This document shows, one piece after another, positions 1 through 9,228 of a stretch of DNA of 9,228 nucleotides. Below the pieces are notes generated by a model. It made no database searches. It saw nothing but the letters and a program-made list of their open reading frames with translations, and was not told the origin of the DNA. Both the position numbers and the translations under genes were made by a program. Numbering within the stretch: the stretch's first letter is position 1; the number at the start of each line of letters is the position of its first letter. This DNA is from Burkholderia sp. Its GTDB lineage: Bacteria > Pseudomonadota > Gammaproteobacteria > Burkholderiales > Burkholderiaceae. The stretch covers positions 1 to 9,228 of the forward strand of contig JAQGMD010000115.1 of NCBI GenBank assembly GCA_028292565.1, written 5' to 3'.

Positions 1-2083
1 CATATTCTTTCTCAAAATCCAGTGTTTTGCGTTGTGAACTCATCGCCATCAACGCGCGCGACTGACCACCCTCTTCAGACTTCACCCACACCCACAAGCG
101 CCGCTCGCGGATATAGAACATCGAAAAAATCCCGAGCACCAGCAACAGGCAACCGAAGTAGACCACGTTCTTGCCCGGCGAGCGGGTTACCTGGAACACC
201 GATGCTTTGACTTCATTGAATTCTTTCAACTGAAGATAGACCGGGGCGCCATAGAAGAAAGCATCCGAATAGGCGTTGGTTGCAAGCTGCAGGAAGCGCG
301 CATGCTTCTCAGTGCCCTCGACCGCCTTCAGTCCTTCTTTTTCCCGCGCAGCTTGCCACAACTCCCACAAGCTCCCATTCAGGATTTTCATGAAGATATC
401 AGCGGCTTTTTCCTGGTCGGGAGCCGGCACCTGCTCGATGAATCTGGACACTGCCAGATAGCCCGACTCCTTCTCGTCGCCGGCAAAGATCATCAAGCCT
501 TTGAGCGCGGATTGCTGCAACTGACTGCGCAGCTTTTCCGCATCGTTGCGCGCGTCCGGCATTGTCCGCATTGCATAACGCCGGGCCGCTTGCGCTCGCA
601 AGTCGGGATTCGTGAGCGCAGCACGCAGGCGCATCCACTCTTCCACCGAATCGTTGTCATCGGCGGGGATGCGCAGGTAACGAAACTCTTCGCTAGGCGA
701 ATTTCGCATGCCGGTGAGGAAAACATATGCGTCATCAACCAGCACCGGCACCATGTAATTATGGTACTCACGCGCCTGTCCGGTCTTGTCGCGCAATTTG
801 TACTGTACGCTGGGGCCGACGTTTCTCAGGTCCTTGTTCTTCGGATTTTTGGCGGCGGACCCCAGGCGCTTGTCCAGGCCGGCGGCGAACTTTTCGTTAA
901 AACTTTGATTACTATTCACGGCGCGCAAATCCTGCCCGCGCTGCGCCATATTCTCGACATTGAACGGCCGAAAGCCCGACCACTCCACCGTAAATTCAGC
1001 GTCTTTGTCGGCACCCAAGGGCGTTGAGCTGCCGACTTCGCCTTCCATATCGAACGCGGAGCGTTGCGCCCCGATCATCGGATAACCGGCCAGTTTCAGC
1101 TTGCTGCCGCCGTCGTCAAAGCTGGATTGATAAACCGCAATCCCCTTATAGATCAAAGGCTCGTTGACCTTGATGGTCGCCGGGAATGTCTTGCCGGTTT
1201 CGTGGTCACGGACCACGACTTCGCTCGCAAACAATTTCGGCATACCAGTCGAGTAGTGCTCGACGATAAATTTCTTCAACTCAATCGTAAAAGGCAGGTC
1301 CTGAATCAGCACGCCCCTCTGTTGAGAAATGATCGCCGTGTTGCTGCTGGCACCCTCCGGAATCAGCGTGTTGCCGCGAAAGGTCGGATTGCCCAGGCCC
1401 AGCCGATGCTGTTCGGGGATTTGTGCGATGACCCCATTGCCGGCAAACGGCGTCTTACCGTAAATCCACTGCTGGATGCGGATCGGCAGGTCGGAGTCGA
1501 GCAAGCCGCCGACGCAGATGATCACGATCGCACTATGGGCAAAAATATAGCCCCATTTGTTTGCCGCGCCTTGCTTCGCCGCGATCAGTGTCGCGTTCTC
1601 TTTTTCGACGATCTTGACCTTATAGCCGTTGCCAGCGATGTGATTCACGAGATGCTGCGTGAGCGCGGCGCGCGGCGCCGCGGAATTCCATTCCGCCTTG
1701 TGGTGGAAATTGCGCAGCGACTGTTCGCGTACATTTTCACGCCAGCTGCGCATGTCCTTCAGCATCTTCGGCGCGTTACGCGTGATGCAAAGCGACGTCG
1801 ATAAAACCAGGAAGCCCATAATCAGCAGGAACCACCATGCCGAATAGACCGTATATAAACCGAGTTTTCCGAAAACCTCGAACCAGAACGGACCGAACTG
1901 GTTCACGTAGTTCGGCATCGGCTCGTTTTGCTTCAAGACCGTGCCGATTACCGACGCGATCGAAATCAGCGTCAACAGGCTGATCGCGAACCGCATCGAC
2001 GACAGCAGTTCTACAGCGTCGGCGAGCCAACGGCGTTCGGTCTTGAGTTGCCACCCGGCGGTACTTGTACTTGTGTCCATCAT
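1..2083 (-). CDS. resB: Cytochrome c biogenesis protein ResB (Ccs1), C-terminus cut by the window edge
   Basis: ResB/Ccs1 is the partner of CcsA (CcsB) in System II cytochrome c maturation, an inner-membrane complex that moves haem to the periplasm and joins it to CXXCH apocytochromes. The frame is open for 694 codons from a tandem ATG-ATG at 2083/2080 to base 2, with no stop or frameshift; the visible C-terminus (KTLDFEKEY) suggests only a few tens of residues are missing. Predicted membrane segments lie near residues 32-50, 77-100, 178-197 and 639-658, with a long periplasmic domain (about 200-635) between the last two, as in the family. The third segment carries the motif NKWGYIFAHSAIVI with His183, a likely haem-ligand histidine. 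Family-like blocks GQAREYHNYMVPV and FRYLRIPAD lie near 435-475. There is no good Shine-Dalgarno sequence, and the start lies 13 nt after a terminator U-tract. ccsA may follow beyond the left edge (inference). Confidence 0.95.
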   Translation of the reverse strand, partial: MMDTSTSTAGWQLKTERRWLADAVELLSSMRFAISLLTLISIASVIGTVLKQNEPMPNYVNQFGPFWFEVFGKLGLYTVYSAWWFLLIMGFLVLSTSLCITRNAPKMLKDMRSWRENVREQSLRNFHHKAEWNSAAPRAALTQHLVNHIAGNGYKVKIVEKENATLIAAKQGAANKWGYIFAHSAIVIICVGGLLDSDLPIRIQQWIYGKTPFAGNGVIAQIPEQHRLGLGNPTFRGNTLIPEGASSNTAIISQQRGVLIQDLPFTIELKKFIVEHYSTGMPKLFASEVVVRDHETGKTFPATIKVNEPLIYKGIAVYQSSFDDGGSKLKLAGYPMIGAQRSAFDMEGEVGSSTPLGADKDAEFTVEWSGFRPFNVENMAQRGQDLRAVNSNQSFNEKFAAGLDKRLGSAAKNPKNKDLRNVGPSVQYKLRDKTGQAREYHNYMVPVLVDDAYVFLTGMRNSPSEEFRYLRIPADDNDSVEEWMRLRAALTNPDLRAQAARRYAMRTMPDARNDAEKLRSQLQQSALKGLMIFAGDEKESGYLAVSRFIEQVPAPDQEKAADIFMKILNGSLWELWQAAREKEGLKAVEGTEKHARFLQLATNAYSDAFFYGAPVYLQLKEFNEVKASVFQVTRSPGKNVVYFGCLLLVLGIFSMFYIRERRLWVWVKSEEGGQSRALMAMSSQRKTLDFEKEY

Positions 2084-2096
2084 CTCGTCAGAAAGC

Positions 2097-2123
2097 AAAA
2101 AGGGGGTGGCTCAAGCCACCCCC
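2097..2123 (-). terminator. Intrinsic terminator after the cytochrome c4 gene
   Basis: On the minus strand a perfect 9-bp stem, GGGGGTGGC/GCCACCCCC (2102-2110 with 2115-2123), has a 4-nt loop and is followed at once by TTTTT (2101-2097). It lies 29 bp past the cytochrome c4 stop and ends only 13 nt before the resB start codon, so it separates the two genes transcriptionally, or attenuates resB if they share a transcript. Confidence 0.9.
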
Positions 2124-2152
2124 TCCATTATGTTATTTTGCTGCTATTTTGA

Positions 2153-2812
2153 TTACTTCAAACCTGCGATGTAGTCGGCGACGGCCTGGATTTCATCATC
2201 GGCCATGCGCTTTGCAATCGTGGTCATCTGGGGGCTGTTCTTGCGAGCACCTGAGCGGAATGCAACCAACTGTGCCGCAGTGTAATCCTGATGCTGACCG
2301 CCAAGGCGAGCAAACTGGGCGGGAATCCCAGCACCGTTCGCTGCATGGCAAGCTGCGCAGGCAGGCACATTTTTTTCTGCGATACCACCGCGGAAGATCT
2401 TCTTGCCAAGTTCAACCGTGTCCTTGTTCTTCGCTGCGCCCGGCTTGATTGCCTGCTTATCGAGATAGGCGGAGATATTTTTCATATCTTCATCGGTCAT
2501 TGCCTTGGCGATCGGGCTCATCACCGGATTATTACGCTGCGGGGTCTTGAAATCCAGGAGCTGCTTGTAAATATAAGCTTCATGCTGGGCGGCCAATTTC
2601 GGATTTTGCACGATAGAAGAATTGCCGGCCGCGCCATGGCACGATACGCACGCAATGATATTGCGGGAGGCGTCGCCATTCGTATAAAGCGTTTCTCCTT
2701 TGGCCAGATCCGCCTTCGGCGCTTTTTTCTCTTCTGCGGCATATGCGATGGAAGAAACAGCCAGCATCGCAACAAACACGGACTTCACAAACGGTAAAAA
2801 CGCACGATTCAT
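2153..2812 (-). CDS. cc4: Dihaem cytochrome c4, periplasmic
   Basis: Cytochromes c4 are periplasmic two-domain electron carriers that feed terminal oxidases. The 219-residue protein starts with a Sec signal peptide (hydrophobic stretch about residues 8-24, likely cut after AYA, residue 25). Two class I cytochrome domains follow, each with one CXXCH haem site: CVSCH at 55-59 and CAACH at 152-156. Likely axial methionines are Met98 (NPVM) and Met196 (NSPQM). The repeated pattern CxxCH, (K/R)L..QH, Y...QL..F, M..IA..M, DDE(I/M)...Y(I/L) shows the internal duplication typical of c4. Length is usual for the family. AGGGTG ends 5 nt before the ATG and supports the start. The gene diverges from engB and is followed by a strong terminator. 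As a c-type cytochrome it depends on the ResB system encoded just downstream. I see nothing aberrant in it. Confidence 0.95.
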
Positions 2813-2900
2813 TCAAACACCCTGGGACTTGATATTAAAATTCTGGCCTGTCGGCGGCGGACTGTACGTGACTTCTGCGGCGCAACAACACATAACCGCT

Positions 2901-2912
2901 TATTGTACAATA
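2901..2912. promoter_or_regulatory. 12-bp palindrome in the c4/engB divergent region
   Basis: TATTGTACAATA is a perfect palindrome in the 154-bp gap between the divergent cytochrome c4 and engB genes. Each strand reads TACAAT, a 5/6 match to the sigma-70 -10 box, so the palindrome could hold overlapping -10 elements for both directions or be an operator half-covering them. I found no convincing -35 box at 16-18 bp on either side, so the promoter reading is weak. The rest of 2813-2966 holds only the c4 ribosome binding site and a pyrimidine-rich engB leader without a clear Shine-Dalgarno sequence. Confidence 0.35.
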
Positions 2913-2966
2913 GCTTTCGAGCATTTTCGCTCTCACCTCTGCATTTTCTGCTCCCCCAATATCCCT

Positions 2967-3674
2967 ATGTCCCTACTTTGGCAGGCCCGTTTTTTTACTA
3001 CGGTAAACCATCTCCGTGACTTGCCAAAAACGCAAGTCCCCGAAATCGCTTTTGCCGGGCGCTCGAACGCCGGCAAATCGACGGCAATCAACATCCTCTG
3101 TAACCAGAAAAAACTGGCGTTCGCTTCCAAGACGCCCGGGCGCACCCAGCACATCAATTATTTTTCGATCGGCGGAGCGCACGTCGGGCAGCACAGGAAA
3201 GACGAAACACGGGTCGATGAAATTCGCGCCCTGCTGGTCGATCTTCCCGGCTATGGTTACGCTGAAGTGCCCGGCGCTGCGAAATTGTATTGGAACGAAC
3301 TGCTGGGCAGTTATATTCAAACCCGCGAGCAGTTAGCCGCACTGATCCTGATCATGGATTCGCGCCGTCCTTTTACTGAACTCGATACGCAGATGCTGGA
3401 GTGGTTTGCACCGACCGGAAAACCGATTCATTGCCTGCTCACCAAAGCCGACAAACTCAACCGGAACGACTCCACTAACGCGCTGCGCCTTGCGCGGTCC
3501 GTGCTCAGCAGCTATGTTGATGAACAAGGCCAGCCGCTGCCATTCACAGTCCAACTCTTTTCAGCATTGAAACGCACGGGACTCGAAGAGGCGGATGACC
3601 GCATTCTGAACTTGCTGGGACTGGATGAGAATCCCGACGTCGCCGACGAGCATGCGGACGACAGCCGCGAATAA
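2967..3674 (+). CDS. engB: Ribosome-biogenesis GTPase EngB (YsxC/YihA)
   Basis: EngB is a TrmE-Era-EngA-YihA family GTPase needed for late 50S subunit assembly. All G motifs are visible in the 235-residue product: G1 GRSNAGKS (31-38), G2 region TPGRT (56-60), G3 DLPG (92-95), G4 TKAD (159-162) and G5 SALKR (199-203). The frame is open upstream to an ATG at 2700, but I chose 2967 because the family begins [17 protein letters not shown] and the upstream stretch overlaps the cytochrome c4 gene antisense. No clear Shine-Dalgarno sequence precedes this start (the leader is C- and T-rich). Compared with the roughly 210-residue E. coli protein it has an insert between G2 and G3 (about 70-90) and an acidic tail (about 220-235), both of which I recall from betaproteobacterial homologues. 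No plus-strand T-run follows the gene. Confidence 0.96.
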
Positions 3675-3712
3675 CCGTGCGACCTACACTGCGACGGACG
3701 CATCGAAAGGAC

Positions 3713-3748
3713 AAAAAAAACCCTGGAGAAAGGGGAGGATCTCCAGGG
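3713..3748 (-). terminator. Intrinsic terminator on minus strand, orphan with respect to coding genes
   Basis: The 9-bp stem CCCTGGAGA/TCTCCAGGG (3721-3729 with 3740-3748) has a 10-nt loop and is followed on the minus strand by TTTTTTTT (3720-3713). Both flanking genes, engB and hemB, are on the plus strand, so this strong minus-strand terminator serves no protein gene. On the plus strand no T-run follows the stem, so it is a poor engB terminator. It is the main evidence for a minus-strand RNA gene here. Confidence 0.85.
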
Positions 3749-3820
3749 CAGTAACGCCTTATCGCTAATGCCACGATACGGCCCCGCTCAGGGAGGAGAA
3801 GCGGGAGGTGAGTGATCACC
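3713..3820 (-). ncRNA. Candidate trans-acting small RNA converging on engB (unnamed)
   Basis: No protein-coding gene fits the 228-bp engB-hemB gap, yet its minus strand reads as a compact chain of four stem-loops ending in a terminator. SL1 is AGGTGA/TCACCT (3821-3806). SL2 is CCCGCT/AGCGGG (3805-3783) with loop TCTCCTCCCTG. SL3 is TATCG/CGATA flanked by GCC/GGC (3782-3756). The last is CCCTGGAGA/TCTCCAGGG (3748-3721) with loop TCCTCCCCTT, followed by eight T (3720-3713). The two C-rich loops (CUCCUCCC, CCUCCCC) are of the anti-Shine-Dalgarno type known in several Hfq-linked sRNA families, and the U8 tail suits Hfq binding. Length would be about 108 nt. The 5' end is inferred from structure and a weak promoter. 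From memory, Spot 42 (spf) in E. coli and ErsA in Pseudomonas also neighbour engB. Homology to either is not claimed; expression is unproven. Confidence 0.6.
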
Positions 3821-3826
3821 TATTGC

Positions 3827-3854
3827 TGAGATAGAGGTGCACCTCAAAAGTTTC
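3827..3854 (-). promoter_or_regulatory. Possible sigma-E-type promoter for the candidate sRNA
   Basis: On the minus strand GAAACTT (3854-3848), 6 of 7 to the RpoE -35 consensus GGAACTT, is followed after 16 nt by TCTCA (3831-3827), a loose match to ECF -10 boxes such as TCTGA. Initiation would fall near 3820, just before SL1 of the candidate sRNA. A weak sigma-70 alternative is CTGAAA-N17-TATCTC in the same stretch. This is pattern matching only. Confidence 0.25.
3834..3845. repeat. Perfect palindrome GAGGTGCACCTC upstream of hemB
   Basis: GAGGTGCACCTC is a 12-bp perfect palindrome 58 bp upstream of the hemB start. It sits inside the spacer of the proposed minus-strand sRNA promoter, so it could be an operator for that transcript or for hemB. 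No regulator is recognised from the motif. Confidence 0.35.
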
Positions 3855-3859
3855 AGGTT

Positions 3860-4922
<1,063 letters not shown>

Positions 4923-4944
4923 ACCGAACTGCTGAACTGCGGGT

Positions 4945-4965
4945 CCGGAGTACTGACCACTCCGG
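4945..4965 (+). repeat. Small hairpin downstream of hemB
   Basis: CCGGAGT (4945-4951) and ACTCCGG (4959-4965) form a perfect 7-bp stem with a 7-nt loop, 22 bp past the hemB stop. No T-run follows, so it is not a canonical terminator; it could protect the mRNA 3' end or help factor-dependent termination. Confidence 0.4.
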
Positions 4966-4990
4966 CACTCGGCATCATTCCGCCATTTCA

Positions 4991-5031
4991 TTTCCCATTG
5001 TTTCCGCTACCATGGCGGAAACAATGGGAAA
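4991..5031. repeat. Perfect 17-bp inverted repeat at the 5' end of the corA-type gene
   Basis: TTTCCCATTGTTTCCGC (4991-5007) and its exact reverse complement (5015-5031) flank a 7-nt loop, TACCATG. The loop contains an in-frame ATG (5012) of the downstream gene. No T-run follows on either strand, so it is not a standard terminator. A competing 9-bp pairing also exists: TTCCGCCAT (4978-4986) with ATGGCGGAA (5012-5020). The structure ends 13 nt before the start codon I favour (5045), so it would sit in the 5' leader and could gate translation. Confidence 0.85.
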
Positions 5032-5044
5032 AGCTGAGCCTCGC

Positions 5045-6151
5045 ATGGATATCTTTGTCATCAATGGCAGCCAGGCCCTACTGGCGAAGGAAGCACCGTC
5101 CGAAATCCCGGCACAAGGCTTTGTTTGGCTGGACGCGACGCACGAGGAAGTCGCCGCCAATACCGGCACATGGCGCGACACGATCGAGCGCATCACTGGC
5201 GTTCATGTTTACGACCCGCACCTGACAGATGCGACCAACCTGTCCCATCCCTCTTACTTCGATTCGACCCACGATTATGCTATGGTCGTGTTTCGCAAGC
5301 TGGCGCTAAGTAGTGACGCGGATGACCTTGCGGATACCGCCGACACAGGGACGAAGCGCAAGATTCCTCCGGCACTGACCAGGCTAGCCACCAAGCCAGT
5401 GACCTTTCTATTGACGGAGCGCGCACTGGTAACGGTTCATGCGCCGAACAGCCGGACGATCGAAGCGACTCGCAACCGTTTGCTCGAGCAAAGACCGAAG
5501 CGCGACGGAAGCGCCTCAGGCCGCCTGCCATCGTCGCCGGAAGAGCTGATGCTGCGACTGCTGAATGCGATGGTGGACCAGTACCTTGAGTTACGTCAGC
5601 CGCTCACCACACAAATCGATCGCTGGCAGCGCGCGTTGCTCAATCCACGCCGCCCGTTTAACGACTGGCAGGCGCTACTGGATGCCCGCAACGAGTTACA
5701 CAAGCTCGACCACCTGAGCGAAGGACAGCACGACGCGTTGCAGGAATTGCGCGACTACCTGGTGGACAATGAGGACGGCAGCACGCACAACCGCGCCAAC
5801 GACTTGCTGCTGGTGCGGGTCAACGATGTAATGGAACACATCACACGGGTAGTGAATCACGCCCGCCGGCTTGAGTCTTCCATCGAATCCGCAGTGCAGA
5901 TTCATTTCTCCGCCATGGCGCACCGTACAAGCGAAATCATGCGTACGCTCACCGTCATCACCGCGCTGTTCATGCCGCTGACGCTGATCACCGGGATCTT
6001 CGGCATGAACTTTGACTATCTTCCGCTATTGAAGGACCATAACGGTTTCTGGATCACGATGGGGGCAATGGCGCTGATCGTGGTCGGCATGTTGGCATTC
6101 TTCCGACGCAAACGATATCTCGACGACCAGTCATCCGATAGCGACGGATAG
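5045..6151 (+). CDS. corA: CorA-family divalent metal ion transporter
   Basis: CorA proteins are pentameric inner-membrane channels for Mg2+ (or Co2+, Ni2+; Zn2+ in the ZntB branch). The product has a large cytoplasmic N-terminal domain rich in charged helices, then two C-terminal membrane segments: VITALFMPLTLITGIF, ending in the signature GMN (residues 320-322 from this start), and WITMGAMALIVVGMLAFF, followed by a basic RRKRYL tail. From 5045 it has 368 residues; an earlier ATG at 5012 gives 379. I chose 5045 because the recalled family N-terminus resembles MDIF, a weak GAG lies 6 nt upstream, and the 5012 ATG sits in a hairpin loop with no ribosome binding site. The GMNFDYLPLL context resembles CorA (GMNFE.MPEL) more than ZntB, but the ion cannot be told from sequence alone. 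It converges on the peroxiredoxin gene and shares its terminator. Confidence 0.85.
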   Translation: MDIFVINGSQALLAKEAPSEIPAQGFVWLDATHEEVAANTGTWRDTIERITGVHVYDPHLTDATNLSHPSYFDSTHDYAMVVFRKLALSSDADDLADTADTGTKRKIPPALTRLATKPVTFLLTERALVTVHAPNSRTIEATRNRLLEQRPKRDGSASGRLPSSPEELMLRLLNAMVDQYLELRQPLTTQIDRWQRALLNPRRPFNDWQALLDARNELHKLDHLSEGQHDALQELRDYLVDNEDGSTHNRANDLLLVRVNDVMEHITRVVNHARRLESSIESAVQIHFSAMAHRTSEIMRTLTVITALFMPLTLITGIFGMNFDYLPLLKDHNGFWITMGAMALIVVGMLAFFRRKRYLDDQSSDSDG

Positions 6152-6174
6152 GCTGCACGCAGCTATACACGCAT

Positions 6175-6204
6175 AAAAAAGCGCCCTTTGAACAAAGGGC
6201 GCTT
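6175..6204. terminator. Bidirectional intrinsic terminator between convergent corA and peroxiredoxin genes
   Basis: GCGCCCTTT (6181-6189) and AAAGGGCGC (6194-6202) pair perfectly around loop GAAC, extended by AA/TT. On the minus strand the stem is followed by TTTTTT (6180-6175), an excellent terminator 20 bp past the peroxiredoxin stop. On the plus strand it is followed by the weaker TTCTTGTTT, 29 bp past the corA stop, so it probably serves both genes. Confidence 0.92.
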
Positions 6205-6223
6205 CTTGTTTAAGCAAGGTCGT

Positions 6224-6862
6224 TTATTTGTTCGGCTGCGGTGTAATACGCAGATACGGACGCGGCGCCTTGTAACCTTTCGGGTATTTCTGCTTGATGA
6301 CCGCCTCGTCCTGCACGGTAAGCGGGATGATCACATCGTCGCCGTCGCGCCAGTTGCCTGGTGTCGCAACGGTATACCCGTCGGTCAGTTGCAGCGCGTC
6401 GATTACGCGCAGCACTTCATCGAAATTGCGTCCGGTGCTCATCGGATAAGTGATGGTCAGGCGCACTTTCTTTTTTGGGTCGATCACAAACAGCGAGCGC
6501 ACCGTTGCCGTTTCCGACTGATTCGGGTGAATCATGTCGTACAGGGTAGAGACTTTCTTGTCGACGTCGGCAATGATCGGGAAGCCTACTACCGTGTTTT
6601 GCGTTTCCTCAATGTCCTTGACCCATTGCGCATGCTTGTCTACCGGATCTACCGACAGCGCGATGGCTTTGACATTACGCTTTTCGAATTCAGGCTTCAG
6701 TTTCGCGGTCAGGCCGAGTTCGGTCGTGCAGACCGGAGTGAAGTCAGCCGGATGCGAGAACAGGACGACCCATTTGTCACCGGCCCACTCATGAAACTTG
6801 ATCTTGCCGGCGGAGGAATCCTGTTCAAAATCGGGGGCGGTATCACCAAGATGCAGACTCAT
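6224..6862 (-). CDS. 1-Cys peroxiredoxin (Prx6/LsfA type)
   Basis: This cytoplasmic thiol peroxidase reduces hydrogen peroxide and organic hydroperoxides. The 212-residue protein has the Prx active site PADFTPVC with peroxidatic Cys45 and Thr42, and the conserved Arg122 (VRSLFVIDP). Cys45 is the only cysteine in the protein, so no resolving cysteine exists and an external thiol must recycle the sulfenic acid. The long C-terminal domain, about residues 150-212 with VATPGNWRDGDDVIIP, is the Prx6-class dimerisation region. The bacterial LsfA proteins are the nearest named group I recall. The start is supported by GGAG 6 nt upstream (GGGAGAAGGATATG). A good sigma-70 promoter lies 31-59 bp upstream, and a terminator follows, so it is probably transcribed alone. 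It has no signal peptide. Confidence 0.95.
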   Translation of the reverse strand: MSLHLGDTAPDFEQDSSAGKIKFHEWAGDKWVVLFSHPADFTPVCTTELGLTAKLKPEFEKRNVKAIALSVDPVDKHAQWVKDIEETQNTVVGFPIIADVDKKVSTLYDMIHPNQSETATVRSLFVIDPKKKVRLTITYPMSTGRNFDEVLRVIDALQLTDGYTVATPGNWRDGDDVIIPLTVQDEAVIKQKYPKGYKAPRPYLRITPQPNK

Positions 6863-6892
6863 ATCCTTCTCCCAAAAAGTTATCCAACGAAT

Positions 6893-6921
6893 AATATAGC
6901 GGCTCCCTGCAGACTACTCAA
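6893..6921 (-). promoter_or_regulatory. Sigma-70 promoter of the peroxiredoxin gene
   Basis: On the minus strand TTGAGT (6921-6916; 4/6) and TATATT (6898-6893; 5/6) are separated by exactly 17 bp (6915-6899). Transcription would start near 6886, giving a leader of about 24 nt that contains the GGGAG ribosome binding site. Confidence 0.6.
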
Positions 6922-6928
6922 CGACAGA

Positions 6929-6952
6929 GAAGTTAGTTCCTTATGCAACTTC
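6929..6952. promoter_or_regulatory. Inverted repeat upstream of the peroxiredoxin -35 box
   Basis: GAAGTT (6929-6934) and AACTTC (6947-6952) form a 6-bp dyad with 12-nt spacing, 7 bp upstream of the -35 box. The position suits an activator site such as that of a LysR-type regulator. It does not match the OxyR pattern as I remember it. It could also be a weak hairpin in the 3' flank of dsbD, which otherwise has no intrinsic terminator in 6863-6993. Confidence 0.3.
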
Positions 6953-6993
6953 CAGTATATCAATTACAGGGATCACAGGTCAGGAGACATGGA

Positions 6994-8829
6994 TCAAAGA
7001 CTGGTAGCGAGCGTTAGCGAACGCAGGAACTTGTCCGCATCCTGATAACCTATCACGCGGCCGCCCTGGATTTCCCGGCCCTCTCTGTCGAAGAAGATGA
7101 TTCCCGGCGGTCCGAAAAGCCTGAAGCGTTTCAGCAATGCCTTGTCGTCCGTATTGTTGGCCGTCACATCCGCCTGCAACAGCACCATGTTCGCCAACTG
7201 CGTCTGGATGCGTGCATCGGTAAAGGTCAGCTTTTCCATCTCCTTGCATGACACGCACCAGTCAGCGTAAAAATCGAGCATGACCGTTTTGCCTTTGGCT
7301 TGCGCAACTGCGGACTCAAGCTCGGCAAGGGATTTCACCCGTATGAACTCGACGTGCTTCTTGTCGCTGCCCAGATGTGCCAGCGGTGCCAGCGCGTCGC
7401 GTCCGCCGGTGGAAAATCCAACCAGTTGCACCAGGCCGAACGCAACCATGACCAGGCCAAATGCCTTGGACAACCAGTGCCCACGCATGCCCCACAGCAG
7501 ATACGCACCATAACCCACACCCAATGCAGCCCATCCGAGCATATCTGCTCCGTGGGGAATCACGGGTGAAACGATCCATAGCGCCAACGCCAGCATCAGT
7601 ACTCCGAAGAAGCGCTTGACCGCGTCCATCCAGGCGCCGGCGCGCGGCAGCAAGGACCCTGCGGACAGACCGACCAGCAGAAGCGGTATGCTCATGCCCA
7701 CGGCCATCGCAAACAATGCGCTGCCGCCCACCAGCACGTCCCTTGTCTGGCTGATGTAGAGGAGTGCACCGGCCAGTGGAGCGGCGACGCAGGGTCCGAT
7801 GATCAGTGCGGATATCGCGCCCATTACGAACACCCCGGCCAGCTTTCCTGCCGATTGCCTCTCCGACAGCTGGGTCAATTTCGTCTGGATCGATGCCGGC
7901 ACCTGTAGCTGATACACGCCGAACATCGAGAGCGACAGGACTATCATCAGCAACGCGAATGCACCCAGGACCCATTGGTTCTGCAAGGCTGCGGACAGCC
8001 CCTCTCCGGCCAAGCCGGCTGCAACACCGAGCGCGGTGTAGACCAATGCCATGCCCAGCGAGTAAGCGAGGGCCAAGGCGAAGCCGCGCGCGCGCCGCAC
8101 CTGCGTGCCTTCACCGACAATGATGAACGACAGGATCGGCACCATGGGCAATACACATGGCGTGAATGACAATCCGAGGCCCAGCAAAATAAACAAAGGA
8201 ACGATCGCCAGCAGCTTCCCGCTTTTGAGCGACGCTTCAATAGCGCCCATATCGGAGTCGGCCGTGGCTGCGGCAACCGGCTGGCCCGCGACGGCCGGAC
8301 TGCCCGACGAGGCGCCCGGTCGATCTATGGAGATTACGCCCTGGGCCGCGGTGATTGCGGCCAGCAGGCCACCACCGTTCGGCGACAATTTCGCCTGCGA
8401 CTCCATCGGCGAGTAACACAGGCCCTTGTCCGCACAACCCTGGCTGGTTGCGATCAGTGTAAATGCGCCGCTCGCTGCGACCGGTAACTTGATGGAGACA
8501 GAGTTCCGGTAGGTCTCGACCTCTTTCTGGAACGTCTCGTCGAATTTGACCTTGCCCGGTGGGATGACCGGGTCGCCGAGCGTTGCTCCTTCAGCCTTGA
8601 AGGAAAACTGCTCGCGGTACATGTAGTAACCATCGGCGATTTTATAAGTGACCTCTACCGTCGCCGGGTCGGCCATTCGTGCAGAGAATTTGAACGCTTC
8701 CTCGGGGTCGAGGAAGTCGTCGGCAGCCTGCGCAAGCGGCGTAAAAAACGAGACGAGCAGAGCAAAAAAGACCACTGCCACGGCTCGCCACGTTGCAAAC
8801 ATCATCGAAATAACACTGACTTGCTTCAT
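6994..8829 (-). CDS. dsbD: Thiol:disulfide interchange protein DsbD
   Basis: DsbD carries electrons from cytoplasmic thioredoxin across the inner membrane to periplasmic thiol-disulfide proteins (DsbC, DsbG and cytochrome c maturation thioredoxins). The 611-residue protein is complete. A signal peptide is likely cut after AQA (residue 35). The N-terminal alpha domain has the pair Cys132/Cys138 in GCADKGLC. The hydrophobic core (about 205-475, around eight membrane segments) has Cys225 in TPCVLP and Cys347 in GPCVAAP. The C-terminal thioredoxin-like gamma domain has the CXXC Cys525/Cys528 in ADWCVSC. All six redox cysteines are present. It starts 4 nt after the cutA stop, with AAGG 9 nt upstream inside the end of cutA, which suggests translational coupling. 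Cytochrome c synthesis by ResB needs reduced CXXCH sites, so DsbD plausibly supports that pathway (inference). No intrinsic terminator is visible downstream. Confidence 0.97.
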   Translation of the reverse strand: MKQVSVISMMFATWRAVAVVFFALLVSFFTPLAQAADDFLDPEEAFKFSARMADPATVEVTYKIADGYYMYREQFSFKAEGATLGDPVIPPGKVKFDETFQKEVETYRNSVSIKLPVAASGAFTLIATSQGCADKGLCYSPMESQAKLSPNGGGLLAAITAAQGVISIDRPGASSGSPAVAGQPVAAATADSDMGAIEASLKSGKLLAIVPLFILLGLGLSFTPCVLPMVPILSFIIVGEGTQVRRARGFALALAYSLGMALVYTALGVAAGLAGEGLSAALQNQWVLGAFALLMIVLSLSMFGVYQLQVPASIQTKLTQLSERQSAGKLAGVFVMGAISALIIGPCVAAPLAGALLYISQTRDVLVGGSALFAMAVGMSIPLLLVGLSAGSLLPRAGAWMDAVKRFFGVLMLALALWIVSPVIPHGADMLGWAALGVGYGAYLLWGMRGHWLSKAFGLVMVAFGLVQLVGFSTGGRDALAPLAHLGSDKKHVEFIRVKSLAELESAVAQAKGKTVMLDFYADWCVSCKEMEKLTFTDARIQTQLANMVLLQADVTANNTDDKALLKRFRLFGPPGIIFFDREGREIQGGRVIGYQDADKFLRSLTLATSL

Positions 8830-8833
8830 TCCC

Positions 8834-9166
8834 TCAAACCTTCACATCTTTTTTTGTTTCCTGGACAATCCAGTCCAGATAGTGCGGCAATCCCTGAACG
8901 ACTGGCACGGCAATTACTTCAGGCACGTCATAGGGGTGCAGTGCCTTGATAGCTGCCTCCAGTTCAGCGTAGCGCGCCTGCGTAGTCTTGATCAACAGAC
9001 TCAGCTCGCCCGCCTCTTCGATCATACCCTGCCAGCGATAAATCGATTGCACCTGCGGCAGCACGTTGACACAGGCCGCCAGTCTTTGCTCGACAAGCTT
9101 GCGCGCGATCGCCGTGGCCGTCGTTGCATCCGGCACATTGGTGAAGACGAGGATCGCTTGTTCCAT
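8834..9166 (-). CDS. cutA: CutA1 divalent cation tolerance protein
   Basis: CutA1 is a small, very stable trimeric cytoplasmic protein of ferredoxin-like fold, linked genetically to copper and other divalent-cation tolerance; its biochemical role is unsettled. The 110-residue product shows the family pattern: FTNVPD near the N-terminus, A.....LVEQRLAACVNVLP with the conserved cysteine, QSIYRWQG, EL.LLIKTT and HPYDVPEVIAVPV...LPHYLDWI. I chose the ATG at 9166 because a perfect GGAG lies 7 nt upstream and homologues begin close to MEQAILVFTN; an in-frame ATG at 9190 would add 8 residues. It is followed after 4 nt by dsbD; the same cutA-dsbD pairing occurs in E. coli. Confidence 0.95.
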   Translation of the reverse strand: MEQAILVFTNVPDATTATAIARKLVEQRLAACVNVLPQVQSIYRWQGMIEEAGELSLLIKTTQARYAELEAAIKALHPYDVPEVIAVPVVQGLPHYLDWIVQETKKDVKV

Positions 9167-9173
9167 GTCGGCA

Positions 9174-9177
9174 CTCC
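9174..9177 (-). promoter_or_regulatory. Ribosome binding site that fixes the cutA start
   Basis: GGAG on the minus strand lies 7 nt before the ATG at 9166. The ATG at 9190 has no comparable purine-rich sequence upstream, so this site supports the shorter CutA. Confidence 0.7.
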
Positions 9178-9189
9178 ATTCAGATGGCA

Positions 9190-9228
9190 TTATTTCAACA
9201 ATCTCCGCCGCGTCAAAACGGTCGCGAG
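9190..9228 (-). other. Right-edge fragment upstream of cutA, unassigned
   Basis: Two minus-strand readings are possible. One is the last 12 codons of an upstream gene ending in TAA at 9190, which overlaps the 9190 ATG as TAATG. The other is the cutA frame itself, which stays open to the window edge. The fragment is too short to identify a product. Confidence 0.2.

Follow-up and report, generated by a model that had tools for sequence, protein, structure and literature searches.

A small RNA of the anti-hemB type convergent with engB is probably one branch of a wider engB-linked family

An intrinsic terminator on the minus strand between two plus-strand genes, engB and hemB, raises the question of which transcript it ends and what that transcript might do. 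It lies in a stretch of 9,228 nucleotides from Burkholderia sp., the whole of which was analysed and is called the window here. The initial annotation proposed an unannotated small RNA (sRNA) that represses mRNAs through C-rich loops and that might be an analogue of Spot 42 and ErsA by position without being homologous. The answer that we consider probable is that the RNA is anti-hemB, the betaproteobacterial branch of an old envelope-stress (RpoE) sRNA family located 3' of engB, and that it represses via its C-rich loops.

The flanking genes were confirmed with curated cut-offs, both on the plus strand as had been claimed (Table 1), and the RNA is indeed convergent with engB: 38 nt separate the engB stop from the terminator end. 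On the 3' side of engB, hemB here replaces polA, a position that Spot 42 holds and that ErsA holds in the polA-engB interval (PMC8575079, in the text available), so that both positional parallels drawn at the outset are supported. Further along the window, an inverted repeat with perfect 17-bp arms and a loop of 7 bases (4991-5031) spans the 5' end of a corA-like ORF; since its ATG at 5012 falls inside the repeat, a later start is likelier.

Table 1. Coordinates of the RNA, its parts, its predicted promoter and the neighbouring genes
Feature	Position	Strand	Basis and remarks
cytochrome c gene (c4-like in the naming of the initial annotation)	2153..2812	-	PF00034 over cut-off; far side of engB
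engB (yihA/ysxC)	2967..3674	+	TIGR03598 YihA/YsxC, 200.5 bits against a cut-off of 124.45; convergent with the RNA
anti-hemB-type small RNA	3713..3820	-	about 108 nt; RF02837 score, fold z -5.72, R2 match at 3713-3827
intrinsic terminator	3713..3748	-	9-bp stem-loop 3721-3748, then U8 3713-3720
second C-rich loop UCCUCCCCUU	3730-3739	-	inside terminator hairpin
hairpin 2 (middle)	3756..3782	-	fold; loop not C-rich in the window
hairpin 1	3783..3805	-	C-rich loop UCUCCUCCCUG at 3789-3799, conserved; fold and alignments A1 and A3
5' hairpin (P0)	3806..3821	-	predicted fold
-10 element TCTCA, same predicted promoter	3827..3831	-	predicted start about 3820
-35 element GAAACTT, sigma-E-type promoter (predicted)	3848..3854	-	GAAACTT-N16-TCTCA, one mismatch in 9 scored positions
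hemB	3903..4922	+	NF006762 porphobilinogen synthase, 516.7 bits against a cut-off of 297; PF00490; divergent from the RNA

Four hairpins make up the predicted fold of minus-strand 3713-3820: a 5' hairpin is followed by the C-rich one, the middle one and the terminator. The fold and coordinates bear out the 9-bp stem with its U8 tract and the two C-rich loops described in the initial annotation. The minimum free energy of -47.0 kcal/mol compares with a mean of -29.9 (sd 3.0) for dinucleotide shuffles, none of which reaches it in 200 attempts (z -5.72). The 5' hairpin should be read with some reserve: of 82 family members, 75 form a stem of at least 4 pairs in the 5' segment, as do 61% of resampled segments. 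A simple promoter and terminator scan of 3300-4300 returned neither a sigma-70-type promoter nor a terminator, the latter because the scanner's rule allows loops of 3-8 whereas the loop in the window is 10 long. Searching plasmids with the window gave no match.

When the window was scanned against 4227 Rfam families at E 5, the top match was RF02837, "anti-hemB", with 57.1 bits against a gathering threshold of 49.5 (E 1.6e-11, covering model positions 1-81 of 81). Within 3713-3820 the sole other match at that E-value was ar14, at 26.1 bits against a gathering threshold of 58.8; Spot 42 (RF00021, threshold 80 bits), ErsA (RF01719, threshold 50 bits) and sX13 (RF02232, threshold 50 bits) gave none. 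By score, then, the RNA is anti-hemB. The Rfam search that the initial annotation had called for thus overturns its description as unannotated, and together with the fold it upholds the gene itself: we have little doubt that 3713-3820 on the minus strand is an sRNA gene. Taken alone this would be an ordinary result, a known family in one more genus. What is known of the family fits the annotation's proposal of Hfq association. Anti-hemB of Burkholderia cenocepacia is ncS04, reported to be 105 nt long, with a 3' end mapped by RACE and Hfq binding, and with no significant change in expression in the conditions of Table 2 of that source (PMC5688073, as far as its available text goes); the length implied by the predicted start near 3820 agrees with the published one. 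Anti-hemB also appears among the predicted RNAs of B. pseudomallei in the accessible part of PMC3521395.

How widely is this RNA shared, and by which neighbourhoods? We built two covariance models, R1 from betaproteobacterial sequences and R2 from 24 engB-linked loci without any betaproteobacterial sequence. Applied to a MAFFT alignment (A1: the window plus 38 of the 53 loci with a loop-1 core and U-tract described below), RNAalifold recovered hairpin 1 only, because gaps had shifted the other stems out of register; the structures for R1 and R2 were therefore set by hand. The 24 loci of the R2 training alignment (A2) were chosen from 32 for a promoter-like box with at most two mismatches and a C-rich stretch. 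Note that a search with RF02837 itself at E 10 over five genomes matched 13 of 14 control genomes, so weak RF02837 matches were ignored.

Among betaproteobacteria we sampled 80 hemB loci from named records, which with the window make 81 sources. A loop-1 core and a U-tract occur in the right order in 53 of the 80, and R2 matches 55 of the 80 plus the window (56/81 sources), with one further match at E 0.24. The window itself is found by R2 at 52.8 bits (E 1.7e-11). Across the 39 sequences of A1 there are 21 invariant columns, eight of which form the loop-1 run TCCTCCCT. The terminator loop is less constant: UCCUCCCCUU is mostly an insertion relative to the RF02837 consensus, and a C-rich terminator loop is seen in the window, in L001-L003 and in L054, L060, L070 and L077 (Sideroxydans, a Nitrosomonadales bin and two other bins), and is missing from the Burkholderia, Cupriavidus and Comamonadaceae rows of A1.

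Where engB was found near a betaproteobacterial match (29 of 56), the RNA is convergent with it in every case; the remaining 27 come largely from Comamonadaceae and unclassified bins and show no engB match in the DNA examined, a stretch that is short in some cases. A family member in a Hydrogenophaga bin (L034:1447-1562) lies about 1.5 kb from hemB, with engB not found in the DNA examined. Eleven loci with engB beside hemB give no R2 match (Rugamonas, Janthinobacterium, three Polynucleobacter, Achromobacter, Advenella and four others). The engB match ends at most 133 nt from the hemB match in 10 of them, so that the interval itself has shrunk. Rugamonas and Janthinobacterium are two of the five loci most similar to the window, and both are without the RNA between engB and hemB.

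In the class as a whole, 124 of 143 genomes have an engB match; 70 engB loci were sampled, and 69 retained after removal of the betaproteobacterial G001. R1 gives 45 matches of at least 15 bits in these 69 loci; of these, 39 matches at 37 loci converge with engB from its 3' side within 700 nt (best E 1.9e-12), and at L098 a match is arranged alike, with the scripted engB end falling beyond the RNA. L115, L129 and L159 each have a member that follows engB in the same orientation, which suggests local inversions. R3, run over the 54 loci without an R1 or R2 match at the expected place, adds three matches at E 0.1, namely the same-strand L159 and L129 and a match at L111 (E 0.031).

With strict filters, a genome-wide R2 search of 274 class genomes matched 164 and left 110 without a match; setting aside the 24 training genomes, all of them positive, 140 of 250 remain. 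The matches listed come from 131 genomes, 65 of which have a place for engB: in 51 of these the RNA is convergent and less than 1 kb from engB, while in the other 14 it lies on another contig (8), close by in the same orientation as engB (3) or far away (3). Without training genomes the convergent arrangement within 1 kb holds for 28 of 42 among the matches listed, and the synteny with engB thus stays strong. At L166 (G176 contig 33) four listed matches follow one another in the interval from engB to polA, with five in the genome, and at G017 contig 22:263766-263876 R2 finds a second strong match outside the sX13 locus, a possible paralogue.

These loci bear directly on the function that the name anti-hemB hints at, cis-antisense regulation of hemB. 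Proximity speaks for it, 55 of the 56 betaproteobacterial matches being divergent from hemB and less than 900 nt away; moreover, according to a review, hemB was a predicted target of the Hfq-purified Bc7 (PMC6321483, in the part available), which may be this RNA. However, the RNA begins some 80 nt ahead of the hemB start and is transcribed the opposite way, and hemB is present in none of the 69 engB loci in the DNA examined around each, yet at least 37 of them carry the RNA. In the DNA examined around the 38 positive engB loci the neighbours are instead polA (25) and a relative of the cytochrome c of the window (20; by tblastn such a relative is near engB in 33 of all 69), with hemB at 0. We rejected antisense to hemB as a conserved role since the RNA is kept at engB loci that have no hemB in the DNA examined, and regard hemB regulation in cis as very unlikely to be what the RNA does.

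A further feature shared by many of these loci is a promoter box, which, like the distribution across the class, goes beyond the initial annotation. We scored GAACTT-N15..17-TCnnA, which we take to be the sigma-E-type consensus, over 95 nt around the model start, with expectations from first-order resampling. This consensus is anchored by the published sigma22-dependence of ErsA (PMC5819304, PMC6321483, in the text available of each), whose locus L162 carries GAACTT-N17-TCATA. Because the A2 loci had been picked for a box, promoter counts were taken from matches found by R1 and from matches outside A2. The R1-found set comprises 42 of the 45 matches of at least 15 bits, the second L126 match, L129 and the opposite-strand L099 having been dropped. 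An exact box precedes 15 of the 42 against 0.06 expected, and a box with at most one mismatch 30 of the 42 against 0.95 expected; the spacer is 16 in 28 of these 30, nearly all at one distance from the start. Among 24 further matches outside R2 training, drawn from 16 loci plus L162, L164, L165 and L166, 18 have a box with at most one mismatch, nine of them exact, and that of ErsA is exact with a spacer of 17. The tandem copies at L166 have a box upstream of four, three with at most one mismatch and one with two.

The betaproteobacterial matches have a box with at most one mismatch in 26 of 56 cases against 1.4 expected and an exact one in 0 of 56, a count that shared ancestry makes non-independent. 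These boxes belong to the window, L001-L003, a group of the GGAACTA-N16-TCTGA type, and Paraburkholderia and Pandoraea (GAAACTT-N16/17-TCATA). The box is missing from both sX13 loci, Burkholderia L011 and L016, most Comamonadaceae loci and several clades. RpoE passes its cut-off in all three near genomes, and two of the three rpoE genes are preceded, some 75 nt before the matched start, by a one-mismatch box; the third is without. The predicted promoter of the RNA is likely to be under sigma-E control in this Burkholderia sp. Within its spacer, 3834-3845 is a 12-bp palindrome, GAGGTGCACCTC, absent in L001-L003, which might be an operator or might be chance.

Could the element be a mere terminator or structured spacer beside engB, with no function in trans? 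Its terminator does face engB, but the promoter-like box, the four hairpins and the conserved loops on covarying stems are difficult to account for in this way, and transcription and Hfq binding have been reported for relatives (PMC5688073, in the text available); we give this explanation hardly any credence. Covariation was assessed on alignment A3, which holds 82 matches from 76 sources: the window, 20 of the 55 betaproteobacterial loci with a match, 35 engB loci, L162, L164, L165, L166 and 16 of 30 loci from the R2 search. Omitted were seven engB loci with R1 matches (L107, L125, L126, L129, L141, L142 and L159) and, from the R2 search, L186 and 13 loci that duplicate engB loci of the sample. 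Every one of the 22 pairs varies on both sides in some part of the alignment. Pairing is seen in 85.4% of cells, compared with 67.4% after shuffling and at most 55.6% after sliding, and the covariation score, 0.479, exceeds both the 0.182 of shuffled and the 0.147 maximum of slid alignments; since A3 had been fitted to the structure, these values are overstated. CCCC, CUCCC or CCUCC occurs in loop 1 of 76, loop 2 of 58 and loop 3 of 57 of the 82 matches. Stems vary and loops keep their composition, as pairing between loops and targets would predict.

Does the family also take in RNAs that have been described under other names? The Rfam ErsA family passes its cut-off in one of the 274 genomes and sX13 in two, and none of these genomes went into R2. 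R2 nonetheless finds true ErsA at 40.4 bits (E 2.4e-7), its sole match at E <= 0.01 in that genome, and the true sX13 members at 47.6 and 44.0 bits (E 2.4e-9 and 2.9e-8), the best matches of both genomes. For ErsA, the idea of an analogue without homology is thereby contradicted, since a model made from other engB loci recovers it. Scanning 33 R1-positive engB loci against all of Rfam places anti-hemB on the element in 31 of the 33 at E 0.5, and sX13, Pseudomon-1/ErsA, ar14, ar7 and CcsR1 in fewer; two of the matches on the element reach gathering, both of them anti-hemB.

The same comparisons address the possibility that anti-hemB is confined to betaproteobacteria and unrelated to the other engB-linked RNAs, its likeness to them being a matter of convergent C-rich loops. 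Such loops do occur away from engB: R2 matches 15 of 15 loci of ar14, weakly (best per locus 16.3-32.5 bits), and engB and polA are in none of these 15 in the DNA examined. Since C-rich loops are found in families such as ar14 at other places in genomes, likeness of loops alone may be convergent; nor does any Rfam clan join these families, the clan column reading '-' for all that match the element. On the other hand, convergence would have to reproduce a common position and orientation, the promoter box, the order of hairpins and the stem sequence around loop 1, as well as reciprocal E-values down to 1e-11 and 1e-12. We consider separate origins unlikely and think it very likely that the RNA of the window belongs to a wider engB-linked family; the best reading is that ErsA, sX13 and anti-hemB are one family that Rfam keeps as unlinked families.

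The likely mode of action of the RNA is as follows. Envelope stress would free the extracytoplasmic sigma factor RpoE, which would transcribe the sRNA from the GAAACTT-N16-TCTCA promoter towards engB; the sRNA, probably with Hfq, would expose the loops UCUCCUCCCUG and UCCUCCCCUU, and these would base-pair with Shine-Dalgarno regions rich in purines, so that a set of mRNAs would go untranslated. The complementarity of the loops to Shine-Dalgarno sequences, noted at the outset, is supported: for illustration, with two typed strings, loop 1 of the window pairs at -10.8 kcal/mol with a generic Shine-Dalgarno string and at -23.5 with a longer purine-rich one, and loop 3 at -8.7 and -14.0. An anti-Shine-Dalgarno mechanism is plausible and translational repression in this Burkholderia sp. 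likely. For relatives, others have reported transcription and Hfq binding (ncS04), sigma22 control and repression at ribosome sites (ErsA) and loop-dependent repression (sX13); for the organism of the window, RpoE control, use of Hfq and the targets are inferred.

As for history, we lean with some confidence towards a single sigma-E-transcribed sRNA gene that the common ancestor of gamma- and betaproteobacteria carried between polA and engB, with up to three C-rich anti-Shine-Dalgarno loops, from which anti-hemB, ErsA and sX13 would have descended; some lineages would later have replaced sigma-E control, loops would have disappeared one at a time, and the gene would sometimes have undergone tandem duplication (G176, L166). 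MicA and RybB are enterobacterial, and the proposed ancestral sRNA would be their counterpart, induced by stress and acting to silence translation. sRNAs of Burkholderia, Pseudomonas and Xanthomonas that have been studied apart would then appear as one family by place, loop chemistry and, in most of the branches seen, promoter type. If this is true, findings on ErsA and sX13 become transferable to many unstudied genomes, which gain a candidate envelope-stress sRNA, and Rfam gains a clan to curate; the question of how Spot 42 arose in the same place is opened as well. That polA loci outside Xanthomonas's own group hold sRNAs with C-rich motifs had been pointed out in the sX13 paper (PMC3771888, in its available text), and in the open-access literature, seen in part, this is the one paper found to join polA-locus RNAs of different groups. 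The same search (subscription papers lay outside it) found no paper with both ErsA and sX13.

The known systems resemble the RNA of the window to different degrees. Spot 42 shares the place and converges with yihA/engB, but in E. coli neither a CUCC/CCCC loop nor, even with two mismatches allowed, a box of the sigma-E type was seen; it scores 13.3 bits with R1, 13.2 with R2 (terminator only) and 17.5 with R3, and no member was found among the 274 sampled genomes. The alphaproteobacterial ar14 (NfeR1) has three hairpins with CCUCCUCCC anti-Shine-Dalgarno motifs (PMC10746234), and its model (RF02344) stays far under gathering on the window. Next to the 5' end of polA lies ar7, matched weakly by R2 in 3 of 9 cases and by R3 in 9 of 9 (10.6-22.7 bits). 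sX13, downstream of polA, has C-rich loops in all three hairpins, against two of three in the window, and represses in a loop-dependent manner; unlike the window, both of its loci are without a sigma-E-type box, and it is published as Hfq-independent (PMC3771888, in the text available). With anti-hemB/ncS04 the window shares the place beside hemB, the hairpin-1 sequence and the terminator, at about 108 nt against a published 105 nt (PMC5688073, in the available text), and differs in having a C-rich terminator loop, which the Rfam consensus and the Burkholderia rows do not have, and a sigma-E-type box, where Burkholderia L011 and L016 instead have a TATGAT hexamer with a poor -35. ErsA (Pseudomon-1) has been termed a functional orthologue of Spot 42 (PMC8395346, in the accessible portion). 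It differs from the window in that L162 is without the hairpin-1 C-rich loop, and resembles it in its engB-side place and its three stem-loops, the box being exact in L162 and one mismatch away in the window; its published sigma22 control and repression at ribosome sites with Hfq would have their counterpart in the RNA described here.
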